From: Paenibacillus sp. UNC451MF
GTDB lineage: Bacteria > Bacillota > Bacilli > Paenibacillales > NBRC-103111
Length of the DNA: 64,000 nt
Direction: 5' to 3'
Assembly (NCBI RefSeq): GCF_000686845.1
Contig: NZ_JMLS01000002.1
Location: 1 to 64,000 of the forward strand
A model generated the notes under the pieces. That model saw only the letters and a list, made by a program, of their open reading frames with translations, had not been told where the DNA came from and did not search any database. Shown piece after piece: positions 1 to 64,000 of the stretch (its first letter is position 1; every line of letters starts with the position of its first letter). A program made the position numbers and the translations under genes.

Positions 1-234
1 GCATTCGGCGTTAAAGGCAGCCACTCTCGCAAAGCAACCTGCCTGGATAACGCATGCATCGAATCCTTCTTTTCGCATCTCAAAACAGAGAAGTTGTACC
101 TCAAACAGTGTAATTCAGGAGCGGAAATTCAGCAAGCGGTGGAAGAATATATTTACGATTACAACTACCACCGTTTTCAAGCCAAATTAAAACAACGCGC
201 ACCGATTGAATATCGATGCGCGTTGGCAGCTTAG
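1..234 (+). pseudogene. IS3-family transposase, C-terminal part (cut by window start)
   Basis: An open frame runs in from the window edge for 77 codons to a TAG. It carries the last third of an IS3-type (IS150 group) DDE transposase: the LDNACIESFFSHLK stretch with the conserved D and the final catalytic E, and the YIYDYNYHRFQAKLKQRAPIEY tail typical of OrfB. This enzyme cuts and joins the element ends during transposition. The 5' part lies outside the window, so it cannot be said whether the element is intact. It is followed within about 35 bases by a sequence resembling an IS3 right end. Confident on family, unsure on integrity. Confidence 0.85.
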
Positions 235-285
235 CTTTTTTCATCTGTCTACTTGACAGGGGTATGACCAGTGCAGTACCATCAA
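235..285 (+). mobile_element. Probable right end of the IS3-type element
   Basis: Just after the transposase stop come TCTGTCTACTTGACAGGGGT and GTGCAGT, which resemble the terminal region of IS150-group elements. The other end is not in the window, so the inverted repeat and the target duplication cannot be confirmed and the exact boundary is a guess. Confidence 0.5.
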
Positions 286-296
286 GGGCTTTTTTT

Positions 297-610
297 CTAT
301 TTGGCGTGCTTAGAAAATCACGTATCTTCTAGTCATTGAAAATTCGGTCGCAGGAAGGACTGAGTTCTCCGAGTTAGGACTACTTACCTATGGTGAAATC
401 CGTACATAAAAGCGTATCGAAAAAAGTACCTGTCGGAGACAGGGTGAAATGCCAGACCTAACATAAAGTGAATCCTACCACGTCATTAAAAAGCCTCGCC
501 AGAGGGAACAGAGGAAGTTGATCCCCATATCGACGAACTAGGGAAGCTACAAATTAGTTGGGGCGGAAGCGAAGAATCCACCGGCTTAAGGAGAATCAAC
601 CATTATTAAA
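297..610 (+). mobile_element. Possible group II intron 5' RNA fragment (domain I-like), no reverse transcriptase
   Basis: This non-coding stretch starts with GTGC and a short hairpin (CGTG at 305-308 with CACG at 319-322). It has a second hairpin at 429-443 (CCTGTC, loop GGA, GACAGG) followed by GGTGAAAT, and several more GTGAAATCC or GTGAATCC-like runs. That texture is what domain I of bacterial group II introns looks like. No intron-encoded reverse transcriptase follows: from 723 on there is a normal LysR gene. If the reading is right this is a 5'-truncated retroelement copy next to an IS. The call rests on pattern memory only; a covariance-model search would decide. Confidence 0.45.
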
Positions 611-722
611 CTAGTCCAAACTATTAGTGTGTTCCAAAAATATTTTTCAAGCTGATATCAGACTTTGAAGGCCTAGTTTGATAAGGGAATAGCCTTTTTT
701 CCGGCTTGGAAGAAGTGCAAAA

Positions 723-1595
723 TCAAACTGTCTTTTTCAGCGTTTCTATCAATGTCTTCATATGGGGGGAATTCTGGTTTTTCATCTGGTACGCCAAGTA
801 CAGGTTGTTATAAACGGTACAAGCCGGGTACATTATCTTTACCTTGTTCCTAAATAAATGGTCATCCAACATGAATGTAGGAAGCAAGCTGATTCCTGCG
901 CCGTGCTCGATGGCCTTTAGCACGCTGTGCAAATCGGGCACGGCGTGTGTTGGATGCGTTTGTGGACGCTTATGGAAATGCTCCCGCCAAAAGCGGCGGA
1001 TGATGGGTAAATCCAAGTCATAACTGATCCATGGCTGGGAGCATAACCACGCTTCATAAGACTCCTTGTCGTCAAAGACTGGTTCCGCGTAATCAGGAGG
1101 TGCCACTAACGCAAACTCCTCTTGCATGTACGGGATATATTCAATTCCAGGGGCAGTAAGCTTTTTCGACATGATGATGATGTCTACCTTTTCCTCAAGC
1201 AGCCATTCAAGCAGCTTGGAAGCGACTCCGAGATAGGCAATGACACGCATCTGGTAGCTGCCGATATGCGGAGCGATATGTTCCCGAAAAAACTCATGCG
1301 CAGACCCAATTCGAAGTATGGGTAAAGAAGTGAACGTGTTCGTCTTGAGGGTTTGCGAGGTTTCCTCCAACGCTTCGATAAGCGGAACCACCTGTGTGTA
1401 TAGTGCTTTGCCTCTCTCCGTCGGAATCATTTTCCGGGGAGCTCGTGTAAACAAAGGTTCACCCACCTCTGCTTCCAGGGAAGCCAGATGCTGACTCATG
1501 GCTGGCTGGGTCATCATCCTTGTTCTTGCGGCTTCCGACACGGAGCTATGCTTGTAAATGCTTATAAAGCTTCGATACCATTCAAAGTCCACCAT
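723..1595 (-). CDS. LysR-family transcriptional regulator
   Basis: A 290-residue protein of normal LysR length. Residues 1-60 form the winged helix-turn-helix (FISIYKHSSVSEAARTRMMTQPAMSQHLASLE), residues about 90-290 the periplasmic-binding-like effector domain. Unusually the recognition helix reads RMMTQPAMSQHL, close to the family norm TQPAVSRQI. It starts at ATG with GAGAGGAT upstream. The MFS transporter gene on the same strand ends 15 bases upstream, so it is probably the last gene of an operon with the DJ-1-like and MFS genes. The likely role is control of that operon; the effector is unknown. Confidence 0.9.
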   Translation of the reverse strand: MVDFEWYRSFISIYKHSSVSEAARTRMMTQPAMSQHLASLEAEVGEPLFTRAPRKMIPTERGKALYTQVVPLIEALEETSQTLKTNTFTSLPILRIGSAHEFFREHIAPHIGSYQMRVIAYLGVASKLLEWLLEEKVDIIIMSKKLTAPGIEYIPYMQEEFALVAPPDYAEPVFDDKESYEAWLCSQPWISYDLDLPIIRRFWREHFHKRPQTHPTHAVPDLHSVLKAIEHGAGISLLPTFMLDDHLFRNKVKIMYPACTVYNNLYLAYQMKNQNSPHMKTLIETLKKTV

Positions 1596-1610
1596 GTGCG
1601 CGATCCTCTC

Positions 1611-2819
1611 TTAACTGTAACGTTTCTGTTGCTTTCCACCCCATATCGTAAACAAAATTCCTATGACTGTCACGAGCGAGGCAACCCAAGGTACGGCAGG
1701 GAGCCCTTCAGCAAAGCCTGAATCAATGACGATACCCCCGATATACGCTCCAAGTGCATTACCCAGATTAAAAGCCGCAATGTTCAATGTCGAAGCCAGT
1801 GTAGGGGCTTCCTTCGCAGTGTTCAGCATGTGGAGCTGCAGACCAGGGACGGTGCCGAATGCTGCGACTCCCAATATGAAAACAGTGATCAAGGTAAGGA
1901 TCTTATTTTGATCCGTGAAACTAAATATGGCCAGTATAATCGCCAGCGCGACAAGTGTCCCAATCAGAGAGGGGAACAGGCGGCGGTCGGCCAATTTGCC
2001 TCCATAAATATTCCCGATGGTAATCCCGACGCCGAACAGGACGAGGATGTATGAAACAGAGCTAGGTGAGAAGCCCGTGACATCTGTCAGGATTGGCGAA
2101 ATGTAAGTAAAAGCTGTAAATACGCCACCAAACCCGAATACGGTCATCAGCAATGCGACATGAACCGCCGGACGTTTGAGCACTCCGAGCTCTTTTCGCA
2201 GATTGGAGGTTGCACTGGCGACCTTCGGAACGAGTAAGACAATCCCGACCAGTGCAACGATCCCAATGATCGTGATTGCCCAGAAAGTAGAGCGCCAGCC
2301 GTATGCTTGTCCCAGAAACGTTCCCAACGGTACACCCAATATATTAGCCAGTGTCAGTCCGGTAAACATGATAGCGATGGCACCTGCGCGTTTTTCCTGG
2401 GGAACCAGCTCAGCAGCAATGACCGAGCCAACTCCGAAGAACGATCCGTGGGTAAGTGCAGCCAAGATGCGAGCCAGCATCAAAACCGTATAATTCGGTG
2501 CGAGAGCGGCAAGCGCATTTCCCGCGATAAATAAAATCATGAGGAATAATAAAAGTGCTTTGCGCGGCATTCGGTGGGTAGCGATCGTGATAAAGGGGGC
2601 ACCGATGGCAACTCCCAACGCATAGCCCGTAATAAGGAAACCGGCCATGGGAATAGAGACATTCAGACTGGTTGCCACTTCAGAGAGCAGCCCCATAATG
2701 ATGAATTCGGTCATCCCGATAGCAAATGCCCCAAGTGTAAGCGCGTATAAGGCGAGATTTGATCCTTTGCGATCGGCCTGTACTTGTTCAGAATGAAAGG
2801 CCCTATTTTCTGTTATCAT
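1611..2819 (-). CDS. MFS efflux transporter, AraJ/YdhP-like (DHA1 group)
   Basis: A 402-residue twelve-helix major facilitator protein. The first helix has the ALTLGAFAIGMTEFIIMGLL signature shared by AraJ, YdhP and relatives; the cytoplasmic loop after helix 2 is short and basic (HRMPRK). These proteins export sugars or drugs by proton antiport. The frame is open further upstream, but ATG at 2819 is preferred since AAAGGAGGG lies before it; the spacing is long (13), and a TTG nine bases upstream has a short spacing, so the start is not settled. It is the middle gene of a three-gene operon, with the regulator downstream. Substrate cannot be told from sequence. Confidence 0.85.
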   Translation of the reverse strand: MITENRAFHSEQVQADRKGSNLALYALTLGAFAIGMTEFIIMGLLSEVATSLNVSIPMAGFLITGYALGVAIGAPFITIATHRMPRKALLLFLMILFIAGNALAALAPNYTVLMLARILAALTHGSFFGVGSVIAAELVPQEKRAGAIAIMFTGLTLANILGVPLGTFLGQAYGWRSTFWAITIIGIVALVGIVLLVPKVASATSNLRKELGVLKRPAVHVALLMTVFGFGGVFTAFTYISPILTDVTGFSPSSVSYILVLFGVGITIGNIYGGKLADRRLFPSLIGTLVALAIILAIFSFTDQNKILTLITVFILGVAAFGTVPGLQLHMLNTAKEAPTLASTLNIAAFNLGNALGAYIGGIVIDSGFAEGLPAVPWVASLVTVIGILFTIWGGKQQKRYS

Positions 2820-2872
2820 GGTATTCAATAGCCCTCCTTTTGTATAAAGAAAATAATAATTGAATATGGAAG

Positions 2873-2901
2873 GATGCTGATAGACTTCATCTATCAGCAT
2901 C
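2873..2901 (-). terminator. Intercistronic perfect hairpin between DJ-1-like and MFS genes
   Basis: GATGCTGATAG (2873-2883) and CTATCAGCATC (2891-2901) form an 11-bp perfect stem with a 7-base loop. It lies right after the stop of the upstream gene but has no U-run on the minus strand, so it may be an mRNA stability or partial attenuation element rather than a full terminator. Confidence 0.55.
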
Positions 2902-2909
2902 GAGTAATT

Positions 2910-3572
2910 TTAATTACCTAATTTGTTCAATACTGCTTTTGTGACAGCGAGCGTAGATTGAGGATTTTGTCCGGTAATCAGGTTGCCGTCGACTTCTACA
3001 TGTGTGTTCCAGTTTGGCGCCGCTACAAAAATGGCACCCAGATCACGGATTTTGCTCTCCAAGAGGAATGGTAGGTTAGAGCCCAAGCCTGTCGCTGCTT
3101 CTTCTCTGTCAGTGAAAGCATTCACGCGCTTGCCTGCGATTAGCGGCTGTCCATTGGACAAAGTCGCGCCAACGAGACCGGCAGGACCATGGCAAACAGC
3201 GGCGACGGTTTTTCCAGCTTCGTAAAATTCACGAAGCAATTGCTGGAGCTTTTGGTTTTCTGGCAGATCGAACATTGTGCCATGACCGCCAGGAAGGAAA
3301 ATCACCTGAAATCCTTCCGCCGTTACATCATCCAGCTTTTTGGTGTTTTCCAGATGCTTGGCAGCGTCCGAGATTTCTTGCGGTGTTTGGTCATCCACGC
3401 CGCTTGGGTCGATCGGGGCAGTTCCTCCCTTTGGGCTTGCTACTGTGACTTCATAGCCGTTTTCTTGGAAAGCCAAATAAGCCTCCGCGAACTCCGATAG
3501 CCAGATTCCTGTCTTCTTGTCTTCCTGCATATCTGAATGACTGGTGACAACCATTAAGATTTGTTTTCCCAT
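2910..3572 (-). CDS. DJ-1/PfpI family protein (Hsp31-like glyoxalase/chaperone type)
   Basis: A 220-residue class I glutamine amidotransferase-like protein. The nucleophile elbow is AVCHGPAG, with Cys in the sharp turn; GIWLSEFAEAY near residue 25 supplies the conserved Glu that tunes the cysteine. This is the arrangement of Hsp31-type glyoxalase III / holding chaperones that deal with methylglyoxal and stress damage. It starts at ATG with AGGAGG eight bases upstream and is first in the operon with the MFS exporter and LysR regulator, which suggests an electrophile or drug response. Cytoplasmic. The exact enzymatic activity is inferred from the family. Confidence 0.88.
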   Translation of the reverse strand: MGKQILMVVTSHSDMQEDKKTGIWLSEFAEAYLAFQENGYEVTVASPKGGTAPIDPSGVDDQTPQEISDAAKHLENTKKLDDVTAEGFQVIFLPGGHGTMFDLPENQKLQQLLREFYEAGKTVAAVCHGPAGLVGATLSNGQPLIAGKRVNAFTDREEAATGLGSNLPFLLESKIRDLGAIFVAAPNWNTHVEVDGNLITGQNPQSTLAVTKAVLNKLGN

Positions 3573-3634
3573 TTATATTGCCTCCTATTCTTTTGAACTT
3601 TGGTTACAGGTGTTATTCTACGACCGTAGTATCG

Positions 3635-3655
3635 ATAAAACAAATTATGTTTTAT
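3635..3655. promoter_or_regulatory. Inverted repeat upstream of DJ-1-like operon
   Basis: ATAAAACA (3635-3642) and TGTTTTAT (3648-3655) are perfect mirror arms around AATTA, 60-80 bases before the operon start. Position and symmetry suit an operator for a dimeric regulator, possibly the LysR protein at the end of the operon, although the arms do not show the usual T-N11-A LysR core. Confidence 0.4.
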
Positions 3656-3827
3656 GTGTATATATATAAATAAATTTATATCGTGGATGCGGAATAAAAG
3701 AAGTGGCGTTAGGAGACAATGCGAAACTAGCTGTCAAGGAGCTTTGGATACCAACTAACTGAAGTTTCAGCAGCTACAGCTGACGCATTGTATCGGAAAA
3801 CGAAGGATCTAGTCTCACAGTGGCAGA

Positions 3828-4355
3828 ATGAAGAGTGGCATTGTGTTCGACATGCAAAGGACATTGGGAGAACTTACTTCAGAAAGAAAGCTGTTTCATT
3901 CAGAAGCGGACTTTCAGCACGCCTTGGCCATGAAAATAGACCAATTATACCCTACTGCGGCTATCCGGTTCGAAATTCCATTGGAAATAGAACATTCACG
4001 GATTCACCTGGACATTCGAGTTGCATTAGAGGATCAGATTATCGCTATAGAGTTGAAGTACGGTACTACAAAGCTTGCGTTGATAGATAATAAAGAAAAA
4101 TATGACCTTCGGGATCAGAGTGCTGACGATAATACGAGGTATGGTTTTTGCAATGATATAGAACGAGTAGAAAAGATGATTGACCTTAAGCATTGTACTG
4201 AAGGCTATGCAGTTATCCTAACCAACTATTCGGCGTTTTGGAAGACTTGGAAACCTAATTTAAGCAGAAAGGTAAACGATGAGGATTTTCGTATCCACGA
4301 AGGAAGAAGATTGCATGGCGAACTCAAGTGGGGTCCTAACACAAAGCCACTTTAA
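3828..4355 (+). CDS. PD-(D/E)XK nuclease-like hypothetical protein, C-terminally truncated
   Basis: 175 residues. HSEADFQHALA near residue 27, then HLDIRVALEDQIIAIELKY, which gives the D...ExK pattern of PD-(D/E)XK enzymes, then GYAVILTNYSAFWK and a HEGRR-LHGELKWG stretch. This order matches a family of uncharacterised PD-(D/E)XK-like proteins. Relatives, as I recall, go on for another 40-60 residues ending in a W-x-x-Y-S-like block; here the frame stops right after KWGPNTKPL, so it looks truncated. No good ribosome site precedes the ATG; Met9 is an alternative start. It may be inactive. Its neighbours give no functional clue. Confidence 0.6.
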   Translation: MKSGIVFDMQRTLGELTSERKLFHSEADFQHALAMKIDQLYPTAAIRFEIPLEIEHSRIHLDIRVALEDQIIAIELKYGTTKLALIDNKEKYDLRDQSADDNTRYGFCNDIERVEKMIDLKHCTEGYAVILTNYSAFWKTWKPNLSRKVNDEDFRIHEGRRLHGELKWGPNTKPL

Positions 4356-4389
4356 CAGCTGGGTTTTTCTTTTTTTTCCTACCGTTTAG

Positions 4390-5277
4390 CTAATCGACAA
4401 GCTCCGGCTCATGTACCTGCAGCCGCTTTTTGCGAAACTCGGACGGCGTGCATCCGTTGTACCGTTTGAAAATGCGTATGAATTGGGTGACGTTCTGAAA
4501 ACCAGATTGAACGCCAATGTCCGCAATGCTAAGCGACTTGGTCAGCATCAAACGCTCGGATGCTTTAATCCGCCTCACGTGCAAATAATCGACGAAGGTC
4601 ATGCCGATATGCTTCTGGAAATATTTGATAAAGTAATGGTACTCCAAATGGACAAGAGGGAGCACATCCTGAATGCGAATCGGCTCGGAGTAATGGGCCT
4701 CCACATAATCCAGCACCGGCTTCAGTCGTTGCCAATCCGGCGGCGACATAGGCGCGGAGGAGACCGTGTGGCGTACGATCAGGGCAAGCAGCTGCTTGAA
4801 CGCTCCGCTGACCGCCAGCTCATACCCCATTCCCATTTCGCTGGCTTCCTCGTAAATGCCGAGCAGTAGACGATACATCGTCTCCTTCACCACCGTATTG
4901 CCGCACAAAATCTTGTTTAAACGATCGAGCGGCTCCGATAGCTCCAATAAGACAGGCGCAAATTCCTTCGTGTACGAATCCATCTGCGCCAGCATGTCGA
5001 ATTGTAGAACTATTTGCTTGACATGCGAATTTCGTTTGGTACGATGCAACCGTGACGAACCGAGCAACAGCAAATCCGGACCTTTTAGCTCATACACTTG
5101 ATCGACTGTTTCAACCAGCATCGAGCCCTCCAATAAGAGTAAAATTTCCACCTCTTTATGATAATGCCAAGTGTTCCATGGAGCTGACGGAAAAGTCGGA
5201 AACTCCAGGTCCCATATTTTGTAGCGCAGCAGCGGATGGTGGTAATTTACTTGTTCATTCCGAGCTCTTCCTTCCAC
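4390..5277 (-). CDS. AraC-family transcriptional regulator of the pectin/sugar locus
   Basis: 295 residues. Residues 1-120 form a cupin-like sensing domain (NTWHYHKEVEILLLLEGSMLV), residues about 190-285 the two helix-turn-helix motifs of AraC proteins, ending in FQNVTQFIRIFKRYNGCTPSEFRKKR. The start is GTG at 5277, with GGAGGGA eight bases upstream. It is transcribed away from the oxidoreductase / binding-protein / GH28 operon, and the shared control region holds two direct repeats 21 bp apart that suit its two DNA-binding motifs. It very likely activates the divergent operon when a pectin-derived sugar binds the cupin; the inducer is not known. Confidence 0.92.
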   Translation of the reverse strand: MEGRARNEQVNYHHPLLRYKIWDLEFPTFPSAPWNTWHYHKEVEILLLLEGSMLVETVDQVYELKGPDLLLLGSSRLHRTKRNSHVKQIVLQFDMLAQMDSYTKEFAPVLLELSEPLDRLNKILCGNTVVKETMYRLLLGIYEEASEMGMGYELAVSGAFKQLLALIVRHTVSSAPMSPPDWQRLKPVLDYVEAHYSEPIRIQDVLPLVHLEYHYFIKYFQKHIGMTFVDYLHVRRIKASERLMLTKSLSIADIGVQSGFQNVTQFIRIFKRYNGCTPSEFRKKRLQVHEPELVD

Positions 5278-5303
5278 AGTCAGTCTCCCTCCATGTCCTT
5301 AGA

Positions 5304-5336
5304 GACAGTTTTGTACGATTATAAGACAGTTCTGTA
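5304..5336 (+). promoter_or_regulatory. Direct-repeat operator, likely AraC binding site
   Basis: GACAGTTTTGTA (5304-5315) and GACAGTTCTGTA (5325-5336) differ at one base and start 21 bp apart, two helical turns. The downstream copy ends just before the expected -35 position of the promoter whose -10 is TACAAT at 5363-5368, and no good -35 is visible. That is the classic set-up for activation by an AraC-type protein. Confidence 0.7.
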
Positions 5337-5362
5337 TCTGGAGCTTCGGCTGGGGTGGGGCT

Positions 5363-5368
5363 TACAAT
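5363..5368 (+). promoter_or_regulatory. Candidate -10 box of the pectin operon
   Basis: TACAAT, one base from consensus. The hexamer 17 bases upstream (5340-5345) is unlike TTGACA, which fits a promoter dependent on an activator bound at 5304-5336. The predicted transcript start is near 5375. Confidence 0.5.
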
Positions 5369-5377
5369 GAAGAAGTA

Positions 5378-5391
5378 CGAAAGCGCTATCA
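5378..5391 (+). promoter_or_regulatory. Catabolite-responsive element (cre)
   Basis: CGAAAGCGCTATCA matches the cre consensus TGWAANCGNTNWCA at 13 of 14 positions. It sits at about +3 to +16 of the predicted transcript, a position where CcpA represses. The site also forms part of a longer imperfect palindrome, 5379-5403. It implies glucose repression of the oxidoreductase / binding protein / GH28 operon. Confidence 0.7.
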
Positions 5392-5435
5392 TTATAGGCT
5401 TTCATTGGCATGACCTACTTAAAGGGGGAAGAGTT

Positions 5436-6497
5436 GTGATTAAAATAGGTTTAATGGGATGCGGGGTCGTAGCCTCCTACGGACATATTCCTGTCATTAC
5501 GGCATCGAACGAATTTGAACTGACAGCGATTTATGAACCCGATCCCGCCCGAACGGAATCGTTGCAGTTGAAATACAACATCCCGGTTTTTACGGATGCG
5601 GAGGCTTTTTTTCGGGCTGATTTTGAAGCAGTTGTTATAACTTCTCCAGCCCCATGCCATTACGATAATGTTATGCGTGCGGCCCGTTACGGCAAACATG
5701 TTTTGTGCGAAAAGCCGCTGGCTACGAATGAGCGTGAAGCCGCCGAAATGATCAATGTCATGAAACAAAACGGCCTGCTGTTATTTACCGCGTTCGACTA
5801 CCGTTTCAGCCCGGCTGCCCAAACGATCAAAAGAATTGTAAAAGACGGCCTTATCGGCGAAGTCCGCTCCATGAGATTGAGCTACATATGGAACCTTCAC
5901 GGCAAGTATACCAACTCGGAGGAGCCGCTCCAGCTGAATATGAGACGGTCCAACCGAATGCTGGAGGGGGGGCCGATGGTGGATTGCGGCGTACATCAGA
6001 TCGACCTGGCCAGATGGTGGCTCGATTCCGAAGTGACAAGCTATCGTTCGGAAGGCGCTTGGGTCGATGAATATGAAGCCTCGGATCATATGTATCTCCA
6101 TATGAAGCATGCAAATGGAGCCCATACCATGGTGGAAATCAGCTACTCCTATTGCTTTACAGCCAAAGAGCCTGTATCCCATTTTACCTATCATCTAATC
6201 GGTACGGAAGGCATCGTGTATTACAATCGAGAAGCAAAAATATTTGAAATGAGAAATTCTACAGGCACTACCCCGTTTCCTTTTGCCAAGGAAAAAAATT
6301 TCCCCGGCATGTACGAAGCTTTTGCCAAAGCTCTAGAAAGCGGTTCGCCGAAAGATGTCCCTACCGGTACAGACGGACTGATCGCAACCTGGATTGCGCG
6401 GACGGCAACGGAGGATTTGATCGGAAGGCGCGGCATGCCTGAAAGAAGCCTTACCGCTATCAATGACCCTATGCTCCAAAACCAAAACCAATCGTAG
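5436..6497 (+). CDS. Gfo/Idh/MocA-family NAD(P)-dependent oxidoreductase
   Basis: 353 residues from a GTG at 5436 that has AAGGGGGAAG just upstream; an ATG at 5355 in the same frame has no ribosome site and would place the cre inside the gene. Residues 1-120 are a Rossmann fold (IGLMGCGVVASYGHIP, then HVLCEKPLA with the catalytic-type EKP motif). The rest is the alpha/beta substrate domain, with GGPMVDCGVHQIDLARWWL. Such enzymes oxidise or reduce sugars, uronates and inositols. As first gene of the AraC-controlled operon with GH28 downstream, a galacturonate-type substrate is a reasonable guess, not shown. Confidence 0.88.
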   Translation: MIKIGLMGCGVVASYGHIPVITASNEFELTAIYEPDPARTESLQLKYNIPVFTDAEAFFRADFEAVVITSPAPCHYDNVMRAARYGKHVLCEKPLATNEREAAEMINVMKQNGLLLFTAFDYRFSPAAQTIKRIVKDGLIGEVRSMRLSYIWNLHGKYTNSEEPLQLNMRRSNRMLEGGPMVDCGVHQIDLARWWLDSEVTSYRSEGAWVDEYEASDHMYLHMKHANGAHTMVEISYSYCFTAKEPVSHFTYHLIGTEGIVYYNREAKIFEMRNSTGTTPFPFAKEKNFPGMYEAFAKALESGSPKDVPTGTDGLIATWIARTATEDLIGRRGMPERSLTAINDPMLQNQNQS

Positions 6498-6507
6498 GAG
6501 GATCTCT

Positions 6508-7815
6508 ATGAACAAAAGAAAAGTGCTGGTGCCCTTCCTAAGCTTGTTAATGATCCTCTCCGGCTGTTCGGGAAAAGAGACGAACTCTTCGCAGCAGGAG
6601 TCTCCCAAATCGAAGGACATACCGGCATCCGTCACGAAAGACCCGGTAACGATTAAGATGTATCATAAGGGGGGGACAATCTCCGACGAAGAATTTAAAA
6701 ATTATTTCGTTGAGCCGGTCTCCAAAAAATATCCGAACATTACTCTCGAATTGGTTCGAGACAGCGCGAAAGGAAACAGCCCGGAAGAGCTGCTGACCAG
6801 CGGCAATTTTCCCGATCTTATTTATACCAGCAATCCCAGCATTCCAATCTATCAGGACCTGGACATTATTGAGGATTTGAATCCACTGATCAAAAAGAAC
6901 GGATTTGATTTGAGCAGGTTCCAGGATACGGGTTTGGAAATGATGAAAGGATATGACTCCAAAATTTTGGTCGGATTGCCCTTAACGATGAATATGGCGG
7001 CGATGATTTACAATAAAGACATTTTTGATAAATTCGGCATCCCTTACCCGAAAGATATGATGTCCTGGGATGACGCGATCGCGATCGCCAAAAAAATGAC
7101 GGTCGTTGACAACGGAACAAGTTATATCGGGATCGACCCGTGGAGGGTGGAATCCGTCGGAAGCCAAATGACGCTCCCGATTGTCGATCCGAAGACGAAT
7201 AAGGCAACAATTAATATCGAAGGCTGGGGCCATGTGCTGAATCTATTCAAGCAAGTGACGGATATGCCCGGATACGTGAACAACGGTAAGTTCGACTACG
7301 ATTTCTTTAAAGATAATTTGGCGATGGCTCCGATGTGGGCTACGGATTTGGTAGGCAAACTAACGGATCCGACCATCGCCAAGCTGAAAAACTGGGAGCT
7401 CGTTTCCATTCCGTATGTGAATGGCTATGAAGGAAAAGGAAGGAACGTGGATACCCACATGCTGATGATAGCCAAAGTGAGCAAACATAAGGACGAAGCG
7501 TTCGCCGTCATGAAGGAAGTACTTTCCGACGAAGTGCAGATGGCGATGGCCAAAGCAGGAAGAATCAGCCCGCTTAAGGATGAATCGTTCAAGAAAAATT
7601 ACTTGCAATCCAACGCATCCTTCAGTGGCAAAAACTTAGAGGCCTTATTCAAACTGACGCCGACTCAGCTTCCAGCGCATTCCAAATATGAGAATCAGGT
7701 ACGAATCATCATAAGAGGGGCTAAACAAAAGCTGGCGGTAGACCGCAAGGATATCAATACGATATTAAGAGAGCTTCAGGAAGAGGCCGACAAGTGGATC
7801 GAATCGCATCCATAA
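6508..7815 (+). CDS. Extracellular solute-binding lipoprotein (ABC sugar type), orphan
   Basis: 435 residues, beginning with a lipoprotein signal peptide and the lipobox LSGC at about residues 16-19. The mature part is a family 1 solute-binding protein, with NMAAMIYNKDIFDKFGIPYP typical of oligosaccharide binders. ATG at 6508 has AGGAGG seven bases before it; the gene begins 11 bases after the oxidoreductase stop. It would capture sugar outside the membrane for an ABC importer, but no permease or ATPase gene is next to it. A paralogue, also without permeases, lies at 58025-59356. Confidence 0.9.
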   Translation: MNKRKVLVPFLSLLMILSGCSGKETNSSQQESPKSKDIPASVTKDPVTIKMYHKGGTISDEEFKNYFVEPVSKKYPNITLELVRDSAKGNSPEELLTSGNFPDLIYTSNPSIPIYQDLDIIEDLNPLIKKNGFDLSRFQDTGLEMMKGYDSKILVGLPLTMNMAAMIYNKDIFDKFGIPYPKDMMSWDDAIAIAKKMTVVDNGTSYIGIDPWRVESVGSQMTLPIVDPKTNKATINIEGWGHVLNLFKQVTDMPGYVNNGKFDYDFFKDNLAMAPMWATDLVGKLTDPTIAKLKNWELVSIPYVNGYEGKGRNVDTHMLMIAKVSKHKDEAFAVMKEVLSDEVQMAMAKAGRISPLKDESFKKNYLQSNASFSGKNLEALFKLTPTQLPAHSKYENQVRIIIRGAKQKLAVDRKDINTILRELQEEADKWIESHP

Positions 7816-7858
7816 AATAAAACGCGGTGAACCAGTGTGTCGAAGGGAGCAACAAACG

Positions 7859-9175
7859 ATGATATTCGATGTTGTACAGTTCGGAGCCAAAGGGAACGGC
7901 ACCGAGCTCTCGCATGAAAACATACAAAAAGCGATGGACGCGTGCGCTGAAGCGGGCGGCGGAATGGTCTATGTTCCGGCAGGCACTTACTTATGCGGCA
8001 CGCTTCACCTAAGGTCCAATGTAAACCTGCATCTGGAGCAAGGGGCAGTCATTCTCGGAGCGGATGATGAAGAGCTCTATCCTGAAATTTGCAAAACGCC
8101 CTACGGCAATCTGCCCGGGCAAATTCAGGCGCTGCTTTGGGCTGACAATGTTTCGAACGTGACGATTACGGGTCAAGGCATCATTGACGGAGGGGGTAAC
8201 TCGCCGCTAGCCCCGAAGGATGCGGTTCACGTTCGGTTCCGGCCGGCGCTGGTCTTTTACCGCAATTGCGAAAAAGTCAAATTTTTGGACGTTACGCTGC
8301 AGTATTCCTGCTTTTGGACGCTTCATTTGCTGCGCTGCAGCGATGTTCTCATCCACGGAGTAACCATCTTGGCACATCAGGATCGGACCAATACGGACGG
8401 GATTGACCCGGACGGCTGCCGCAATGTCATTATCAGCGACTGTCATATTAAGACCGGGGATGACTGCATCGTAATCAAGAGCACTGAGGGTGACACATGC
8501 GAGAATACGACGATTACGAATTGTATCCTAAGCTCAAGACACGCAGCCTTAAAGCTAGGTACCGAGGCCATCGGAGCGATTCGCAATATAACGTTCAACA
8601 ACTGCATTATCGACCATACCAATGTAGCGCTAGCTCTCTACATGAAGGACGGAAGCGCCTATGAAAATATTATTTTCAGCAACATGGTCGTCGAAGCCTA
8701 TAATGAATTCCCGATCATCATAGACGTGACACCACGTTACTACAAAGAGCCCACGATCGGAAAAATCCGCAGTATCACATTTGATAATATTATCGTAACC
8801 GGAAAAGGCAGGCTGTATATCGAAGGTACCAAGGATGTGCCGGTATCCGATATATCACTTCGCAACATGACTTGGAACATTACCGGTAAGTGTAAGGCAG
8901 ACAATATCAAGAAGCCGGACGGGGCACGCCGGATCGAAATGGACCCGAACCGGGCCAATTATGCTGTAAATCCGTATCAATTGATCGCCGTACATGTAGA
9001 CGGACTTCTCGTCAGCAATTGGAAGGTGTTTAACCGAAGCGGCGAAATTTTGTGTGACCGCGGGCAGTTTTATTTGCAATCGGTTGATCACCTTACCCTG
9101 GAAAACATCCGGCATCCGAAAATCGCGTCCGGACTCGAACCGGTGAAGCTGATTGACTGTATTATGCAAGAATAG
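7859..9175 (+). CDS. Glycoside hydrolase family 28 (polygalacturonase-like), cytoplasmic
   Basis: 438 residues with a right-handed parallel beta-helix fold. It opens with FDVVQFGAKGNGTELSHENI, the usual GH28/pectate-lyase-like N-terminus, and has NTDGIDPDG and GDDCIVIKS, which carry the catalytic aspartates. The third GH28 motif (GHG) is replaced by SRHAA, as in exo-acting or atypical members. There is no signal peptide, so it probably cleaves oligogalacturonides after import. ATG at 7859 follows AAGGGA; an upstream in-frame ATG at 7835 has no site. It is the third gene of the AraC-controlled operon. Confidence 0.88.
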   Translation: MIFDVVQFGAKGNGTELSHENIQKAMDACAEAGGGMVYVPAGTYLCGTLHLRSNVNLHLEQGAVILGADDEELYPEICKTPYGNLPGQIQALLWADNVSNVTITGQGIIDGGGNSPLAPKDAVHVRFRPALVFYRNCEKVKFLDVTLQYSCFWTLHLLRCSDVLIHGVTILAHQDRTNTDGIDPDGCRNVIISDCHIKTGDDCIVIKSTEGDTCENTTITNCILSSRHAALKLGTEAIGAIRNITFNNCIIDHTNVALALYMKDGSAYENIIFSNMVVEAYNEFPIIIDVTPRYYKEPTIGKIRSITFDNIIVTGKGRLYIEGTKDVPVSDISLRNMTWNITGKCKADNIKKPDGARRIEMDPNRANYAVNPYQLIAVHVDGLLVSNWKVFNRSGEILCDRGQFYLQSVDHLTLENIRHPKIASGLEPVKLIDCIMQE

Positions 9176-9253
9176 GCTTCATATCGCAGCCCTCTCATTC
9201 AGACCTTGGCAATGGAAAGGCCGTATTCTTTTTCCAACAATTGACCGAAGACG

Positions 9254-9288
9254 GCAAACCACCCGCAAATCAAATGTGGGTGGTTTGC
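9254..9288. terminator. Strong hairpin after GH28 gene
   Basis: GCAAACCACCC (9254-9264) pairs with GGGTGGTTTGC (9278-9288), an 11-bp stem with a 13-base loop. It can end the pectin operon on the plus strand and also overlaps the 3' end of the small minus-strand reading frame at 9270-9374. The U-run is weak on both sides. Confidence 0.6.
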
Positions 9289-9374
9289 TTATCGGCCATC
9301 TCGGGCATATTCAGCGAGTTAGCTGGGTCAACATAATCCATTTTAATGGCATCCGTTTGGTGTTCCATTGTCAT
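9270..9374 (-). CDS. Possible small protein, 34 residues
   Basis: ATG at 9374 has GAGGTGA five bases upstream and opens a 34-codon frame ending inside the 9254-9288 hairpin. The peptide is polar and Met-rich (MTMEHQTDAIKMDYVDP at the start), has no membrane segment, and matches nothing I recognise. The strong ribosome site is the main argument that it is real. It would end at the same hairpin as the convergent GH28 operon. Confidence 0.45.
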   Translation of the reverse strand: MTMEHQTDAIKMDYVDPANSLNMPEMADKQTTHI

Positions 9375-9490
9375 AACAGTCACCTCAATTCAAGCAAAGC
9401 GTATTGTATTTTAATTCAATAAAGCATGATATCTGTATAATGAGTAAAATAAAAAGCAGCCCCTGGTAAAGGTGAATGAGTAATTTATTT

Positions 9491-10057
9491 TCAAAACGTA
9501 CTAAGCCGTAGTTCATAAAAATACTGCACAATTGGATGCTTTAACTTCATCTTCTCGGTCATATTTAAAATTCGCTTTTTTCCAACTCGTCTGTCCACCA
9601 AAGCTAGAATATTCAATAAGATATCATTGCTCTCTATGCTTTCCTCTATAGAAATGGATAAAAACTTATTAGCTATAACGATAAAATCTGATTTGCTTAA
9701 TGATGACTGTGCCGACAAAAGCTCCTTTGCATATTCTGATTTTTTTCTACTTCTTGCAATTACTACTAGACGATCCTCCGGAACGATCCCCTTGGTATCT
9801 TTTCTGACTACTTCAATTTCTTCATCGTTGATAGGAATTTGGATATCTGAATCATTCTTAATTTCCAGCTCCGTCTGATACCATCTGATTAAGCTTGTAT
9901 CACTCATATTAAATACGTTCTTTTTATCTACTGCAATATAACAATGCCCTGCTTTATCGGGTAAATAACGGTAGCTCGTTGCACGGTATTCGACCCTTCC
10001 ATTTAACGCAGGACAGAGAAAACTCTCCAGATTTTGTTTCAATTTGCTCCAGGTCAT
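9491..10057 (-). CDS. SF0329-family conserved protein, function unknown
   Basis: 188 residues. The sequence NLESFLCPALNGRVEYRATS followed by RYLPDKAGHCYIAVDKKNV is what I know from annotated SF0329-family proteins, scattered in Bacillus-type genomes, with no proven function. No signal peptide or membrane segment, and no recognisable catalytic motif. ATG has AGGAG six bases upstream. It stands alone among gene remnants in an accessory region, so it is probably acquired. Immunity or toxin-related roles are possible but unsupported. Confidence 0.7.
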   Translation of the reverse strand: MTWSKLKQNLESFLCPALNGRVEYRATSYRYLPDKAGHCYIAVDKKNVFNMSDTSLIRWYQTELEIKNDSDIQIPINDEEIEVVRKDTKGIVPEDRLVVIARSRKKSEYAKELLSAQSSLSKSDFIVIANKFLSISIEESIESNDILLNILALVDRRVGKKRILNMTEKMKLKHPIVQYFYELRLSTF

Positions 10058-10112
10058 GTACTACTCCTTGTTCTATATTAATAACTACCTAATGAGGCAG
10101 TTGTCCCATTAC

Positions 10113-10229
10113 TCATAATACTATAACCAGCACCCCATTCTCTATGTTCCAATGAAAATAACTCCACCGCTGAGGGGAAAGCTCAACATAATGCTTGCTA
10201 TCAACGTGGTTACCCTTCAACACTTTGTC
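10113..10229 (-). pseudogene. Possible gene tail, 38 codons, no start
   Basis: On the minus strand a stop-free stretch reads LSPQRWSYFHWNIENGVLV near its end and closes at a TGA at 10113-10115. It looks like the C-terminus of a protein whose start has been lost (an in-frame stop lies just upstream). I do not recognise the family. Together with the neighbouring kinase fragment it suggests a graveyard of decayed genes between 10058 and 10432. Confidence 0.25.
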
Positions 10230-10278
10230 CTATTCTGGTGTCGTAAATAAATTCAACTTCTTTCATTTTAACTACTAA

Positions 10279-10413
10279 CTATTCGATATCCCAAAATCGC
10301 GGTCCACAATTCATCGAATTCAGGTCAAAAATGACCATCTCCCCATTCGTATTAAATCCAATATTGCCTTTATGAAAATCATCATGGATGAGACCAAAAT
10401 TAAGGCTTTTAGG
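10279..10413 (-). pseudogene. Aminoglycoside-phosphotransferase-like kinase fragment
   Basis: Too short to be a gene: 44 codons on the minus strand read NFGLIHDDFHKGNIGFNTNG, then VIFDLNSMNCGPRFWDIE and a stop. These are the catalytic HxDxxxxN loop and the following metal-binding D of APH/choline-kinase-like phosphotransferases. The N-terminal 200 or so residues and the C-terminal lobe are missing; an in-frame stop sits at 10414-10416. Clear remnant of a deleted gene. Confidence 0.7.
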
Positions 10414-10432
10414 TTAATGCTTTAAGCAATGA

Positions 10433-11302
10433 TCAGTCGCCAAACACCGACAAGTCGATCTGGCGTATGCGTATAGGGTCGGAAATCAAGTCTACCTCGG
10501 CGATCTTTCCGCTCCTTATTGTAAATTTGAGCACATAGAGCAATCTTCCACGAGGAGCCGCAATGACTCCTACTGATCCGTCCACAATGGCTGATTGCGC
10601 AGCCTGTGCACGTCCCGAAACTTGTTCGGCCAGTGCTCTCGCGCCTCGTGTTACCCTTGAGACTCCTGTCTGACGATCGTCTCGCAGCACAACGTCAGGA
10701 TCGAGCGCCGCCACCAGCGTATCGAAATCGCCGGCGTATGCCGCTGCAAGGAAAGCGTCGACAAGTTCGCGTTGACGAGCAAGATCGGCTTCTGGCATTG
10801 CCCCCGCCCCGTGCACACGTTGGCGTGCCCGGCTAGCAAGTTGTCTGGCTGCGATCTCGGACCTTCCTACAATGGGGGCAATTTCGGTGAAAGGCATAGC
10901 GAATATGTCATGTAAAATGAACGTGATGCGTTCTGAAGGATTCAGTTTGCTGAGCACGACTAGCAGCGCAAGACCGACAGAATCAGCCAATATGGCTTCT
11001 TGTTCGGGGTCACTTCTATCCTCAAGACTAGCAACCGTTTCGGATAAATACGTTTCGATCGATTCCTCTCTTCTTGATTTTCGTGACCGCAACATATCGA
11101 GGCACACTCGCGAGACAACAGTGGTTAGCCATCCCCCCAGGTTCTCGATAACGCTCGTATCCGTACGGCTAAGACGTAGCCAAGACTCCTGTACAGCGTC
11201 CTCCGCTTCACTCAATGATCCAAGCATTCGATAAGCCACCGCCTGCAGGTGATTCCGATGCGCTTCGAATTTCCTCACCAACCAATCATGTTCGCTCATC
11301 AT
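10433..11302 (-). CDS. SnoaL-type ECF sigma factor (ECF41/SigJ-like)
   Basis: 289 residues. Sigma region 2 (AYRMLGSLSEAEDAVQESWLRL) spans residues 15-85, region 4 about 110-170, and a SnoaL-like NTF2 domain about 175-285 takes the place of a separate anti-sigma factor. The usual ECF41 C-terminal motifs are changed: DDRQTG where DGGGR is expected and SDPIR where NPDKV is expected. Its promoter region carries TGTCACA-N16-CGTC, the ECF41 target, so autoregulation is likely. Start is ATG at 11302 or the next ATG at 11299, after AAGGAAG. Base composition is visibly richer in G+C than that of the neighbours, suggesting transfer. Confidence 0.9.
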   Translation of the reverse strand: MMSEHDWLVRKFEAHRNHLQAVAYRMLGSLSEAEDAVQESWLRLSRTDTSVIENLGGWLTTVVSRVCLDMLRSRKSRREESIETYLSETVASLEDRSDPEQEAILADSVGLALLVVLSKLNPSERITFILHDIFAMPFTEIAPIVGRSEIAARQLASRARQRVHGAGAMPEADLARQRELVDAFLAAAYAGDFDTLVAALDPDVVLRDDRQTGVSRVTRGARALAEQVSGRAQAAQSAIVDGSVGVIAAPRGRLLYVLKFTIRSGKIAEVDLISDPIRIRQIDLSVFGD

Positions 11303-11343
11303 TCAACTTCCTTCTTAAAATAAAATTAGTCTCTATAAGTAAT

Positions 11344-11370
11344 GACGAACGAAATCCAGTCAATGTGACA
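11344..11370 (-). promoter_or_regulatory. ECF41-type promoter of the sigma gene
   Basis: On the minus strand TGTCACA (11364-11370) and CGTC (11344-11347) are exactly 16 bases apart, the published ECF41 pattern. It lies about 40 bases before the sigma factor start, so the factor probably activates its own gene. Confidence 0.8.
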
Positions 11371-11412
11371 AGATGCTAAAGATTCGTTATTTCCCCGCTT
11401 CTCTTGCATACC

Positions 11413-11439
11413 AGTCACATACCCGAGATTCGATCCGTC
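11413..11439 (+). promoter_or_regulatory. ECF41-type promoter facing azoR
   Basis: AGTCACA (11413-11419) and CGTC (11436-11439) are again exactly 16 bases apart, one base from the perfect -35. It points to the right, toward an AGGAG at 11482-11486, an ATG-TAA at 11496-11501, a hairpin, and then azoR at 11655. ECF41 factors usually drive a carboxymuconolactone-decarboxylase/oxidoreductase gene at this place. Confidence 0.75.
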
Positions 11440-11481
11440 AATGTAGTGAAGGGGGAATATTGGGCTTCGATCAAAAAATGA

Positions 11482-11501
11482 AGGAGTGTTTCACTATGTA
11501 A
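11482..11501 (+). pseudogene. Ribosome site and start codon without a gene (ATG followed by TAA)
   Basis: AGGAG at 11482-11486 is nine bases before ATG at 11496, and the next codon is TAA. This is where the sigma factor's usual partner gene would begin. The simplest reading is that the partner gene was deleted right after its start codon; a start-stop regulatory element is the alternative. Confidence 0.5.
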
Positions 11502-11524
11502 TCAAACGTTCAGAAAAAACAGAC

Positions 11525-11578
11525 GCCCCTGAGCCGGACGCTATTCCATGCCTATCTTCAGGCTAGGCCGGCTGGGGC
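11525..11578 (+). terminator. Hairpin between the lost gene and azoR
   Basis: GCCCC-TG-AGCCGG (11525-11537) pairs with CCGGCTGGGGC (11568-11578), leaving a two-base bulge and a 30-base loop. There is no U-run. It may be the old terminator of the deleted gene or a leader structure of azoR. Confidence 0.45.
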
Positions 11579-11654
11579 AATAATATTCGGCGCTTTCTCC
11601 CTTCCAAACTTTTTTGCTATTCAACAAAAAAAATTGAAAGTAGGTAAGTTAATT

Positions 11655-12296
11655 ATGGCAACAGTATTATATATAACAGCAAATCCGAACGATCATGAAA
11701 AATCTTATAGCCTGGCAGTAGGTAAAGAATTTATACAGGTTTACCGCTCCGCAAATCCGTATGATGAAATTATTCATCTGGATCTGTATAAAATGGATAT
11801 TCCGCAGCTTGATGCCGATGTTTTTAGTGGTTGGGGCAAGCTCGGTGCAGGCACTGTTTTTGAACAATTGACCAATGCAGAGAAAGCGAAAGTAAGTCGT
11901 CTCAGTGAACTGGTGGATCAATTTGCTGCTGCAGATAAATATGTATTTGTAACACCGATATGGAATTTTTCATATCCGCCCGTTATGAAAGCATACATCG
12001 ACTCCGTTTGCGTTGCAGGCAAAACTTTCCGATATCTTCCAGATATAGGTCCGGTAGGCTTATTAGGTGATAAAAAAGCCGTTCACATTCAAGCTAGCGG
12101 AAGCGTTTTGTCTTCAGGTTCACCTTATGCAAACTCTGAAATGGGTCATCGCCACCTGGGTGCCATTATGAAGTTCTTAGGGATACTTAGCTTTGAAGGA
12201 ATTTTTGTTGAAGGTATTGCCGCGACTCCTGACCAAGCACCAGCGATTAAAGAAAATGCGGTTCTACGTGCGCACGAAGTTGCCCAGAGCTTCTAA
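11655..12296 (+). CDS. azoR: FMN-dependent NADH-azoreductase
   Basis: 213 residues, the usual AzoR length. Flavodoxin-like fold with the N-terminal phosphate-loop strand [20 protein letters not shown], the [18 protein letters not shown] segment before the FMN-binding loop, and [20 protein letters not shown] near the C-terminus. It reduces azo dyes and quinones by two electrons using NADH and protects against thiol-reactive quinones; cytoplasmic homodimer. ATG at 11655 is chosen by alignment with the family; an in-frame TTG at 11634 would add seven residues. It may be read from the ECF41-type promoter at 11413. Confidence 0.92.
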
Positions 12297-12323
12297 CGAC
12301 TCTACAATTCTATAAAAATAGCC

Positions 12324-12356
12324 GCAGCCGGAACATGATTCCCATGTACCGGCTGC
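12324..12356 (+). terminator. azoR terminator-like hairpin
   Basis: GCAGCCGG, then ACATG, mirrored by CATGT and CCGGCTGC, form a 13-bp stem with single-base bulges and a 5-base loop, 28 bases after the azoR stop. No U-run follows. Confidence 0.6.
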
Positions 12357-12370
12357 ATCGGTTCTGTATA

Positions 12371-12395
12371 AGCAGACCGCCCCGGGCAGTCTGCT
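12371..12395. repeat. GC-rich hairpin downstream of azoR
   Basis: AGCAGAC-C-GCCC pairs with GGGC-A-GTCTGCT around a single C. It is the second of three hairpins in a row between azoR and the THEP1 gene. Confidence 0.5.
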
Positions 12396-12397
12396 CA

Positions 12398-12425
12398 ATT
12401 AAACTATCGTACCCGATAGTTTAAT
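12398..12425. promoter_or_regulatory. Orphan 12-bp operator-like palindrome
   Basis: ATTAAACTATCG and CGATAGTTTAAT are perfect mirror arms around TACC. The core ACTATCG-N4-CGATAGT looks like a TetR- or MarR-type operator, but it lies between two convergent genes with no promoter in view. A regulator gene that once stood here may have been lost. Confidence 0.45.
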
Positions 12426-12524
12426 TTCATTGCTGATTAATCTATAGTTGAAAAGTTACGGTACAAAAGTAAAATAGTTATTATTTGCTAAAAAAGAACT
12501 CCAATATTACAATTAAGTGCCAGT

Positions 12525-13142
12525 CTATCTTGTTTTAATACGGTCAAACTTATGATTATGCCTATAATCTCTGAAAAGAATCCTATAAAACCAGGAAGAA
12601 TAATGGTGCTCACAAAAGAGAAAGTAGCTAAAATTTATTCGTTCTGTTATCACCTCACGATTCTCTTCACTCAGATGATAAGGTATTATCCCAGATAGTT
12701 CCTTTATTTTATCAATGCTCGGATGGCTGTCCACACAAATTGTCCCTAAAATAATATGTTTAGAACTTGAAATTACTTCATGGATCATTGTTTCAAATGG
12801 AGCGGATAACATTTGCATGAAGCCGATCTCATCAATAACTGTAATCTTCTTTGTATTTAACGATAAGTTCACTGCCTTTAAAGCAATATTTTCAAAAGCA
12901 TCTATATCAATCCCGTATCTCCCTACTCGAACTGAACTTTCACTATCAACACTTGCAATGCATACAGTCTCGCCTTTAAGTGTGATGCAATTAAATCCAG
13001 TACGATTTGTGGAATTGCGTATTTCTTCAGTGTAAAAACCACCAAAATATTCAGGACCAATTTGTTGAATAATTCGCTTTATCGCTTTTGATTTTCCTAC
13101 TCGAGGTTTCCCGGTTAACAAGAAACATGTTTCCACCCTCAT
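12525..13142 (-). CDS. THEP1-family nucleoside-triphosphatase
   Basis: 205 residues. Walker A is LLTGKPRVGKSKAI at residues 8-20, Walker B is ITVIDEIGFMQM near residue 100, followed by a sensor-like LGTI. This is the NTPase THEP1 family (COG1618), P-loop enzymes that hydrolyse ATP and GTP with unknown cellular role, related to cancer-related NTPases. The last 40 residues (after HLSEENREVITERI) extend beyond the usual core and are rich in aromatic and basic residues. ATG at 13142 or GTG at 13145 follow GGGAGA. Low G+C and an isolated position suggest acquisition. Confidence 0.82.
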   Translation of the reverse strand: MRVETCFLLTGKPRVGKSKAIKRIIQQIGPEYFGGFYTEEIRNSTNRTGFNCITLKGETVCIASVDSESSVRVGRYGIDIDAFENIALKAVNLSLNTKKITVIDEIGFMQMLSAPFETMIHEVISSSKHIILGTICVDSHPSIDKIKELSGIIPYHLSEENREVITERINFSYFLFCEHHYSSWFYRILFRDYRHNHKFDRIKTR

Positions 13143-13330
13143 CACTCTCCCTGTATCTAAATAAAAAAAGCATTCGTTAAATGGCTAAATTATCCTGCCA
13201 GTTAGTTGAGAAAAGGTAACCGACACTAAGCCAGCTATTTTTACAGAGTACTAAATTGAGCTATCATACCCATTCGTTGAATACACGAAAATTGGATGAA
13301 GTGGGTTGTTTTTGAAATAGTTATTTATGA

Positions 13331-13336
13331 TACAAT
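13331..13336 (+). promoter_or_regulatory. cat promoter -10 box
   Basis: TACAAT, 31 bases before the leader peptide ATG. TTGTTT at 13306-13311 is a possible -35, though 19 bases away. Confidence 0.45.
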
Positions 13337-13367
13337 AATATTGACTCTTTAAAAAGGATTGGATCTA

Positions 13368-13397
13368 ATGAAGAAAGCAGACAAGTCAGCCTCCTAA
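13368..13397 (+). CDS. cat leader peptide (9 residues)
   Basis: MKKADKSAS, preceded by AAAGGATTGG, is of the same kind as the leader peptides MVKTDKISSS of cat-86 and MKKSEDYSS of pC194. A ribosome stalled on it by chloramphenicol opens the downstream hairpin. It is too short to be listed by gene finders. Confidence 0.9.
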   Translation: MKKADKSAS

Positions 13398-13424
13398 ATT
13401 CACTTTAGACAAAAATTTAGGAGG
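13390..13424 (+). promoter_or_regulatory. cat translation attenuator hairpin
   Basis: CCTCCTAAATT (13390-13400) pairs perfectly with AATTTAGGAGG (13414-13424). The 3' arm contains the AGGAGG ribosome site of cat, so the gene is silent until a drug-stalled ribosome on the leader peptide melts the stem. Confidence 0.92.
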
Positions 13425-13432
13425 CATATCAA

Positions 13433-14083
13433 ATGAACTTTAATAAAATTGATTTTGACAATTGGAAGAGAAAAGAGATATTTAATCATTATTTGAACCA
13501 ACATACGACTTTTAGCATAACCACAGAAATTGATATTAGTGTTTTATATCGAATCATAAAACAAAAAGAATATAAATTTTATCCTGCATTTATTTTCTTA
13601 ATGACAAGTGTGATAAACTCAAATACAGCTTTTAGAACTGGTTACAATAGTGAGGGAGATTTAGGTTATTGGGATAAGCTAGTCCCACTTTATACGATTT
13701 TTGATAGTGTATCTGAATCATTCTCTGGTATTTGGACTACTGGAAAGAATGATTTCAAAGAGTTTTATGGTTTTTATCTTTCTGATGTAGAAAACTATAA
13801 TGGTTCGGGGAAATTGTTTCCCAAAACACCTATACCAGAAAATACTTTTTCTATTTCTATTATCCCATGGACTTCATTTACTGGATTTAACTTAAATATC
13901 AATAATAACAGTAATTATCTTCTGCCTATTATTACAGCAGGAAAATTCATTAATAAAGGTAATTCAATATACTTACCGTTATCTTTACAAGTCCATCACT
14001 CTGTTTGTGATGGTTATCATGCAGGATTGTTTATGAACTCTGTTCAGGAATTGGCAGATAGGCCTATTGGTTGGATTTTATAA
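13433..14083 (+). CDS. cat: Chloramphenicol O-acetyltransferase, type A (inducible)
   Basis: 216 residues, typical length. The active-site stretch is LQVHHSVCDGYHAG with the catalytic His; DFDNWKRKEIFNHYLNQ at the N-terminus and GDLGYWDKLVPLYTIFD are family landmarks. The enzyme acetylates chloramphenicol with acetyl-CoA as a cytoplasmic trimer. It sits behind a full attenuator (leader peptide plus hairpin) of the Gram-positive cat-86 / pC194 type. Strongly A+T-rich relative to the flanking core genes and bordered by remnants, so it is probably acquired. All parts needed for inducible resistance look intact. Confidence 0.95.
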   Translation: MNFNKIDFDNWKRKEIFNHYLNQHTTFSITTEIDISVLYRIIKQKEYKFYPAFIFLMTSVINSNTAFRTGYNSEGDLGYWDKLVPLYTIFDSVSESFSGIWTTGKNDFKEFYGFYLSDVENYNGSGKLFPKTPIPENTFSISIIPWTSFTGFNLNINNNSNYLLPIITAGKFINKGNSIYLPLSLQVHHSVCDGYHAGLFMNSVQELADRPIGWIL

Positions 14084-14100
14084 ATTTTATAATAATAGAC

Positions 14101-14131
14101 AAAACCGACTGTACTTTTTACAGTCGGTTTT
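14101..14131 (+). terminator. cat terminator
   Basis: AAAACCGACTGTA and TACAGTCGGTTTT form a 13-bp perfect stem with a 5-base loop, ending in a T-run. It lies 18 bases after the cat stop and can work in both directions. Confidence 0.9.
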
Positions 14132-14139
14132 CTAATGTC

Positions 14140-14345
14140 ACTAAACTGCCTGTTCGTATAATGAAGTCACCAGATCTTTCTGGTCGACCTCTATTTTGTA
14201 CGGTCGTAAGATAGCGGTTAGCCGGGGATCGAACGTTTCTGCCTGTGGGATTTGGATCTCGAGAGCTATTCAGTTCATCCCCCCACTTGTTTAACCATGG
14301 TTAGGCTACTCGGGACATGAATCCCCTATACCTTAAAGACGATAG
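14140..14345. other. Unexplained structured non-coding block beside cat
   Basis: About 200 bases without a credible gene but with many small symmetric elements: ACCAG-ATCTTT-CTGGT at 14169-14184, a CTCGAG and an AACCATGGTT palindrome, runs of C on one side and G on the other, and GGGA...TCCC around 14310-14330. It looks like DNA specifying a folded RNA or a mobile-element end. A leader region of an IS110-type element, which encodes a guide RNA next to its recombinase gene, is one possibility; the cat unit would then have replaced the recombinase. I cannot prove any of this. From 14345 to 14480 the sequence is simply A+T-rich and I see nothing in it. Confidence 0.35.
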
Positions 14346-14485
14346 CCGTTTTTATAATAACTTTATTATTTTTAGTTCTTAAAACGACAAGTTATAATCA
14401 ATTTTTAAATTCTTTTTTTAAAGCTGAACGATAACTGTGCCATAACACTATCATTTCAATTATATTTACTCAGAATATAAAGAAA

Positions 14486-14508
14486 GCCCGTTCCATCAAG
14501 GAACGAGC
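14486..14508 (-). terminator. Terminator-like hairpin
   Basis: On the minus strand GCTCGTTCC pairs with GGAACGGGC (one G-U pair) and is followed by TTTCTTT. It is the second hairpin after nrdJ and may back up its terminator, or be left from a lost gene. Confidence 0.6.
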
Positions 14509-14574
14509 CTACGACATTTATGTTCAAACCAGCGATATTTTTAATTACAACTCACAAAATTGTGTCGCGAAAAG

Positions 14575-14597
14575 AAAGAGAGGTCTCCCCTCTCTTT
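14575..14597 (-). terminator. nrdJ terminator
   Basis: AAAGAGAGG and CCTCTCTTT form a 9-bp stem with a 5-base loop directly after the nrdJ stop; CTTTT follows on the minus strand. Confidence 0.75.
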
Positions 14598-14601
14598 TCT
14601 C

Positions 14602-17211
14602 TTAACTACATCTGCTATAACCGCAGTTGCTGCAGTTTTTGCAGCCTTCACTGTTGATCAGCGAGGCGCTGCCGCAAGATGGGCACAAGTCGAGCGAAGT
14701 AGCCGACTGGCGGTTCACTGCGTACTGAGCCGTCGTCTCCATGACGACTTCTTGTGTAGCCGTGACGTAAGCATCCGCTTCGTCGGAGAAATCACCGTGC
14801 ATCTCCAACGCTTTGGCAACGGCATCCGCAATCGATTCGACTCGGTTAGCGCCAAATCCAATTGCACCGGAGCCTCCAATTCCTTTGAGGTGCTTCGTCA
14901 GAAGCTGTACTTTATTTCCGTGGTCACCATAACGCAGGAACAAGGAAATAACTCGACCTAACGCTTCGGACATTGCGAACACATCGGAGCCTGCTTTGCC
15001 TACGTTCAAGAAAATCTCACTCGGTGTACCATTCATATCATTGATCGTAATATAAGCCATTCCGAACGGTGTGTTGAATTTATAAGTAGCGCCACGTAAT
15101 ATTTGCGGACGGCGTTTGTATTCTTTGTCGAGTACTGGGCTCGGCTTCACATCGGATGAAACGGCCATCGATTGAAGCACACTGCTCACGGCTGTAATTT
15201 CTTCACTGATCTTAGCCGTTTCCGGCTGAGCTTCCGCTTTTAATGTCTCGGCGGCAGCGGGAGAAGCGGATTTATCTTCTTTCTTCTCCGTGGAAAGCAC
15301 CTGCACATCGCGGCTGCCGTCGCGATAGATCGTAACCCCTTTGCAGCCAAGGTCGAAGGCAAGTTCATACAAACGTTTCGTCTCGTCAACCGTGAAATCG
15401 GAAGGACAATTTGCCGTCTTCGAGATGGAGCTGTCTACCCATTTCTGAATGGCCGCTTGAGCCCGAATATGATCCTCGGCCGACAAGTCCATTGCTGTCA
15501 CAAAGTGCTCCGGAAGCTCTTCATTAGGATGTGCATCCTTCCATTCCTGTGCAATCGGAACATACTGCTTATCGAAGCCTAGTCGGCTTTGACGGTAGTA
15601 CTCAAATGCGAAGTAAGGCTCGATACCTGTCGAGGTTCCTACCATCGTTCCGGTGCTGCCTGTCGGCGCTTGGGTAATAACAGTGACGTTGCGCATGCCA
15701 TTCTTCTGAATGGCTGCTCCAACCTCAGGATATACGCTAGTCATGTTCTTCATGAATCCGCTTTGCAAGAACGGCTCCGCTTCGAATTTTTGGAAGCTGC
15801 CCTTTTCAGCTGCAATATCAGCAGATGCCAAATAAGCTTCTTTCGCCATAAATCCGTACAGCTGGTCAAGGAATACTAGCGATTCCGGGCTTCCATAACG
15901 GATCTCCAGCTTGATCATCAGCTCCGCCAGACCCATGGTACCTAACCCTACTCGGCGCTCACCTTGTTGATTAACCCGGTTTTCTTCGAAATGATAAGGT
16001 GTTTTGTCAATAACATTATCAAGAAAACGTGTAGAATAGCGAACGACTTTACCGAGTTCATCCCAAGCCACATCGTGCTTTTCCTCATCGTAAAAACGAG
16101 ACAAATTAACGGCAGACAGATTACACACGCCCCAAGCCGGCAACCCTTGCTCCCCGCAAGGGTTAGTGCAAATGATTGGATTGAAGTACCAGCTGTTGGA
16201 CATCTGGTTGTAATATTCCATAAAGACGACGCCGGGCTCCGCCGATTTCCAAGCCGACTCAATGATTGTATGCCACACCTCACGCGCCTTCACCGTGCGG
16301 TACACGTTCACTTGCTTGCCAAGCTTCTTCCACTTGTCCAGATCTCCGTCCCACAGCTCATCGTACTCCGAGTCTGTCGTATCCGGATATACAAGCTCCC
16401 AGTCCAGGTCTTCCTTGACGGCCTTCATAAACCCGTTGCTTACGCAAACGGATAAGTTGGCATTCGTGATTTGTCCCATGCTTTGCTTAACTGTAATAAA
16501 ATCGACAACGTCCGGATGCCAGTCGTTCATCATCAGCATTAATGCGCCGCGACGACTTCCTCCCTGTTCGATCAAACCGGTCGTATAGCTGAACAATCCT
16601 CCCCAAGATACAGCACCGCTTGAAGAGCCGTTCACTCCTTTAACAACCGCTCTACGCGGACGCAAAGAAGACAGATTAATGCCGACGCCTCCACCACGCG
16701 CCATAATTTCCGTCATCTCGGAGAGCGTGCTCATTATACCGCCACGACTATCATGCGGGGACGGGATAACATAACAGTTAAACAGTGTCAGCTCATCGCT
16801 CGCATCAGCCCCTGCAGCAATCCGCCCACCTGGAACAAGCTTCCAATCATCCAATATATATCTGAATTTTTGAGTCCATTCTTCCTTTTTCTCGGGTGTT
16901 GCTTCTACTGATGCCATGGCTCCAGCTAACCGGTCCCAAAGCTGCTCAGGTGTTTTTTCCAATGTTAAAGTAAGCTTCTCTACTGCAGATTCAACAATGT
17001 CTCCACTGCGGAGCTTGACGCGTACCTGTTTTCCATCCCTCGATACTACCTCGCCGACTTCCTTGGCAGGGAATTTGGGATCATCCTTCGTTAATACCAA
17101 TACGGTATCCCCAACTTTTGTATGGCTCGTGTCTGCGTTTTTCATCGCATAACGGTCAAGAAATATTTTTTCACTTAATCCATCGAGTTTATTGCCGTTT
17201 ACCGTGTTCAA
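14602..17211 (-). CDS. nrdJ: Vitamin B12-dependent (class II) ribonucleotide reductase
   Basis: 869 residues. It reduces ribonucleotides to deoxyribonucleotides using adenosylcobalamin to generate the thiyl radical, so it works with or without oxygen. Seen: a KOW/SH3-like insert near residues 30-80, NCYVIPSPHDSRGG with the first redox Cys, TNPCGEQ around the radical Cys, APTGSTGTMVGTSTGIEP, and a C-terminal zinc-ribbon-like CPSCG...CKNCSNCGYSRC. The start is TTG at 17211 with GGGAGG eight bases upstream. An NrdR-box-like site overlaps its promoter. No other nrd genes are in the window. Confidence 0.96.
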   Translation of the reverse strand: MNTVNGNKLDGLSEKIFLDRYAMKNADTSHTKVGDTVLVLTKDDPKFPAKEVGEVVSRDGKQVRVKLRSGDIVESAVEKLTLTLEKTPEQLWDRLAGAMASVEATPEKKEEWTQKFRYILDDWKLVPGGRIAAGADASDELTLFNCYVIPSPHDSRGGIMSTLSEMTEIMARGGGVGINLSSLRPRRAVVKGVNGSSSGAVSWGGLFSYTTGLIEQGGSRRGALMLMMNDWHPDVVDFITVKQSMGQITNANLSVCVSNGFMKAVKEDLDWELVYPDTTDSEYDELWDGDLDKWKKLGKQVNVYRTVKAREVWHTIIESAWKSAEPGVVFMEYYNQMSNSWYFNPIICTNPCGEQGLPAWGVCNLSAVNLSRFYDEEKHDVAWDELGKVVRYSTRFLDNVIDKTPYHFEENRVNQQGERRVGLGTMGLAELMIKLEIRYGSPESLVFLDQLYGFMAKEAYLASADIAAEKGSFQKFEAEPFLQSGFMKNMTSVYPEVGAAIQKNGMRNVTVITQAPTGSTGTMVGTSTGIEPYFAFEYYRQSRLGFDKQYVPIAQEWKDAHPNEELPEHFVTAMDLSAEDHIRAQAAIQKWVDSSISKTANCPSDFTVDETKRLYELAFDLGCKGVTIYRDGSRDVQVLSTEKKEDKSASPAAAETLKAEAQPETAKISEEITAVSSVLQSMAVSSDVKPSPVLDKEYKRRPQILRGATYKFNTPFGMAYITINDMNGTPSEIFLNVGKAGSDVFAMSEALGRVISLFLRYGDHGNKVQLLTKHLKGIGGSGAIGFGANRVESIADAVAKALEMHGDFSDEADAYVTATQEVVMETTAQYAVNRQSATSLDLCPSCGSASLINSEGCKNCSNCGYSRCS

Positions 17212-17271
17212 TACAACAACCTCCCGAAATTAAACTACAACAAGTATCACAACATCTGGTATGCGATTTCC

Positions 17272-17277
17272 ATTATA
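17272..17277 (-). promoter_or_regulatory. nrdJ -10 box
   Basis: TATAAT on the minus strand, about 60 bases before the start codon. The NrdR-like box at 17280-17295 lies just upstream of it, in the promoter spacer. No clear -35 is seen. Confidence 0.6.
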
Positions 17278-17279
17278 CA

Positions 17280-17295
17280 ATACAATATATAGTGT
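17280..17295. promoter_or_regulatory. NrdR box
   Basis: ATACAATATATAGTGT matches the NrdR consensus ACACWATATATWGTGT at 15 of 16 positions. NrdR represses ribonucleotide reductase genes when dATP is high. Boxes normally come in pairs; a second good copy was not found. Confidence 0.7.
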
Positions 17296-17608
17296 TTCTA
17301 ATAGGTGAGTAGCGGAATTTGGTAATTAGGACAAGACGGTATGCCGAATGCTCTTATTTGCTCCAGAAATCGCTTTATTTCGTTAACAGCAGCTTCACTT
17401 TTTTCGACAAAAAACAGTACTTTCAAGCAGGCGAAATAGTGTAATTAGAGACTTGAGACCTATTGGCATCAGTCTCGAAAACGTAACCCTATCCTCGGAC
17501 AAACCATCGGTTTTTTGACATCCATCCTTTTCATTGTTAACCTAGTTGAGTAGCTAGTGAACCATCTGCCGGACATCCGCTGTCTAAAGATATTATATCA
17601 TAATCAAA

Positions 17609-17641
17609 ACAAAAATAACAAACATATGTTCTTGTTTTTGT
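17609..17641 (+). repeat. Imperfect palindrome in front of dat
   Basis: Arms built on ACAAAAA and TTTTTGT surround the perfect core AACATATGTT (17621-17630). It lies just upstream of the AAAGGAGG ribosome site of dat and could be an operator or a leader hairpin. The remaining 17296-17608 stretch of this divergent region shows no gene. Confidence 0.4.
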
Positions 17642-17663
17642 CCAACAAAAGGAGGCCACTTAC

Positions 17664-18497
17664 ATGTATTTATATCAGAATGAATTTGTTCCTAAGGATC
17701 AGGTTCATATTTCACCCGACGATCGTGGCTACTACTTCGGAGACGGTGTGTATGAGGTCTTTCGCGTCTACAACGGCACCTTGTTCGAAGCCGAAGGACA
17801 CTATGATAGACTGGAGAAAAGTGCGCGCGAAGTTCGGATTCCACTCCCCTATTCCATCGAGCATTTGGATGAACAGCTGCGGAAATTAATTAGACTTAAT
17901 GAGCTGACGGAAGGTACGGTTTACATGCAGATAACCCGTGGCGCCGCACTCCGTTCACATCCTTTTCCCAACCAAGCAGAGCCGGTTCTTATGGCATACT
18001 GCACCGAGATGGCAAGACCTTTGCAGAATATGAAGCAAGGCATAACCGCTATTACTGTGGACGATATCCGTTGGCTTCGCTGTGATTTGAAGACATTGAA
18101 CCTGCTGCCGAACGTTATGGCCAAACAGCATGCACTGGACCAAGGAGCTCATGAGGTCATTCTCCACCGTAACGGAACGGTTACCGAATGCAGTGCTTCC
18201 AATATCATGATAGTTATAAACGGTGAATTGCACACCCATCCCGCCAACCATCTCATCCTGCATGGTATTACACGTGCTGTGGTGTTGAGTCTGGCACGAA
18301 ATCTTAACATCCCTGTAAGGGAAGAAGCCTTCACTCTTGACGATCTACGAAGAGCGGATGAAGTCTTCATCACCGGAACAACTACAGAGATCACGCCAAT
18401 CATCTCCATTAACAAGGAGGCCGTAGGGCAAGGCACACGAGGAATGGTAACTGAGAAGCTGCAAGCAGCATTTGAAGAGCATCTCCTTCAGCCCTAG
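17664..18497 (+). CDS. dat: D-amino acid aminotransferase
   Basis: 277 residues, PLP enzyme of fold type IV. DDRGYYFGDGVYEVFRVYNG is the N-terminal signature; the lysine in CDLKTLNLLPNVMAKQ binds PLP; TRGAALRSHPFP holds the R-x-H pair that recognises the carboxylate of D-amino acids and separates Dat from branched-chain aminotransferases. It makes D-glutamate/D-alanine interconversions for peptidoglycan or degrades D-amino acids. ATG with AAAGGAGG seven bases upstream. Transcribed divergently from nrdJ; ends at a hairpin shared with lipM. Confidence 0.92.
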   Translation: MYLYQNEFVPKDQVHISPDDRGYYFGDGVYEVFRVYNGTLFEAEGHYDRLEKSAREVRIPLPYSIEHLDEQLRKLIRLNELTEGTVYMQITRGAALRSHPFPNQAEPVLMAYCTEMARPLQNMKQGITAITVDDIRWLRCDLKTLNLLPNVMAKQHALDQGAHEVILHRNGTVTECSASNIMIVINGELHTHPANHLILHGITRAVVLSLARNLNIPVREEAFTLDDLRRADEVFITGTTTEITPIISINKEAVGQGTRGMVTEKLQAAFEEHLLQP

Positions 18498-18522
18498 TCA
18501 TAGCTTCCTTCTTCATCAAAAA

Positions 18523-18550
18523 AACCTTCGGAGAATTATCTCCGAAGGTT
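18523..18550. terminator. Bidirectional terminator between dat and lipM
   Basis: AACCTTCGGAGA and TCTCCGAAGGTT form a 12-bp perfect stem with an ATTA loop. The run of A on its left gives the U-tract for lipM; the stem covers the last codons of lipM. Confidence 0.85.
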
Positions 18551-19378
18551 CCATGTATCATTAGCGTATTTATCCGCAATCAGCTGTTCCACAAGCGTCT
18601 GCTCATACTCGGTCAGTCCACTTTCCTCGAACTCCACGTTCAAGCCTTCCGCCATTCCCTCCCGGAATGCGTGTTCCACTTCGGACAATACCACAGTCGA
18701 CCTGCCCAATTGACGGCAAATATCATTGATCGCCACTGCTTTTTGCGAAAATTGCTGTTTGAGTCTCTCTTGTATCCGTTCATTCTTGAACTTCAACACT
18801 CGAAACAATTGATCCGTATCCATATCGAGGAGAATGGACCCATGCTGCAGTACAACCTGCTTCTGCCTGGTTTGCGCACTCCCCGCAATTTTACGTCCTT
18901 CCACTACAAGCTCATACCATGATGGGGAATCAAAGCAGGCCGAAGAACCCATTGATGCATATTTGCTTTTATCTTCTTCGCTGGCAAGCTGTACCATTTG
19001 CGCGTCCAACCCTAACTTTTGAAATCCTAACAATAGCCCTTCGCTAAGGACTCGGTAAGCTTCCGTCACTCCGCTTGGAATACCGGGATAGCTCTCAGAG
19101 ACAATGATGCTGTAAGTCAATTCCTTGTCATGCAGCACGGCACGCCCCCCCGTAGGTCTGCGAACAAAGCCGAGTTGTTCTTCACGGAGCTGTTCAAAAT
19201 CAACTTCCTCGGATTTTTGAAAATAACCTATCGATAAAGTCGGAGGGTTCCATCCATAAAAACGGACTGTAGGGACCGACTTCCCTTCACTATGTGCTAT
19301 AAGAATCGCTTCATCAACCGCCATATTATAGGAGGGATCATGCAATCCCGATGAAATAAACCGCCAAGTTGGCTTCAT
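18536..19378 (-). CDS. lipM: Octanoyltransferase LipM (octanoyl-ACP:GcvH)
   Basis: 280 residues. WRFISSG-HDPSYNMAVDEA, VRFYGWNPPTLSIGYFQ, GFVRRPTGGRAVLHDKELTYSI and SSACFDSPSWYELVVEGRKIAGSAQTR-QK follow the Bacillus LipM sequence closely, including the active-site Cys in the ACFDSP segment that sets LipM apart from LplA ligases. It moves octanoate from acyl carrier protein to GcvH at the start of lipoate synthesis. In Bacillus lipM (yqhM) is near yqhH and yqhG, as here. Confidence 0.93.
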   Translation of the reverse strand: MKPTWRFISSGLHDPSYNMAVDEAILIAHSEGKSVPTVRFYGWNPPTLSIGYFQKSEEVDFEQLREEQLGFVRRPTGGRAVLHDKELTYSIIVSESYPGIPSGVTEAYRVLSEGLLLGFQKLGLDAQMVQLASEEDKSKYASMGSSACFDSPSWYELVVEGRKIAGSAQTRQKQVVLQHGSILLDMDTDQLFRVLKFKNERIQERLKQQFSQKAVAINDICRQLGRSTVVLSEVEHAFREGMAEGLNVEFEESGLTEYEQTLVEQLIADKYANDTWNLRR

Positions 19379-19394
19379 GCTGTCTTCCCGCCTT

Positions 19395-20483
19395 TCATCT
19401 TTTACCGCATATTTCTTTGCCTGCTGTTATTTCTTCAATTTTAAATTCACGCAGCGGCTTGTCCGAAGCATCGATCCCAACTAAAGCAATGGTACCGTCC
19501 TCGGAAAGAACAGCAAATTGATCTCCGAGCGGCGTGATGTCCACCGGACGGTGATCCCAAGCCAACTGCATTTGCTTGTGGCTTTTTAAATCAAGCAGTG
19601 CCAAGGGCTTCTCAATGTCCAACGCGTTGTTCGTCACATCGTAACGATCAATGAGCATTTTACCTTGTAACGCAGACATTGTATAGGAATAGGGTCTTGT
19701 ATTGGAAACAAAATTGCTTGTTAATTCGTATGGCACCTGCTGGGGATCAAACTTGAATATTTTATTGGACCATTCCGTCTTGTTCCGCTGTGAAATCATC
19801 ATATACACATCACCGTTGGAGTCAATGCTGACTTGATCGAGAGGATATCGTCTAGCTTCCTGAATCAATTTGCCCCAATCCCCGCTTTGCAAATCGGCTT
19901 TATACACATTAGAGCTTGTCTCCGCATTGTTGGAGGTTACGAAGAATACATCCTTGCCTACGCCTTTTACATCCTCCACGCCACCGGGTACGAGCCATTC
20001 CTTTACCCATTTATGATCCTTCAGCTGGTAAATACCTACCTTCGTCATGTCGACGCCTTTTTGTGCCGTTTTTTCTGCTGATGAGACGAACATCAGGTCG
20101 CCGTATACGTAACTAAATTTAGGAGACAGCTGAGGAGTTGCATACTGTGCAAACTTATCCGATTGCTTGTCCCTTATATAAAAGCCCTTGAATGCTTTAG
20201 TATCCTCTGGGTTGTACACCGTAACAACCGTATGCTCCGAGGTGTAATTCACGCTGCTGATTGGCTGGGACGTTTGCAATATCAGCTTACTGTGCTGTGT
20301 TTTGCTGTTCACGGTAAACACCTGAGTGTCATCGGTGACCAACAAATCTCCAAGCTCATCGATAGCTAGAGTAGCCTCGGCATCAATTGCCGTCAGCTTC
20401 GGTTTTGCATCCTTACTCACGTAATGGAATATACCCAGGCTCATCAGGATTAGCGCAACAAGCGCCGTAAGCCATACCTTCAA
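19395..20483 (-). CDS. Membrane-anchored protein, beta-propeller-like, unknown function
   Basis: 362 residues: one N-terminal membrane helix (VWLTALVALILMSLGIFHYV) and an extracellular part of short beta-strand repeats with YxxD and SxDG-type turns (for example VSIDSNGDVYMMIS and LAVLSEDGTIALVG-like stretches), reminiscent of a propeller. No catalytic motif. TTG at 20483 is preferred as start since AAGGAAG lies seven bases before it; GTG at 20501 would add six residues. It lies 16 bases upstream of lipM on the same strand, so the two may be co-transcribed. I do not recognise the family. Confidence 0.7.
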   Translation of the reverse strand: MKVWLTALVALILMSLGIFHYVSKDAKPKLTAIDAEATLAIDELGDLLVTDDTQVFTVNSKTQHSKLILQTSQPISSVNYTSEHTVVTVYNPEDTKAFKGFYIRDKQSDKFAQYATPQLSPKFSYVYGDLMFVSSAEKTAQKGVDMTKVGIYQLKDHKWVKEWLVPGGVEDVKGVGKDVFFVTSNNAETSSNVYKADLQSGDWGKLIQEARRYPLDQVSIDSNGDVYMMISQRNKTEWSNKIFKFDPQQVPYELTSNFVSNTRPYSYTMSALQGKMLIDRYDVTNNALDIEKPLALLDLKSHKQMQLAWDHRPVDITPLGDQFAVLSEDGTIALVGIDASDKPLREFKIEEITAGKEICGKR

Positions 20484-20638
20484 TACCCATCTTCCTTTCA
20501 CACCATGTATTTAATCATCATATAGCATTCATGCGGGTTATGAAAGTAGTTCTTTTCGTCCATACTAATATTTAACGTTTTACCTTACGTTTGCCAGCTT
20601 TCCTTTCCTTAGGAGGGCGCAAAAAGGAGTGGCATGCC

Positions 20639-22447
20639 ATGCAACCAACAGAGAAACAAGAACACGTGCGGCCTTTTAACGAACATGTGCAGCTGCATTT
20701 TGACAGGGAATGGTTCGAGCAATTAAACGATAAAGCGCTGCGTAACGGTCCATGGGACGATTGGACATTGTATCAGCTTGCCTATGAAGCGGAGCAGGCC
20801 AGCTTGATTTCCAGCTTTGATCAGCTCCAATCACTGGTCCATATTCAACATGTGACTCCAATGCCTCATCAAATTGACACGGCTAAAAGAGTTTTGACCG
20901 AAATGCGCGGAAGAGCAATATTGGCCGACGAGGTAGGTCTAGGCAAAACCATTGAAGCCGGACTTATTTTAAAAGAATATATGATTCGGGGTTTGGTCAA
21001 AAAAGTGCTGATCCTCGTCCCCGCCTCCCTTGTGCTGCAATGGGTACGGGAGCTGAATCAGAAATTCGGCATCTCCGCCGTAGCCCAAAAAAAAGAATAC
21101 ATGTGGGCTCAGTACGATATTATCGTCGCTTCCATGGACACCGCCAAGCGCGATCCTCACCGGGACATTGTCCTCGGAATGGAGTATGACATGCTGATCG
21201 TCGATGAAGCCCATAAGCTCAAGAACAAAAAGACAACTAACTATCAGTTCATCAACGAACTTCGCAAAAAATACTGCCTGCTCCTAACTGCAACGCCGGT
21301 TCAGAATGACTTGAGCGAACTATACAATCTCATCACCCTGCTCAAACCAGGCCAACTCGGGGGCCAGGGCAGCTTTCAAGCTAATTTTGTGGTCGACAAG
21401 CGTATTCCGAAAAACGAAGAGCAGCTGCAGCAGGAGCTGTCCAAAGTTATGATCCGCAATCGTCGGAGTGATGGCAACGTAAATTTCACAAAGCGGATCG
21501 TACGCAACATTCCTCTTACCCTTTCACCAGAGGAGCAAGCGCTTTATGACGGAGTGACCAATTTCGTGAAAGGCCGATATGAAGAGGCAGGCGGAGATCT
21601 TAGCAGTATTTTATCGCTAGTCACCTTGCAGCGTGAAGTATGCAGCAGCCGCGACGCCGTATTTATCACACTGGTCAACATGTTTAAGAAGACCGCAGAG
21701 GACTCCCCCGTCCGCCCACGGATATGGCAGCTGGTTGAGCTTATTCGAAGCATCAAAGCCAACACAAAAGCCGAGAAGGTAATGGAGCTTGTACAGGAGA
21801 TCAATGATAAGGTCATCATTTTCACGGAATATCGAGCTTCTCAGGAATATTTGATTCAGTATTTGAAGGAGCATAAAATTTCAGCCGTCCCTTATCGCGG
21901 TGGGATGAACCGGGGTAAAAAGGATTGGATGATGGATTTATTCCGTAATCGCGCACAGGTGCTAGTTGCAACAGAAGCCGGTGGCGAAGGGATTAACCTT
22001 CAGTTTTGTCATAACATGATCAACTTCGATCTGCCTTGGAATCCGATGAGGGTAGAGCAGCGCATCGGTCGCGTTCACCGTCTCGGGCAGCAGGACGACG
22101 TGAAAATATACAATTTATCCACCAACGGAACGATAGAAGAATACATTCTGTCCCTGCTGCATGAAAAAATCAACATGTTCGAGCTGGTCATCGGAGAACT
22201 GGATACGATACTGGAGCGCTTTGAGCAATCCAATTCATTAGAGAAGCATTTGGCTCAAATGATCCTCTCTTCATCCGGTGAGGAGGATATCCGACGTCGG
22301 ATGGATGATCTTGGACGCTCTTTCTCTTCCATTCGTTCCGAAGTAGAAAGAGACAGCAGAACGCACGAAGAAGCTCGATTAACTTCCATGCTGGATGCAG
22401 TTGGCCAATCGATACCAATCTCAGGGGAAACAGAGGTGTCTCCATGA
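20639..22447 (+). CDS. yqhH: SNF2-family helicase YqhH
   Basis: 602 residues. Motif I is DEVGLGKTIEAGLILKEY, motif II DEAHKLKN, motif III LLTATPVQNDLSELYNL, motif VI QRIGRVHRLGQQ; both RecA-like lobes are complete. It is a short RapA/HepA-like double-strand DNA translocase. Residues 20-70 form a small N-terminal domain. ATG at 20639 has AAGGAG nine bases upstream; an in-frame ATG at 20591 has none. It overlaps yqhG by four bases (ATGA), the same pair as in Bacillus subtilis, so the two proteins probably work together, in an unknown process. Confidence 0.92.
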   Translation: MQPTEKQEHVRPFNEHVQLHFDREWFEQLNDKALRNGPWDDWTLYQLAYEAEQASLISSFDQLQSLVHIQHVTPMPHQIDTAKRVLTEMRGRAILADEVGLGKTIEAGLILKEYMIRGLVKKVLILVPASLVLQWVRELNQKFGISAVAQKKEYMWAQYDIIVASMDTAKRDPHRDIVLGMEYDMLIVDEAHKLKNKKTTNYQFINELRKKYCLLLTATPVQNDLSELYNLITLLKPGQLGGQGSFQANFVVDKRIPKNEEQLQQELSKVMIRNRRSDGNVNFTKRIVRNIPLTLSPEEQALYDGVTNFVKGRYEEAGGDLSSILSLVTLQREVCSSRDAVFITLVNMFKKTAEDSPVRPRIWQLVELIRSIKANTKAEKVMELVQEINDKVIIFTEYRASQEYLIQYLKEHKISAVPYRGGMNRGKKDWMMDLFRNRAQVLVATEAGGEGINLQFCHNMINFDLPWNPMRVEQRIGRVHRLGQQDDVKIYNLSTNGTIEEYILSLLHEKINMFELVIGELDTILERFEQSNSLEKHLAQMILSSSGEEDIRRRMDDLGRSFSSIRSEVERDSRTHEEARLTSMLDAVGQSIPISGETEVSP

Positions 22448-23481
22448 AGACGGATCAAATACAGAGCTTTGTCATGAGATATCTCGAAGCTGAGAAATGC
22501 GACATATTGGAGAAGCATCCGGCATATGTCACCGTTAAGCTTTCTCCCTCGGCCGATAGAGAGCTCACTTATCGGCCCTACTACTGGACCTTAGTGGAAC
22601 GCACTGGGGCGACTCCCGAAACCATGACCTGTACCTTTGTCTTCGATCCCGAAGCGCACAAGGCATCCTTGACATCGGCAAATTCCACTGCGACTTCACC
22701 CGTATCTAGTGACCTGCAAGCAGCCGGTTCAACCGCAGCGCAGACTACGGCCAATCCCACAGGGACGACGGCTCCAGCAGCTCCCGGAGCTCCTGCACAG
22801 CAAGACAGTATACTAGGGCGGTACTTCGGGTTTGTACCGACCCAAATGACAGCCCGCGTTCCCAAGGACGAGGTGACCTTCGGCAGCAGACGGCTGGAGC
22901 AAATTTTCCAGGCTGTTCGCAATAAAGGCCGATTCGTTCATCTATACGAGCATTATAAGCCTGAGCACCAGCCGAGATCTTCTCCTATGTCCACTACTGC
23001 GTATGAGACCTGGTTGCAGGTTAACTTTAAAGTAGAGTTTGCCTGTGATATGAAGCGAAGTGAAATTCACTCCCTAGGGTTTCATATGGTTACCGGTGAA
23101 ATTTGCGAGAATTTTCAGGAGCGGCTGCTTAACAAACGGTTATCGCCAAGGATTCCCGCCCAGGTCTATATGATACCCGACAAGTTTACGTTGCCTCGGG
23201 CAGTTATTTACCTGGAGCAGTATTTGGAGACTATTCTTAGAAACTATGATCACTCTTGGGCGGCGGAAGCCAAGCTTCGTCTTGAGGATGAGCTTCAACG
23301 CATACGTTCCTATTACGAGCCATTAATTCTTCATGCCGAATTAGAAAAAAAGCATGAAATCGATACACAATATTCGAAACGCCGGCAAGAAATCGATTGG
23401 CAGTTCCGCCCGCGCATCCAAATATCCGTCATCAATTGCGGACTGTTTCATCTTCACACGGGAAATCCGGCTATGAACTGA
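22444..23481 (+). CDS. yqhG: YqhG-family protein with a low-complexity insert
   Basis: 345 residues, longer than the roughly 260 of Bacillus YqhG. The N-terminal part (VMRYLEAEKCDILEKHPAYV, then TYRPYYWTLVERTGA) and the C-terminal two thirds (VPKDEVTFGSRRLEQIF onward, ending in a long charged helix and QIDWQFRPRIQISVINCGLF-like strands) are family-like. Residues about 76-118 are a Ser/Thr/Ala/Pro-rich linker absent from the Bacillus protein. Translation is coupled to yqhH by an ATGA overlap. Function unknown. Confidence 0.85.
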   Translation: MKTDQIQSFVMRYLEAEKCDILEKHPAYVTVKLSPSADRELTYRPYYWTLVERTGATPETMTCTFVFDPEAHKASLTSANSTATSPVSSDLQAAGSTAAQTTANPTGTTAPAAPGAPAQQDSILGRYFGFVPTQMTARVPKDEVTFGSRRLEQIFQAVRNKGRFVHLYEHYKPEHQPRSSPMSTTAYETWLQVNFKVEFACDMKRSEIHSLGFHMVTGEICENFQERLLNKRLSPRIPAQVYMIPDKFTLPRAVIYLEQYLETILRNYDHSWAAEAKLRLEDELQRIRSYYEPLILHAELEKKHEIDTQYSKRRQEIDWQFRPRIQISVINCGLFHLHTGNPAMN

Positions 23482-23630
23482 CGAAATCTGCTAAAAATAG
23501 AAGCTAACTTTTTTTTGCTGCGCTACAGGTTCTAACAAACTTTTCAAGGCATATTTTATACAATAAGGGCATAGCAATTCCTTCAAGCGACAACATCCGT
23601 GCCCGATACCCAAGACAAGCAGGTGAATGG

Positions 23631-24542
23631 ATGAAAAGATCGATTGTATGGCTTTCCTGCCTTTTTCTATGGACAAGCCTGCTGGTTGCACGGCCACTTA
23701 GTTCGGCCGCCGTTCCTGACAACCCGCCGATTCCGGCACAAGCACTTGCACCCGCTTCGACAGATCTTACAGTCACTACACCGACCTTCATGGATGCAGT
23801 GAACCAATGGATGAAGCGGATCAGTAGTGAACAAGGGTTTGAAGCCTGGAAGCAAGCCTCTTGGACAAGCTATCCGCTGGGTCCAGGCACTCACGGTTGG
23901 ATCGTTTTGCTCAAAGCAGGCGGAGCCGAAGTAGGCTACATGGTCATTTATGCCGAGGATCCCAAGGATCCGAACAAGTATCGCCTTGCCGAGTATGGCA
24001 GAGGCAGCACCCCCCTCTTCAGCTTAAACACTCTGTACCACTCGCTGGTGCAGCTTGAACTCATTCATTCGTCTTACACGGCTGAACGGTGGTATTCCGG
24101 CCCTCTCTATGCGGTCTGGAAAGTCACCTCCGGTACGGAGCAGTATTACATCGATGCAAAGAGCGGAGAAGTGCTCCCTCTGAGCTCCGCTGCACAGCTT
24201 GAAGCTGTCCATGCGGAAGAAGAATACTCGTCATCCGTGCTTCCCAAGCATTCTATTACTTCCAGCCTTCAGCTTGGCACATTCGACCCCTATGACCGTC
24301 TACCATGGGTCAAGGGCACTCCGGTTTCCTTGGAAACGTTCGAGAAGCTTGCAACCGCTCTCAACGATCAGAGCAGGCTAACTTACGTGGCAGAGCTATA
24401 TCATGGTTCCGTCACTGTACCGCTTGCCGTTACCGGATACCAGCTATGGTCGAATGAGGAAGCTTTCCTGCTATTAGAGCAGGACGGTATAAGGGCCATC
24501 CCCTATTCCGCTGCTTTCAAGCAAGGCAAACTATTCCCTTAG
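23631..24542 (+). CDS. Secreted protein of unknown function
   Basis: 303 residues. The first 26 or so form a signal peptide (KRSIVWLSCLFLWTSLLVARP, then SSA). The exported part has a PepSY-like stretch (LYAVWKVTSGTEQYYIDAKSG) where a residue pair is followed by a conserved D-x-x-T/S-G turn. No catalytic residues can be named. It follows yqhG by 150 bases on the same strand and ends at a good terminator, so it may be its own unit. Confidence 0.7.
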   Translation: MKRSIVWLSCLFLWTSLLVARPLSSAAVPDNPPIPAQALAPASTDLTVTTPTFMDAVNQWMKRISSEQGFEAWKQASWTSYPLGPGTHGWIVLLKAGGAEVGYMVIYAEDPKDPNKYRLAEYGRGSTPLFSLNTLYHSLVQLELIHSSYTAERWYSGPLYAVWKVTSGTEQYYIDAKSGEVLPLSSAAQLEAVHAEEEYSSSVLPKHSITSSLQLGTFDPYDRLPWVKGTPVSLETFEKLATALNDQSRLTYVAELYHGSVTVPLAVTGYQLWSNEEAFLLLEQDGIRAIPYSAAFKQGKLFP

Positions 24543-24567
24543 GTTTTTCTCCTCCTCTCCCTATATA

Positions 24568-24634
24568 GAAAAGCTTCCCATCTCTTAAGCACGAATCATT
24601 TCGCGGCTAAGGAGAGAAGCTTTTCATTTTTTTT
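24568..24634 (+). terminator. Terminator after the secreted protein
   Basis: GAAAAGCTTC (24568-24577) pairs with GAAGCTTTTC (24616-24625); nine T follow. The long loop can fold into a smaller inner stem. Its T-run overlaps the 3' end of yqzE on the other strand. Confidence 0.8.
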
Positions 24635-24821
24635 TGCGCCAATGCAGTCCCCCCATCCACATTCGGATGGCCAGCGGCAGCATACCGAACCAGCGATATT
24701 GCCAATGCTCCCGCACCTCTCTTTGACTTGCTCTAGTCTGTTTGCGTACTTCCCTTGGTGTTTCCATATATCTCACAAATTGCTCGGTAACGTATTTAAC
24801 GAGCTCATCTCCTTTCGCAAT
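24624..24821 (-). CDS. yqzE: YqzE-family small protein with a probable ATT start
   Basis: 65 residues if read from ATT at 24821. AKGDELVKYVTEQFVRYMETP and the ending RWFGMLPLAIRMW match YqzE, a short protein found next to the comG and yqhHG genes in Bacillus. The family starts M-A-K; here the matching codon is ATT, with GGAGGT nine bases upstream. The first in-frame ATG, at 24842, has no ribosome site and would put that GGAGGT inside the coding region. So either an ATT start is used or the start has mutated. Possible membrane association through the C-terminal hydrophobic stretch. Confidence 0.75.
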   Translation of the reverse strand: MAKGDELVKYVTEQFVRYMETPREVRKQTRASQREVREHWQYRWFGMLPLAIRMWMGGLHWRKKK

Positions 24822-24967
24822 AAGCTCCCCACCTCCCAACATTCTATGTTATCATTGTTGCCAACTTCCACCATGTCCAATCGTTCATGTTCACCTGTCT
24901 TAAGAAATCCATCAGCATTGAACCTATTGCACAGCCGACTTCACAATAATGCTGTGAGACAATCCCT

Positions 24968-25807
24968 TCATCCTAGCGTCTCATGCTTCGAACAAAGACC
25001 CGCAAGTATTGACGCCGTTTCCGGCAAACAAGTGTATAAGATGACCTTCTGATCAACCTCACCAGGAACTTGGAGAGTGACATGTTCAAACTCAAGAATG
25101 CCCAGCTCTTCATGCTCCATCCGTTTGTGCCCATCAAGTACGCTCTTTACATCGTGGAGGGACCACCATAAATTGAACTCCTCGCTCAGCAGTTTAAGTT
25201 CCTCTATTAATTCTCCGAACCATGGATCGCCGGGATAACGAGCGCTATCTGCACGAAATTGGGCTGTAAGGCTTTGTGCCAGCAGCGACCAATTACGATG
25301 CTTGCGCAATGCCGGATTCGTAAAGCTCCTCCATATGAAGTTCTTAGAATGTGGGGGATGAATCCTCGAAAAAGAAAAAACAAGCTCCGCTGCCTGATTC
25401 CATGTCAGTAAATCCCAGCGTCTGCCCAATACATAGGCAGGATGGGGATTAAGAGCCTGCACTGCCAGTTCAAGAGAAGGGCTCACCTGCTCTTCGGGTC
25501 CTTTCTGCTGGTGAACCATCGCATGAGGCTGGGCCAACAAAAAAAGATGTCGACGTTCAGCAGAAGTCAATCGGAGAGCCTGTGACAGACTTTCCAGCAC
25601 TTGCTCAGAAGGATTCACATCTCTCCCCTGCTCCAGTGACACATACCAGGATGTGCCGATATTGGCCAACTGGGCAATTTCCTCACGCCTGAGTCCAGGC
25701 GTACGACGACGGCTCCCTGTTGGAAGCTGCACATCGGATGGGGAAAGACGAGCCCTGCGCGTCCGCAAAAAATCAGCTAAAGCCTGCCGGCGTTCGGCAT
25801 CATTCAT
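24968..25807 (-). CDS. XRE-family regulator with MmyB-like ligand domain
   Basis: 279 residues. Helix-turn-helix at 10-80 (LRREEIAQLANIGTSWYVSLEQGRDVNPS), then an MmyB-type sensing domain, with the typical PAYVLGRRWDLLTWNQAAELV. Such regulators of Gram-positive bacteria bind fatty-acid-like or unknown ligands and often sit next to a short-chain or epimerase-type reductase they repress. Here that partner is the divergent gene at 25944. ATG follows AAGGAGG by seven bases. Confidence 0.9.
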   Translation of the reverse strand: MNDAERRQALADFLRTRRARLSPSDVQLPTGSRRRTPGLRREEIAQLANIGTSWYVSLEQGRDVNPSEQVLESLSQALRLTSAERRHLFLLAQPHAMVHQQKGPEEQVSPSLELAVQALNPHPAYVLGRRWDLLTWNQAAELVFSFSRIHPPHSKNFIWRSFTNPALRKHRNWSLLAQSLTAQFRADSARYPGDPWFGELIEELKLLSEEFNLWWSLHDVKSVLDGHKRMEHEELGILEFEHVTLQVPGEVDQKVILYTCLPETASILAGLCSKHETLG

Positions 25808-25943
25808 TTCATTGCCTCCTTATCCTGACACTCTCCATCCTACGATAAACGAAATCTGGTTCCCCGTTCCAAAAAATATCATACTGAGATTGTATCACGC
25901 GAACCGCTTGGTTCAAATCACGAATAAATGAGAGGTGTATCAT

Positions 25944-26786
25944 ATGAACATTTTGGTTACAGGAGCTACTGGGCGCGTAGGAAGTCGTCTTGTTCCCCGT
26001 TTGCTGCAGCGCGGCCATTCAGTTAAAGCACTTGTCCGTCAACCGGAAAACGCTCAATTTTTGATAAATCAGGGAGTAACCCTAGTCCAGGGTGACCTGC
26101 TGCAATCGGAATCGTTAACTGAGGCCATCGCCAATGCAGATGCCGTCATTCATTTAGCCGCTTTCTTCCGAGGTGCAACCCCGGAAGAAACGCATGCGGT
26201 CAATCTGGAAGGTACACTTGCATTAGCTTCCGCCGCTATTCGCGAAGGTGTTTCCAGGTTTATTTTCGCTAGTACAAATTTGGTATACGGTCCAGGTAAG
26301 GACAAACCTTTCAATGAGGAGGATCTGCCGAAGTCGGAAGCACCTTATCCGCAAACCAAAGCTGCTGCGGAGCAGGCTCTGTTGGAACTACACCGATCCC
26401 ACGGACTTGGCTTACATATTCTTCGATTTGCTTTCGTATATGGTGAGGGCGATCCCCATTTGTCCGAAGGGCTGCAATGGTTTCGTAAATGGAATCCTGA
26501 GCAGACCATTCATATGGTACACCATGCAGATGTTGCACAAGCGATAATACTATCAGTAGAAACTCCACATGGCAGCGGACAAATATATAATGTTGCCGAT
26601 AATGAACCGGTAACCGCTGCCGAAATTATGAATAGGCTTAATGAACCTATACCAGAAAATGCGGATCGTCGTCCGATAGACGCTTCATGGCTACAGATTG
26701 TAGATACGCATAAAATTCAAGAGCAGCTTGGATTCAAGCCTACATATCCTACATTACGACATGCAGCATCAGCCGGTGTGCTTTAA
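25944..26786 (+). CDS. NAD(P)-dependent epimerase/reductase (extended SDR)
   Basis: 280 residues. NILVTGATGRVGSRLVPRLL is the nucleotide-binding GxxGxxG; YPQTKAAAEQALL carries the Y-x-x-x-K pair (Y here in APYPQTK). It would act on a nucleotide sugar or small carbonyl compound in the cytoplasm. ATG at 25944 has GAGAGGTG seven bases before it; an ATG nine bases upstream is less well placed. Divergent from the MmyB-like regulator, which probably controls it. Confidence 0.85.
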   Translation: MNILVTGATGRVGSRLVPRLLQRGHSVKALVRQPENAQFLINQGVTLVQGDLLQSESLTEAIANADAVIHLAAFFRGATPEETHAVNLEGTLALASAAIREGVSRFIFASTNLVYGPGKDKPFNEEDLPKSEAPYPQTKAAAEQALLELHRSHGLGLHILRFAFVYGEGDPHLSEGLQWFRKWNPEQTIHMVHHADVAQAIILSVETPHGSGQIYNVADNEPVTAAEIMNRLNEPIPENADRRPIDASWLQIVDTHKIQEQLGFKPTYPTLRHAASAGVL

Positions 26787-26832
26787 TAGCTCCTACCTTT
26801 GCTGCCTAATCAGACAATCTGATATATAAAAA

Positions 26833-26874
26833 AATCACCCGATATCTCTCATGCCATGAGGACATCGGGTGATT
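26833..26874 (-). terminator. argS terminator
   Basis: AATCACCCGAT and ATCGGGTGATT form an 11-bp stem, with a second small pairing in the loop; the minus strand continues with seven T. It lies six bases after the argS stop. Confidence 0.88.
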
Positions 26875-26880
26875 CCAATA

Positions 26881-28605
26881 TTACATTTTTTCCGGTGCTT
26901 CCAGCCCGATTAAAGCCAAGCCGTTGCGAATGGTAATTTGCGCACTCTTCACTAATGCCAAGCGGGCTTGGCGAAGCGCTGCATCATCAACCAGGATAGG
27001 ACATTCGTGATAGAAACGGTTGAAGCTTTGGGCAAGATCCACCAAATACCGGCTTACAATCGATGGCTCCAGCTTGTACATAGCCTGCTCAACTCTCTCC
27101 TTGAACAAATACAATTGCTTCAGGAGTCCTTGAGATTCAGCATTTGCCAGCAACGAAGCATCCACTTGCTCCGCCTTCACATCGAAATCGATGGAAGTGC
27201 CTCCGTTTGCTTTACGCAATACGCTGCATGCGCGTGTATGGGTATATTGCACATAAGGACCTGTTTCGCCCTCGAAGTTCAAAGCAACATCCCATGAGAA
27301 CACGATGTCCTTAATGCGGTTATTGCTCAAATCATTGAAAATGATAGCTCCCACGCCGACTTGGCGGGCAACTTCATCTTTATTTTCCAAATTCGGGTTC
27401 TTCTCGTCGATAATCGCTTTCGTTTTCTCAATCGATTGTGTGAGAAGCTCTTCAAGACGAATAACATTCCCTTTTCGTGTCGACAGCTTAGCCCCTTCCA
27501 GGCTCACTTTACCGAACGGCACATGCACAAGGCGGTCCGCCCAATCATAGCCCATCAGTTCAATTACTTTGAACCACTGTTGGAAATGCAGGCTCTGTCC
27601 CGCATCCGTAACGTAGACGCATTTGTCAAAATCGTATTTGTTCTTCCGGTAGATCGCAGCCGTCACGTCACGTGTATGATACAGCGTGCCGCCATCCTTC
27701 TTAATCATCAAGGCAGGAGGCATATTGTAATCGTCCAAGCGAACGAGCATCGCTCCTTGATCCTCTTCCAGCAGGTTCTTCTGCTTTAGCTCGTCCACTA
27801 CAGCCGCCATTTTATCGTTGTAGAAGCTCTCGCCGGCATAAGAATCAAAATGAACGCCGAGCAAGTCATAAATTTTTTGGAACTCCTTCAAGCTGATTTC
27901 CACGAACCATTTCCATAATTGCAGCGCTTCTTCATCGCCCTGCTCCAACTTCACGAACCAAGAGCGAGCTTCATCTTCAAGCTCCGGTTTAATATCCGCC
28001 TCATCATGGAACTTCACGTACAGCCGCTGCAGCTCGTCGATTCCGTCGGCTTCTACTACGCTTTTATCTCCCCACAGCTTATACGCTACGATAAGCTTGC
28101 CGAATTGGGTTCCCCAATCGCCCAAATGGTTGATTCCAACACAGTTATAACCTAGAAATTCATAAATTTTGTAAATGGCATTCCCGATCATCGTTGTACG
28201 TAAATGTCCGATATGGAATGCTTTGGCAATGTTAGGCGAAGAGAAATCCAGCGCAATGTTCCGACCTTGACCAATATTTTGCGAGCCATAGCGGTCGCCC
28301 TTCTCCAGAACCTCGCCAATCACACTGGATGCGAAGCTGGAAGGCTCCAGAAATACGTTGAAATAACCGGAAACTGCCTCAACCCGCTGGAATGCAGGAT
28401 GATCCTTCCATTGCTGCTTCAGCTCCTCTGCAATAGCTTGAGGTGCTTTGCGAAGCTGCTTACTTAGTTTGAAGCATGGTAAAGACAGATCTCCCATTTG
28501 CGGATTAGGAGGGTATTCAACTAACTCTGCAAGCGATTCCTCTGTCACTCCTTCCAATTGGGAAGCAAGCTTGGCTGCTAATATATTCTTATAATTCATC
28601 ATCAT
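26881..28605 (-). CDS. argS: Arginyl-tRNA synthetase
   Basis: About 574 residues, class I synthetase that charges tRNA-Arg. FSSPNIAKAFHIGHLRTTMIGN holds the HIGH motif; KLSTRKGNVIRLEELL is the KMSKS equivalent; the C-terminal DALR anticodon-binding domain covers about the last 120 residues (YTHTRACSVLRKA onward). The N-terminal Add-1 domain is present. Three ATG codons stand in a row after AAAGGGG; the third (28599) has the most usual spacing. Own unit with terminator; no T-box leader was seen. Confidence 0.97.
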   Translation of the reverse strand: MMMNYKNILAAKLASQLEGVTEESLAELVEYPPNPQMGDLSLPCFKLSKQLRKAPQAIAEELKQQWKDHPAFQRVEAVSGYFNVFLEPSSFASSVIGEVLEKGDRYGSQNIGQGRNIALDFSSPNIAKAFHIGHLRTTMIGNAIYKIYEFLGYNCVGINHLGDWGTQFGKLIVAYKLWGDKSVVEADGIDELQRLYVKFHDEADIKPELEDEARSWFVKLEQGDEEALQLWKWFVEISLKEFQKIYDLLGVHFDSYAGESFYNDKMAAVVDELKQKNLLEEDQGAMLVRLDDYNMPPALMIKKDGGTLYHTRDVTAAIYRKNKYDFDKCVYVTDAGQSLHFQQWFKVIELMGYDWADRLVHVPFGKVSLEGAKLSTRKGNVIRLEELLTQSIEKTKAIIDEKNPNLENKDEVARQVGVGAIIFNDLSNNRIKDIVFSWDVALNFEGETGPYVQYTHTRACSVLRKANGGTSIDFDVKAEQVDASLLANAESQGLLKQLYLFKERVEQAMYKLEPSIVSRYLVDLAQSFNRFYHECPILVDDAALRQARLALVKSAQITIRNGLALIGLEAPEKM

Positions 28606-28664
28606 AGACCCCTTTCAATCCGACCAATAATCCTACTATTCGTTTCCGTATATTCAAGCAACAA

Positions 28665-28684
28665 AGCACCCCAAGCGGGGTGCT
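28665..28684 (-). terminator. Terminator after the chemotaxis receptor
   Basis: AGCACCCC and GGGGTGCT form an 8-bp stem around a 4-base loop; TTTGTT follows on the minus strand. Confidence 0.75.
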
Positions 28685-28777
28685 CGCCATACGTTCAGTG
28701 AGTTTGCCATCATTTACATATGTCCATATTATATCTATCATGAAAAATCGAGTCAAGCGCCATAACCCGGCAATTCC

Positions 28778-30475
28778 TTACGAAATTCGAAATCTTCGCA
28801 CAAGCATGTTCAACTCCTGGCACATCTCCTCAATCGTATGTACCGATTCTGTAATTTGACGCATAGATTCAAGCTGACCTAGCGATAATCCCGCCGCATG
28901 AGCCGATTGCTCCGACGAATTTTTCGCTATGGAAGCCGTTTCCAATACGGAAGCGGACACCTCTTGCGATCCTGCTGATATTTGCTCGGAAATGGCGGAA
29001 ATTTCGGTAATTTGTTCATTCGTCTTTTGAGCCTTATCTACGATGCTATGGAAGCCTCCAGCCATCTGATTGACATAGCTCTTCCCTAATTCCATTTCCT
29101 TGATTTCTCTCTCCATAGCCGTAACCATGTGGGCCACTTTACCTTGGACCGCTTCAATTAACTCGGTGATATGCTCCGAGGACATTCTCGATTGCTCCGC
29201 CAGCTTGCGGATTTCTCCTGCTACAACAGCGAAGCCGCGTCCTTCTTCTCCTGCTCTCGATGCTTCAATGGAAGCGTTAAGCGCAAGGAGGTTGGTTTGT
29301 GCCGAGATATCCCGCATTACCTTCACAATTTCACCGATTTCCTCCGAGTAAGCCGACAGCTCGCGCACTGCTCCCGAAGATAATTCGACTGATTCATGGA
29401 TGGAATCCATTTGCATCAGCACTTTATCCAAAGTCTCGCTTCCTTGTTCTGCCGCTTTTAATGTGTCGTACATCATTTCCGCCATAGCCATCGAGGAGTC
29501 GGCAATTTCACTCATTCCTTCTGATATTTCTTCCATCGCTTTCGCACTCTCATCCGTTCCTTTCTCCTGCGCTTCAGCTCCGGATGCAATTTGCTGCATA
29601 GTGGATGTCATCGTATGGATCGAGGTAACCGTGCGGTCTGCGTCACCTGCCAACAATTGGGTCGTCTTGCTTACTTCCCGTGATGTTTCGTCTATTGTAT
29701 GAATCATTTCTTTAAGATGCGATGTCATTTGGTTCACCGATTGCACCAAGCTGCCGATTTCATCCTTGCTTTTTACAACGATAGGCTCTCCGGTCAAATC
29801 CCCGTCGGCAATACTCTTCACTCTGGCACTAATCGCTTCAATCGGTTTAATCATTCGGCTGATCAGCAGAAATGCGATAAATGCAGCCACAACAGGGAAA
29901 ATCCCGCCTGTTTGCAGCGTAAACATCAGCATGTTCCAGGTACGTTCTTTCATAATGCCAGCGTCAAAATCTATAGCCATCAGCGCAACAATCTTCTGAG
30001 AAGAATCATGATCCGCATAGATTGGAGCGTATCCTGTTTTTCTTTCCCCGTCTCCGAACGTATAGGTGGAAGAAGCCATCGGATGCTTCTTGTCAACCAA
30101 CATATCAATGGCTTCACGATCTATGTAAAAGGAATCCCCTGCTTTAAAGCCTTCCTTCTCCAAACGCTTATCAGGTACGAGGAGCTTCCCGTCAAGACTC
30201 ATAATCGATGCGTTTTTAAAAATGGGCTTGTGATCCACAATCCAGTTCACTTTATCCTTTAAGGCTTGGCTTGCTTGTCCGTTGGCCAACTCTTTGATTT
30301 CAGCTACCGTAAGCAGCCCGGATGTAATGCTTGCGCAGCCTATCAACTCATCGCCTGCGGCCTCATCAATTTGCTTGTAATTGACATAATAACCGATGAC
30401 GAGTAAGGACAGTACACTTGTTAAAACAGCGATAACAACGAGCCAAGTTACTTTTCCTACGATTCCCAATCTCAT
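28778..30475 (-). CDS. Methyl-accepting chemotaxis protein
   Basis: 565 residues. Membrane helices at about 9-29 and 187-205 enclose an extracellular sensor of some 155 residues, likely a single Cache-like domain; HAMP follows ([22 protein letters not shown]), then a signalling domain whose hairpin tip is [22 protein letters not shown]. It passes ligand signals to CheA/CheW and can be methylated. No C-terminal CheR-binding pentapeptide. GAGGGG is six bases before ATG. No other chemotaxis genes are nearby. Confidence 0.94.
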
Positions 30476-30691
30476 AGAAGACCCCTCTTTTCTTTTTAGC
30501 CAAGATGTATGTGTGATATCATAGTAGCCTTAACATATAGAGCCTACTGTGATTTTTATCACACCGGCCATTTTTTCCATAACCTTCCTATCAAAATGTA
30601 ATGAGTTTGTTACGCTTTGTCAATTCATTAGCTGATATAATCGAATAAATTAGAATAACTATAAGGTGAACCATTACATGATAAAGGTAAG

Positions 30692-32005
30692 TTGCAGAAA
30701 GTAGGCGATAGTATTTTGTTAGTCAAATCTTGGTTTCCCCTTCTTCTATTCATCCTAATTTCCGTTATAGTTAGCGGATGTTCTTTATCCAACGATCCGC
30801 AATCCTATATGCGAGTGCCCAAACTTCCCGACGAGAAGGAAAGCTTGAAACAGTTGATCCAGCAAGCGATGCCGAGCGGAGCATCAGTTATACACCCCAA
30901 AAACTCAACTGATTCCGGTTCCATCTATTTGAAGGATCTGAACAATGACGGCACTCCTGAAGCTATTGTTTTCTACCAGACTCCGGATAAGGAAGTCCGT
31001 ATCAAAGGCATGCTCTGGCAAAAAAGCGGCGATAGCTGGGTGCTTCTGAGCGAGATCGAAGGGGAAGGCTACGAGCTGGAAACGCTTCTGTTCGAGGATG
31101 TAACCAACGACGGCAGCACCGATATATTAGCCGGTTATTCCGGTGGACCCAAAATAAATAAAGGACTTGTCATTTATCATCTGGATGGGCAAAAGCTGAA
31201 CAAATTATTTCAAGCTCCTTATACCGAATTGGTCGTTGATGATTTAAATCAAGACCAGATAAAAGATATTACTCTCTTGACGCTAGACCGTAACGTTTCC
31301 GCCAAAATATCGACAATCCAGTATAAGACGGAATTTCAAACTATCGGGACCACCACATTGGATCCATACGTTAACGCTTATTACAATCTTGCTGCGGGCT
31401 ATGTCACCGAATCCAAAAGAGGCTTGCTTCTGGATGCCAGTGTCGGCGCCCATTCCTCGAACACGCAGTTGATCTATTTTGACGGGGGAAAGCTTGTCAA
31501 AGCATTTCCGGATGATAAGTTGCCTTTCAATCCGGGTTCTACTAAGAGCGGGGACTTCAATGGCGACGGTATTCTAGAAATTGGGATCTCCGTGGCCCCG
31601 AAGGGGTCGGAAGAGGAGGCCTACGCCTACACACCATGGATTACGCAATATTATCGCTGGGACGGCAAACAAGGTTTGGCGAGTCAACCGATATACAAGA
31701 GATATTACGACTATACCAATGGCTTCTATTTCGATATTCCTTCCGAATGGAATGATTCCTTCCGAGTCATAAGAGATATTGAAGGAAATGCCATTCATTT
31801 CTTAGCGTTGGATCAAGATGAGACGCTCGTTGAATGGAGGACGATACCGATCGAAAGCCGGGATGCTGCCGATACTGAATGGAAAGAAATCGGTCGTACC
31901 GATAAAACGATCACTGTCCTGCACATGACCGAGATGAGCCGTGAATATGCCAATCAGTTTCATTCCATAATGGAGCTTGAACAGAAGGAGGATTCCCATG
32001 AATAA
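30692..32005 (+). CDS. Lipoprotein with FG-GAP/VCBS-like Ca-binding repeats
   Basis: 437 residues from TTG at 30692 (another TTG, codon 9, is possible). Lipobox VSGC near residue 29. Four stretches have the DxNxDG layout: LKDLNNDGTPEAIVF, EDVTNDGSTDILAG, DDLNQDQIKDITLL and GDFNGDGILEIGIS, as in FG-GAP/VCBS propeller proteins. It sits outside the membrane and overlaps the response regulator by eight bases, so it belongs to the two-component operon and may modulate or sense for the kinase. No catalytic site recognised. Confidence 0.8.
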   Translation: MQKVGDSILLVKSWFPLLLFILISVIVSGCSLSNDPQSYMRVPKLPDEKESLKQLIQQAMPSGASVIHPKNSTDSGSIYLKDLNNDGTPEAIVFYQTPDKEVRIKGMLWQKSGDSWVLLSEIEGEGYELETLLFEDVTNDGSTDILAGYSGGPKINKGLVIYHLDGQKLNKLFQAPYTELVVDDLNQDQIKDITLLTLDRNVSAKISTIQYKTEFQTIGTTTLDPYVNAYYNLAAGYVTESKRGLLLDASVGAHSSNTQLIYFDGGKLVKAFPDDKLPFNPGSTKSGDFNGDGILEIGISVAPKGSEEEAYAYTPWITQYYRWDGKQGLASQPIYKRYYDYTNGFYFDIPSEWNDSFRVIRDIEGNAIHFLALDQDETLVEWRTIPIESRDAADTEWKEIGRTDKTITVLHMTEMSREYANQFHSIMELEQKEDSHE

Positions 32006-32699
32006 GGTACTCATTCTTGAAGACGAGGAATCCATTCGTAGTTTTATCGTTGTTAATTTGAAAAGAGAAGGATTTCATATCATTGAAGCGGCTACGGGGG
32101 ATGAAGCGCTGCAGCAGTTCCAACAGCACCCTGACATAGGCGTCGCACTGCTGGATGTCATGGTTCCGGGCATTGACGGATTCGAGGTCTGCAGACAAAT
32201 CCGTGAAGCTAACGAACGCATCGGAATTATTTTTTTAACGGCCAAGGTTCAGGAGAAAGATAAAATTTTTGGACTTTCCCTGGGTGCCGATGATTACATT
32301 AGTAAACCGTTCAGTCCCGGCGAGCTTATGGCCAGAGTGCATTCTCTGCTGCGCCGGGTTCAGCTTCAAACTACAGCACCTGTTCACAGTCCGGTGCTTC
32401 GTTCTGGCCCTTTCGAGCTTCATACGGAGCTGCGAGAGTTCAGAAAAAATGGTTCGGCTATTGATGTTACACCAACGGAGCTCGCTTTGCTCCACCTGTT
32501 TTTAGAGCATCCCGGAGTACCGTTAAGCCGCGACAAGCTGCTGGATGAAGTATGGGGAGAGAACTATATCGGCGACCCGAAGATGGTTGACGTTAATATG
32601 CGACGCGTTAGACAAAAAATTGAACAGGATCCTTCCAAACCGGTCTATATCGAAACGGTATGGGGTTTCGGCTACAAGTGGAAGGACTCCGACCAATGA
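31998..32699 (+). CDS. OmpR-family response regulator
   Basis: 233 residues. Receiver domain with acidic pair EDEE near residue 10, phospho-acceptor D in VALLDVMVPGIDGFEV, T in IIFLTAKV and K in YISKPF; winged-helix DNA-binding domain from about 130 on. ATG at 31998 has AGGAGG six bases upstream and overlaps the lipoprotein gene by eight bases; it overlaps the kinase start by four (ATGA). The three genes are translationally coupled. Confidence 0.95.
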   Translation: MNKVLILEDEESIRSFIVVNLKREGFHIIEAATGDEALQQFQQHPDIGVALLDVMVPGIDGFEVCRQIREANERIGIIFLTAKVQEKDKIFGLSLGADDYISKPFSPGELMARVHSLLRRVQLQTTAPVHSPVLRSGPFELHTELREFRKNGSAIDVTPTELALLHLFLEHPGVPLSRDKLLDEVWGENYIGDPKMVDVNMRRVRQKIEQDPSKPVYIETVWGFGYKWKDSDQ

Positions 32700-34120
32700 T
32701 GCGTAAAGGTATTAAAAGACTCGTCGTCTCCCACTACGTTCTCGTCGTTTTGTTAACCTTGATCCTCGCCGAAAGTGTATTTCTGTACTCGGTCCGGACC
32801 TTTTATTACAACAGTATAGCGAGCAATTTGAGCAATCATGCTCAAGTCTCTGCATCCTTTTATAACAAGTTCCACAACAATTTGAACGTCTTGATGTTCG
32901 ACAGCCAGCTGCCTGAAGTGGTCGAATCGTTCGCCCATGATAACGCGGAGCTTCAAATCATTAACAATCAGGGTACGGTGCTCGCAAGTACTAGCGGATT
33001 CGCCGTCCACGAGCTGATTAAAACCAAAGATGTGAAGACCGCAGCACAGGGCGGCACCAGTCGTTGGATCGGCACCAATGCAACTACCGGTGAAAGAGTG
33101 ATGGCCATTTCCACTCCTCTTGAGTGGAACGGACAGCCCATCGCCTTGCTCCGCTATGTTACTTCATTGGAGGAAGTCGACCGTGCCATTAGCAATTTGG
33201 CTAACATCGCCCTTCTAGTCGGCTTGATTATCTTAGCTACCGTGTCGCTGATCAGCCTGGGACTCGCCAATTCGATCGTCAAGCCGATTAACCGCATTAC
33301 AGCTGCTTCTGCAATGATGGCTAAAGGCCGACTGGATACTCGTGTAGACGAGGGCTTCCGTTACGAATTGGGCGATCTGGCCAAGACACTGAATTATATG
33401 GCGCAAGAAATCGTAAAAAGCGATCAATTGAAAAGTGACTTTATCTCTTCGATCTCCCATGAGCTTCGCACCCCGTTAACGAGCATCAAGGGCTGGAGCG
33501 AGACGATCCTGCTTGGCAATATGCAGGATAAGGAAGAAACCAGGATGGGATTGAAAGTGATTTCGAAAGAAACCGATCGCTTGGTTGGGCTGGTGGAGGA
33601 GCTGCTCGATTTTTCCCGGCTTGAGCAGAAGCAGCTTGCTTTAGACATCCGGCAGGTTGATCTCCCTCAGCTCCTTAACGAAGTTGTTCTACAACTGGCA
33701 GCCAAAGCCAAGACCAAAGGGATTTCATTCCTTTATGACCAACAGGGAGCAAAAGAACCGATCATGATTCCAGGAGATGAAAATCGTCTAAAACAGGTAT
33801 TTCTGAACATCGCCGACAACGCGGTTAAGTTTGCACGTCAAGACACTACTATAGATGTGAGAGTGACGGAAGATTCGGACTTCCTCTCTGTAAGCATACA
33901 TGACGAGGGCATAACCATTCCCCAAGTGCATTTATCGAGGGTAACGGAGAAGTTTTATCAAGTGAATCCACAAGGTGAAGGAACCGGTCTTGGACTCGCG
34001 ATATGCACTGAAATTATCGAGCTTCATTCAGGAACACTTACCATTAACTCAAATGAGCTGGGAACCGAGGTTATTGTGCTGCTTCCGTTAGAGCGCCCCG
34101 GTAAGGAAGAATGCATATAA
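32696..34120 (+). CDS. Sensor histidine kinase with altered G1 box
   Basis: 474 residues. Two membrane helices (about 12-34 and 175-200) flank a small extracellular PAS/Cache-like sensor; HAMP; phospho-acceptor His in SSISHELRTPLTSIKGWSE; N box NIADNAVKFA; G2 box GEGTGLGLAICTEI. The G1 box reads DEGITIP where DxGxGIP is usual, so the second glycine is replaced by threonine. This may lower ATP binding or be tolerated. ATG at 32696 overlaps the regulator stop. Partner of the regulator just upstream; the signal is unknown. Confidence 0.93.
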   Translation: MMRKGIKRLVVSHYVLVVLLTLILAESVFLYSVRTFYYNSIASNLSNHAQVSASFYNKFHNNLNVLMFDSQLPEVVESFAHDNAELQIINNQGTVLASTSGFAVHELIKTKDVKTAAQGGTSRWIGTNATTGERVMAISTPLEWNGQPIALLRYVTSLEEVDRAISNLANIALLVGLIILATVSLISLGLANSIVKPINRITAASAMMAKGRLDTRVDEGFRYELGDLAKTLNYMAQEIVKSDQLKSDFISSISHELRTPLTSIKGWSETILLGNMQDKEETRMGLKVISKETDRLVGLVEELLDFSRLEQKQLALDIRQVDLPQLLNEVVLQLAAKAKTKGISFLYDQQGAKEPIMIPGDENRLKQVFLNIADNAVKFARQDTTIDVRVTEDSDFLSVSIHDEGITIPQVHLSRVTEKFYQVNPQGEGTGLGLAICTEIIELHSGTLTINSNELGTEVIVLLPLERPGKEECI

Positions 34121-34146
34121 AAAAGCCACCTTGCGGTGGCTTTTTT
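34119..34146. terminator. Bidirectional terminator
   Basis: AAAAAAGCCACC-TTGC-GGTGGCTTTTTT, a 12-bp mirror arm pair ending the two-component operon and the convergent acetyltransferase gene. Confidence 0.92.
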
Positions 34147-34147
34147 G

Positions 34148-34633
34148 CTAAAGCATCTTCTGCATAACGATGACGTCCAGCATTTTATCAAATTTGAAGC
34201 CTACTTCACGCATAACGCCGATATAGTCGAATCCGAATGTGCGATGAATATAGATGCTGCTGTCATTGCCTTCTACTATACGTGATAATACGGTATGAAG
34301 CCCGGCATTTTTGCCCGCCTCTAGTATCCGTTCCATCAGCTGCTTCCCGATACCCTGACCGCGAAAATCATGATGGATATATAAAGATAACTCCGTTGTG
34401 CGCTCATAAGCCAACCGATCCGAGTAGGCATTCAGAGAAGCCCATCCAACCACAGCTCCACCAAGCTCTGCAACCAGTATGGGATTGCGCTCACCATGCT
34501 GCTTAAACCAAGACTCCTGCTGCTCCAATGTACGCGGGACCGTGTCAAAGGTAGCCACCGTATTTAGAATAGCTTCATTATAAATCTTTAAAATCGAGGG
34601 AACATCTTCAATAGCTGCTGTCCGGATGATCAT
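34148..34633 (-). CDS. GNAT N-acetyltransferase, phosphinothricin-acetyltransferase-like
   Basis: 161 residues. IRTAAIEDVPSILKIYNEAI, then ELSLYIHHDFRGQGIGKQLM, which holds the acetyl-CoA-binding R/QxxGxG/A motif, and SIYIHRTFGFDYIG at the end. This layout is that of the PAT/YwnH branch, which acetylates phosphinothricin, methionine sulfoximine or similar amino acids. No strong ribosome site precedes the ATG. Substrate cannot be fixed. Confidence 0.87.
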   Translation of the reverse strand: MIIRTAAIEDVPSILKIYNEAILNTVATFDTVPRTLEQQESWFKQHGERNPILVAELGGAVVGWASLNAYSDRLAYERTTELSLYIHHDFRGQGIGKQLMERILEAGKNAGLHTVLSRIVEGNDSSIYIHRTFGFDYIGVMREVGFKFDKMLDVIVMQKML

Positions 34634-34709
34634 CTAAAGTCACTCTGCCTCTCCAAATGAAAAACCATCTGGTATCATTAGATATCAGATGGTAGTTGTT
34701 ATATAGGTT

Positions 34710-34797
34710 TGGTGCGGTCAAGAGGACTCGAACCTCCACGGGGGGTTAGCCCACACGGACCTGAACCGTGCGCGTCTGCCAATTCCGCCATGACCGC
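34710..34797 (-). tRNA. tRNA-Leu, anticodon CAG
   Basis: Acceptor stem GCGGTCA/TGACCGC, D-arm, anticodon stem CACGG/CCGTG with loop TTCAGGT giving anticodon CAG, a long variable arm as in leucine tRNAs, T-arm GGTTCGAGTCC, discriminator A and an encoded CCA (34710-34712). Single gene between two protein genes. Confidence 0.95.
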
Positions 34798-34999
34798 ATA
34801 ATGAATGTCTCTTTCATTTTTGAAGGGGACAAGAAGTATATTATCACCTGTTTTATATGGATGTCAAACAAATTTTTCAGACTGACAGCACTTTCATGAA
34901 CACTGTATATTTATAACTTGGATTGGACATTAATTGAACAATGCTCCACAGCAATATCGACAAAATAAATGTGCAACCAGTCCATCGGAGGCGATATCC

Positions 35000-35341
35000 A
35001 TGCTCAAATCTTCCTCGATTATGTTACTGATTACGATCGCTATAATCTTCATCACAGGCTGCGGCAATCCCGGTAAATCCGCCGCACAAGCCACGCCAAC
35101 CCCTGCTCCTTTAGCTACGATCACCAAAGACAAATACGACAAAATTAATACGGGCATGACTTATGACGAGGTCAAAGCCATTGTAGGTGGCGAAGGCAAG
35201 CTCATCACTGAATCAGGAGATAAATCAACTCCCGATTATACGGCAACCTATCAGTATGCTGCAGAAGGAAACCCGAACGGGCTAGCCAAAATTACGTTCC
35301 GTTCCAACAAATGCACTTCCAAATCAGAAACGAATTTGTAA
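35000..35341 (+). CDS. Small lipoprotein, DUF3862/BLIP-like domain
   Basis: 113 residues. ATG at 35000 has GGAGGCGAT upstream; the frame is open further but without a ribosome site. Lipobox ITGC near residue 21, then a Ala/Thr/Pro spacer, then KYDKINTGMTYDEVKAIVGGEG, the start of a BLIP/SmpA-like domain in which relatives form small scaffolds binding other envelope proteins. Function unknown. It ends in front of a weak hairpin. Confidence 0.78.
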   Translation: MLKSSSIMLLITIAIIFITGCGNPGKSAAQATPTPAPLATITKDKYDKINTGMTYDEVKAIVGGEGKLITESGDKSTPDYTATYQYAAEGNPNGLAKITFRSNKCTSKSETNL

Positions 35342-35358
35342 GACGAGCTTGTTGCAAT

Positions 35359-35410
35359 TAGGTGAGTATCTCCTTGTGGGAGCATCCGCACTCCTGGAGG
35401 TACCCACCTA
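35359..35410. terminator. Weak hairpin after the small lipoprotein
   Basis: TAGGTG and CACCTA close a larger imperfect stem with CTCC/GGAG pairs inside. No T-run. Could serve both the lipoprotein gene and the small minus-strand gene. Confidence 0.4.
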
Positions 35411-35420
35411 TCTCCTATCT

Positions 35421-35525
35421 TTAATCCAAACATTCATAAACTACCCAAGCAATAACACCCCATATTGGAAGCGTAAACAAAATGCCGTATACCGTTCCTT
35501 TCAAAGCGGAACCTTCTCTGGACAT
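35421..35525 (-). CDS. Small single-helix membrane protein, 34 residues
   Basis: ATG at 35525 is preceded by GGGAGGAGATAAG. The peptide starts MSREGSALKG and then has one membrane helix (TVYGILFTLPIWGVIAWVV) ending in YECLD. Good ribosome site, sensible topology (basic residues in front of the helix) and lack of overlap with other genes support it. I do not know a function; it is shorter than usual gene-finder limits. Confidence 0.65.
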   Translation of the reverse strand: MSREGSALKGTVYGILFTLPIWGVIAWVVYECLD

Positions 35526-35683
35526 CTTATCTCCTCCCGTCATTCGAATATAATCGAATACGTGCTGCCTGCAGCCGGATTACATCGTATGCTGGGAATA
35601 CCACCGTTATTCCCGTATTTTCGAACAGCTTGCATCATTTTCTCCCGTTTATGTCCATATACATAGGTCGAGGGGGGATTGTA

Positions 35684-35905
35684 ATGATCTTTATGCAATT
35701 AGCCATGGGAGTTATTGCCGCTTTATTTGTCTGGGGGTTCATCAAACTAACTTTTCAAGCCATGCTGTGGGTCATCGGAATCATTCTGGTTATCAGTTTT
35801 ATTATTCCGGGAGCGCTTTTGTTCATTAGCGGCCTTATGTTTATTATGATCGGTATGCTGGCAACCTTAGGACTGCTTTATGTCATAGGAGTATTCCGAG
35901 CATAA
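35684..35905 (+). CDS. Small integral membrane protein, 73 residues
   Basis: ATG at 35684 follows GAGGGGGGA by six bases. Two to three membrane helices (LAMGVIAALFVWGFIKL, MLWVIGIILVISFIIPGALL, and a third to the end) and almost no soluble part. No family recognised. The longer frame starting at 35630 has no ribosome site. Confidence 0.6.
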   Translation: MIFMQLAMGVIAALFVWGFIKLTFQAMLWVIGIILVISFIIPGALLFISGLMFIMIGMLATLGLLYVIGVFRA

Positions 35906-35918
35906 TTAGCTGCTTAAG

Positions 35919-36131
35919 CTATCCTTCCCGATATGCTTGTAGAGCCCGAACAGCCCAATCCCTCAAATCCTGTATGTCTGCATAAACAGGAGAGTCGAAC
36001 AGATGAGTCGCCGGGTGCTGCGGGTCCACGCTTAGTCTAATGATTTCGCCGCTGACTCCCCCTTTTCCTCCCGTATGAACCTTCATGGCATAAAAATCGT
36101 CCAGACGAACTACGTCATGATCTTCCACCAT
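35919..36131 (-). CDS. Small conserved-type protein, 70 residues, unknown
   Basis: ATG at 36131 follows TTGGAGGG. The sequence MVEDHDVVRLDDFYAMKVHT and later RLSVDPQHPATHLFDSP is soluble and acidic with no known motif. It is divergent from the 47-residue gene at 36262. Supported by ribosome site and absence of overlap; function unknown. Confidence 0.5.
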   Translation of the reverse strand: MVEDHDVVRLDDFYAMKVHTGGKGGVSGEIIRLSVDPQHPATHLFDSPVYADIQDLRDWAVRALQAYREG

Positions 36132-36261
36132 AAATCCCTCCAATCCAGCTTACATTCGATATACCTGGTCTTAGTGTTTCTGCACCGTCCATTATTATAC
36201 GCCTCTTTCCAACGGATAAATTTCATCATAGAAGAGACCCTATTTCGTGGAGGTGATTCGA

Positions 36262-36405
36262 ATGACAGGCAGAAACAGCAAACCGGATAATACCGGACCA
36301 GCAGGGCACCCATCCCGTTTGGACCAATTTGGCGACAAGATGGCAGACAGCAAACCGCAACCGAAGAAATCGGGCGACTGCTGCTGCGGTTCTGATTCGA
36401 AGTAG
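36262..36405 (+). CDS. Small Cys-cluster protein, 47 residues
   Basis: ATG at 36262 has GGAGGTGAT upstream, a near-perfect ribosome site. The protein is polar (MTGRNSKPDNTGPAGHPSRL at the start) and ends in GDCCCGSDSK, a triple-cysteine tail that could bind metal. Below the length limit of most gene finders. No family known to me. Confidence 0.6.
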   Translation: MTGRNSKPDNTGPAGHPSRLDQFGDKMADSKPQPKKSGDCCCGSDSK

Positions 36406-36452
36406 ACGATAAATAGTTCACCGCACTTTATTTTAAACGTCTTGCAGAGAAG

Positions 36453-36484
36453 CTGGAGCCCGTTCAGGCCAAAAAGGGCTCCAG
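36453..36484. terminator. Terminator after cbiZ and the small Cys protein
   Basis: CTGGAGCCC (36453-36461) pairs with GGGCTCCAG (36476-36484). A TTTC follows on the plus strand. It lies two bases after the cbiZ stop. Confidence 0.7.
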
Positions 36485-36486
36485 TT

Positions 36487-37212
36487 TCAATTTCGTTTGG
36501 ATTGCTGCCAAGCCTCATAACATTTAAGGGAGAATTGAACAGCATCATAGACCGTTTTGCCGATACAATAACCAAGCTGTGTGGCTGTCCCCGCATACCG
36601 GTATGACGGTCCTTTTTGTGTTGCCGCGATCAAAACTGCATCCGTTGTTGTTCCTGTTGCTAGCTCTTCACTGTCATGCAAACGGATATTGGCATCCTGG
36701 AGTGCAGCCGCCTTGGCTTCCGTTGCAGTAATGACCGCATTGACCATCGCCGCATCCGTAAGCGTCCCGTCAATGATCGTAATCAAATTAATCGTCCCGG
36801 GAAACAGCTCGTCCACATTCCGTACAGATCCAGCTCTTGCTTTATTGCTTAATCCAACCGTAGCCCACGTGCAAACGGTTAGTCCTGAAGCAGAGCATTG
36901 CTTCGAGTAACCTCTATCCTGCACCCTCGCAGCCGTTAACAATGCAGCTGTATCTTCTACTCCAATGCCCCTCTCACGCATAAAATCATGCATCTCAGCC
37001 AGCGGATCATCGCACAAGTAGTTTCGATCCACCTGCCTGTTCATCAAGCGAGAATGCCATCCCAAGCCTTCTCCCCACATAGAGGAATTTATCGTTCGCA
37101 GCGGCCTGCTGCTCTCTATAACATAAAAGCTGTTCAGCTCATCTTCCACATCATGGAAGGTAATATTTGCTATGGATGTAATGGGTATCTTAGCCGGTAA
37201 AGCATCAGTCAT
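36487..37212 (-). CDS. cbiZ: Adenosylcobinamide amidohydrolase
   Basis: 241 residues. SSRPLRTINSSMWGEGLGWH, GLSNKARAGS, PGTINLITIIDGTLTDAAMVNAVITATEAKAAAL (two adjoining motifs) and ATGTTTDAVLIAA are the landmarks of CbiZ. It removes the aminopropanol tail from adenosylcobinamide, giving cobyric acid, so that foreign corrinoids can be remodelled. No other cobalamin gene is in the window, but NrdJ at 14602 needs the cofactor. It overlaps the upstream gene by four bases (ATGA). Confidence 0.9.
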   Translation of the reverse strand: MTDALPAKIPITSIANITFHDVEDELNSFYVIESSRPLRTINSSMWGEGLGWHSRLMNRQVDRNYLCDDPLAEMHDFMRERGIGVEDTAALLTAARVQDRGYSKQCSASGLTVCTWATVGLSNKARAGSVRNVDELFPGTINLITIIDGTLTDAAMVNAVITATEAKAAALQDANIRLHDSEELATGTTTDAVLIAATQKGPSYRYAGTATQLGYCIGKTVYDAVQFSLKCYEAWQQSKRN

Positions 37213-37436
37213 TCCTCATTTGCACTCCATCCAGCATAACGCTCTTCAATGAAAGGCTGATAATGATAGCTTCTATCCAGCTTCACGATTCTTCGATTTT
37301 GCTTACGGATCATGACTGTCTTATCGTCCCATGCAACAACAATGCCCTTCACGTCATTCACAGGATCCGCATCTCTTACTACCCTGAGCTTCGTCCCCTC
37401 TACTCGATAATGGTCCAACTGTTCTTCGCTGATCAT
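37209..37436 (-). CDS. Small protein with SH3/KOW-like stretch, co-transcribed with cbiZ
   Basis: 75 residues. GTKLRVVRDADPVNDVKGIV, then VAWDDKTVMIRKQNRRIVKL, read like a small beta-barrel. ATG has AAAGGAGGGC upstream; the stop overlaps the start of cbiZ by four bases, so the two are translated together. No known function; the coupling suggests a link to corrinoid use, but the partner could be accidental. Confidence 0.65.
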   Translation of the reverse strand: MISEEQLDHYRVEGTKLRVVRDADPVNDVKGIVVAWDDKTVMIRKQNRRIVKLDRSYHYQPFIEERYAGWSANEE

Positions 37437-37594
37437 AATACCGCCCTCCTTTGGACAAACTTAGTTTAAGAATAGAATACACCATTCATGGTTCACAATA
37501 AACATTAAGCCTACATGAGCCACAAATGCACCATTCCCATTAAGCCTTATACTCTATGCAACAACCTTACCCGAAAGGAGCTTATCATTCCATT

Positions 37595-37906
37595 ATGGAG
37601 AAAAAAACATACTATATCGCTGTAGCATCCGGCGAAATACTGGAGCCTGAAGATATGAACGGGAATTTTGAATTTGAAATCTTGGCGAGTGAAGAGGAGA
37701 TCGATCAGCTTCAAGAGCTGTTCGAGGAATCTGCTGATGCCCAGGATGACACAGCTGCGAGAGCTATGATTCCATACCGTAATTATCATAACGACAAAGA
37801 AAACGATGCAGCCGACTATTATCTCAGAGAAATATATAGGAAGCTGCATGATCTGGGAACACCCGCAACAAAAGAACATATCGAAAGTATGAACATTTTA
37901 CAGTAA
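37595..37906 (+). CDS. Acidic hypothetical protein, about 103 residues
   Basis: EKKTYYIAVASGEILEP at the start, an acidic helical middle (ILASEEEIDQLQELFEESAD) and a basic C-terminal helix. AAAGGAG lies 14 bases before ATG 37595, further than usual; an ATG at 37556 in the same frame has no site. No domain recognised. It ends at a good terminator. Confidence 0.6.
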   Translation: MEKKTYYIAVASGEILEPEDMNGNFEFEILASEEEIDQLQELFEESADAQDDTAARAMIPYRNYHNDKENDAADYYLREIYRKLHDLGTPATKEHIESMNILQ

Positions 37907-37939
37907 TTCAACCCAACGCTTTCCCTCTCTAAATGCACA

Positions 37940-37975
37940 AAAAAACCTATAGCCCTCGGGGTCCATAGGTTTTTT
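37940..37975. terminator. Bidirectional terminator
   Basis: AAAAAACCTAT and ATAGGTTTTTT enclose a smaller inner pairing; serves the acidic protein gene and the convergent gene at 38018. Confidence 0.85.
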
Positions 37976-38017
37976 GTATCTATGCTTAGGTCGATATAAT
38001 TGCGATGTCCAATCCTA

Positions 38018-38341
38018 TTAGCTGACATGCTCCTTCGAATCATTGGTTTCAAACCAATAATCCAACACTTTACTGGACATAACTCTTTTCTTAATATAAT
38101 CAACTTGCTGCTGCGAAAACTGCTGCTGCCACTCAACGTTCAGATCCTCACACAACTTCACGATTGTCAGCAGCTCAGACCATGCCACATACCTTTTGTA
38201 CCAAAAAAATTGAGGATGTTCAATCATATAGGGATACAGGTCGTCAAACTCTGTATGTTTACAATCGAGGGCACGTTCAAAGTGAATTTTGGCTTCGCTC
38301 AACTTAGTTACAAAAAAATCAGTTGGAATCTCATTCCCCAT
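38018..38341 (-). CDS. Hypothetical soluble protein, 107 residues
   Basis: ATG at 38341 has GAGGAGG seven bases upstream. Rich in aromatic residues (PYMIEHPQFFWYKRYVAW), mostly helical by eye, no motif recognised. It lies downstream of xpt on the same strand with a 96-base gap, so it could be in the same transcript. Confidence 0.6.
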   Translation of the reverse strand: MGNEIPTDFFVTKLSEAKIHFERALDCKHTEFDDLYPYMIEHPQFFWYKRYVAWSELLTIVKLCEDLNVEWQQQFSQQQVDYIKKRVMSSKVLDYWFETNDSKEHVS

Positions 38342-38437
38342 AGCAATGCCTCCTCTCTTTCGCTTGAGTCCATTATAAAGGAAAAACACAATGGAGGGAA
38401 TACTTAATAACTTTGAAAATAATTCTTGAATAGTCGC

Positions 38438-39010
38438 CTATTCAAACACAATCTCGCCTTGGCTGAGCGATGCAATCTTGGCTAGGGACTCAACACGAAT
38501 CCCTGATTCACGAATGGTCCGTCCGCCTGCTTGAAATGATTTCTCAACTGCAATCCCTACTCCGACCAGCTCCGCACCTGAGCGGCGAATAATCCGAATC
38601 AAGCCTCTCGCAGCATCTCCATTGGCGATAAAATCATCGATTAACAATATGCGATCCGACTCGGTCAGCCATTCTCTCGAGACCATAATGTCGGTCACCA
38701 AACCTTTCGTAAAAGAAGGAACCCGCTCGCTGTACATTTCAGTATTATCCGTGTTCAAGCTTTTTTTACGTCTCGCAAAAACCATCGGTACGTTCAGTTC
38801 CTGCGCTGCAGCAAAAGCAATGGGGATTCCGGAAGATTCAATTGTGAGTACCTTGGTTACTCGATCTTCTCTGAACAACCGGGCAAACTCCTTGCCCATA
38901 GCTGTTGTTAGTACAGGATCCACCGCGTGATTCAGTATAGCATCCAGCTTAATAACGTCGTCGGAGATCACCACTCCGACTTCTCTAATTTTTTGCTTTA
39001 ATAATTCCAT
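38438..39010 (-). CDS. xpt: Xanthine phosphoribosyltransferase
   Basis: 190 residues, type I PRTase. IESSGIPIAFAAAQELNVPM, FARRKKSLNT and the PRPP-binding ILLIDDFIANGDAARGLI are as in Bacillus Xpt. It makes XMP from xanthine and PRPP in purine salvage. In Bacillus the gene is under a guanine riboswitch; none was seen upstream here. Start ATG at 39010; an A+T-rich hairpin at 39085-39103 lies in the upstream region. Confidence 0.95.
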   Translation of the reverse strand: MELLKQKIREVGVVISDDVIKLDAILNHAVDPVLTTAMGKEFARLFREDRVTKVLTIESSGIPIAFAAAQELNVPMVFARRKKSLNTDNTEMYSERVPSFTKGLVTDIMVSREWLTESDRILLIDDFIANGDAARGLIRIIRRSGAELVGVGIAVEKSFQAGGRTIRESGIRVESLAKIASLSQGEIVFE

Positions 39011-39084
39011 TCGGTAGCCTCCATCCGAAAAACCTTTTCCGTTAACTTATCACAACGGGAAACCGGGTTTCAAGTCCTAACGTA

Positions 39085-39103
39085 TAAACTTTTCTAAAGT
39101 TTA
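39085..39103. repeat. Hairpin upstream of xpt
   Basis: TAAACTTT and AAAGTTTA are perfect 8-bp arms around TCT, about 75 bases before the xpt start. It could be an operator. It does not look like a purine riboswitch. Confidence 0.4.
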
Positions 39104-39321
39104 TGCAACTTTTCCTTCAGTAAAGTCGTCTATTAATATAGAATGCGAGAAATAACGAACTAATCCATGAAAAGCGTGTTTTGAAAATAATAACTAACTA
39201 TTTTCATTCAATTCGCCGATATTTGTCTGTAAACGATCTTTGATGATTCAAAAGGTACAGAGTATGATTAATAATGCTTAATAACCAACCTTTAATACAT
39301 TTTCCAGAAAGGAAGACTGGG

Positions 39322-40023
39322 ATGATTAACACACCTACATACGCCGCGCGTTGGCTCGTTCCTTTCATCCTCATTATGCTGATAACTGGATGTAAACATA
39401 CGTCCGAGGCGTTAAACCCTGCTCCTACCGTCACACCAACACCATCACCTGCAGGTACAGCACCGCAAGCCAGCAAGGATTCAATCAACGAACAAGCCAG
39501 TGCAACTCCACAGCCGCTAGTAAATCCTAATGACAAGGTTTCTCTGGCAAGTGCAGAAACTGGGTCGAAGCCAGAAGAACAGCAAGAGACTGTCAAACCG
39601 ACTGCAACACCTAAACCGAAGATTGACATTCAGGAAGCATACAATCAAACCAAACCGACATTGCTCGGTCTGACTTTGAAAACATCTCCTGACGCCGTAA
39701 CGAGCAAATACGGCAAACCGAAAGAACAATTTCAAATGGAAGACGATGTCGATCCTATTACTGTTTATGACTACACCGATTTTATGGTCGGTTATAACAA
39801 GCAAAACCAACTGCAGTTTATCGACATCCGAAGCAGCGAGATCAATCCGGGATTGAACGGACTCAAGCTGGGGCAATCGACGAGCGATATTTATAAGGCT
39901 TTAGGCAAGCCGGACTCCAACACGAGCTACGTGCTTATCTATAAATCAAAGGATGCCGTACTTAAGCTCGATATCGATCCTAAGACAGATAAGCTTAACT
40001 CTATAAAGCTGTTCTCCGAGTAA
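39322..40023 (+). CDS. Lipoprotein with DUF4309-like C-terminal domain
   Basis: 233 residues from ATG 39322, which follows AAAGGAAG. Lipobox ITGC near residue 23; a long Pro/Thr/Ala-rich linker to about residue 105; then a YjgB-like repeat, KPTLLGLTLKTSPDAVTSKYGKP and GLKLGQSTSDIYKALGKPDS, each with the GL-x-L-x-S...YGKP or LGKP pattern. Envelope protein with two copies of a small fold, function unknown. An unrelated ATG at 39274 is in frame but lacks a site. Confidence 0.75.
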   Translation: MINTPTYAARWLVPFILIMLITGCKHTSEALNPAPTVTPTPSPAGTAPQASKDSINEQASATPQPLVNPNDKVSLASAETGSKPEEQQETVKPTATPKPKIDIQEAYNQTKPTLLGLTLKTSPDAVTSKYGKPKEQFQMEDDVDPITVYDYTDFMVGYNKQNQLQFIDIRSSEINPGLNGLKLGQSTSDIYKALGKPDSNTSYVLIYKSKDAVLKLDIDPKTDKLNSIKLFSE

Positions 40024-40043
40024 GCTTCCTAGTTATCCAATCC

Positions 40044-40088
40044 AAAAAAGCTTGAATCAGGACTTTTCCTGACTCAAGCTTTTTTTTG
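40044..40088. terminator. Bidirectional terminator
   Basis: A near-perfect stem of 19 bp (one A-C mismatch), beginning AAAAAAGCTTGAA and ending TTCAAGC-like TCAAGCTTTTTTTT, between the DUF4309 gene and the convergent DedA gene. Confidence 0.9.
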
Positions 40089-40093
40089 GTCTT

Positions 40094-40717
40094 TTAACCT
40101 GTTTTTTTCTGTTTGGACGCCCCACGTTTTCTAAGCCACATAAACAATGCGATACCTACTGCTGCTAGAATAACAATCACAATTGCGCTAATTCCCATGT
40201 AATGATGAATAAGATTCATAATCTTCGGTGCATTTACACCGATAAAATGACCCAATGTCAGGAAAGAAGCACACCAGATAAGCGCCCCGGTGCCTGCGTA
40301 CAACAAATACCTCCATAGTGAAACAGCGCTTACTCCTGCTAAGTAACAGGTGAAATGCCGAACTCCCGGCACATAATAACCAAAAGCTACTGTCCACAAG
40401 CCGTATTTCTTAAACCATCCCTCAGCTAAATCCAGTCGTTGCGGTGTCAGCTTCACCCATTTGCCGTAACGGTATAAAAAAGGCTTACCTACCGTCTTGC
40501 CCAAAAAGTAGCTGACCATCATTCCCGTCATCGTTCCGGCGTAGCTGACCAATAATGATTTGGAAAACGATAATGGCCCCCCATTAGAGGTCAGTGAACC
40601 TACCGTCGTCATTAAGATTTCATCAGGGACCGGAAGTCCCACAATCCCTACAGCCAACAAGCCGAACAGGGCGATGTATCCGTAATGTTCAATCAGCAGC
40701 AAAATATCATCCAGCAC
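40094..40717 (-). CDS. DedA-family membrane protein
   Basis: 207 residues from GTG 40717, with GCAGGAG nine bases upstream; a TTG at 40735 is a weaker alternative. GIVGLPVPDEILMTTVGSL and YYVPGVRHFTCYLAGVSAV are the re-entrant loop motifs of DedA (SNARE-associated) proteins, with the conserved acidic residue and R in PGVRH. Five or six membrane helices. DedA proteins are undecaprenyl-phosphate or phospholipid flippases in some cases and are needed for envelope homeostasis. Confidence 0.9.
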   Translation of the reverse strand: MLDDILLLIEHYGYIALFGLLAVGIVGLPVPDEILMTTVGSLTSNGGPLSFSKSLLVSYAGTMTGMMVSYFLGKTVGKPFLYRYGKWVKLTPQRLDLAEGWFKKYGLWTVAFGYYVPGVRHFTCYLAGVSAVSLWRYLLYAGTGALIWCASFLTLGHFIGVNAPKIMNLIHHYMGISAIVIVILAAVGIALFMWLRKRGASKQKKTG

Positions 40718-40876
40718 ACAGACACGCTCCTGCAAAAAAATATATAAACGGTTTATAAAGCCTATTCTATTTTAACAGAAACCCGTCGTTTTCCCAAGTT
40801 CATGTCATGTGTTCGTCCCCCGTTTCATACCTTGTACTATATTGGAGGAACAAGCCGTACGAAAGGTGGACCTGTC

Positions 40877-41926
40877 ATGTTGAGAAAGTTCGGCAGCATT
40901 ATGCAAGTTTGCTTCACCTATGTCGGCACCGTTGTGGGAGCCGGGTTCGCTACCGGTCAAGAAATTCTCACCTTTTTTACAAGATATGGGTGGATGGCAA
41001 CCCTGACGATCGGTATCGCCAGCATGCTTTTCGTCTGGCTCGGTATTAAGTTAATGTTTATTGCGCATGAAGTCAAGGCCCACTCGTATGAAGATTTGAA
41101 TAAGCTCCTCTTCGGCCCCAAAGTAGGAGGCTGGATCAGTTTATTTACACTGGTAACGCTATTTGGCGTCACTACCGTCATGCTTGCCGGGGCAGGCTCG
41201 GTGTTTGAAGAACAGTTCCACTTGCCTTATCAATCCGGGCTGTTGGTAACGCTCCTGCTCGCTTATGCCGTATTAAACAAAGGAATGGAGGCCATCGTTG
41301 CCGTCAATTCCGTCGTTGTGCCCTTAATGCTGAGCTTCAGCGCCCTTGTCGTCTGGTATTCCCGGGACCTGCCTGGCTCAGGCAATTGGCTCCATCTGAC
41401 TTCCGACTATCCTCTGGAAAGAATTTGGTTCGCACCGTTTCTGTACGCTGCTTTTAACCTGAGCATGGCTCAAGGGGTGCTTGTCCCACTGGGCGCTCAA
41501 ATCCGGGATCGATCCGTACTTTTCTGGGGCGGCATTTGGGGAGGGGCTGCCATCGGCTTGATGCTTTTAGCCGGTCATTTCGCTCTATCAGCTCAAATGC
41601 CAGGCATTTCTCAATTCGAAATTCCAATGGGGCAATTGATTCAAAAGGTAGGACCGACGGTTCAACTGATGTTCATCTTCGTCATTTACGGGGAAATATT
41701 CACAACGTTTATTGCAGACGTATATGGTCTTTCCCTACAGCTTGAACAGCGTACCAAGATTTCCCGTTCATGGATTCTTTGGATCGTTCTGCTGCTAAGC
41801 TATCTGGTTAGTCAGCTAGGATTTAAAGCACTGCTTTCAACCCTGTATCCTTTATTCGGGCTGATCAGCATGGCTTGGATGATGATGATGATCTGGCGAA
41901 GAAACAGGCCCGCGGGTACGAACTAG
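40877..41926 (+). CDS. YkvI-type membrane transporter (COG3949)
   Basis: 349 residues with about ten membrane helices. GTVVGAGFATGQEILTFF is the first-helix motif of the YkvI family, related to amino-acid/Na symporters of the LeuT-like fold. ATG at 40877 has AAAGGTGG eight bases upstream. The 3' end overlaps the convergent gene at 41852 by 75 bases. Substrate unknown. Confidence 0.85.
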   Translation: MLRKFGSIMQVCFTYVGTVVGAGFATGQEILTFFTRYGWMATLTIGIASMLFVWLGIKLMFIAHEVKAHSYEDLNKLLFGPKVGGWISLFTLVTLFGVTTVMLAGAGSVFEEQFHLPYQSGLLVTLLLAYAVLNKGMEAIVAVNSVVVPLMLSFSALVVWYSRDLPGSGNWLHLTSDYPLERIWFAPFLYAAFNLSMAQGVLVPLGAQIRDRSVLFWGGIWGGAAIGLMLLAGHFALSAQMPGISQFEIPMGQLIQKVGPTVQLMFIFVIYGEIFTTFIADVYGLSLQLEQRTKISRSWILWIVLLLSYLVSQLGFKALLSTLYPLFGLISMAWMMMMIWRRNRPAGTN

Positions 41927-42271
41927 CGAAAGCACGACCGCCAATCGAGCAATCATAAACAGCATGCCAAACAGCGTAAATACAAAGCCGCATAGCAAAT
42001 ATCCGTAATGATAAAGAGGATAGCTGTCAGCATCACGTATCACAGCCAATACATCGGTGAACAAAAATAAGCTCCCGATCGCAAATACGCCGATTAAAGC
42101 GTAATCAAAAAAGGTCCATTGAAGGAGTAAGGACGCTACTGCGGGCAGTTGTCCGCTATGGGTGTTTTCCTGCTCCTTATTACTCCTCAGTTGATAAACG
42201 AACCATATCAGCAGGACTGCCGAAGCCGTAACGATTAAACCGACGCCCCCGGCTAGTATCGCTAATATCAT
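41852..42271 (-). CDS. Membrane protein of unknown function
   Basis: 139 residues from ATG 42271 (TTG at 42277 also possible, after AGGGGGTT). Three or four helices (MILAILAGGVGLIVTASAVLL, YALIGVFAIGSLFLFTDV, LLCGFVFTLFGMLFMIARLA) and a His-rich cytoplasmic tail (PDHHHHPSHADQPE). The tail overlaps the end of the YkvI gene by 75 bases, so part of it may be an accident of read-through. Tandem with the gene at 42319. Confidence 0.6.
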   Translation of the reverse strand: MILAILAGGVGLIVTASAVLLIWFVYQLRSNKEQENTHSGQLPAVASLLLQWTFFDYALIGVFAIGSLFLFTDVLAVIRDADSYPLYHYGYLLCGFVFTLFGMLFMIARLAVVLSLVRTRGPVSSPDHHHHPSHADQPE

Positions 42272-42318
42272 TTTCAATTCGGTAACCCCCTGACGAAGCT
42301 CATAGCTTCTTTTTCCAT

Positions 42319-42603
42319 TTAGTAAGGTTGAATGGCCAATCGATAAACTAGCCATAACGAGAGGGCAAATACGAGCAGTGGCAAAATAGGCAATACGATC
42401 CACAGCATCCGCTCGTTAACGGTGCCCGCTCTCCTCCATAAATACCGCAAATTCAAGCCAAACACATCTGCTCCTGCGATGCTGTCATTAACGTCATGCG
42501 TTATGTCTGCGGACAGATGCTTGCCCTGGTTCGGCGTGATTTTACCTCGCTTCCAGCCTACATGATATGTAATTTCGCGCTCGGTACGTTGTACGGGCTC
42601 CAT
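42319..42603 (-). CDS. Small protein with C-terminal membrane helix, 94 residues
   Basis: ATG at 42603 with GGAGGC eight bases upstream. A soluble, charged N-terminal half and one strongly hydrophobic helix near the end (LWIVLPILPLLVFALSLWLVY). Tail-anchored topology. It precedes another membrane protein on the same strand. No family recognised. Confidence 0.6.
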   Translation of the reverse strand: MEPVQRTEREITYHVGWKRGKITPNQGKHLSADITHDVNDSIAGADVFGLNLRYLWRRAGTVNERMLWIVLPILPLLVFALSLWLVYRLAIQPY

Positions 42604-42630
42604 GCATTGCGCCTCCGATCGTTATCCTAT

Positions 42631-42642
42631 ATACTATAGTAT
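42631..42642. promoter_or_regulatory. Perfect 12-bp palindrome in divergent promoter region
   Basis: ATACTATAGTAT, followed by TTTATATACTGTA, in the 88-base gap between the divergent genes at 42603 and 42692. Could be an operator shared by both, or overlapping -10 boxes. Confidence 0.4.
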
Positions 42643-42691
42643 TTATATACTGTAAAAAAAGCAATGAGTTTCTACAAAAGGAGGCTCCTGA

Positions 42692-43450
42692 ATGAATAAG
42701 GTTGCTGCAATAACGGGCGGTGCGCAGGGCATTGGTAAAGCGGTATCACTCGCCTTTGCAAAGGCAGGCTATGAGGTATCCATAGCTGACACAGACAAAG
42801 AGGCAGGTCTCGAAACCGTACAGGAGATTCGCCAGGCTGGCGGAAAATCGCTCTTTATGCGCGTAGATGTTGCCAAAGAGGATGATATTTCGCGGTGGAT
42901 GAAGGTTACACTTGCAGAGCTCGGACGACTTGATGTACTGGTCAACAATGCAGGGATCAGCCGCGGCGGCTCCATGCTGGAACTCCCTGTCACTCAATTT
43001 GACGAAGTAATCGGCGTTAATTTGCGCGGAGCCTTCATGTGCTCTCAGCAGGCGGCAGCCATCATGAAGCGTCAAGGCAGTGGTGTGATCCTCAATATGG
43101 CCTCCACAAGGGCGCTTATGTCCGAGGCGGATACGGAAGCTTACTCAGCATCCAAGGGCGGCTTGCTCGCGCTTACCCATGCAATGGCAGTCAGCTTGGG
43201 CGGCTACGGTATTCGCGTCAATGCCATAAGTCCAGGCTGGATTGAAACCAGTGACTGGCAAAAGGCATCACGCCGGCAAACTCCTGTACATAGCGAACGG
43301 GACCGTCTTCAACACCCTGTAGGGCGTGTCGGCAATCCTGACGATATAGCAAGCGCATGTCTTTATCTTGCGGGCAATCAAGCCGGCTTTATAACAGGAC
43401 AGAACCTGGTCATCGATGGCGGTATGACCGTGAAAATGATCTACGATTAA
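42692..43450 (+). CDS. Short-chain dehydrogenase/reductase (glucose-1-dehydrogenase-like)
   Basis: 252 residues. Cofactor motif ITGGAQGIGKAVS, NNAGIS, and catalytic Y-x-x-x-K in AYSASKGGLLALTH with an upstream N/S (NMAST). DTDKEAGLETV after strand 2 suggests NAD preference by its Asp. C-terminal GFITGQNLVIDGG is the classical ending. It would oxidise a sugar or alcohol. AAAGGAGG is eight bases before ATG. The DMT permease follows 28 bases later. Confidence 0.9.
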   Translation: MNKVAAITGGAQGIGKAVSLAFAKAGYEVSIADTDKEAGLETVQEIRQAGGKSLFMRVDVAKEDDISRWMKVTLAELGRLDVLVNNAGISRGGSMLELPVTQFDEVIGVNLRGAFMCSQQAAAIMKRQGSGVILNMASTRALMSEADTEAYSASKGGLLALTHAMAVSLGGYGIRVNAISPGWIETSDWQKASRRQTPVHSERDRLQHPVGRVGNPDDIASACLYLAGNQAGFITGQNLVIDGGMTVKMIYD

Positions 43451-43478
43451 ATCAGTCAGCGAGGAGTTATTGTTAATC

Positions 43479-44414
43479 ATGTGGTTTATGTTTGCAGCAG
43501 CCTCTGCCATCTGTTTCGGGTTAAGAGGCGTATTGTACCAATGGACGTCCCAGCGGCCTATAGACCGTAACCTGCTCTTGCTGGGCGTTTATTTATCCGG
43601 AACCGTAATAGCAGCTGTCGTGAACCTATTTGTAGGCCAGCCCTGGTCTGACGGCTGCTGGGTAGGTGTTTTGATGGGATTGTTCTCATTTATATCAAAC
43701 GCCTCCATGTACAAGGGATTCGCCGTGGGAAAAGCTTCACTAATTGCTATGTTTACGGGTCTCCCTCCCGTAGTCGTTGTCATTCTAGCTTATTTCTTAT
43801 GGGATGAGAAGCTGAATATGTGGCAATCCTTGTCCTTTCTCATCATTGTTTTCGGCATCCTTATGATTCGGTATTCTAACGATATCTCGCTGCGCAATCT
43901 GCAGGGCGCTCAGTGGGGGGCTATCACGATGATCGCCTTTGGGATCACCGACCTTTCTTCCAAAAAAGCAACGATGCTAGGGGCAGCAACCTTGCCTACC
44001 CTGCTTATGATGTATGTGACCGGTTCCCTCTTTTTCGGAATTTCCTGGTACATGGGTAGACGAAAATTAGATTCTGCAAAGGCTATGGTCGCCGCAGCCT
44101 CTGAGGAGACTCCTGTGACGGCTCCCGGAACAACCGTAACGGAAGAACATCCTCTCCCGAAGCCAAACTGGAGCGATTCGAGAACCCTATTATGGGGAAT
44201 GTTCGTTGGGTTAACCAATATCTCCGGCATGATGCTGGTCATGCCTGCTTTCAAGCTTGGAGTGACCGGGCTCGTTTCTGTCGTCATCGCCATGAACGTA
44301 GTCTTCGTTCTGCTCTATGCCCGGTTCGTGCTGAAAGAACGATTCAGCCGACTGGAAGTAAGCGGCCTTACCTTCGCACTTATAGGTATCCTTATTCTTC
44401 GACTTGCAGCATAA
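43479..44414 (+). CDS. EamA/DMT-superfamily permease
   Basis: 311 residues, ten membrane helices in two EamA halves. FAAASAICFGLRGVLYQW opens the first half, MWQSLSFLIIVFGILMIRYS ends it. A 45-residue hydrophilic loop (DSAKAMVAAASEETPVTAPG and on) links the halves and is longer than usual. Drug or metabolite exporter by family. Start ATG at 43479 is 12 bases after GAGGAG; a TTG at 43470 is closer. Probably in one operon with the dehydrogenase upstream. Confidence 0.85.
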   Translation: MWFMFAAASAICFGLRGVLYQWTSQRPIDRNLLLLGVYLSGTVIAAVVNLFVGQPWSDGCWVGVLMGLFSFISNASMYKGFAVGKASLIAMFTGLPPVVVVILAYFLWDEKLNMWQSLSFLIIVFGILMIRYSNDISLRNLQGAQWGAITMIAFGITDLSSKKATMLGAATLPTLLMMYVTGSLFFGISWYMGRRKLDSAKAMVAAASEETPVTAPGTTVTEEHPLPKPNWSDSRTLLWGMFVGLTNISGMMLVMPAFKLGVTGLVSVVIAMNVVFVLLYARFVLKERFSRLEVSGLTFALIGILILRLAA

Positions 44415-44467
44415 AAAGACCCTAGAGAGACTTCCGTCATCTCTACGGTCTTTCCGTTTTTTTAGCC
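44415..44467 (+). terminator. Terminator after the DMT permease
   Basis: AAAGACC-CT-AGAGA pairs with TCTCT-AC-GGTCTTT and a run of T follows after CCG. Confidence 0.75.
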
Positions 44468-44482
44468 CTTGCGCAGCCTATC

Positions 44483-45613
44483 TTATTCACTTTTGCGGTA
44501 GGTGCGATACACGCCCTTCAATTGCTGTACGACCCGTGACATCGAATAGGCGTTTTGCGCTTTATCCCAAGCTACGCGTCCTAAATTATAACGGTAAATC
44601 GGATCGCCGATGACCTTCTCCAGTGCTCCTGCCAGCGCATCCACATCCTCAACAGGGACAAGCAGCCCGTTCTGCCCATGAGAAATTTGCTCAGGAATGC
44701 CTCCGACATTCGTACCGACAAGCGCTAAACCGCATAGAGCCGCTTCAGCAAAAACGGAACCGAACGCTTCTGCACGGGATGGCAGGACGAACACATCGAA
44801 GAAAGGCATGAAATCCTCCGGATGCAGCATATACCCGTAAAAGATAATTTCCTCATAAATGTTCAGCTCGATCGCCATCTGCTCCAGCTCTTGACGTATC
44901 GGCCCATCACCAATCAGATGAAGCACGAACGGGTTCCCCCGTTTTTTCAGCTCGGCGCAGGCCAGCAATAGAATATCAAGCCCTTTTGCAGGCACAAGAC
45001 GGCATACGGTAATCAGCTGTGGAATTTTATTTTCGTGAGGAACCGGACGGAACCGTTTTTCATCAAAGCCGTTAGGAATGACCCCGATTTTTTCAGGCTC
45101 TTGCACGTACTCGGACAAGTACTGCTTAAAGGAGCTTGATACTGTGATCAATTGATCAACCCGCTCCTCCAATTCCCGATATATCGATGTCAGAAAAAGA
45201 TGCTCCGGCCCATTCACACTAATTTTGCCATTAAGAATCAGCTCTCGCTCATAGCTTGAGTGAACCGTCATTATTACCGGTGTATCCGGAAACAGCTGCT
45301 TCATGACCAGACCTGCAATCGGATGATGGGCATGAATGATGTCGTACTTGGTCTGAAGCCGCATCTTGGTCCACCAGACATAATCTTTATACGTTTGAAT
45401 GTATTTATCCACGACAGGATTCCCCGCATAGGGCTCCCAATCGAAAGTTGTGAAGCTTACCGGCTCCGTACCTTTGCTCCGCACCCGTTTAGGCAAGGAA
45501 AACAGTTCCATCTCCCAGCCGCGTTTGTTAAAGCGATCCAGCATAAAGGGAATCATAGAAGACACACCGCCAGGCTGTTCCGGGGGAAAAAATAATGCTT
45601 GTAAAATTTTCAT
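44483..45613 (-). CDS. Family 4 glycosyltransferase (GT-B)
   Basis: 376 residues. N-terminal PPEQPGGVSSMIPFMLDRF with the GG loop; YDIIHAHHPIAGLV; C-terminal nucleotide-sugar site with VCRLVPAKGLDILLLA and the E-x7-E motif in RAEAFGSVFAEAALCG. It transfers a sugar from a nucleotide donor to an acceptor in capsule, teichoic or glycolipid synthesis. ATG follows GGAGGGC. No other polysaccharide gene is near. Confidence 0.92.
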   Translation of the reverse strand: MKILQALFFPPEQPGGVSSMIPFMLDRFNKRGWEMELFSLPKRVRSKGTEPVSFTTFDWEPYAGNPVVDKYIQTYKDYVWWTKMRLQTKYDIIHAHHPIAGLVMKQLFPDTPVIMTVHSSYERELILNGKISVNGPEHLFLTSIYRELEERVDQLITVSSSFKQYLSEYVQEPEKIGVIPNGFDEKRFRPVPHENKIPQLITVCRLVPAKGLDILLLACAELKKRGNPFVLHLIGDGPIRQELEQMAIELNIYEEIIFYGYMLHPEDFMPFFDVFVLPSRAEAFGSVFAEAALCGLALVGTNVGGIPEQISHGQNGLLVPVEDVDALAGALEKVIGDPIYRYNLGRVAWDKAQNAYSMSRVVQQLKGVYRTYRKSE

Positions 45614-45861
45614 GATAGCCCTCCGTGATCGATCCTGTTATTGTTCTTTAAAGCCACCAGTTGTATGAGGTGAAAAGGACGCGCTCTCCGAACTATCCCT
45701 TACCTACATCGTATCAGCATTAGGAAGTCACTACAAGAGTACGAAGGAAAAGAAAAAGTTACAAATCCAGGACAAAAATAGACATTTTTTTCACCATAAC
45801 GAATATACGTTTGCTATAATATACCTAATCTTTATATTGAATGCGAGGGCTCTTACTCTTG

Positions 45862-46998
45862 ATGAACGATTTGACTGATTTGTGGACAGGTACTTCAGGT
45901 ACCGTCTTCTCCTGCACGATTATTTTAAGCATTCTGCTCGTGACGCTTCTCGCCTCAGTCCGTCTGCTTCTAAGCCGTCGGAAGATCGGCTACTTCTCAA
46001 TCATGCTATCGCTGCTGATTCTAATGATTCAATACGGGCAGCTCATCGTCTTCGAGCTTACACAAACCCAGAGCGACCTTGCTAATTTCATAGCGCTTTT
46101 GTTAAAAGTGCTCTCCTTTCTATTAGTCAATACCGGTATTTATCAGTTATATAATCCTACCAAATGGAAAGACGCCATTGTTTTCATCCTAGGTATAGTC
46201 GTTACTATTTTCGTATCACTAACCTATTGGTACATGCCAGGCTGGCTGCAGGGAAGCAGCGAACAGGTACATTTGATGCAGCCATTGGGTATGGAGCTTT
46301 ACTTGTTCCTGCTCATTTTCGTCAGCTTCCTGCTCATTAACCCGCGTATAGGACAAAACGGCAAGTATCAGGTCATGCTAACCTTGTACTTTTGTTCTCA
46401 CATGATACATATGGCGAATATGTATTTGTTCAACAACAATCAATTCATCCTGAACAAGTTTGAGCAAATCATACCGATGGCGTTTCATCTCGTATTATTC
46501 CTGTTCATCTTTGAACGGATCATTGAAATTATGCAGGCCATTTACAACTCTTCCATAACTGACGGGTTAACAAGACTCTATAATCGTAAATATTTTTATA
46601 ATCGGGTGTCGCAGCATATTGCTCAGCGGGTAGGGGTATCCGTTATTTTCAGCGATATCGATAATTTCAAGAAGCTTAATGATACGAAAGGACATCATAT
46701 GGGTGATTTGGTTTTGAAGCAGGTAGCGCAAATCGTGAAAGAGGAAGCCGAAGAAATTGGAATATGCGGGAGATACGGCGGAGAGGAAATGGTCGTAATG
46801 GTGACCGACAGCGACGTGGATACCAGTGAGCTGGCTGAGCGAATCCGAGCGCGGGTTGAGGCTGAAACCATTGTTACTGTGAGTATGGGATATAGCCATT
46901 ATAAGAAAAATGTGACGGCTGATGAGCTTATTAAACAAGCGGACGAAGCGATGTATAAGGCTAAAACTAGCGGTAAGAACAAGGTGGTCGGCTTTTGA
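45862..46998 (+). CDS. Membrane-bound diguanylate cyclase (GGDEF domain)
   Basis: 378 residues from ATG 45862 (an in-frame ATG at 45841 lacks a ribosome site). Six or seven N-terminal helices form a 7TM-like sensor up to residue 220, then GGDEF: DGLTRLYNRKYF, DIDNFKKLNDTKGHHMGD and the active site GRYGGEEM. The RxxD inhibitory site normally five residues before it is absent, so product inhibition is probably missing. It makes cyclic di-GMP. It faces the HD-GYP gene of the same window as a functional opposite. Confidence 0.93.
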   Translation: MNDLTDLWTGTSGTVFSCTIILSILLVTLLASVRLLLSRRKIGYFSIMLSLLILMIQYGQLIVFELTQTQSDLANFIALLLKVLSFLLVNTGIYQLYNPTKWKDAIVFILGIVVTIFVSLTYWYMPGWLQGSSEQVHLMQPLGMELYLFLLIFVSFLLINPRIGQNGKYQVMLTLYFCSHMIHMANMYLFNNNQFILNKFEQIIPMAFHLVLFLFIFERIIEIMQAIYNSSITDGLTRLYNRKYFYNRVSQHIAQRVGVSVIFSDIDNFKKLNDTKGHHMGDLVLKQVAQIVKEEAEEIGICGRYGGEEMVVMVTDSDVDTSELAERIRARVEAETIVTVSMGYSHYKKNVTADELIKQADEAMYKAKTSGKNKVVGF

Positions 46999-47081
46999 CA
47001 TAAGCTGAATTGTGAGATGAACCCCTCACCTTGCCGCATGAACTGCATTATATACTGACTTGAAACAAAGAAAAAGACCGG

Positions 47082-47288
47082 CTATTCAATCGCAAATAGC
47101 GTGTCCAAAGGCTGTTCTAGCAGCTCGCTTAGCTTTTTGGCGGTAGCCGGTCCCACTGTTTTAACGGAACGTTCCAATAAACTAATATAAGATGGACTTA
47201 GTCCGGATTGCTTGGCGAGTTCCCGCTGTGACATCCCTTTAACGATTCGGGCTCTTACAAAAGCTTCTGACTTTGTTCTAATCTTCAT
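47082..47288 (-). CDS. Small XRE-family DNA-binding protein, 68 residues
   Basis: A single helix-turn-helix domain: VKGMSQRELAKQSGLSPSYISLLERS. GAGGGGAAG before ATG. It is divergent, across a 200-base gap, from a second XRE gene at 47503; the gap holds three copies of TGTTTACT. Likely autoregulator or switch partner. Confidence 0.88.
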   Translation of the reverse strand: MKIRTKSEAFVRARIVKGMSQRELAKQSGLSPSYISLLERSVKTVGPATAKKLSELLEQPLDTLFAIE

Positions 47289-47366
47289 TGATGAATCTTC
47301 CCCTCTTTTATTTCCGGTTACCTCAAAAATATTATACTTACTTTATTTTACTTTAGCAATGTTTTT

Positions 47367-47480
47367 TGTTTACTTTTGTATCCATCCCAACCCTTGATTT
47401 TCCATTTTTTGTGCAATCGCCAACCGTTGAAATTACCTATGTTTACTGATATCATTAAAAAGCTAAACTATTGTTTACTT
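47367..47480. repeat. Three TGTTTACT repeats between two XRE genes
   Basis: TGTTTACTT at 47367-47375 and 47472-47480 and TGTTTACTG at 47440-47448. The last is also half of TAAAC-TATT-GTTTA. They probably bind one or both XRE proteins. No other gene lies in this A+T-rich stretch. Confidence 0.5.
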
Positions 47481-47502
47481 CTGGTAAATGCAGGTGTCAT
47501 AC

Positions 47503-47919
47503 ATGAACTTTTACGAACAGCTGCGCGATATGCGCAAACTAAAAGGCTTCACGATTCGAGAACTAGCCGACCGATCAGGTGTTTCCGCAGCCTACATATC
47601 CCAACTCGAAAATGGAAACCGAGGCGTACCTTCTCCTGACGTGCTGATGAAGCTTTCCGAAGGATTAAACACCCCCTATTCCGAGTTGATGGAAGTCGCA
47701 GGATATTTGGAGAAAGCGGACATGGATCGCGAAGGACCCTATTCCAGACCAAGGGTCAATTTACGCCGTTTTATAAGAGAAAATGAACTGAGTTTTGATG
47801 GAATTGAACTGACTGAGCAGGATAAGGAATGGATCGAGCGTATGCTAACAGCATTATTTTGGCGGGATAAAAAGAAATCCGAGATGGCAGCCTCAGACCT
47901 TAAGCTTGATCAGGAGTAG
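47503..47919 (+). CDS. XRE-family transcriptional regulator, 138 residues
   Basis: DNA-binding domain at residues 1-65 (MRKLKGFTIRELADRSGVSA, then AYISQLENGNRG), followed by a 70-residue helical, mostly acidic and basic tail with DGIELTEQDKEWIERMLTAL, as in SinR/ImmR-like phage or competence regulators. AGGTG lies before ATG 47503. Divergent from the other XRE gene. The target is unknown. Confidence 0.88.
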   Translation: MNFYEQLRDMRKLKGFTIRELADRSGVSAAYISQLENGNRGVPSPDVLMKLSEGLNTPYSELMEVAGYLEKADMDREGPYSRPRVNLRRFIRENELSFDGIELTEQDKEWIERMLTALFWRDKKKSEMAASDLKLDQE

Positions 47920-47952
47920 TACGGTAGCTTTCCTTACCTCTATCAAAAAATA

Positions 47953-48001
47953 AAAATCCCACTGATTCTCCGCTTCTTGAGCTGAAAATCAGTGGGATTT
48001 T
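47953..48001. terminator. Bidirectional terminator at queC end
   Basis: AAAATCCCACTGATT and AATCAGTGGGATTTT, a 15-bp perfect stem; ends both the XRE gene and the queDEC operon. Confidence 0.92.
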
Positions 48002-48002
48002 A

Positions 48003-48710
48003 TTATTCTTGGATATAAGGGATAGGGTCCTGTTCACCGGCTTCGGCGAAGCCTTTCAGGCGAAGACGGCAGCTGTCGCACACTCCGCAGGCTTCCTTTT
48101 GCCCATTATAGCACGATGTGGTCAAATGATACGGTACATTCAAGCGCATCCCCTCACGAATGATTTCGGCTTTGGTCCACTCGCTAAGAGGTGTTTCAAT
48201 ACGCATAGGTACGCCTTCTACACCAACCCGTGTAGCCAGCGCCATCACTTCTTCCACTTTACGGATGAATTCAGGACGGCAATCCGGATAACCGCTATAA
48301 TCCAAGGCGTTTACCCCAATATAGACAGCTTCCGCTCCTGTCACTTCCGCATAGGAAGTAGCAATCGAGAGAAACAGCAGGTTACGGCCGGGAACATAAG
48401 TAACCGGAATATCCGATTCGCTGGCCTCCTGCTCCTTCGTCATATCCGGCACGTCGATCGATTCGTCCGTCAACGCACTTCCGCCGAATTCCTTCAAGAA
48501 CCCAAGGGAAATCACTTTATGACGATCCGCCACACCGTAATGTGAGGCGACCTGCCGAGCGTTCTCTAATTCCACTTTATGACGTTGTCCATAATCGAAC
48601 GTGATCGGGAACAATTCATAGCCCTGCGCTTGCGCAATGCCCATACAAGTCGTACTATCCAATCCACCGCTCAAAATGATAACCGCTCTTTTTGCTTGAT
48701 TCGTTTGCAT
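48003..48710 (-). CDS. queC: 7-cyano-7-deazaguanine synthase
   Basis: 235 residues. PP-loop ATPase: ILSGGLDSTTCMGIA, VYIGVNALDYSGYPDC and the zinc-binding C-terminus CYNGQKEACGVCDSCRLR. It converts 7-carboxy-7-deazaguanine to preQ0 with ATP and ammonia. Last gene of the queD-queE-queC operon. Confidence 0.97.
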   Translation of the reverse strand: MQTNQAKRAVIILSGGLDSTTCMGIAQAQGYELFPITFDYGQRHKVELENARQVASHYGVADRHKVISLGFLKEFGGSALTDESIDVPDMTKEQEASESDIPVTYVPGRNLLFLSIATSYAEVTGAEAVYIGVNALDYSGYPDCRPEFIRKVEEVMALATRVGVEGVPMRIETPLSEWTKAEIIREGMRLNVPYHLTTSCYNGQKEACGVCDSCRLRLKGFAEAGEQDPIPYIQE

Positions 48711-48749
48711 AGTTGTTTCACACCTTTATATCGATATACTTCTGCAAGA

Positions 48750-49430
48750 TTAAACGCCGCGCATTGCGGGGTCCCAGATGATTTTGTGCAGCTGCATATT
48801 CAGCTTAACATGGGATAATCCATGATCCAGCATACGCTGTACCAGCTTGGCCGGAGGCATTGTCTCCCATACAGGACTGAACATCGGAAGCGCTTCAGTT
48901 GGATATTCCTCAAGAATTCGTACAGCCTCTTCGAAATCACGATCGCTGCCGATAACGAATTTCAACTCGTCCTGCTTGCGCAGCTTAGCAAAATTACTGA
49001 CGATCATCGCATCCGATTCTCCGGAGTCAGGAAGCTTATAATCCATAATATAACGTACCTTTGGAGAGTGGATACGATCCATAAACATCGTCAAATCAAT
49101 GGCTCCGTTCGTTTCGATATGAAGATCCGTCAATCTCTCGATATCAAGTAGCGCCTCAATCAAAGCAGCTGATTTCTCACCATACAAAAGCGGCTCTCCT
49201 CCGGTCAGGCACACATGAGTAGAGCGATATGTTCTCACTTGCTCTACAATCTCGTCAATCGTCATCACACTCTCCGCCTCTTCTGGCGGGTAGCTGTACT
49301 TCGTATCACACCAGCTGCACCTCAAGTTGCAGCCGAACAACCTTACAAATACGGTCGGAAAGCCAGCACGCGTACCTTCTCCCTCTACCGTCTCAAAAAT
49401 CTCGACCATTGGTATTTTCGTATTATTCAC
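48750..49430 (-). CDS. queE: 7-carboxy-7-deazaguanine synthase (radical SAM)
   Basis: 226 residues. The iron-sulfur binding loop is CNLRCSWCDTKY; TGGEPLL is the SAM-binding glycine motif. It makes 7-carboxy-7-deazaguanine from the QueD product. GTG start at 49430, inside the end of queD (8-base overlap), with GGGAGAT upstream. Confidence 0.96.
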   Translation of the reverse strand: MNNTKIPMVEIFETVEGEGTRAGFPTVFVRLFGCNLRCSWCDTKYSYPPEEAESVMTIDEIVEQVRTYRSTHVCLTGGEPLLYGEKSAALIEALLDIERLTDLHIETNGAIDLTMFMDRIHSPKVRYIMDYKLPDSGESDAMIVSNFAKLRKQDELKFVIGSDRDFEEAVRILEEYPTEALPMFSPVWETMPPAKLVQRMLDHGLSHVKLNMQLHKIIWDPAMRGV

Positions 49431-49902
49431 CTGCTGTATCTCCCATCATAGCCGCCGTAACCGCCGCATAGCTGGTCGGAGTCTCCCACAGCCTTACTTC
49501 CTCAAGCTTGATCTTAGGGTACAAACCTTCTGCCCTCAAAGCGTCGATTAATTGTTCATACATCCAAACAACCATATTTTCTGCTGTTGTATTCATGAGC
49601 GGCAGCACATCATTTAAGTAACGATGATCGAGGCGATCCATAATCCGTTCTTTGGCAATTCGTTTGATATCCGAGAAATCAATCGTGATTCCTCGATGAT
49701 CCACTTTTCCCCGCATTATGACCTGAAGCTTGTACGTATGACCGTGTAGGCTTTTGCATTTGCCTTCATAACAATGAAGATGATGTGCACTGTCAAACGT
49801 AAACTCTTTGGAGACAAGAACTTCTCTATCATGATATTTGAGCTGATCGGCTTGGATGTCCGAGCCCAGCTTTTGCACTTTAGTTGGAATTTCGTATTCC
49901 AT
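49423..49902 (-). CDS. queD: 6-carboxytetrahydropterin synthase
   Basis: 159 residues. The zinc-binding HHLH motif in FDSAHHLHCYEGKCKSLHGH, with Cys 27 and His ligands, and the conserved LDHRYLND. It turns dihydroneopterin triphosphate into 6-carboxy-tetrahydropterin. ATG at 49902 is seven bases after GAGGTG; ATG at 49908 is too close to it. First gene of the operon, 150 bases after the predicted transcript start. Confidence 0.95.
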   Translation of the reverse strand: MEYEIPTKVQKLGSDIQADQLKYHDREVLVSKEFTFDSAHHLHCYEGKCKSLHGHTYKLQVIMRGKVDHRGITIDFSDIKRIAKERIMDRLDHRYLNDVLPLMNTTAENMVVWMYEQLIDALRAEGLYPKIKLEEVRLWETPTSYAAVTAAMMGDTAGE

Positions 49903-50057
49903 ATTCATTCACCTCTTCCCTGATCCCCCATCGTCAAACCAAGTCATCGAAGAAGTCCTTAGCAGCAAGGCTTCAATGGAGGTTGGAGCATGCCTCTGGG
50001 AGAACCTGCTATATCTAAAGCTATGTGCTCCGCATCATTCCTAATTACAAAAAAACA
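49903..50057 (-). promoter_or_regulatory. Long structured leader of queDEC with possible pseudoknot
   Basis: On the minus strand GGAGCA (50031-50026) can pair with TGCTCC (49990-49985). AGGTT (50007-50003), in between, can pair with AACCT (49984-49980) directly after it, which makes an H-type pseudoknot. A second hairpin, GAAG-CCTT against AAGG-T-CTTC, lies at 49952-49974. Such leaders on que operons usually hold a preQ1 riboswitch, but the class I preQ1 consensus is not seen. Could be another preQ1 class or new. Confidence 0.5.
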
Positions 50058-50063
50058 CCCCCA

Positions 50064-50093
50064 ATTATACCACGTGCGGCTCACTTCTCACAA
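50064..50093 (-). promoter_or_regulatory. queDEC promoter
   Basis: TATAAT at 50064-50069 and TTGTGA at 50088-50093, 18 bases apart on the minus strand. Predicts a transcript start near 50057 and a 155-base leader. Confidence 0.7.
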
Positions 50094-50203
50094 TAAGGAG
50101 AAACTTGTATAATAGGTCTGATACGATTACTAAAAGAACGAATTCCCTGCTTGAGTTAAGGCTACATCAAGCCAAGGACAGTATAAGGAGCAATGACTGC
50201 AAG

Positions 50204-51565
50204 ATGATATCACTTCCCGAATCTTTCAAACAGCAAATGCGAGAGCAGTTAGGCGATGAAGCCGAACTATTTCTTGCCAGCTACGATATGCCGCGAACCC
50301 AAGGCTTACGTATAAATCCTTTGAAAGCAACTGCTGGAATCACCGAGCTTCTAACGAAGCAGTTCGGTTTAACACCAGTTCCGTGGTGTAAAGACGGATA
50401 TTATTATGAGGATACAGCCAAGCCTGGCAAACATCCTTATCATGCCGCTGGATTGTACTATATACAGGAGCCTTCCGCCATGTCCGCCGTCGCGCTGCTT
50501 GATCCGCAGCCAGGCGATATCGTGTTGGATTTGGCTGCTGCACCTGGGGGCAAATCGACGCAAATTGCCGCGAAGCTTCAAGGACAAGGCTTGTTGATTA
50601 CCAACGAGATTCATCCTGCTAGGGCCAAAATATTAGCTGAAAATATAGAGCGTATGGGCATTGCGAATGCCGTAGTGACCCAAATGGCTCCTGATCCGTT
50701 GGCAGCCAGGTTTCCGGTTTTTTTTGACAAGATGATGGTAGACGCTCCTTGCTCCGGTGAAGGCATGTTCCGCAAAGATCCGGAAGCCGTCAAGGAGTGG
50801 TCCCCTGATCATGTAACCATGTGTGCCGCGAGGCAGTGGGATATTTTGCAGGCTGCCGTCACGATGCTGAAGCCTGGAGGATCGCTAGCCTATTCGACAT
50901 GCACCTTCAACAGGGCAGAAAACGAACGTACCGTCGAAGCGATCCTTGAGCGCTACCCGGAGTTCGAGCTGCTCCGCGTGGAGCGCATCTGGCCGCATCG
51001 CCATGCGGGCGAAGGGCATTTCGTCGCCTTGCTGCGCAAAGGCGGCGGTGAAGCTGCGGCGAACCCTATCGCCGCGCGCGGCAAAGCCGCTGGCAAAAGA
51101 GCCTCTTCCCCTAGACCTGAGGAGGAGGCGATGAAGCTCTTTCGCGCATTCGCCGCGGAGGCTTTACCCGGCTTCGAGCTCCCTCCGGGAGAAGCCGTTC
51201 TGTTCGGCGAGCAGCTGTACTGGCTGCCAGCTGCAGAGGGCTGTCCGTTCGAGCGGAGCTCTCTGAACGGACTGAAGGTGCTTCGGCCAGGCTTGCATCT
51301 GGCCGAAGTGAAGAAAGCGCGCATCGAGCCATCGCATGCGCTGGCACTTGCTCTGCCGAGGGGCTCTGCGCGACGAACGCTGGACTTCCCGGTGGATGCT
51401 CCCGAAATTGATCGGTACCTCCGCGGAGAGACGCTTGAAAGCTCCATGGAAGACAGCGGCTGGGTTCTCATTGCAGCCGACGGTTTGGCTCTTGGCTGGG
51501 GCAAGCTTAGCGGCGGACAAGTAAAAAATCATTATCCGAAAGGCTTGCGCCGAGTCGGCTCATAA
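50204..51565 (+). CDS. RsmF-like rRNA cytosine-5 methyltransferase (first paralogue)
   Basis: 453 residues. SAM-binding DLAAAPGGKSTQIAAKL, motif IV VDAPCSGEGMFRKDPEA and the nucleophile Cys in YSTCTFNRAENER are those of the NOL1/NOP2/Sun family; a C-terminal PUA-like domain follows (GYALGWGK-like LALGWGKLSGGQVKNHYPKG). It methylates a cytosine of 16S rRNA. ATG at 50204; AAGGAG is 13 bases before. The linker around 50940-51200 is richer in G+C than the rest. Second paralogue at 54078-55589. Confidence 0.9.
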   Translation: MISLPESFKQQMREQLGDEAELFLASYDMPRTQGLRINPLKATAGITELLTKQFGLTPVPWCKDGYYYEDTAKPGKHPYHAAGLYYIQEPSAMSAVALLDPQPGDIVLDLAAAPGGKSTQIAAKLQGQGLLITNEIHPARAKILAENIERMGIANAVVTQMAPDPLAARFPVFFDKMMVDAPCSGEGMFRKDPEAVKEWSPDHVTMCAARQWDILQAAVTMLKPGGSLAYSTCTFNRAENERTVEAILERYPEFELLRVERIWPHRHAGEGHFVALLRKGGGEAAANPIAARGKAAGKRASSPRPEEEAMKLFRAFAAEALPGFELPPGEAVLFGEQLYWLPAAEGCPFERSSLNGLKVLRPGLHLAEVKKARIEPSHALALALPRGSARRTLDFPVDAPEIDRYLRGETLESSMEDSGWVLIAADGLALGWGKLSGGQVKNHYPKGLRRVGS

Positions 51566-51649
51566 AAAAACACTCCCCTGCTTCTATTAAGGAACCGCTC
51601 AATCGCCTAGGCGATTGACTATTCCGAGGAAGCTGGCGGGAGTGTTTTT
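51564..51649. terminator. Long bidirectional hairpin
   Basis: AAAACACTCCC and GGGAGTGTTTT close a long arm pair with the inner palindrome CAATCGCCTAGGCGATTG. It ends the RsmF-like gene and the convergent gene at 51655. Confidence 0.85.
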
Positions 51650-51654
51650 AATAT

Positions 51655-52761
51655 TTAGTGAAGCTGTTCACTTTCGAATAATAATTCTTCGAATGGCTTG
51701 TTCTTAAACAGCATCGTCACATTAAACGTTTCGAATTCTTTTTCCTTATCCAGCTCTTCCATTAGCAGCATGGAGATCTCCTCTCTGTCGTCAGAATCCC
51801 CTGGTTCTCTAAAATCAATAAAACCGGTAATTTGACGCTGGCTGATGTCTATGGTGGCAGTGCCAATAGGCAGCCCCCCGTGAGATTGCTGATAGATTTC
51901 ATAAGTCAGCATATCTCCATCGTCTCTGGCAAGGATCACCGAGTAATCATCACTATTCCATGTATCCGCTAATTCATCATCGTCCATGGCTAACCTTACA
52001 TCCGTGTCATCCAATAAATCCTCATGGGTCAATTCGATCGTTTCAATAATATCATGGTGCCACTCCATATGAAGCACGAAGGTATCTACGGCATCTTCGT
52101 CATAATCACTTACAAGTAGGTCGGTAATGACCTCAATTTCATCTTCCTCCGGCTCGAGCATCCAGCTTACCGTTCCGTTAACCTCTCTGCCGTTAATATG
52201 AACATCAGCTTCTGCGACCAGCTGCTGCTCACCATCATATATATGATATTCAACTCTATTGCGGTATTCAGCAACAATGACCAGTTCATAATATTCATCA
52301 ACCCCGTCATCAATGTCGACTTCCTCTTGTAAGGAGCCGTCCCATGAAGGAGAATACATCCCATACTCGTTCTGTTCATTAAGACTTTCGTCTTCTAACC
52401 GATCATAATCTGACCAATCATGCTCGTAGTCATAGTCCTCCTCAATATTCTGAGTACTCAGATAGGAATCCAGGCGATCGGTTGCTATAACATGATCATA
52501 CTCGCTGTAAGTGACCAGCACATCACAGCTTTGAACCGCCATAGCATCGATAAAAGCTTGAACGTGCTGCTGCAAATAGGTCATGACGTGCTGTTTCGCA
52601 TGAGGAGGAAGCATGGCTTGCTCCAATTGAATTGCTCCGCTAATGCGGTCGTTCTCGCGGTATACCAGGGTCATACTGCCGACAAATTGATGGTCCCACA
52701 AAATATCGTTTACTTCTCCGCCAGCCGTTTTTAAATCCGGTCTAAGCATTACATGCGTCAT
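51655..52761 (-). CDS. Acidic protein with threefold internal repeat
   Basis: 368 residues, very rich in Asp/Glu. Three similar blocks follow each other: residues about 22-85, 155-235 and 272-360. Each has a strand pair and V/I-x-G-x-I/V-x-F-type turn, then an acidic helix and a F/V-x-V/L-x-M/F strand (SGAIQLEQAM; NGTVSWMLEPEEDE; TGFIDFREPGDSDD). No signal peptide or catalytic motif. ATG at 52761 has GGAGGC seven bases upstream. Family unknown to me. Confidence 0.65.
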   Translation of the reverse strand: MTHVMLRPDLKTAGGEVNDILWDHQFVGSMTLVYRENDRISGAIQLEQAMLPPHAKQHVMTYLQQHVQAFIDAMAVQSCDVLVTYSEYDHVIATDRLDSYLSTQNIEEDYDYEHDWSDYDRLEDESLNEQNEYGMYSPSWDGSLQEEVDIDDGVDEYYELVIVAEYRNRVEYHIYDGEQQLVAEADVHINGREVNGTVSWMLEPEEDEIEVITDLLVSDYDEDAVDTFVLHMEWHHDIIETIELTHEDLLDDTDVRLAMDDDELADTWNSDDYSVILARDDGDMLTYEIYQQSHGGLPIGTATIDISQRQITGFIDFREPGDSDDREEISMLLMEELDKEKEFETFNVTMLFKNKPFEELLFESEQLH

Positions 52762-53012
52762 GGTATTCGCCTCCAATGGGACTTTTATCGTCGTAGTGCC
52801 TTAAATAAACCACCACTTCTAGCGTGTCCTATTGAAGCCCAAAATATATCCTTAGTGACAGGAGTCCAAACAAACCGTGATGTATATCATACAATAAAGT
52901 ATTCCGATGGCAAGTGAAGAAGTGTGACCAACAGGAGCTCGCGATATATGGATAGCCCAAATCTATCACTTGTTCATGCGGATGACATATCAAAGAATGA
53001 GGAGGAATCAGC

Positions 53013-53105
53013 ATGTCCGGAGTTGGAGGAGTATTTACAAGTGTCGGTGTCATTCTGGTATTGTTTATTCTATTAGTCATTGTAACCCGCACTGGCTGGT
53101 TATAA
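53013..53105 (+). CDS. YjcZ-family sporulation peptide, 30 residues
   Basis: MSGVGGVFTSVGVILVLFIL and on to VTRTGWL: a Gly-rich head and one membrane helix ending LLVIV, as in YjcZ/SspJ-like small sporulation membrane proteins. ATG at 53013 has GAGGAGG upstream. CATACAAT at 52889-52896 resembles a sporulation sigma -10 box but is 120 bases away. Too short for most gene finders. Confidence 0.8.
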   Translation: MSGVGGVFTSVGVILVLFILLVIVTRTGWL

Positions 53106-53166
53106 TTTAATAGGAGCTGCAGCAACCATTGAATTCAAGTCAGCATGATTTGCAGATAACATGGGC

Positions 53167-53197
53167 GAGGCTAGATTCCTTCTAAGGAATGAGCCTC
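53167..53197. terminator. Hairpin downstream of the YjcZ gene
   Basis: GAGGCT-AG-ATTCCTT against AAGGAAT-G-AGCCTC. Strong stem, no T-run. Confidence 0.5.
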
Positions 53198-53246
53198 TAT
53201 TCCGAACAGATACGGTATGATGCAACTGTAGCTTATGTTACAGACA

Positions 53247-53284
53247 AAAAGACCGAACCCTGCTCATGCTGGTTTCGGTCTTTT
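53247..53284. terminator. Terminator near the pseudouridine synthase gene
   Basis: AAAAGACCGAACC pairs with GGTTTCGGTCTTTT with one mismatch. Flanked by A on the left and T on the right, so it can serve either strand. Confidence 0.8.
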
Positions 53285-53332
53285 GCCGTTTAATAAACAC
53301 AATTGGAACGGAACTTTCTCTCAGAAGCGTCG

Positions 53333-54076
53333 TTATCCATTTGCCTCTCTTAGTTGAAGCAATTCATTCTCTGTAAGCTCGCGGTATTCCCCGGGCAATA
53401 AATGCTCATCCAGTAATAATGGCCCCATTGATATTCTTTTCAGAAATACAACTCGCTTTCCTACTGCTTGAAACATTCTTTTCACTTGATGGAACTTGCC
53501 TTCCATGATCGTTAATTCGATCTTCGATACGATCCCTAGATCTGGATCACCTGGCTTTAAAATAACTAGTTGTGCTGGCATAGTAACATAACCGTCATCC
53601 AATTGAACTCCTTGGGCGAACAGCTTGCCGTCTTCTTCTGTAACGGCTCCTTCAACTTCTGCAAAATAAGTCTTTGGAATGTGTTTTCGTGGCGACAGCA
53701 AATTATGAGCCAGTTTACCGTCATTAGTCAACAAAAGCAAGCCTTCTGTATCCTTGTCCAATCTGCCAACCGGAAACGGTTGAAAATGCGCGGACTCTTC
53801 GTCCAGCAAGTCGATAACCGTACGGTCTCTCGTATCCTCTGTAGCGGAAATGACCCCCTGAGGCTTGTTCAGCATTACATATATAAATTCGCGGTATCGG
53901 ACTATATCTCCATCCACCGTAATCACATCGATCTGAGGATTAACTTGAATGCCGCTGTCTTTGGCAGGTCGATCGTTGACACGTATGGCCCCTCTTTTCA
54001 CCATGATTTTAATTTCACTGCGTGAGCCGTATCCTGTATGTGCCAGCAGCTTGTCTAACCGCATCGTTTGCTTCAT
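53333..54076 (-). CDS. RsuA-type rRNA pseudouridine synthase
   Basis: 247 residues. S4 RNA-binding domain at the N-terminus (MRLDKLLAHTGYGSRSEIK), catalytic Asp in FPVGRLDKDTEGLLLLTNDG, and GKFHQVKRMFQAVGKRVVFL near the C-terminus. It isomerises a uridine of 16S rRNA. ATG 54076 has GGAGGTG eight bases upstream, inside the end of the methyltransferase gene, so the two rRNA-modifying enzymes are made together. RsuA is likely; RluB-like specificity cannot be excluded. Confidence 0.9.
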   Translation of the reverse strand: MKQTMRLDKLLAHTGYGSRSEIKIMVKRGAIRVNDRPAKDSGIQVNPQIDVITVDGDIVRYREFIYVMLNKPQGVISATEDTRDRTVIDLLDEESAHFQPFPVGRLDKDTEGLLLLTNDGKLAHNLLSPRKHIPKTYFAEVEGAVTEEDGKLFAQGVQLDDGYVTMPAQLVILKPGDPDLGIVSKIELTIMEGKFHQVKRMFQAVGKRVVFLKRISMGPLLLDEHLLPGEYRELTENELLQLREANG

Positions 54077-54077
54077 G

Positions 54078-55589
54078 CTATGTCCACCTCCAACCCGCAG
54101 GGTATTCATTTTTGAGCATACCGTCAAGCCATTTCCCCCAACCAAGTGCGTATCCATCGACGGTTATAAGACAGTACCCCTTCTTCTTCTCCAAATCTTC
54201 GGATAAATGAACTTGTTCATCCGCAATTTCCAATGTTTCTCCCTTTAAGTAACGGACAGTTGTTGCGTCTTTAATGGATAGTTCTATCCAGCGTCTCACA
54301 TCGCTCTGCTTCAAGCCCATTGCCAATGCGTGAGAAGGCTCGAATCTCTGCTTTCGGACAGAGCCCATGTACCAACCCGGACGAATGACCCGAATGCCGC
54401 TTAGATCAGGCAGCCCCTCGGGTGAGACATATATATGCTCCCCATGCAAAACAACATGGGAGACAGGCACTTCAGGTGCAAGCTCCTGCATGAACGTATA
54501 GAACGGTTGAAGATCTACAGCCGGCTGCTTCTTGAACAAATATTTGTCCGTTCCGTAACGGTCGCGTCCTTTAGATTTCAACCTTTCTTTATCCGCCTTC
54601 AAGTACTTCGTTTCCGCTGCAATCCTCGCAGGCGACGCTAGCTCCTCTTGATACTCCAGCACGGCCACAAAATGACCTTCACCATTAAGATGGTGAGGCC
54701 ATAGCCTTGCAGTTCCTGATACTTCACGGGCTGCCGCAGCCGCTTGCAATGAGCCCAGCTCCGTTATATCCAGCCAATCCGGATTTCCTGGACGGAATCC
54801 ATGCTCCATCGGAATCGGTACAATCTTAAATTGAGGATGAGACGCAATAAATTGGGCTATCATCGCCTCATTTTCTTCTGGCGAAAATGTACAGGTAGAA
54901 TAAACGATCCTACCCCCAGGACGGAGCATAATAGCCGCCTGCTTCAGTAAATCCCGCTGCATCCCAGCATAGCGAGTTACCCAGTCAGGATGCCATGCCT
55001 TGGCCATTTCCTCTTCCTTACGGAACATGCCTTCACCTGAGCAGGGGGCATCGATCAAAATTTTATCAAAAAACGCCCGAAACGGGTGCTGCAGCTTATC
55101 CGGCCGCTCATTCAACACCACCGCATTTCGAACGCCGTTCAGTTCAATGTTTTTGACTAGCGCCTTCACTCTATCGGGATGGATGTCGTTCGTAACCAAA
55201 AGACCTTGACCTGCCAGATTGGCTGCGATTTGGGTCGATTTACCGCCCGGTGCCGCACATAAATCGAGTACGCGATCACCGGGTTGAACATCAAGCAATT
55301 CTCCGGGCGCCATTGCGCTAGGCTCCTGGATATAGTACAAGCCAGCATGGTAATATGGATGCTTACCTGGCCGATCCTCTTCGTTATAATAATAGCCTGT
55401 CGGAGACCAAGGAATAGGCTCCAACTTTAGCGGCATCATGGACTGAAATTCGGTCACACTGCATTTTAATGTATTGACTCGGAGGCCATACCTTCTGTTT
55501 TCCTTGTAGGAAGCTATAAATGCGGGAAATTCTGTTCCCAGCAATGATTTCATTTTAGTAGTAAATGCTTCAGGCAACTGACTGCCCAT
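54078..55589 (-). CDS. RsmF-like rRNA cytosine-5 methyltransferase (second paralogue)
   Basis: 503 residues. DLCAAPGGKSTQIAANLAG, ILIDAPCSGEGMFRKEEEM and VYSTCTFSPEENEA, with the same C-terminal PUA-like ending (GYALGWGKWLDGMLKNEYPA). It is clearly paralogous to the gene at 50204, and both share PGKHPY-YHAGLYYIQEPSAM. Only a weak ribosome site precedes ATG 55589. It is coupled with the pseudouridine synthase downstream. The two copies may act on different cytosines. Confidence 0.92.
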   Translation of the reverse strand: MGSQLPEAFTTKMKSLLGTEFPAFIASYKENRRYGLRVNTLKCSVTEFQSMMPLKLEPIPWSPTGYYYNEEDRPGKHPYYHAGLYYIQEPSAMAPGELLDVQPGDRVLDLCAAPGGKSTQIAANLAGQGLLVTNDIHPDRVKALVKNIELNGVRNAVVLNERPDKLQHPFRAFFDKILIDAPCSGEGMFRKEEEMAKAWHPDWVTRYAGMQRDLLKQAAIMLRPGGRIVYSTCTFSPEENEAMIAQFIASHPQFKIVPIPMEHGFRPGNPDWLDITELGSLQAAAAAREVSGTARLWPHHLNGEGHFVAVLEYQEELASPARIAAETKYLKADKERLKSKGRDRYGTDKYLFKKQPAVDLQPFYTFMQELAPEVPVSHVVLHGEHIYVSPEGLPDLSGIRVIRPGWYMGSVRKQRFEPSHALAMGLKQSDVRRWIELSIKDATTVRYLKGETLEIADEQVHLSEDLEKKKGYCLITVDGYALGWGKWLDGMLKNEYPAGWRWT

Positions 55590-55619
55590 ACCTGTTGTCC
55601 AACTTTCCGCAACTATGCA

Positions 55620-57251
55620 CTAATTAATTTGAAAAAAGAATATTTTATCTCCCTCCGGCTGTGTCTGATACCGAGCCATCCAATGTCCCTTCATCCAACC
55701 GAAGTCTTGATTGTCCCAATTATATTTCTTATAGCTAAAGGCTGCAACTATGAGGTCCGGACGAGTAAAGGAGCTTGTAAAGACTCTCTTGTTCATTACA
55801 TCCACGAACATAACGACATCCTCATCCTGATGCAGGGCTACTTGTCTCGTTTTCCAATGGCTCATATAATAGCTGTTTTCGGTAACATTGACAAATACTT
55901 GCGCCTCTGCCGCGGGAGAATAAGGCTCCATGCATATTTTACCGAATACGATGTCACTTTTATCCCAGCTATCCGGCACATCTACCTTCTTCAACACCGT
56001 CATAGCACCGGTAGACATATCGCCAATCAGCCAGTCCACCGTTTTTTTATAAGCTGCGCCCTTGCTGTTCGTAGCAACTGTATATTTATGAAGCAGCACC
56101 GCTTTCTTGCTTTCGCTATACCCTCCGAATTCAAGCCTTTCCTTCGAATCCTTTGGCAATACAAAGCGCTTCAACAAGTTCCCTTTGAAATCTACAAGCT
56201 GCACCCCGTAAGACAACAAAAGGGACTGACTATCACCCTGCAAAATATTGTCGGTAGCGCGATCATACGTAAAATTATAATACATCACCTTGCCTTTTGC
56301 ATCCGTGCCAGGATCGACAAAACCCTGCTCTGAAACAAAAGGTTGTCGCATCGATCCCTCGTTCATATCTATCCAGGCCAAATCGCTTTGATACCGGTTT
56401 GCTCCGTAGATGGCAATGCCGCTGCTCCCGAGCAGCTCAAAATGCTCTCCAGAACGAATTTCATTGGAACCATTAATCATCCATTTCTTTGCACCGGTTT
56501 GCAGATCGTAGTTCGTAATGCCACTGACACTATCTCGAATAAATAGATGCTTCTTATCAGGAGTCAGCATGGCACTATAAATAACGGGAGTCGCGTTAGT
56601 ATTGGATGGTATAGGCTCATATCGAAAAAGCTCCATAACCGGCGTGATGGTCTTCTGAGCTATGTTCATTTTATTGACTTGATAGACCCATTCCTGATCG
56701 GCATTGATAACCGTTGTGTATAGAAATTCATGGTCTGAGACAAAGCCGCACAGCTGCGTCGATTGTGAGAATGGCTCCACCGCCTGACCGAACGTATAAG
56801 CAATCGGTTCTTGAACCGGTTGTCCAGATTGAGGATCCATAGCTACCATATCTATCTGCGTCCATGCTTGTCCCTCTAGCCTTTGCTCCCTCTGTACAAA
56901 ATACACCATTCGCTCCCCGTCTGGAGCTGCATACTGCTTAATCACATGCGCTTTTTTTACCGTAAGCCCTATTCCCCGCGTCACCTTCGACTTAGCTATT
57001 TGAAGCTTTCCGAAATCGAATTGCGGAAGTTCCGTATTCGTGCTTTTATAATCTTCCAGCACTTTGTATGGGGCAGCAGACTGAAATACCTTCACCTTGT
57101 CCTTGGTAGCCTCTGCCGCGCTAAGCTGCACAGCGTGTTTGCTCTTCGGCATACATACGGTGTATACCGTATAAAACAGACCACTTAGCAGAACTAACCC
57201 CATTGCAAGCCATAGGTAAGGGTGGATGGAAGGAAGCCGAACTTTGCGCAA
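55620..57251 (-). CDS. Membrane-anchored protein, beta-propeller-like, unknown function
   Basis: 543 residues with one N-terminal helix (YLWLAMGLVLLSGLFYTVYT) and a large extracellular part made of short strands with PDGERMVYF and TPDKKHLFI turns that recall propeller blades. No catalytic motif. Start TTG with GGGGAATG upstream. Similar in layout, though not clearly in sequence, to the protein at 19395. It is followed by the RsmF gene on the same strand. Confidence 0.7.
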   Translation of the reverse strand: MRKVRLPSIHPYLWLAMGLVLLSGLFYTVYTVCMPKSKHAVQLSAAEATKDKVKVFQSAAPYKVLEDYKSTNTELPQFDFGKLQIAKSKVTRGIGLTVKKAHVIKQYAAPDGERMVYFVQREQRLEGQAWTQIDMVAMDPQSGQPVQEPIAYTFGQAVEPFSQSTQLCGFVSDHEFLYTTVINADQEWVYQVNKMNIAQKTITPVMELFRYEPIPSNTNATPVIYSAMLTPDKKHLFIRDSVSGITNYDLQTGAKKWMINGSNEIRSGEHFELLGSSGIAIYGANRYQSDLAWIDMNEGSMRQPFVSEQGFVDPGTDAKGKVMYYNFTYDRATDNILQGDSQSLLLSYGVQLVDFKGNLLKRFVLPKDSKERLEFGGYSESKKAVLLHKYTVATNSKGAAYKKTVDWLIGDMSTGAMTVLKKVDVPDSWDKSDIVFGKICMEPYSPAAEAQVFVNVTENSYYMSHWKTRQVALHQDEDVVMFVDVMNKRVFTSSFTRPDLIVAAFSYKKYNWDNQDFGWMKGHWMARYQTQPEGDKIFFFQIN

Positions 57252-57434
57252 AAAACATTCCCCGCAGTCTCTTCATTATGTAGGCATAAAGTATCAATCA
57301 TTCGCCTATTGAACTATTCCACATTTTTGTCGAAATTCCTTCAAACTTGATCTGTGAATATCACAGGAAAACCATGCATTCACGGCGAAATAGGATGTTA
57401 ATGTGAACCTATTTTTACTGGAAAGAGGGAATGT

Positions 57435-57944
57435 ATGAAGAAGCTTGCTATTTATTTATCGATACTCATTGTCTTGTTCGCCGCAATTTACGTGGTGAAT
57501 CAGCAGTCTGACAAAGCCAAGAACGGCAAGTACGCCGATAATCCATATGGCGTTTCACCGGACAAGCTGAATCCCGAAACTGTCAAGCTGCTTGATGATC
57601 CGAATTATCAGAATCTGATTATGCCTGCGGAGCTGGATAAGAAAATAAGCAATAAAGAGGACTTTTTCCTTTATTACTTCGCCTCCACTTGTCCTCATTG
57701 CAAGCGAACCACACCTGTTCTTTCACCTATGACCAAGGATTTGAACATTGACGTGAAGCAGTTCAATCTGGAGGAATTTAAGGATGGTTGGAGTAAATAT
57801 CGCATTCAGTACACGCCGACACTTATTTATTACAAGGGCGGCAAAGAAGTGGAACGTCTTGAAGGCGGAATAGCGGCGGCTGGAGAACAAGGATACACTG
57901 CCGATTCTTATAAACAATTTTTATTAAAATATAAGGCGAATTAA
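57435..57944 (+). CDS. Membrane-anchored thioredoxin-like protein
   Basis: 169 residues. N-terminal helix (LAIYLSILIVLFAAIYVV) then a thioredoxin fold with the redox motif CPHC in FASTCPHCKRTTPVL and the cis-Pro in YTPTLIYYKGGK. It faces the outside and probably reduces or forms disulfides in exported proteins. ATG has AAGAGGGA upstream. Alone in its unit. Confidence 0.9.
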   Translation: MKKLAIYLSILIVLFAAIYVVNQQSDKAKNGKYADNPYGVSPDKLNPETVKLLDDPNYQNLIMPAELDKKISNKEDFFLYYFASTCPHCKRTTPVLSPMTKDLNIDVKQFNLEEFKDGWSKYRIQYTPTLIYYKGGKEVERLEGGIAAAGEQGYTADSYKQFLLKYKAN

Positions 57945-57964
57945 TTGTACATTGATCAAGAACA

Positions 57965-58022
57965 CAAAAGGATTGCCCTCCATACCCGTTATTGCGGGAA
58001 CTATGGAAGAGCAATCCTTTTT
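57965..58022. terminator. Bidirectional terminator
   Basis: AAAAGGATTGC and GCAATCCTTTT with inner pairs CCATA/TATGG and CCCG/CGGG. Between the thioredoxin-like gene and the convergent solute-binding gene. Confidence 0.88.
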
Positions 58023-58024
58023 AA

Positions 58025-59356
58025 CTATTTACGCAGTTTGTCTTCAATCAGTTTGTTCATTTCTTCATCAGCGGTACGAAGAGCCGTATTTAAATCAGTT
58101 TCATCCACGATATAGGCGTTGAAGGCTTTGCTTAAAATTTTATCCACATCCCCGTCCGGTAAATATTTAAACGGCGTCATGACTGCGAATTTCAATTTGG
58201 TCATCGAAGCCAAGTTTTTACCCTCGAACTCCTTCAAGCCCTTCCCGAACTCCGATTTCAGCTTTTCGTCCTTCAGTACCGTCATACGGCCGCCCCGCAT
58301 CATATCGGTTTGAACCTCATCGGATAAAATGGTGTCCAGAACAAGGAAAGCCGCGTCCTTCACTTTACTTTGCTCGCTTATAGATAAAATAGGTGAATCC
58401 AGACGCTGTCCAATTCCTGGAGCTTTACGATGTTGAGGGTACGTCACCATATCCCAGTTGACTTGGGTTGCCGTTTTTAGCGTGTTAAGCAAATTGCTGT
58501 GGCTTGCAATCATAGCCAAGGTGCCATTAACAAATGCAGTCTGGTTTTTACCTGCGTTGGGGACTTTGAAATCCCCATCGGTTAAGCCCGGAATTTTAAA
58601 CTGAGCTCCCCATATCTGAAAGGCTTCCTTCCATGAATCATTCAAAAGCAAAGATTTATTCGTGTTGAAGTCTGCAAACGGAATCGATAGCTGCTGTTGA
58701 ATCCGGCCAATCCCGTCAGGGAAGATGCCTCGGTAGGCAATACCATTGTCCGCTCTTGTTAGCTTTTTAGCTAGTTCGGCCACTTCATCCCAGTACATTC
58801 CTTCCTTTGGGTAAGGAATTGCGAATTTATCGAATATGTCTTTGTTGTAAAAAAGCGCGAAAGAATTCGTATAAGCAGGCAAACCGGCCAAATAATCTTG
58901 ACCTCCGGCAATCTTCAATGTCTGAAGCACCTCAGGTGAGAACCGACTCGTATCGAACCGGTATTTTTTAATCAAAGGTTCCATATTGAACAATAGCTTG
59001 TACTCTGACAGATTGCTTCCCATCGGACCCGGATAGTTCGCTACGATATCGGGAATTTCACCTGCAGATATTAGCTCAGGAAGCTTGGAGGCAGAAGCGT
59101 TAATCCGCTCTATCGTAATCTGGGGATATTTCTTGGCAACGGGATCGACGATGTATTTCTTTACCTCTTCATCCGAGAACATTCCACCGCTTGCTAATAT
59201 TTTCACAGTAACTTTATCCTTGCTAAGCTCAGGGATCGTATCTGCCGGCTTATCTTGACGGGCCGATGGCTCTTCAGTAGGTTTTGTACTTCCATTACAA
59301 CCAATTAGCGAAACAGTGCAGCAAAGCGCAAGCATGGTGACATACAACTTTTTCAT
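58025..59356 (-). CDS. Extracellular solute-binding lipoprotein, second orphan copy
   Basis: 443 residues, lipobox LIGC near residue 20. Paralogue of the protein at 6508: FSDEEVKKYIVDPVAKKYPQ against ISDEEFKNYFVEPVSKKYPN, then LFYNKDIFDKFAIPYPKEGM. Captures a sugar for an ABC importer, yet no permease or ATPase gene is adjacent. GAGGGGGA before ATG. In contrast to the first copy no glycosidase or regulator stands beside it. Confidence 0.9.
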   Translation of the reverse strand: MKKLYVTMLALCCTVSLIGCNGSTKPTEEPSARQDKPADTIPELSKDKVTVKILASGGMFSDEEVKKYIVDPVAKKYPQITIERINASASKLPELISAGEIPDIVANYPGPMGSNLSEYKLLFNMEPLIKKYRFDTSRFSPEVLQTLKIAGGQDYLAGLPAYTNSFALFYNKDIFDKFAIPYPKEGMYWDEVAELAKKLTRADNGIAYRGIFPDGIGRIQQQLSIPFADFNTNKSLLLNDSWKEAFQIWGAQFKIPGLTDGDFKVPNAGKNQTAFVNGTLAMIASHSNLLNTLKTATQVNWDMVTYPQHRKAPGIGQRLDSPILSISEQSKVKDAAFLVLDTILSDEVQTDMMRGGRMTVLKDEKLKSEFGKGLKEFEGKNLASMTKLKFAVMTPFKYLPDGDVDKILSKAFNAYIVDETDLNTALRTADEEMNKLIEDKLRK

Positions 59357-59490
59357 GTTTATCCCCCTCTAGTTTACTTTCCTCATGTAAGCTAAAATAA
59401 TAATAGCGATTACATTCAGCTTTATTTTATTACGAAACCGCTTTCATTTTAATGTCTATAACTCATCAGTTTATGTCTTATACTAATATA

Positions 59491-59514
59491 AAAAAAGACG
59501 CCACTTATGGCGTC
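59491..59514 (-). terminator. Terminator of the DHA2 transporter
   Basis: GACGCCA and TGGCGTC around CTTA, with seven T following on the minus strand; it overlaps the last codons. Confidence 0.85.
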
Positions 59515-61058
59515 ATTGGAGAACGGACAGATGCATTTTCTTTAGCTTTTTGACGAACCGCTCTAACGATAAATACCCCAACGAGCATGATAATGGCAAC
59601 TGTCATTGCACTTAGGAATAATCCGTTGAAGCCTCTACCTACTGTTTGATGTAATGTTTGCTGCACCAGTTCTCTGATTTGCGGCACAGGTATTTGATTG
59701 ATCGCATTCTTCATAGTGGAGGCGTCCACCGTCTGCGGTAATTGGCTGATGGAACCCTGCTGCAGTTGAATTCCTGCCTTTTGGGCGTTGGCTTGCAAAT
59801 CATTTCCGAATTGCTCGAAAGAGCGTGTCAGGAAACCTGCATAAATAGTTGGCGCGATTGTCATTCCCATTTGCCGCAGCAAGGAGGCGCCGGCCAAGGC
59901 AACGCCTTTATTCTCTTTGGAGTTCTCCGTCGCAAGAATATTGATCGGCGCTCCCAGCATGGAGCCAAAGCCTATACCGACCAAACAGCTCGCAATAACC
60001 ATTTGCCATGTAGTTGTAACCCAAATAGGGAATAGTGCAAAGCCAACAATAGCTACCAAGCAAGACAAGGTTAGCGAAAACGTCGGACCTTTACGGTCAA
60101 TAAGGGCCCCACCGCCTCCCGCTCCTATTCCAGAAGCAATCGCGAGCGGCGTAAACCAGTATCCAGCCAGCTTACTGTCTACTCCAAGAAACTGCTCGAC
60201 ATAGCTTGGGATAAAAATAACAGATGCCAGGATCGCCCCAGAGCAAGCTGCAAGCAGCAGCGTCCAGCGATAGGTTCTATTTTTAAGCAGCTCTATGGGC
60301 AGCACAGGCTCTACGCCTTTGGTTTCCGCATGCTTTTCAAGATAAATGAACAGGCCAAGCAAGGCCGCGCCCACGACAATAAACAGAACAAATGCAGCCG
60401 ATGCTTTGAGCTGAGTAAGACCATACATCAAGGAAAGACTGGCACAGCTGAGAACGAGAATGCCGGCAATATCCAATCTCGATTCGACCAGTTCTTGTTC
60501 TTCCTTAATCGTTTTGGAGCCCATAATAAGCAGTAGAATGGCAATGGGAATGTTAATGATGAACAACCAATGCCAACTACCCGTTAGGTTCAAAATAAAA
60601 GAACCCAGATTCGGTCCGAGTATTGAAGCAATGCCGTTCATTCCCCCGATCATCCCGAGAGCCCTGCCCTGCTTCTCCTTCGGAAAAGTATTCAGGATAT
60701 AAGAGCTAGCCAATATGAAAATACCTCCGCCGCCCATCGCTTGAACAAACCGTGATAGGAGCAGAAGAGTAAAGTTCGGGCTTAGCGCCACCAGAAGCGA
60801 TCCGACCCCAAATAATCCAATCTCGATTAAAAATAGGAGCCTTCTCCCGTATCGATCCGACAACTTCCCAATAATCGGTACACTAATAGCCAGACCTAAC
60901 GTGTATATAGTAATAATCCATGCTCCCCACGATGGAGAGACACCGAATGTATGAATTAACGTTGTCAATGATGATGTAACGATACCATTATCTAGAGCCC
61001 CCATAAAAACGCCGATAGCTAATGTGATCAATGACCATTTACCAGCTTTATTCATCAT
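59505..61058 (-). CDS. MFS multidrug transporter, 14-helix DHA2 type
   Basis: 517 residues. Motif A in GKLSDRYGRRLLFL, motif C in the fifth helix (GGMNGIASILGPNLGSFIL), and fourteen predicted helices. Exports drugs or lipids by proton antiport. AGGAGA is six bases before an ATG-ATG start. Divergent from a PadR regulator with twin operators in between, a common arrangement for drug exporters under PadR-type control. Confidence 0.92.
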   Translation of the reverse strand: MMNKAGKWSLITLAIGVFMGALDNGIVTSSLTTLIHTFGVSPSWGAWIITIYTLGLAISVPIIGKLSDRYGRRLLFLIEIGLFGVGSLLVALSPNFTLLLLSRFVQAMGGGGIFILASSYILNTFPKEKQGRALGMIGGMNGIASILGPNLGSFILNLTGSWHWLFIINIPIAILLLIMGSKTIKEEQELVESRLDIAGILVLSCASLSLMYGLTQLKASAAFVLFIVVGAALLGLFIYLEKHAETKGVEPVLPIELLKNRTYRWTLLLAACSGAILASVIFIPSYVEQFLGVDSKLAGYWFTPLAIASGIGAGGGGALIDRKGPTFSLTLSCLVAIVGFALFPIWVTTTWQMVIASCLVGIGFGSMLGAPINILATENSKENKGVALAGASLLRQMGMTIAPTIYAGFLTRSFEQFGNDLQANAQKAGIQLQQGSISQLPQTVDASTMKNAINQIPVPQIRELVQQTLHQTVGRGFNGLFLSAMTVAIIMLVGVFIVRAVRQKAKENASVRSPMTP

Positions 61059-61126
61059 TATCCATCTCCTAAGTGCATCATAATGTTATTCTCATGATAG
61101 TTATATGCAATATAATCATATATATA

Positions 61127-61142
61127 TAGTCATACATGATTA
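61127..61142. promoter_or_regulatory. PadR operator, copy 1
   Basis: TAGTCATACATGATTA: TAGTCA-N4-TGATTA, one mismatch from the perfect palindrome of copy 2. Lies on the transporter side. Confidence 0.6.
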
Positions 61143-61169
61143 ATAACACATGAGTAAGATTATCAGCTT

Positions 61170-61198
61170 TTGATCTTTTAGTCAAGAGTGACTATAAT
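61170..61198 (+). promoter_or_regulatory. padR promoter
   Basis: TTGATC (61170-61175) and TATAAT (61193-61198) are 17 bases apart. The operator copy 2 covers the spacer, so PadR would block its own promoter. On the minus strand TTGACT-N17-TAATCT in the same region may serve the transporter. Confidence 0.75.
61179..61194. promoter_or_regulatory. PadR operator, copy 2
   Basis: TAGTCAAGAGTGACTA: perfect arms TAGTCA/TGACTA around AGAG, inside the padR promoter. Confidence 0.7.
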
Positions 61199-61224
61199 AA
61201 TACCTAACGGAAGGAGGCTTTAAG

Positions 61225-61746
61225 ATGGATGAACGCGAACTGCTTGTCTTAGGACTTTTAATGACCCAAAGTCAGCACGGATATCAGATCAATGAATTTA
61301 TTGAAAAAAACTTAGGCCGCGTATCTGACATGAAAAAGGCTACCGCCTATTCTATATTGAAACGGTTGAATCAAAAAGGGTGCGTCGATGTTACCGTAGA
61401 ACAAGAAGGCAACCGACCTCCTCGGCAAATCTATACGATTACCCCCACTGGAGAAGAGCAGTTCAATCAACTGCTCCGGGCAACACTCTCGAGCTTGGAG
61501 AACGTAACCCCTTCGGGAGATATCGGATTTATGTTTATCGACCATTTAAATAAGGATGAGGCTATAGCGTTATTGGAGCAAAAGGTAAAAAAAGCGGAGC
61601 AGCTTCTAGAAACATTATCTACTGTCCCTAATCACGGCCCCGGAACCGGCGTAGACTTGTCTATCAAACATCGTATCGCTTTGATACAATGCGATAGAGA
61701 TTGGCTCCTCCAAACGATTCAGCAAATGAGGCAGCCTGTAAGTTAA
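61225..61746 (+). CDS. PadR-family transcriptional repressor
   Basis: 173 residues. Winged helix: LGLLMTQSQHGYQINEFIE, then ATAYSILKRLNQKGCVDVT, and the wing PPRQIYTITPTGEEQF; C-terminal helix pair for dimerisation. Starts at ATG after GGAAGGAGG. Represses the divergent DHA2 transporter and itself, judged by the TAGTCA-N4-TGACTA sites between them. Confidence 0.93.
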   Translation: MDERELLVLGLLMTQSQHGYQINEFIEKNLGRVSDMKKATAYSILKRLNQKGCVDVTVEQEGNRPPRQIYTITPTGEEQFNQLLRATLSSLENVTPSGDIGFMFIDHLNKDEAIALLEQKVKKAEQLLETLSTVPNHGPGTGVDLSIKHRIALIQCDRDWLLQTIQQMRQPVS

Positions 61747-61761
61747 AGTTGAAACAAAAAG

Positions 61762-61797
61762 AGACCGTTCTTAGCTTTAGGCTAAAACGGTCTTTTT
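61762..61797 (+). terminator. padR terminator
   Basis: AGACCGTT-CTT-AGC pairs with GCT-AA-AACGGTCT and T follows. Confidence 0.8.
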
Positions 61798-61803
61798 CAT
61801 ACC

Positions 61804-62680
61804 TTAGACGATGACTTCCGCAATATGAAGCTGCTGCTGTTCACTCAAATTTACAAACGATTCGCCGATTCTGACCAACGGATGGATGTCGTCATGAGGA
61901 TTAATATATACAACCTCTCCTACTTGTCCGTCTGTCAGCCTCACATTTCTGCCGATTAATGAGAGAATCATATTATCAAGAAACATAGCGGATATATGCG
62001 GATCTATCTGCCCGAAGGTTCCTTTACGCATTCGAGAGACGATTTCATGAAAGGACAATACATCGCGGTAGGGACGCTTCGAAGACATAGCGTGGAAAAC
62101 ATCAGCAACGGCGACGATCCTGCTGAACGAATCCAATCGTGTCCCCTTTAATCCTAAAGGATAGCCATTACCATCCGAACGCTCATGATGAAGCAGCGCT
62201 ACTTTAGCCACTCGAGGACTAAGACCTATCGTATCCTTTAATAATTCGTAGCCATAGATAGTGTGGAGTTTTATTTCTGCAAACTCTTCGTCAGTTAATT
62301 TGCCGGGCTTTAACCATAAATCCTCGGAAATCTTCACCTTACCTACATCATGCAATACAGCAGCCAACGTTAGCAACGATAAGTCTGTCTTTTCCAAACC
62401 TATCCATCTGCCGATCAGTGTTGCCAGCACCCCCACACCAATATGATGATGATAGGTGTATGTATCTTCTTCGTCTCCCTTGACTGCCGCTAACATTTGG
62501 AACAAATCCGGGTACTCTGTTCGATAAGTCGAGCATTCGCTGCACCGCCAACGGAGCATTCCGGTTAGGAAAAGCTTGTGCATAAATGACGATGAATAGC
62601 GCCATGGAAAACGAGACAATTAAGCCAATGGCCAGAAACCTGCGGTACTTCAAAATCGTCACCCATTCAACCCTTCCCAT
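61804..62680 (-). pseudogene. HD-GYP phosphodiesterase gene with a frameshift
   Basis: The N-terminal part reads from 62680: YRRFLAIGLIVSFSMALFIV is a membrane helix, up to AVQRMLD. The rest, from TEYPDLFQMLAA, is in another frame and holds HDVGK, HHERSDGNGYPLGLKG and FHAMSSKRPYR, the marks of HD-GYP enzymes, which degrade cyclic di-GMP. Removing one T near 62527 (GAC-T-TAT) joins both into 291 residues. Each half alone is incomplete. It may be a true mutation, a sequencing error, or rarely a programmed shift. A GTG at 62662 after GGAAGGG is another start candidate. Confidence 0.75.
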
Positions 62681-62737
62681 TGGTCAATACTTGAATTTAT
62701 TTTATCATTAAGCTCTCCCAAAAATCTCACAACCCAT

Positions 62738-62763
62738 AAAAAAACCCCGCCATATCAGCGGGG
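62738..62763 (-). terminator. Terminator after DUF309 gene
   Basis: CCCCGC and GCGGGG around a 7-base loop, with seven T following on the minus strand. Confidence 0.85.
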
Positions 62764-62801
62764 CACTTGAAATATGCAATTCATTTAATTAGTCATTGGG
62801 T

Positions 62802-63242
62802 TCATTCATGCAAATCCTCGTCATGCGGGATAGGAGGATTCTCACGTAGCTCTTCAACAAGGTCGTTCAGCTCCGCATCAAGGATTCGAATATCCAGATC
62901 ATAAAAAGTGAACGGTTCCTCCTCAAGTCGCTCCAATCGATGCAAGTACACTCTGCTTTCGGATACCAAGCGAGGAAGATCAATGCCTGGACCATTAGCT
63001 TGCCGCGGCTCCAGCTTCTCGAGTGCCGCTGTAAACAGCTTAATTGCCCCACTGACATTCCCGTTGCGATAATGGTAAAGGCCTACAGCTACCTGCAGCA
63101 GGCCTTGGTATAACGGAGCTCTGCCTTCCTCAAGCCAAAGCTCCTCCATGACCTCATGACATTCGAAATAATCCCGCGCGATATTAAAATAATAAATAAA
63201 TTCCACATACAGCCGCTCATACGGTTTATAAGAAGCTGACAT
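62802..63242 (-). CDS. DUF309-family protein
   Basis: 146 residues. FNIARDYFECHEVMEELWLEEG holds the H-E-x-x-E/M-x-W core of DUF309 (YpuF), an all-helical family that may bind metal through the conserved Cys/His/Glu. LLQVAVGLYHYRNGN is the second marker. ATG follows AAAGGGGGTG. It is 13 bases downstream of the relQ stop on the same strand, so the two are co-transcribed. Function unknown. Confidence 0.9.
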   Translation of the reverse strand: MSASYKPYERLYVEFIYYFNIARDYFECHEVMEELWLEEGRAPLYQGLLQVAVGLYHYRNGNVSGAIKLFTAALEKLEPRQANGPGIDLPRLVSESRVYLHRLERLEEEPFTFYDLDIRILDAELNDLVEELRENPPIPHDEDLHE

Positions 63243-63255
63243 GCATGCACCCCCT

Positions 63256-64000
63256 TTATTCCTGGTGCCCTTTTTTAGCGCGGCCTATGGCTTCATCGAT
63301 CTCACCTAACAGCTCTTTGAAATACCACATGTCCTCGATTTCCCAGTTTTCGTTAAACCGAAGCTGAAATTGCGCGGCTTCTCGCACACGACGATAAAAA
63401 TACAGCTCTTGAATCCCGTTCAGCACTCGTGTAACGATATTGGATTTGTCTTCAAACATTTGCTGAGACTCAACGATCTCCTCGCGGATACTGCTCATTT
63501 CCTCGTCCAGTTGATAGGCAGCCTCAGCCGCCTTGCTGAGCCGTTTAATAACGTCCTCCGGCAAGCTCTCCCGGTATTTATAGTTCAGTGAATGCTCTAT
63601 AGTAGCCCAAAAATTCATGGCCAAGGTGCGAATCTGCACTTCAGCCAGCACCCGCTTCATCCCAAGTGCGGTTTGTACAGGGTACTCTACTATCATATGA
63701 TAGCTTCTGTAGCCGCTCGGCTTTTTATTGCGAATATAATCTTTCTCATAAACGAGAGTCATGTCTTCACGTTCTCGGATCAACTCGGCCAGCCGTTCAA
63801 TATCCTCTACAAATTGACACATGATACGAATGCCCGCAATATCTTCTATTCCCGTTTCCAGCTGCTCCATCGGTACATTCAACCGTTTGGCCTTCTCCAG
63901 GATACTTGATATTTTCTTGACACGTCCTGTTACAAATTCTATAGGTGAATATTCATCACGGCTTTTTAATTCGCCACGAAGCGTCTTGAACTTAACTTTT
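63256..64000 (-). CDS. relQ: Small alarmone synthetase RelQ (5' end outside window)
   Basis: At least 247 residues, open to the window edge. SPIEFVTGRVKKISSILEKA, GIEDIAGIRIMCQFVEDIERL, KPSGYRSYHMIVEYPVQT and LAEVQIRTLAMNFWATIEHSL match the synthetase domain of Bacillus YjbM (RelQ). It makes (p)ppGpp from ATP and GTP or GDP. There is no hydrolase, TGS or ACT domain. The C-terminus runs about 40 residues past the Bacillus protein (FQLRFNENWEIEDMWYFKEL). The start codon is not in view. Confidence 0.93.
   Translation of the reverse strand, partial: KVKFKTLRGELKSRDEYSPIEFVTGRVKKISSILEKAKRLNVPMEQLETGIEDIAGIRIMCQFVEDIERLAELIREREDMTLVYEKDYIRNKKPSGYRSYHMIVEYPVQTALGMKRVLAEVQIRTLAMNFWATIEHSLNYKYRESLPEDVIKRLSKAAEAAYQLDEEMSSIREEIVESQQMFEDKSNIVTRVLNGIQELYFYRRVREAAQFQLRFNENWEIEDMWYFKELLGEIDEAIGRAKKGHQE

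Follow-up and report, generated by a model that had tools for sequence, protein, structure and literature searches.

What does an ECF41-type promoter serve when the start codon behind it is followed at once by a stop codon? This question is raised by a locus in Paenibacillus sp. UNC451MF, lying in the 64,000 nt of contig NZ_JMLS01000002.1 (positions 1 to 64,000) that we analysed as a whole and call the window. Comparative analysis makes it highly probable that the locus is a divergent ECF41-like unit in which a gene of the carboxymuconolactone decarboxylase (CMD) family has decayed and whose promoter now serves the azoreductase gene azoR. The relevant features are as follows.

10433 to 11302, minus strand: ECF41-like sigma factor gene with a C-terminal extension (P0001, 289 aa), from Pfam, NCBIfam and PDB comparisons
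11344 to 11370, minus strand: ECF41-type promoter TGTCACA-N16-CGTC on the sigma side; exact motif, equivalent found in 48 of 48 loci
11413 to 11439, plus strand: target-side ECF41-type promoter AGTCACA-N16-CGTC; equivalent found in all 41 loci that have CMD, azoR or both
11482 to 11486, plus strand: AGGAG resembling a Shine-Dalgarno sequence, left from the lost CMD gene; two intact CMD genes have AGGAG at the aligned position
11496 to 11566, plus strand: what is left of a CMD-family gene (its start codon with TAA as the next codon, and interior sequence at 11511-11566), from nhmmer, a coding-only profile and alignment
11655 to 12296, plus strand: azoR, FMN-dependent NADH-azoreductase family (P0002, 213 aa), from Pfam Flavodoxin_2 and PDB 6jxs

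Two Divergent ECF41-Type Promoters

A first-pass annotation of this DNA had reported the two promoter-like sites 42 bp apart, the AGGAG followed by ATG-TAA at 11496-11501, and the azoR ATG at 11655, and all of these are placed correctly. It also described the promoters as face to face. In fact they are divergent, back to back: the minus-strand site reads leftward and faces the sigma gene, and the plus-strand site reads rightward and faces azoR. The sigma gene is likely self-regulated through the site at 11344-11370. The target-side site departs from the consensus by one mismatch, an A as the first base of its -35 element.

The exact pattern TGTCACA-N16-CGTC occurs once in the window against 0.01 expected. 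The genome-wide scan proposed in the first-pass annotation gave a divided answer, non-chance by place and without excess by number. Across the genome there are three exact matches against two for a reversed control, and five matches to the W form of the motif against five. Two of the three exact sites stand at ECF41-type sigma loci, namely the window and L065 (contig C3). L066, the third exact site, falls inside a long open frame, as does L067, the remaining site of the W form. A genome-wide regulon was rejected on these counts, which are no higher than those of the control.

A Remnant of a CMD Gene behind the Target-Side Promoter

It had been suggested that an oxidoreductase partner was deleted right at its start codon. 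A partner was indeed once there and was lost close to its start, but interior sequence was left behind, and the gene was not an oxidoreductase: it belongs to the CMD family (the L011 copy matches PF02627 at E 7e-17). We searched with a DNA profile of 24 CMD genes and their leaders, in which L033 ends at its stop codon. In the window this profile matches the leader and start at 11429-11505 (E 7e-9) and, by nhmmer, 56 nt of interior at 11511-11566, corresponding to approximately codons 30-48 (E 3.1e-6). Alignment shows the same interior words in the window, in intact CMD genes, and in L002 (Paenibacillus sp. N3.4), the closest relative. The closest CMD copy elsewhere in the window genome is 42% identical, and a PF02627 search of that genome likewise gave no close copy.

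The notion that no gene ever stood here, and that the Shine-Dalgarno sequence and ATG-TAA arose by chance, carries a negligible probability. The recognisable interior is short, just those 56 nt, but it is the best match of a coding-only profile on both strands of the 64 kb (E 8.1e-5; next match 0.044), and none of 2000 dinucleotide shuffles of 11501-11654 reaches its score. L002, moreover, holds a longer CMD remnant at the same place (E 3.5e-19) with more of the 5' end kept. A chance ATG was rejected on the alignment with L002 and the intact genes together with the coding-profile match.

We extended the remnant search, from sigma start to azoR start, to 18 loci with azoR and no intact CMD. Coding remnant beyond the start codon was found in 11 of these; six gave a leader-only match and one gave no match. 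In L002, codon 2 of the remnant is TCA rather than TAA, and the TAA in the window therefore need not be the first lesion.

Could ATG-TAA instead be a working start-stop mini-frame, at which a ribosome held by the kept Shine-Dalgarno sequence protects or tunes the azoR message? Of the nine remnants that keep their start codon, five (L001, L003, L012, L019, and L016) run into a stop already at codon 2 or 3, and the window, L002, and L003 retain AGGAG; both observations speak for this explanation. The pattern was seen after the fact, however; L012 and L019 look like one event, and early codons are one step from stops. The first stop in L002 comes at codon 9, the frames of L098, L100, and L018 also stop later, and L009, L010, L015, and L023 have no mini-frame between leader and azoR. 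We regard a functional mini-frame as quite unlikely and read the sequence as the trace of a decayed CMD gene.

Two further observations concern the remnants themselves. A terminator-like hairpin with a T run lies inside the window's remnant at 11523-11541 on the minus strand, oriented toward the sigma gene (0.3 such elements expected by chance). In Paenibacillus mesophilus, a 199-bp MITE-like element whose ends are perfect inverted repeats of 16 bp separates the Shine-Dalgarno region of CMD from the CMD remnant (L007, 1102-1300; also recorded as L072 and L091), and one copy of its end sequence is also found in L039.

Repeated Change of CMD and azoR among Relatives

Of 197 genomes searched with the sigma protein, 196 gave a match at E ≤ 0.001, mostly to distant sigma factors; 47 of the 104 family genomes had a match at E ≤ 1e-60. 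A first tree, a quick version, had 84 rows. All counts below come from a second tree built with a simpler model from the 47-row clade of the first, L002, and three outgroup rows. It was drawn without the 34 remaining first-tree rows and without L054, which has frameshifts in sigma and azoR and was used in the remnant search only; loci whose sigma match was incomplete, broken or distant (L055-L064, apart from the uses given here) were also left out.

The clade comprises 48 sigma loci, window included. Twelve have an open CMD frame and azoR, 11 an open CMD frame with no azoR nearby, and 17 azoR without an intact CMD; the remaining eight have neither an intact CMD nor azoR nearby. One of these eight, L033, carries a full-length CMD with a nonsense codon at codon 32, no azoR within 3.4 kb, and an exact target promoter. 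For the 19 loci called azoR-free (12 with a CMD-like frame and seven without), 3.4-5.7 kb were searched. In many close relatives the CMD frame is approximately 150-160 codons long and stands directly behind the plus-strand promoter, and in 12 relatives azoR follows the open frame by 5-102 nt.

A partner gene between the plus-strand promoter and azoR, as the first-pass annotation anticipated for related genomes, is thus found in 12 of the 48 loci, and the opposite outcome, that no relative has a gene there, did not materialise. The same annotation took a sigma factor left without its partner to be rare material. In this clade it is not rare, as the 17 and eight loci just described show, and the sigma factor in the window is not without a usual partner either: AzoR is a Flavodoxin_2 protein, a class listed among the oxidoreductase partners of ECF41 in PMC3426412.

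On the best tree of the 48 sigma genes, the CMD state changes at least 13 times and the azoR state at least 10 times. Fifteen of the 48 inner forks are open, and the well-supported branches give six independent pairs that differ in CMD. When CMD loss was compared with azoR presence in independent pairs, the median p was 1, with too few informative pairs to reach 0.05.

In L034, from the window's genus, an FMN_red flavin reductase (approximately 1790-2362) lies behind a similar divergent promoter pair with GGTCACA on both strands, a possible partner swap. L005 has CMD with no azoR behind it, and a second azoreductase relative, 38% identical, on the far side of the sigma gene (6-521).

azoR as the Likely Remaining Target

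The azoR product matches Pfam Flavodoxin_2 (E 8.6e-43) and PDB azoreductase 6jxs (E 1.5e-89); this domain together with full-length similarity places it among the FMN-dependent NADH-azoreductases, and its score against NCBIfam PRK13556 is 170.3 bits, below the cut-off of 188. Downstream in the window are genes of the NTPase_1 family (12525-13145; PF03266, E 8.2e-38) and the chloramphenicol acetyltransferase family (13433-14083; PF00302, E 1.3e-72).

In the 48 loci, window included, we counted promoter sites that lie no more than 190 nt from the sigma start and differ from the motif at one position at most; dinucleotide shuffles gave a site rate of 0.5% per strand. A sigma-side site is present in 48 of 48 loci and a target-side site in 41. 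The latter accompanies CMD plus azoR in 12 of 12 loci, CMD only in 12 of 12 (L033 counted), and azoR only in 17 of 17 (window included), and was found in none of the seven loci with neither gene, even within 600 nt. Since the target promoter is kept wherever CMD and/or azoR stays and is absent where neither remains, azoR is likely the remaining target of the plus-strand promoter.

This result agrees with an earlier proposal that azoR took the partner's place as target. As a late replacement, however, azoR was rejected, given that it is already the next gene, 5-102 nt behind CMD, in 12 loci. In L009, azoR starts approximately 60 nt behind the promoter with a Shine-Dalgarno sequence like that of CMD.

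The seven loci without a target promoter (L036, L037, L041, L048, L049, L104, and L135) all keep an exact sigma-side promoter. They form one clade, and their lack of the target promoter therefore counts as one event; retention of the promoter after separate CMD losses is the stronger part of the argument. Six of these seven genomes together contain 12 exact sites (N16-17) against 15 reversed-control matches, and other targets in these six were rejected on that comparison. Six of the 12 sites are the sigma gene's own, and one (L160) neighbours a CMD relative and a further sigma relative; for the remaining five, the surrounding 3 kb gave no match to this sigma, CMD or azoR.

We propose that the sigma factor would read its own promoter leftward and the twin promoter rightward, where the operon would originally have comprised CMD and then azoR. 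In the window lineage, at least two deletions together with a premature stop (codon 2) would have reduced CMD to a fossil of approximately 70 nt, and the promoter would now make an azoR message with a long leader, approximately 209 nt if transcription starts near 11446. P0001 would use both sites, azoR would be transcribed from them, and the output would probably be quinone, azo or electrophile detoxification. A simple scan of 11290-11700 found no sigma-70-like promoter on the plus strand. An RNA element was rejected, as no Rfam family matched in 9000-14500. Folding of the leader RNA is slightly better than that of shuffled sequences (z -1.92; eight of 200 as good).

Several points count against this proposal: the off-consensus A in the -35 element, the reduction of the seven promoter-less loci to one event, the median p of 1 in the pair test, L033, where an exact target site persists although CMD is broken and azoR was not found nearby, and an in-frame stop in the sigma gene of L002. 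In a rival account, the site facing azoR would be a relic of a unit that is drifting toward loss now that CMD is gone, and azoR would rely on a different promoter. The sequence AGTCACA departs from consensus in L002 as well as in the window, and the stop in the sigma gene of L002 is a TAA at codon 189, leaving 188 residues; the unit may therefore be decaying in this nearest relative. Truncations of Ecf41Bli in the region matching the L002 stop change activity (PMC3426412). The stop may also be a sequencing error, as it lies on a low-coverage contig (3.1 kb, coverage 6.9). L064, from the window's genus, matched over sigma residues 210-289 and CMD codons 1-60 only, and one clade lacks both targets and the target promoter.

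Drift of this kind sits poorly with a target promoter kept in all 17 azoR loci that lack an intact CMD, and an A at the start of the -35 element is also found in L027, where CMD is open, and in L132, where it is lost. Where neither member of a pair has CMD, sigma and azoR give dN/dS values of 0.12-0.33 (the sigma genes of L098-L100 excepted). Between the window and L002 the values are 0.28 for sigma and 0.33 for azoR, indicating by this measure that both genes are under purifying selection; the C-terminal part of sigma is more relaxed (0.45 vs 0.17). Overall, we consider a relic promoter improbable and favor continued service of azoR.

An ECF41-Like Sigma Factor and a CMD without CxxC

P0001 has Pfam Sigma70_r2 and Sigma70_r4 matches. 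It scores 247 bits against the NCBIfam SigJ model, below the cut-off of 271, and matches PDB 5xe7 SigJ at E 7.2e-51 over residues 9-249, a similarity that reaches into the extension. Three features agree with ECF41: the sigma2-sigma4 core with a C-terminal extension of approximately 100 residues, TGTCACA-N16(±1)-CGTC before the sigma and/or partner gene (with the one mismatch on the target side), and a genomic link to a CMD, oxidoreductase or epimerase gene, here azoR as a Flavodoxin_2 protein.

The protein motifs tell otherwise. The published description of ECF41 factors includes WLPEP in the linker and conserved motifs at the C terminus (PMC3426412), and in their compact state the NPDKL end is linked to a YVGPWLPEP linker (PMC7730460). 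P0001 has TYLSETVA in place of WLPEP, and SDPIRI and RDDRQT at the places of the conserved C-terminal motifs. String searches found WLPEP, NPDK, and DGGG in none of the 48 clade proteins (L002 only up to its stop, for NPDK and DGGG); LPE is kept in eight. P0001 gave no Pfam match to SnoaL at E 0.001; other SnoaL-bearing groups are ECF56, ECF205, ECF294, and ECF295 (PMC8999054). Because ECF41 promoters and context are present but WLPEP, DGGG, and NPDK are absent, P0001 is best called ECF41-like from its sequence, the groups compared being ECF41 and SigJ. By promoter and context, it should work like ECF41.

The partner departs from the canonical system as well. In PMC3426412, all ECF41-linked CMD (AhpD-like) proteins are stated to contain CxxC. 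In all 24 CMD genes of the clade, L033 among them, D replaces the first cysteine (NGDSVCVELH or a variant of it), and L022 is missing the second cysteine too. CxxC is kept in four of four CMD proteins near out-of-clade sigma relatives (Chloroflexota, Armatimonadota, and Dormiibacterota records) and in two CMD genes elsewhere in the window genome (L162 and L163).

Comparison with Known Systems

According to Wecke et al. (2012, PMC3426412), the ECF41 motif is TGTCACA-n16-CGTC, with adjoining partner genes as the only targets detected; 55 of 373 ECF41 loci are divergent, the motif preceding 36 sigma and 41 partner genes. Our locus resembles these divergent loci (<ECF< >COE>) in its sigma factor with C-terminal extension, in carrying the motif before both divergent genes, and in having CMD or a Flavodoxin_2 oxidoreductase as partner. 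It differs from those described there in that two partners share one operon and CMD has been lost repeatedly, in a sigma clade without WLPEP, DGGG, and NPDK, and in a CMD with D-x-x-C instead of CxxC. AzoR1 of Staphylococcus aureus, likewise named as an azoreductase/quinone reductase, is under MarR-type repressors (PMC12893000), whereas the likely regulator here is an ECF41-like sigma factor. Searches of open-licence papers listed neither a study of an ECF41 factor with an azoreductase nor one of this sigma clade.

Wecke et al. report that no role of the partner enzyme in ECF41 signalling was found, and they leave the signal unknown. In this clade, CMD has been removed several times in nature while the sigma gene, the promoter pair, and azoR stayed. 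This agrees with a role of CMD as output and not as sensor component, and related strains that differ in CMD are material for testing these two roles. A wider interpretation, which we put forward tentatively and with some doubt, is that an ECF41-like branch has lost the compact-state motifs, that its CMD lost the first cysteine and was then discarded many times, and that the azoreductase was left as sole output, perhaps rewiring a one-component sigma switch to flavin-dependent quinone/azo detoxification.

The same genome holds a second ECF41 locus, L065, where the motif is directly followed by a flavin oxidoreductase gene (Amino_oxidase) and then by a canonical ECF41 gene. L065 shares with the window the promoter motif and an oxidoreductase partner, but its partner lies upstream in the same direction as sigma. 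Its sigma factor, unlike P0001, has YVGPWLPEP, DGGGK, and NPDKL, together with a weak SnoaL_2 match.
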